5,387 bases of DNA from the NCBI GenBank assembly GCA_015234045.1, contig JADFWU010000097.1, forward strand, positions 1 through 5,387, given 5' to 3'. The translations under genes were made by a program, and so were the position numbers. The stretch comes from Magnetococcales bacterium. GTDB lineage: Bacteria > Pseudomonadota > Magnetococcia > Magnetococcales > JADFWU01. This document shows positions 1-5,387 of this stretch, in pieces; position 1 is the first letter of the stretch, and every line of letters starts with the position of its first letter. Under the pieces are notes generated by a model that saw only the letters and a list, made by a program, of their open reading frames with translations, was not told where the DNA came from and ran no database searches.

Positions 1-84
1 CCAATTTAGTCCATATTGAACAATCCAGTACTCATATTGAAGTCGATCAGATTGTTGATGCTGATGCCTATTCAGACACAATGA
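1..84 (+). repeat. Long inverted repeat, left copy (partner 3886-3969)
   Basis: Base n of this segment equals the complement of base 3970-n. Bases 1-77 are identical, base 78 differs (A here, G in the partner read on the - strand), bases 79-84 match again, and from 85 the two diverge. The repeat may extend past the left edge. The two copies enclose the entire nrdJa-nrdJb operon and the MITE-like element. Confidence 0.95.
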
Positions 85-105
85 ACGACAAAAAGTGGAC
101 CTCTC

Positions 106-157
106 GTGACGGTAACGGTGTAGCTCCCCTTTTGCACATCTCCCCTCAAACCGTCAC
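106..157. repeat. Inverted repeat GTGACGG/CCGTCAC in the foreign tail
   Basis: GTGACGG at 106-112 and its exact complement CCGTCAC at 151-157 could form a 7-bp stem closing a loop of 38 bases. It lies in the unrecognised sequence just after the junction with the duplicated segment. With so long a loop and no T-run after it, I do not call it a terminator. It could be part of the end of an unidentified mobile element, or chance. Confidence 0.35.
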
Positions 158-276
158 TGATTAGCTTTAATTCTTTTTGAATAAGCGTTACGTATACCCC
201 CTCCGTAGTGCCCGGAGTTACATTCCGGAGCTGACATGCGCCCCTGTCTTTTTTCGGCGTTATGTCCATTGACACT

Positions 277-291
277 ATCGCATAATGCGAT
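277..291. promoter_or_regulatory. 15-base palindrome ATCGCAT-A-ATGCGAT
   Basis: Two perfect 7-base arms flank one central base (284). The overlapping sequence ACACTAT (272-278) matches the left half of the NrdR-box pattern, but the right half does not. No T-run follows the palindrome on either strand, so it is not a terminator. It could be an operator for nrdJa or for an unseen upstream unit; the centre lies about 187 bases before the predicted transcription start, which is far for direct repression. Confidence 0.35.
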
Positions 292-323
292 GACAAAAAA
301 ACGTACTTAAGAACAAGCGTTGA

Positions 324-363
324 CGCTCAAAATAGTGACACTTTCAAAGTGTGTTGTTGAGCG
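324..363. promoter_or_regulatory. Nested inverted repeat (outer CGCTCAA/TTGAGCG, inner ACACTTT-C-AAAGTGT)
   Basis: The inner palindrome at 338-352 has perfect 7-base arms around one base. It is enclosed by a second perfect 7-base pair, CGCTCAA at 324-330 and TTGAGCG at 357-363. Two nested stems in 40 bases are unlikely by chance. If transcribed, the region would fold into an interrupted hairpin; if the promoter at 436-464 is the true one, the element lies upstream of it and is better read as a binding site. The inner palindrome is 15 bases long with an odd centre, whereas NrdR boxes are 16 bases, so I do not assign it to NrdR. Confidence 0.45.
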
Positions 364-435
364 CACCCACCTCCAAGACGCTCTATTCTTTACATACTTT
401 CAACCTAAACCAATTCTGGCATGCATCATGCAAAA

Positions 436-464
436 TTGGGAAAACACAAGCAATTTGACATAAT
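436..464 (+). promoter_or_regulatory. Probable sigma70 promoter of nrdJa-nrdJb
   Basis: TTGGGA at 436-441 (4 of 6 matches to the -35 consensus) is followed after exactly 17 bases by CATAAT at 459-464 (5 of 6 matches to -10). The predicted start of transcription is near 471, giving a leader of only about 18 bases that still includes the ribosome binding site. The ATG at 465 would then lie outside the transcript, which supports translation from 489. A TTGACA at 455-460 overlaps the -10 and has no matching -10 downstream of it. Confidence 0.5.
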
Positions 465-477
465 ATGGCCGAGAGAG

Positions 478-482
478 AAGGA
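478..482 (+). promoter_or_regulatory. Ribosome binding site deciding the nrdJa start
   Basis: AAGGA lies six bases before ATG 489, an ideal spacing. The alternative in-frame ATG at 465 is preceded by an AT-rich stretch with no Shine-Dalgarno match. This favours a 710-residue protein over a 718-residue one. Confidence 0.75.
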
Positions 483-488
483 ACTGTC

Positions 489-2621
489 ATGTCGAGTAGT
501 GCAAAATCTGTGGAGCAAGCAATACCCGGAGCGCCAGATGAAATTGCGCTTCAACCCGCTTCCCGTGACATTTGGGACAAAAAATATCGGCTTACGTCGA
601 AAGACAACAAGCCCGTTGACCGCACCGTGGCGCAAACCATGGAACGTGTGGCCAAAGCCTTGGCTGACGCGGAACTGCCCGTAAAGCGCACGTTCTGGTA
701 CGACCGCTTTCTTTGGGCGCTTCAGAATGGTGCAATCCCGGCGGGTAGAATTATCTCCAATGCCGGCGCTCAAGCCCATAAGCCCGCGACCAGCACCATT
801 AACTGTACGGTTTCCGGCACAGTCGGTGACTCCATGGCTGAGATTCTCTCCTCGGTCCAGGAAGCAGGCATGACACTCAAAGCCGGTTGCGGAATCGGCT
901 ACGAATTTTCAACACTCCGTCCCAAAGGCGCATTTGTCGCCGGTGCTGGTGCCAGCACTTCCGGGCCGCTCTCTTTTATGGATATCTTCGATGCCATGTG
1001 CCGGACAATCAGTTCGGCTGGTGATCGGCGTGGCGCTCAAATGGCCACTTTTGACATTTCTCATCCTGACATCACCGAATTTATCCGCGCCAAGCGTGAT
1101 GACGGTCGCCTACGTCAGTTTAACCTCTCCTGCCTGATTACCAAACCGTTTCTTGAAGCGGTCAAGGCAGACGATGAATGGCCACTGATTTTTCCTGCTA
1201 ACAAGCATGAGCAGAATGATCCCAATGTGGAGCTGATCTATCGCCCCTGGCATCTGGATGATAATTATAAAGTGAACGATAAAGGCGAAGTAGCCTGTCG
1301 GGTTTACCAACGTATGCCCGCTCGCAAGCTGTGGAACCTGATCATGTCCTCCACCTACGATTTTGCCGAGCCTGGCTTTATCCTTATCGACAAAATCAAT
1401 GAGATGAACAATCTCTGGTTTGCTGAGGATATCCGCTCAACGAATCCATGTGGTGAACAACCTTTGCCGCCCTATGGTGCCTGTTTACTCGGTTCCATCA
1501 ACCTGACCCGTTTTGTCAAGAATCCGTTCACGCCCAATGCTGAATTCGATTGGGAACATTTCCGCGACGTGGTGCGCGTGTTCACCCGAATGCTGGACAA
1601 TGTGGTGAGCATTCACGGCCTTCCGCTGGACAAACAGGGCGAAGAACTGAACTATAAACGCCGTCACGGCATGGGCTTCTTGGGGCTTGGCTCCACCATT
1701 ACCATGATGGGGATGAAATATGGCAAGCCGGATTCCGTCTCCTTTACTGATCAGGTTGCCAAAGAGTTGGCCATCACCGGTTGGGAAGTAGGCGTAGAAC
1801 TGGCTGAAGAAAAAGGCGTGGCACCAATCCTGGAAGAAACGTTCATCGTCAACGAAGCCATGCTGACCAAGCGCCCTCAAATGCGTGAACACGGGATCAA
1901 GGCAGGCGATAAAATCTCCGGCCTTAAATTGATGACCCGCTACAGCAATTATCTGTCTCAATTTCCAGAAGCACTACGCCAACGGATTGAAGAAAAAGGG
2001 TGCCGTTTCACCCATCACACATCCATTGCACCCACTGGAACCATTGCGCTTTCACTGGGCAACAACGCCTCTAACGGCATTGAACCCAGTTTTGCCCATA
2101 AATACTCTCGCAACATCATCCGCGAAGGCCGCAAGACCAAAGAGAAAGTCGATGTACTCTCTTATGAACTGCTGGCCTATCAGACCCTGGTCAATCCCAG
2201 CGCTGATCCTTTTGCTACCGATGGCGAGGACGCACTACCCGATTACTTCCTGAGCGCCGATGATATCGAACCTCGGGAACATGTGGACATACAGGCAGCC
2301 GCCCAAAAGTGGGTTGACTCCTCCATCTCCAAAACCATCAACGTACCCACGGATTTCGAGTTTGAGTCGTTCAAAGAGATCTATCTCTATGCGTATAAAA
2401 AAGGGCTCAAAGGGTGTACGACTTTCCGTTATAATCCAGAAGCATTTCAAGGTGTTTTGGTGAAAGATTCCGATCTGAAAGCCACCACCTATCGCTTTAC
2501 TCTGGACAATGGCGAAACCGTTGATGTCGCAGGCGATGAAACCATCACCTATGATGGTGAAGAGCACTCCGCTGCCAACCTGTTCGATGCCCTGAAAGAG
2601 GGCTATTACGGTCGCTATTGA
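489..2621 (+). CDS. nrdJa: Adenosylcobalamin-dependent (class II) ribonucleotide reductase, catalytic subunit NrdJa
   Basis: This 710-residue cytosolic enzyme subunit reduces ribonucleotides to deoxyribonucleotides, using a radical generated from coenzyme B12 rather than oxygen and a NrdB subunit. The radical cysteine is in STNPCGEQPL (Asn319, Cys321, Glu323). The redox pair is Cys106 in STINCTVSG and Cys332 in YGACLLGSINL; the 11-residue spacing from 321 to 332 agrees with class II enzymes. Other family signatures are GCGIGYEFS (133-141), SAGDRRGAQM (176-185), IAPTGTIAL (513-521) and GLKGCTTFRYN (about 639-649). No ATP-cone is seen at the N-terminus, so dATP shut-off of overall activity is unlikely (inference). 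Unsplit NrdJ proteins continue into a TSCPD domain and cysteine tail; here the protein stops at YYGRY and those parts are encoded by the next gene. ATG 489 is chosen over ATG 465 because of its ribosome binding site. Confidence 0.96.
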   Translation: MSSSAKSVEQAIPGAPDEIALQPASRDIWDKKYRLTSKDNKPVDRTVAQTMERVAKALADAELPVKRTFWYDRFLWALQNGAIPAGRIISNAGAQAHKPATSTINCTVSGTVGDSMAEILSSVQEAGMTLKAGCGIGYEFSTLRPKGAFVAGAGASTSGPLSFMDIFDAMCRTISSAGDRRGAQMATFDISHPDITEFIRAKRDDGRLRQFNLSCLITKPFLEAVKADDEWPLIFPANKHEQNDPNVELIYRPWHLDDNYKVNDKGEVACRVYQRMPARKLWNLIMSSTYDFAEPGFILIDKINEMNNLWFAEDIRSTNPCGEQPLPPYGACLLGSINLTRFVKNPFTPNAEFDWEHFRDVVRVFTRMLDNVVSIHGLPLDKQGEELNYKRRHGMGFLGLGSTITMMGMKYGKPDSVSFTDQVAKELAITGWEVGVELAEEKGVAPILEETFIVNEAMLTKRPQMREHGIKAGDKISGLKLMTRYSNYLSQFPEALRQRIEEKGCRFTHHTSIAPTGTIALSLGNNASNGIEPSFAHKYSRNIIREGRKTKEKVDVLSYELLAYQTLVNPSADPFATDGEDALPDYFLSADDIEPREHVDIQAAAQKWVDSSISKTINVPTDFEFESFKEIYLYAYKKGLKGCTTFRYNPEAFQGVLVKDSDLKATTYRFTLDNGETVDVAGDETITYDGEEHSAANLFDALKEGYYGRY

Positions 2622-2667
2622 CAGTGAAATTGATGGACGCACGAGCAAAAAAGTCGTCACAAATTCA

Positions 2668-2674
2668 AGAGGAA
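2668..2674 (+). promoter_or_regulatory. Candidate ribosome binding site of nrdJb
   Basis: AGAGGAA precedes ATG 2687 with a rather long gap of 12 bases. The alternative starts (TTG 2618 overlapping the nrdJa stop as TTGA, GTG 2624, ATG 2633) have no good Shine-Dalgarno sequence, but could be used by ribosomes finishing nrdJa. Confidence 0.4.
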
Positions 2675-2686
2675 CTCGAAGAAAAG

Positions 2687-3325
2687 ATGGCTATTAAAAT
2701 CGACTCCAAAATAGTGGGTTACGAAGTCGTAACGGATAAGCCCGAAAAAAAGGAAACCACCCCGTCAGGAGCCGACGTTATTCACATGCGTCCGCCGCTG
2801 GCCCGGCCTGAAATGTTGGAAGGTGTCACCTATAAGGTTAAAACCCCGCTCTCCGAGCATGCCTTGTATATTACGCTCAACGATATTCTGGTCAATGCAG
2901 GCACCGATCAGGAACGGCGCCAACCCTTCGAGATTTTTATCAACTCGAAGAACATGGAGAACTTCGCCTGGATCGTTGCACTGACCCGGGTTATCTCAGC
3001 GGTATTTCGTAGCGGTGGCGATGCCAGTTTTCTGGTGGAAGAACTACGCGGCGTGTTTGATCCTCGGGGCGGCTACTTCAAACCCGGCGGAAAATATATG
3101 CCCAGCTTGGTGGCTGAAATCGGTGAATGCATCGAAAACCATCTCAAACGCATCGGCCTGATCAAAACCGAAGCACCACCACCCGAATTGGTGGAAAAAC
3201 GCGAACAAGCCGCCGCCGCAGGACTCACCGGCACCCGAAATTGCCCGAAATGCAGCCAGCTTTCCATGGTTAAACTGGACGGCTGTGACACCTGTTTGGA
3301 GTGCGGTTACTCCAAGTGTGGATAA
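2687..3325 (+). CDS. nrdJb: Class II ribonucleotide reductase, C-terminal subunit NrdJb (TSCPD domain and cysteine-rich tail)
   Basis: This is the detached C-terminal part of NrdJ, 212 residues from ATG 2687. It starts MAIKIDSKIVGYEVV, the usual beginning of this region, then has a charged linker and a TSCPD-type domain at about 48-153 (YKVKTPLSEHALYITLNDI, FEIFINSKNMENFAWIVAL, VFDPRGGY). After an Ala/Glu-rich linker it ends in a six-cysteine tail: Cys186, 189, 200, 203, 206 and 211 (CPKC, CDTCLEC, SKCG). In the P. aeruginosa split enzyme both polypeptides are needed for activity; the tail is thought to bind zinc and to re-reduce the active-site cysteine pair of NrdJa. The gene lies 65 bases after nrdJa, or overlaps it if an upstream start is used: ATG 2633 would add 18 residues (DARAKKSSQIQEELEEK follows that Met). 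I see no promoter between the genes, so co-transcription is likely. The start is less certain than the identity. Confidence 0.94.
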   Translation: MAIKIDSKIVGYEVVTDKPEKKETTPSGADVIHMRPPLARPEMLEGVTYKVKTPLSEHALYITLNDILVNAGTDQERRQPFEIFINSKNMENFAWIVALTRVISAVFRSGGDASFLVEELRGVFDPRGGYFKPGGKYMPSLVAEIGECIENHLKRIGLIKTEAPPPELVEKREQAAAAGLTGTRNCPKCSQLSMVKLDGCDTCLECGYSKCG

Positions 3326-3365
3326 ATCAGCGCTCCCCCTCCTGAAACCCGCACTGAATGAATAA

Positions 3366-3386
3366 CCACCCGCTAAAAGCGGGTGG
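3366..3386. terminator. Hairpin downstream of nrdJb, probable (bidirectional) terminator
   Basis: CCACCCGCT (3366-3374) and AGCGGGTGG (3378-3386) form a perfect 9-bp GC-rich stem with a loop of three A, 40 bases after the nrdJb stop. There is no T-run after it on + (GGATCGCATT follows) and only a few T on -, so it is not a textbook intrinsic terminator. Its position between two convergent genes fits a terminator or an mRNA 3'-end stabiliser for either one. Confidence 0.55.
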
Positions 3387-3426
3387 GATCGCATTCATCT
3401 GGGTGTTGACATATTAATCATGAGAT

Positions 3427-3570
3427 TAGGCCCTGTTGACATTCACCTTCTTTCGACCCCTGGCGGCGTTAAATCCGCCTCAAAATGCTCACGTACTACA
3501 AGTACGCTCCGCTTTTTCGTTGGATTTGCCTTGCCAGGAACCGAAATCTGGTGAATGTCAACACGCCCTA
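3427..3570. mobile_element. MITE-like palindromic element with 21-bp terminal inverted repeats
   Basis: The ends at 3427-3447 and 3550-3570 are inverted repeats matching at 19 of 21 positions, sharing the core TGTTGACATTCACC; they differ at the fifth and seventh bases. TA at both outer edges could be a two-base target duplication, as in IS630/mariner-type insertion. Symmetry continues inward: CCTGGC and AAATCC recur inverted near 3528-3534 and 3522-3527, and the centre is CGTACT-ACA-AGTACG (3492-3506). Single strands should therefore fold into one long interrupted hairpin. It is too short to encode a transposase, so it would have been moved by an enzyme encoded elsewhere. The right end is only 13 bases from the stop codon of the convergent envelope gene, so it may also form the 3' end of that transcript. 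I cannot name the family. Confidence 0.7.
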
Positions 3571-3583
3571 GAGAAGTAAAACC

Positions 3584-5134
3584 TCAGTCAAGATCCAGTT
3601 CAAGCCCGATAGAGAATAAATTGATCGGCTCTGGTGTGAGCCATAAATGCTCCCATTCGATTCGGCCTCGGAGAGTCTTGGTAATGGCTCCTGTTGCCCC
3701 GACACCGATTAACGGATCTACGCCGCCATGACATTTTCTCCAGGTTTGTGTGCTATCATCACGGCCCTTAACACACTGCTTCCAGGCCCAAAGACCGGCT
3801 TTTGTATGGAATGAGAGACGTGATGTTGGCCATATGCCGACCCCCTGTAGAGAGAGTCCGTTAATCTGACCGGGCAGGTTTTTACTCATTGCGTCTGAAT
3901 AGGCATCAGCATCAACAATCTGATCGACTTCAATATGAGTACTGGATTGTTCAATATGGACTAAATTGGATTCCAGAGCAAAATGATCGCTAACGCGGTA
4001 ACCACCATAAAGCTTACCACTCAAGCTGAAACGATCCAAAGAAGCGGTTCCGGTGATACCCTGATCTAATAGACTGGATTGGACATCAGACGCACCAACG
4101 GTATGTTGCATCAGACCTAAAGAAGCACCGGCATAGAAGCCGCTGTTGTCTGCATTCAAACCAGAGGTCGCATTATCTTGCTGCGGTCTATCGGTAGGTG
4201 CCTCACTCTGAATATACGCGTTCTGACTACTGACAGAATGCTCCTGAACTGCTGAGGTTCGATCAGCTTTATTTTCCTGAACTTCCAATGTGCGATCAGC
4301 ATCATTTTCCTGAACTGCTGAGATTCTATCAGCATGCGCTTCTTCCGAATTATCTTCTGAAATATATGTATGACCCGTCAAAATGGCTATCTGCTCTTTT
4401 GGAAGTTGAAATCTTTCCGGCAAATGATTGACTCTGTTGGAAAATAGAGAAATTCGCTCGGCCTTGGCAGAAAAAACATGGGGTGTGCCAAAACCTGTTC
4501 GGCGCATGAGGCGTGCCTGTTCCAGCGTTGGATTAAGGTGTGGATTTCCTCCAGTTAGAACCAGATTCCAGAGCCGCCCATCCTTACCTCGGACTGCCAG
4601 AATAAAAGTATCCGATTTTTTCAGCTGGATCTTTTTTGCCAAGGCTATTGCTTTTCGCTCATCAATAAAGGCACCGAATTGGACAAAATGGATCTTTTTT
4701 TGCTCTGGAATATCAGCAATCAGATCGTTGTTCATCAATGGTGCGGGCAGTTGAGCCAATCGACCAGAACGATTTATACGTTGAAAATATTGACGAAATT
4801 TCTCTGAAGACGTTGTGTAAACCAATGGGACCGCATTAAGATTTTGCTTTATTTTCGATGCAAGAGTAAACAATGGTTTGGTATGCGTACTCCATGCACC
4901 GACAACCACATATTGCGTTTGTTTCCGACGGTTCATGACCCCGACAACAAAAGGCTCCAGTCCAGCATCTCGCCAATAATCCAGCCAATGATCAGCCCTG
5001 GATAGATGATTAAAAGTGCCTAGGTTGAGCAGATGCACCGGGTTGGGTACTTGATCAGCGTTGGAGGAGGACGTGGGCAAGATCACTCCCAAGAGCAAAA
5101 TTGATAGAACGCAGTATTTTGTAAAGTCAGACAT
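3584..5134 (-). CDS. Exported envelope protein: two SPOR-like domains, 11-residue repeats and a C-terminal OmpA-like outer-membrane beta-barrel
   Basis: The 516-residue product has a signal peptide (hydrophobic core about 8-20, likely signal peptidase I cut after SSSNA at 26). Residues about 33-100 and 148-221 each resemble SPOR domains, which bind septal peptidoglycan lacking stem peptides: HLLNLGTF...AGLEPFVV...YVVVGAWS and IHFVQFGAF...RLWNLVLTGG. A polar linker holds three 11-residue repeats (268-300). Residues about 330-516 look like an eight-stranded OmpA-type barrel: GFYAGASLGL, LSGKLYGGYRV, alternating strands, and the end INLFSIGLELDLD. Cys454 and Cys468 could form a disulfide in a loop. 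The usual terminal aromatic residue is missing. OmpA has the opposite order, barrel first. The inferred role is tying the outer membrane to the cell wall, perhaps at division sites; this is unproven. The start at 5134 has a good ribosome binding site. Sampled lines of its middle are about 37-38% GC, below nrdJa, and the two genes converge. Confidence 0.85.
   Translation of the reverse strand: MSDFTKYCVLSILLLGVILPTSSSNADQVPNPVHLLNLGTFNHLSRADHWLDYWRDAGLEPFVVGVMNRRKQTQYVVVGAWSTHTKPLFTLASKIKQNLNAVPLVYTTSSEKFRQYFQRINRSGRLAQLPAPLMNNDLIADIPEQKKIHFVQFGAFIDERKAIALAKKIQLKKSDTFILAVRGKDGRLWNLVLTGGNPHLNPTLEQARLMRRTGFGTPHVFSAKAERISLFSNRVNHLPERFQLPKEQIAILTGHTYISEDNSEEAHADRISAVQENDADRTLEVQENKADRTSAVQEHSVSSQNAYIQSEAPTDRPQQDNATSGLNADNSGFYAGASLGLMQHTVGASDVQSSLLDQGITGTASLDRFSLSGKLYGGYRVSDHFALESNLVHIEQSSTHIEVDQIVDADAYSDAMSKNLPGQINGLSLQGVGIWPTSRLSFHTKAGLWAWKQCVKGRDDSTQTWRKCHGGVDPLIGVGATGAITKTLRGRIEWEHLWLTPEPINLFSIGLELDLD
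3886..3969 (-). repeat. Long inverted repeat, right copy (partner 1-84)
   Basis: This is the intact-gene counterpart of the left-edge copy, encoding about residues 389-417 inside the beta-barrel. Matching is 83 of 84 bases in inverted orientation. The copies are about 3.9 kb apart, so homologous recombination between them would invert everything between 85 and 3885. Confidence 0.95.
4235..4333 (-). repeat. Three in-frame 33-bp repeats encoding 11-residue units
   Basis: The units are ADRISAVQEND, ADRTLEVQENK and ADRTSAVQEHS (residues 268-300). The first and third DNA copies agree at about 27 of 33 bases; the middle copy is more diverged at its centre. The spacing is exactly 33 bases, so unit number could change without breaking the frame. 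Eleven-residue periodicity fits a hendecad coiled coil or an extended spacer between the SPOR region and the barrel. Confidence 0.9.
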
Positions 5135-5143
5135 TCTATAATT

Positions 5144-5149
5144 TCCTTT
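5144..5149 (-). promoter_or_regulatory. Ribosome binding site of the envelope gene
   Basis: On the - strand AAAGGA lies nine bases before the ATG at 5134, a normal spacing, and confirms that start. I could not find a convincing promoter in the roughly 50 bases between this site and the hairpin cluster; the promoter may be weak, of another sigma class, or beyond the repeats. Confidence 0.7.
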
Positions 5150-5185
5150 ATGAGTTACGCAGTTGGTGTCCTGTCTGTGTTTTGC

Positions 5186-5198
5186 GCCGCTTCGCGGC
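5186..5198. repeat. Hairpin GCCGC-TTC-GCGGC at the edge of the repeat array
   Basis: A perfect 5-bp stem with a three-base loop, followed by TAT and then the first 29-bp unit. It has the same design as the hairpins inside the units but a different stem sequence, and looks like a diverged founder or end unit. It lies about 52 bases upstream of the envelope gene start. Confidence 0.7.
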
Positions 5199-5206
5199 TA
5201 TGTTTC

Positions 5207-5343
5207 GGCATGCCAGCCCTTTGGGCTATGCCTTCGGCATGCCAGCCCTTTGGGCTATGCCTTCGGCATGCCAGCCCTTTGGGCTATACCTTCGGCATAC
5301 CAGCCCTTTGGGCTATGCCTTCGGCATGCCAGCCCTTTGGGCT
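5207..5343. repeat. Tandem array of 29-bp double-hairpin units (about 4.7 copies)
   Basis: Units start at 5207, 5236, 5265, 5294 and 5323 with exact 29-base spacing; the last is cut after 21 bases. Each carries AGCCC-TTT-GGGCT, and each junction forms ATGCC-TTC-GGCAT, so the array is a string of about nine short stems with three-base loops. The fourth unit differs by paired G-to-A changes (ATACC before and CATACC after the TTC loop), otherwise the copies are identical. There are no unique spacers. An open frame runs through it but only encodes the repeat. It lies just upstream of the envelope gene, so its transcript or supercoiling effects could influence that gene (inference). Confidence 0.95.
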
Positions 5344-5348
5344 GGGAC

Positions 5349-5387
5349 GGCTGCTACGCAGCCTATTAATTGTGTGGCCCTTTGGGC
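5349..5387. repeat. Further hairpins right of the array, running to the window edge
   Basis: GGCTGC-TAC-GCAGCC at 5349-5363 is a perfect 6-bp stem with a three-base loop. After an AT-rich gap, GCCC-TTT-GGGC at 5376-5387 repeats the core of the 29-bp unit and touches the right edge. The cluster therefore probably continues beyond this window. Confidence 0.65.

Follow-up and report, generated by a model that had tools for sequence, protein, structure and literature searches.

Features of the locus

The window, by which we mean the whole stretch of DNA analysed (5,387 nucleotides), corresponds to contig C114 of a Magnetococcales genome of 3.65 Mb, assembled in 117 contigs and 93% complete. Its minus strand carries an open reading frame for a protein in which a putative signal peptide is followed by two SPOR-type modules, a linker, and a C-terminal barrel. 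The frame had been proposed in a first-pass annotation and was borne out exactly; the domain calls of that annotation, and the order in which it placed them, also proved correct. The features are as follows.

3584 to 5134, minus strand: SPOR-SPOR-linker-barrel gene, 516 residues, ATG start
5144 to 5149, minus strand: AAAGGA ribosome-binding site, 9 nt before the ATG, read from the sequence
5057 to 5134, minus strand: signal peptide, residues 1 to 26, with a hydrophobic core read by eye
4769 to 5038, minus strand: SPOR1, residues about 33 to 122, called from the lineage profile, the alignment to SPOR2, and the predicted fold
4421 to 4702, minus strand: SPOR2, residues about 145 to 238, called from Pfam, the lineage profile, and the RlpA glycan-contact motif
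4160 to 4402, minus strand: polar linker, residues about 245 to 325, read from the translation and alignment
4242 to 4340, minus strand: three 33-nt (11-residue) tandem repeats inside the linker, found by repeat search
3587 to 4156, minus strand: OmpA-type eight-stranded barrel domain, residues 327 to 516, called from Pfam, the family profile, and independent profiles
1 to 84, plus strand, at the left end of the contig: 84-nt inverted copy of the barrel codons at 3886 to 3969, with one mismatch

The signal peptide is probably cleaved after SNA. A Pfam scan of the protein, with E values up to 10, gave SPOR and OmpA_membrane only; neither OmpA-C (PF00691) nor an SLH domain was found. After the inverted copy at the contig end, the frame stays open for a further 27 codons or so, which encode unrelated residues, and the copy may be either a gene remnant or an assembly-end effect.

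The C-terminal domain is an OmpA-type barrel

Since the Pfam scores of the window protein taken alone fall just below the cut-off, profiles built from its relatives were used. In Pfam, OmpA_membrane (PF01389) aligned to residues 332 to 498 with an E value of 3e-4 and 20.9 bits against a cut-off of 21. As seen with profiles that exclude the window protein, residues 327 to 512 scored 97.8 bits against 11 relatives from outside Magnetococcales (best of 1000 shuffles, 5.3 bits), and the barrel scored 113 bits against the other five SPOR-barrel proteins of Magnetococcales (best of 1000 shuffles, 7.0). In addition, a profile of the barrel family, which includes the window protein, matched solved OmpA barrels with E values of 1e-9 to 1e-11. 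Overall, these results securely identify the domain as OmpA-type by homology over the whole eight-stranded domain. The first-pass annotation had placed a barrel at residues 330 to 516; the homology carries this over 327 to 512, and closure of the barrel is read from homology rather than from a model. The full-length model, made from an alignment of three sequences (the protein itself and two relatives), had a mean pLDDT of 32.

We also observed two peculiarities of this domain. The protein ends in GLELDLD and lacks the aromatic residue that ends the last strand in its relatives. Two cysteines, at positions 452 and 468, lie in the barrel region, in a stretch that probably forms a surface loop.

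SPOR2 keeps the glycan-contact motif and SPOR1 is a weaker match

SPOR2 can be assigned securely as a SPOR domain by its sequence. The Pfam SPOR model (PF05036) matched residues 147 to 193 with an E value of 7e-4 and 20.4 bits against a cut-off of 21, and the module scored 33 to 38 bits against an iterated profile of 46 Magnetococcales SPOR modules that was built without the window protein (shuffle maximum, 9.7). The stretch Q152-F-G-A155-F156 equals the Q270-V271-x-A273-F274 motif of RlpA, in which Q270, within Q270-x-x-A273-F274, is the glycan-contacting glutamine (PMC6895207). Q152 is invariant across the six aligned SPOR-barrels. In the motif alignment, leucines occupy the positions of RlpA R309 and R311, with charged residues nearby.

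SPOR1 gave no match in Pfam. Its scores against the 46-module profile varied with the stretch taken, from 15.4 to 19.8 bits, all scored shuffles being lower (maximum, 9.7), and it aligns to SPOR2 across the module without internal gaps. When SPOR1 was folded with SPOR2 and two relatives, the model reached a pLDDT of 85 with the order beta-alpha-beta-beta-alpha-beta, a result that is not fully independent because the alignment held SPOR relatives. Comparison of the model with solved structures (Foldseek, VIA-align) gave as top match 6ozd, a larger exported protein (Z of 9.9), and among solved SPOR domains CwlC (8.9), RlpA with glycan (8.8), DedD (6.5), and DamX (5.9); the next match after DamX was an unrelated protein with a Z of 5.0. 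These data support, rather than prove, a SPOR fold for SPOR1. Thus, of the two SPOR folds first proposed, SPOR2 is established by sequence, and SPOR1 stands less firmly, unmatched in Pfam but with a SPOR-like model. Members of the SPOR fold family tend to have the conserved glutamine, although it is not an absolute requirement. In SPOR1 its place as glycan contact is taken by Asn38, and therefore SPOR1 may bind glycan only weakly, if at all.

Among the loci fetched, two or three SPOR modules in one Magnetococcales protein were common (L012, L013, L037, L044, and others), and in several such proteins the last strand is followed by a shared C-terminal extension.

Relatives with the same domain order were found in a few genomes of the order

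A homologue search recovered the same order of domains, as the first-pass annotation had suggested looking for, in two paralogues of the same genome and in three other Magnetococcales genomes. The paralogues (L002 and L003) consist of a signal peptide, one SPOR domain, a Pro/Gln-rich linker, and a barrel, all over the Pfam cut-offs. The proteins from the other genomes (L008, L009, and L010, the last two also fetched as L045 and L046) follow the same plan; Pfam places SPOR over the cut-off in L008 and L045, and in L046, where Pfam reported no SPOR, the module scored 78 bits with the lineage profile. Linkers diverge among these relatives. The two-SPOR architecture holds for the window protein, but each of the five relatives carries a single SPOR.

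Full-length profile matches were present in 4 of 48 genomes of the order (the genome of the window and 3 of the 47 others). Beyond the order, no SPOR-barrel turned up in a phylum sample of 398 genomes, which itself contains genomes of the order, and none in 369 genomes of one other class (that of G319); both sets are samples in which rare SPOR-barrels could be missed. A conserved-stretch search with four sequences led to two Magnetococcales MAG records, with CAIWLA010000491 among the relatives' records. No conserved neighbourhood that would link the protein to division genes was seen, the neighbours in the window being ribonucleotide reductase frames.

A barrel tree was built with 30 rows, of which three are the window gene itself, since it recurs in two loci. 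The tree joins the window protein to L008, L009, and L010 (89/89) and places the paralogues L002 and L003 in a separate cluster. A single origin of all SPOR-barrels appeared in 34% of bootstrap trees, so that one fusion and two cannot be told apart from these sequences. The titles and abstracts listed, mostly of non-subscription literature, on SPOR together with barrel, outer-membrane, OmpA, or Magnetococc did not describe a SPOR-barrel fusion. Both modules are known, and we could not find their combination described.

A wall-binding domain ahead of a barrel is not topologically odd

The first-pass annotation had presented the order as a reverse OmpA. As a claim of oddity this was overstated, and the idea of an unprecedented reverse order was rejected, since OmpM and L094 also have the wall-binding domain first and the barrel last. 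An eight-stranded OmpA barrel has both of its ends in the periplasm, and a wall-binding domain that precedes the barrel is therefore not unusual in topology. L094, a relative from another class of Pseudomonadota, has OmpA-C, then Big_9, then the OmpA barrel (Pfam); it resembles the window protein in order and in its related barrel, and differs in having OmpA-C instead of SPOR. In L088, FecR comes before the barrel (Pfam). Members of this barrel family, as judged from their sequences, thus follow many different N-terminal parts.

Compared with OmpA (PF01389 plus PF00691), the window protein has the same barrel family, a periplasmic wall-binding part, and a would-be role as an outer-membrane tether. 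In contrast, its wall-binding part is SPOR, not OmpA-C, and stands before the barrel. The ligands would differ accordingly: denuded glycan is expected for SPOR, whereas OmpA-C binds the diaminopimelate of the stem peptide. The SPOR fold is shared with RlpA, DamX, DedD, FtsN, and CwlC, and the key glutamine of these is found in SPOR2. Unlike the window protein, to our knowledge none of them is anchored by a barrel: FtsN, DamX, and DedD have an inner-membrane helix, RlpA has a lipid anchor, and CwlC is a secreted enzyme. Gracilicutes are the clade that contains Pseudomonadota. OmpM of Terrabacteria, with SLH first and the barrel last, is reported absent from Gracilicutes (PMC10628300). OmpM, SlpA, and Mep45, the SLH-barrel proteins of Terrabacteria, also share with the window protein a leading wall-binding domain, a linker, and a final barrel (PMC10628300), but theirs combine an SLH domain with a larger, porin-type barrel.

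Among the loci fetched, four frames run without interruption from extracellular-type domains through to an OmpA barrel (L084, 1501 to 3576; L085, 1 to 2082; L086, 1501 to 3564; L091, 1 to 2094). The extracellular-type domains are DUF11 or Ig-like in the frames scanned; after them come a hydrophobic, Gly-rich stretch with arginines at its end, another hydrophobic stretch, and the barrel. By eye, the Gly-rich stretch resembles a GlyGly-CTERM sorting signal; the GlyGly-CTERM model was not listed by an NCBIfam scan of L084, L085, and L091. At L047, a frame at 2 to 1444 has a GlyGly-CTERM-like tail (14.4 bits against a cut-off of 15.5), and its last four bases are also the first four of a canonical ompA (1441 to 2676).

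Canonical OmpA appears to be absent from the genome

To look for canonical OmpA, with its barrel ahead of OmpA-C, we combined L047, L048, and L049, which have this arrangement, into a profile. Among the matches listed in the 48 genomes of the order, none spans both halves; each covers one of the two, OmpA-C or barrel. We also inspected by eye six OmpA-C proteins encoded in other Magnetococcales genomes: thrombospondin-type repeats are present in four of them, and the remaining two have a different N-terminal part. The genome of the window has six OmpA-C matches, none with a barrel on reading: L054 has TSP_3 repeats and OmpA-C, and L053 has OmpA-C only (Pfam, both without a barrel), and by eye L055 resembles the lipoprotein Pal, L056 resembles MotB, and L057 and L058 are MotB-like. 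The OMP_b-brl matches of this genome coincide with none of these six proteins. Within the reach of the profiles and of a genome 93% complete, canonical OmpA therefore appears to be absent. We also found one Amidase_3 protein, with an N-terminal part that is AMIN-like by eye; such an enzyme could in principle make denuded glycan.

A putative tether to septal glycan

Taken together, we consider it fairly probable that the window protein is a non-covalent tether between the outer membrane and denuded, mainly septal, glycan. From what is known of the families, the protein would be exported by Sec and its C-terminal barrel would insert into the outer membrane, with the polar linker spanning the periplasmic gap. 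The SPOR modules, above all SPOR2, would hold glycan strands without stem peptides. Amidases produce such strands chiefly where the cell divides, and the protein would therefore gather at septa and young poles and would hold outer membrane and wall together during constriction. That the anchoring is to septal glycan free of stem peptides, as first proposed, is what the SPOR literature would most readily suggest. A tether of this kind is suggested by the retained Q152, the modelled SPOR1 fold, the barrel homology, the recurring domain order, the Amidase_3 gene, and the canonical OmpA that was not found. Arguing against it are Asn38 in SPOR1, the leucines at the positions of RlpA R309 and R311, the missing terminal aromatic residue, the lack of a division-gene neighbourhood, and the sparse distribution (4 of 48).

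Some of these observations could also be accommodated if SPOR served here as a general periplasmic module, making protein contacts or weak contacts with the wall over the whole cell, and the protein simply substituted for OmpA, with no preference for septa. This is somewhat unlikely in our judgement. It would suit a genome that holds three SPOR-barrels and apparently no canonical OmpA, a SPOR1 without the key glutamine, and a genome in which SPOR domains are plentiful (19 matches); however, the invariance of the SPOR2 glutamine in six SPOR-barrels fits retained glycan recognition.

We regard as very unlikely that the main work is done by the surface loops of the barrel, in adhesion or recognition outside the cell, with SPOR merely placing the barrel at septa or poles. 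The cysteines at 452 and 468, whose loop position is taken from the alignment, and the many N-terminal modules that precede related barrels would be consistent with it, but the loops are short and a ligand-binding domain is absent. Decay or loss of function of the gene in this strain is extremely unlikely. Barrel and SPOR do score below the paralogues in Pfam, the protein lacks the terminal aromatic, and the contig end carries a partial inverted copy; however, all 516 codons are open, preceded by a good ribosome-binding site, and the alignment of the barrel covers its whole length.

Should the protein be a tether to denuded glycan, it would connect the outer membrane directly and physically to septal glycan through a barrel-anchored SPOR domain, a task that is otherwise attributed to Tol-Pal and lipoproteins. 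It would also be a Pseudomonadota counterpart to the domain order of OmpM, and would make it simple to test whether an outer-membrane protein can be positioned by denuded glycan alone. A takeover of the work of Tol-Pal is not indicated, since the genome encodes a lipoprotein that, by eye, is Pal-like. A broader and, to us, unlikely proposal is that the SPOR-barrels of Magnetococcales stand in for canonical OmpA, reading denuded glycan and concentrating outer-membrane attachment at the division site alongside Tol-Pal; the apparent lack of canonical OmpA makes this idea testable, though it is not thereby shown.

Other elements of the window

No tRNA or Rfam RNA was found in the window. Positions 465 to 3325 encode a class II ribonucleotide reductase split over two open reading frames that overlap, one with the NrdJ_Z catalytic part and the other with the TSCPD, C-terminal part. 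Between this and the SPOR-barrel gene, at 3427 to 3570, lies a 145-bp element with imperfect inverted-repeat ends. The genome holds about 20 near full-length copies of it, which are 95 to 98% alike, and several partial ones, some at contig ends; the element is MITE-like and has probably been active recently. A dispersed repeat occupies 5148 to 5387. Its other copies, at about ten places, match its two ends, and in the window a 29-bp tandem array of five units lies between these ends.
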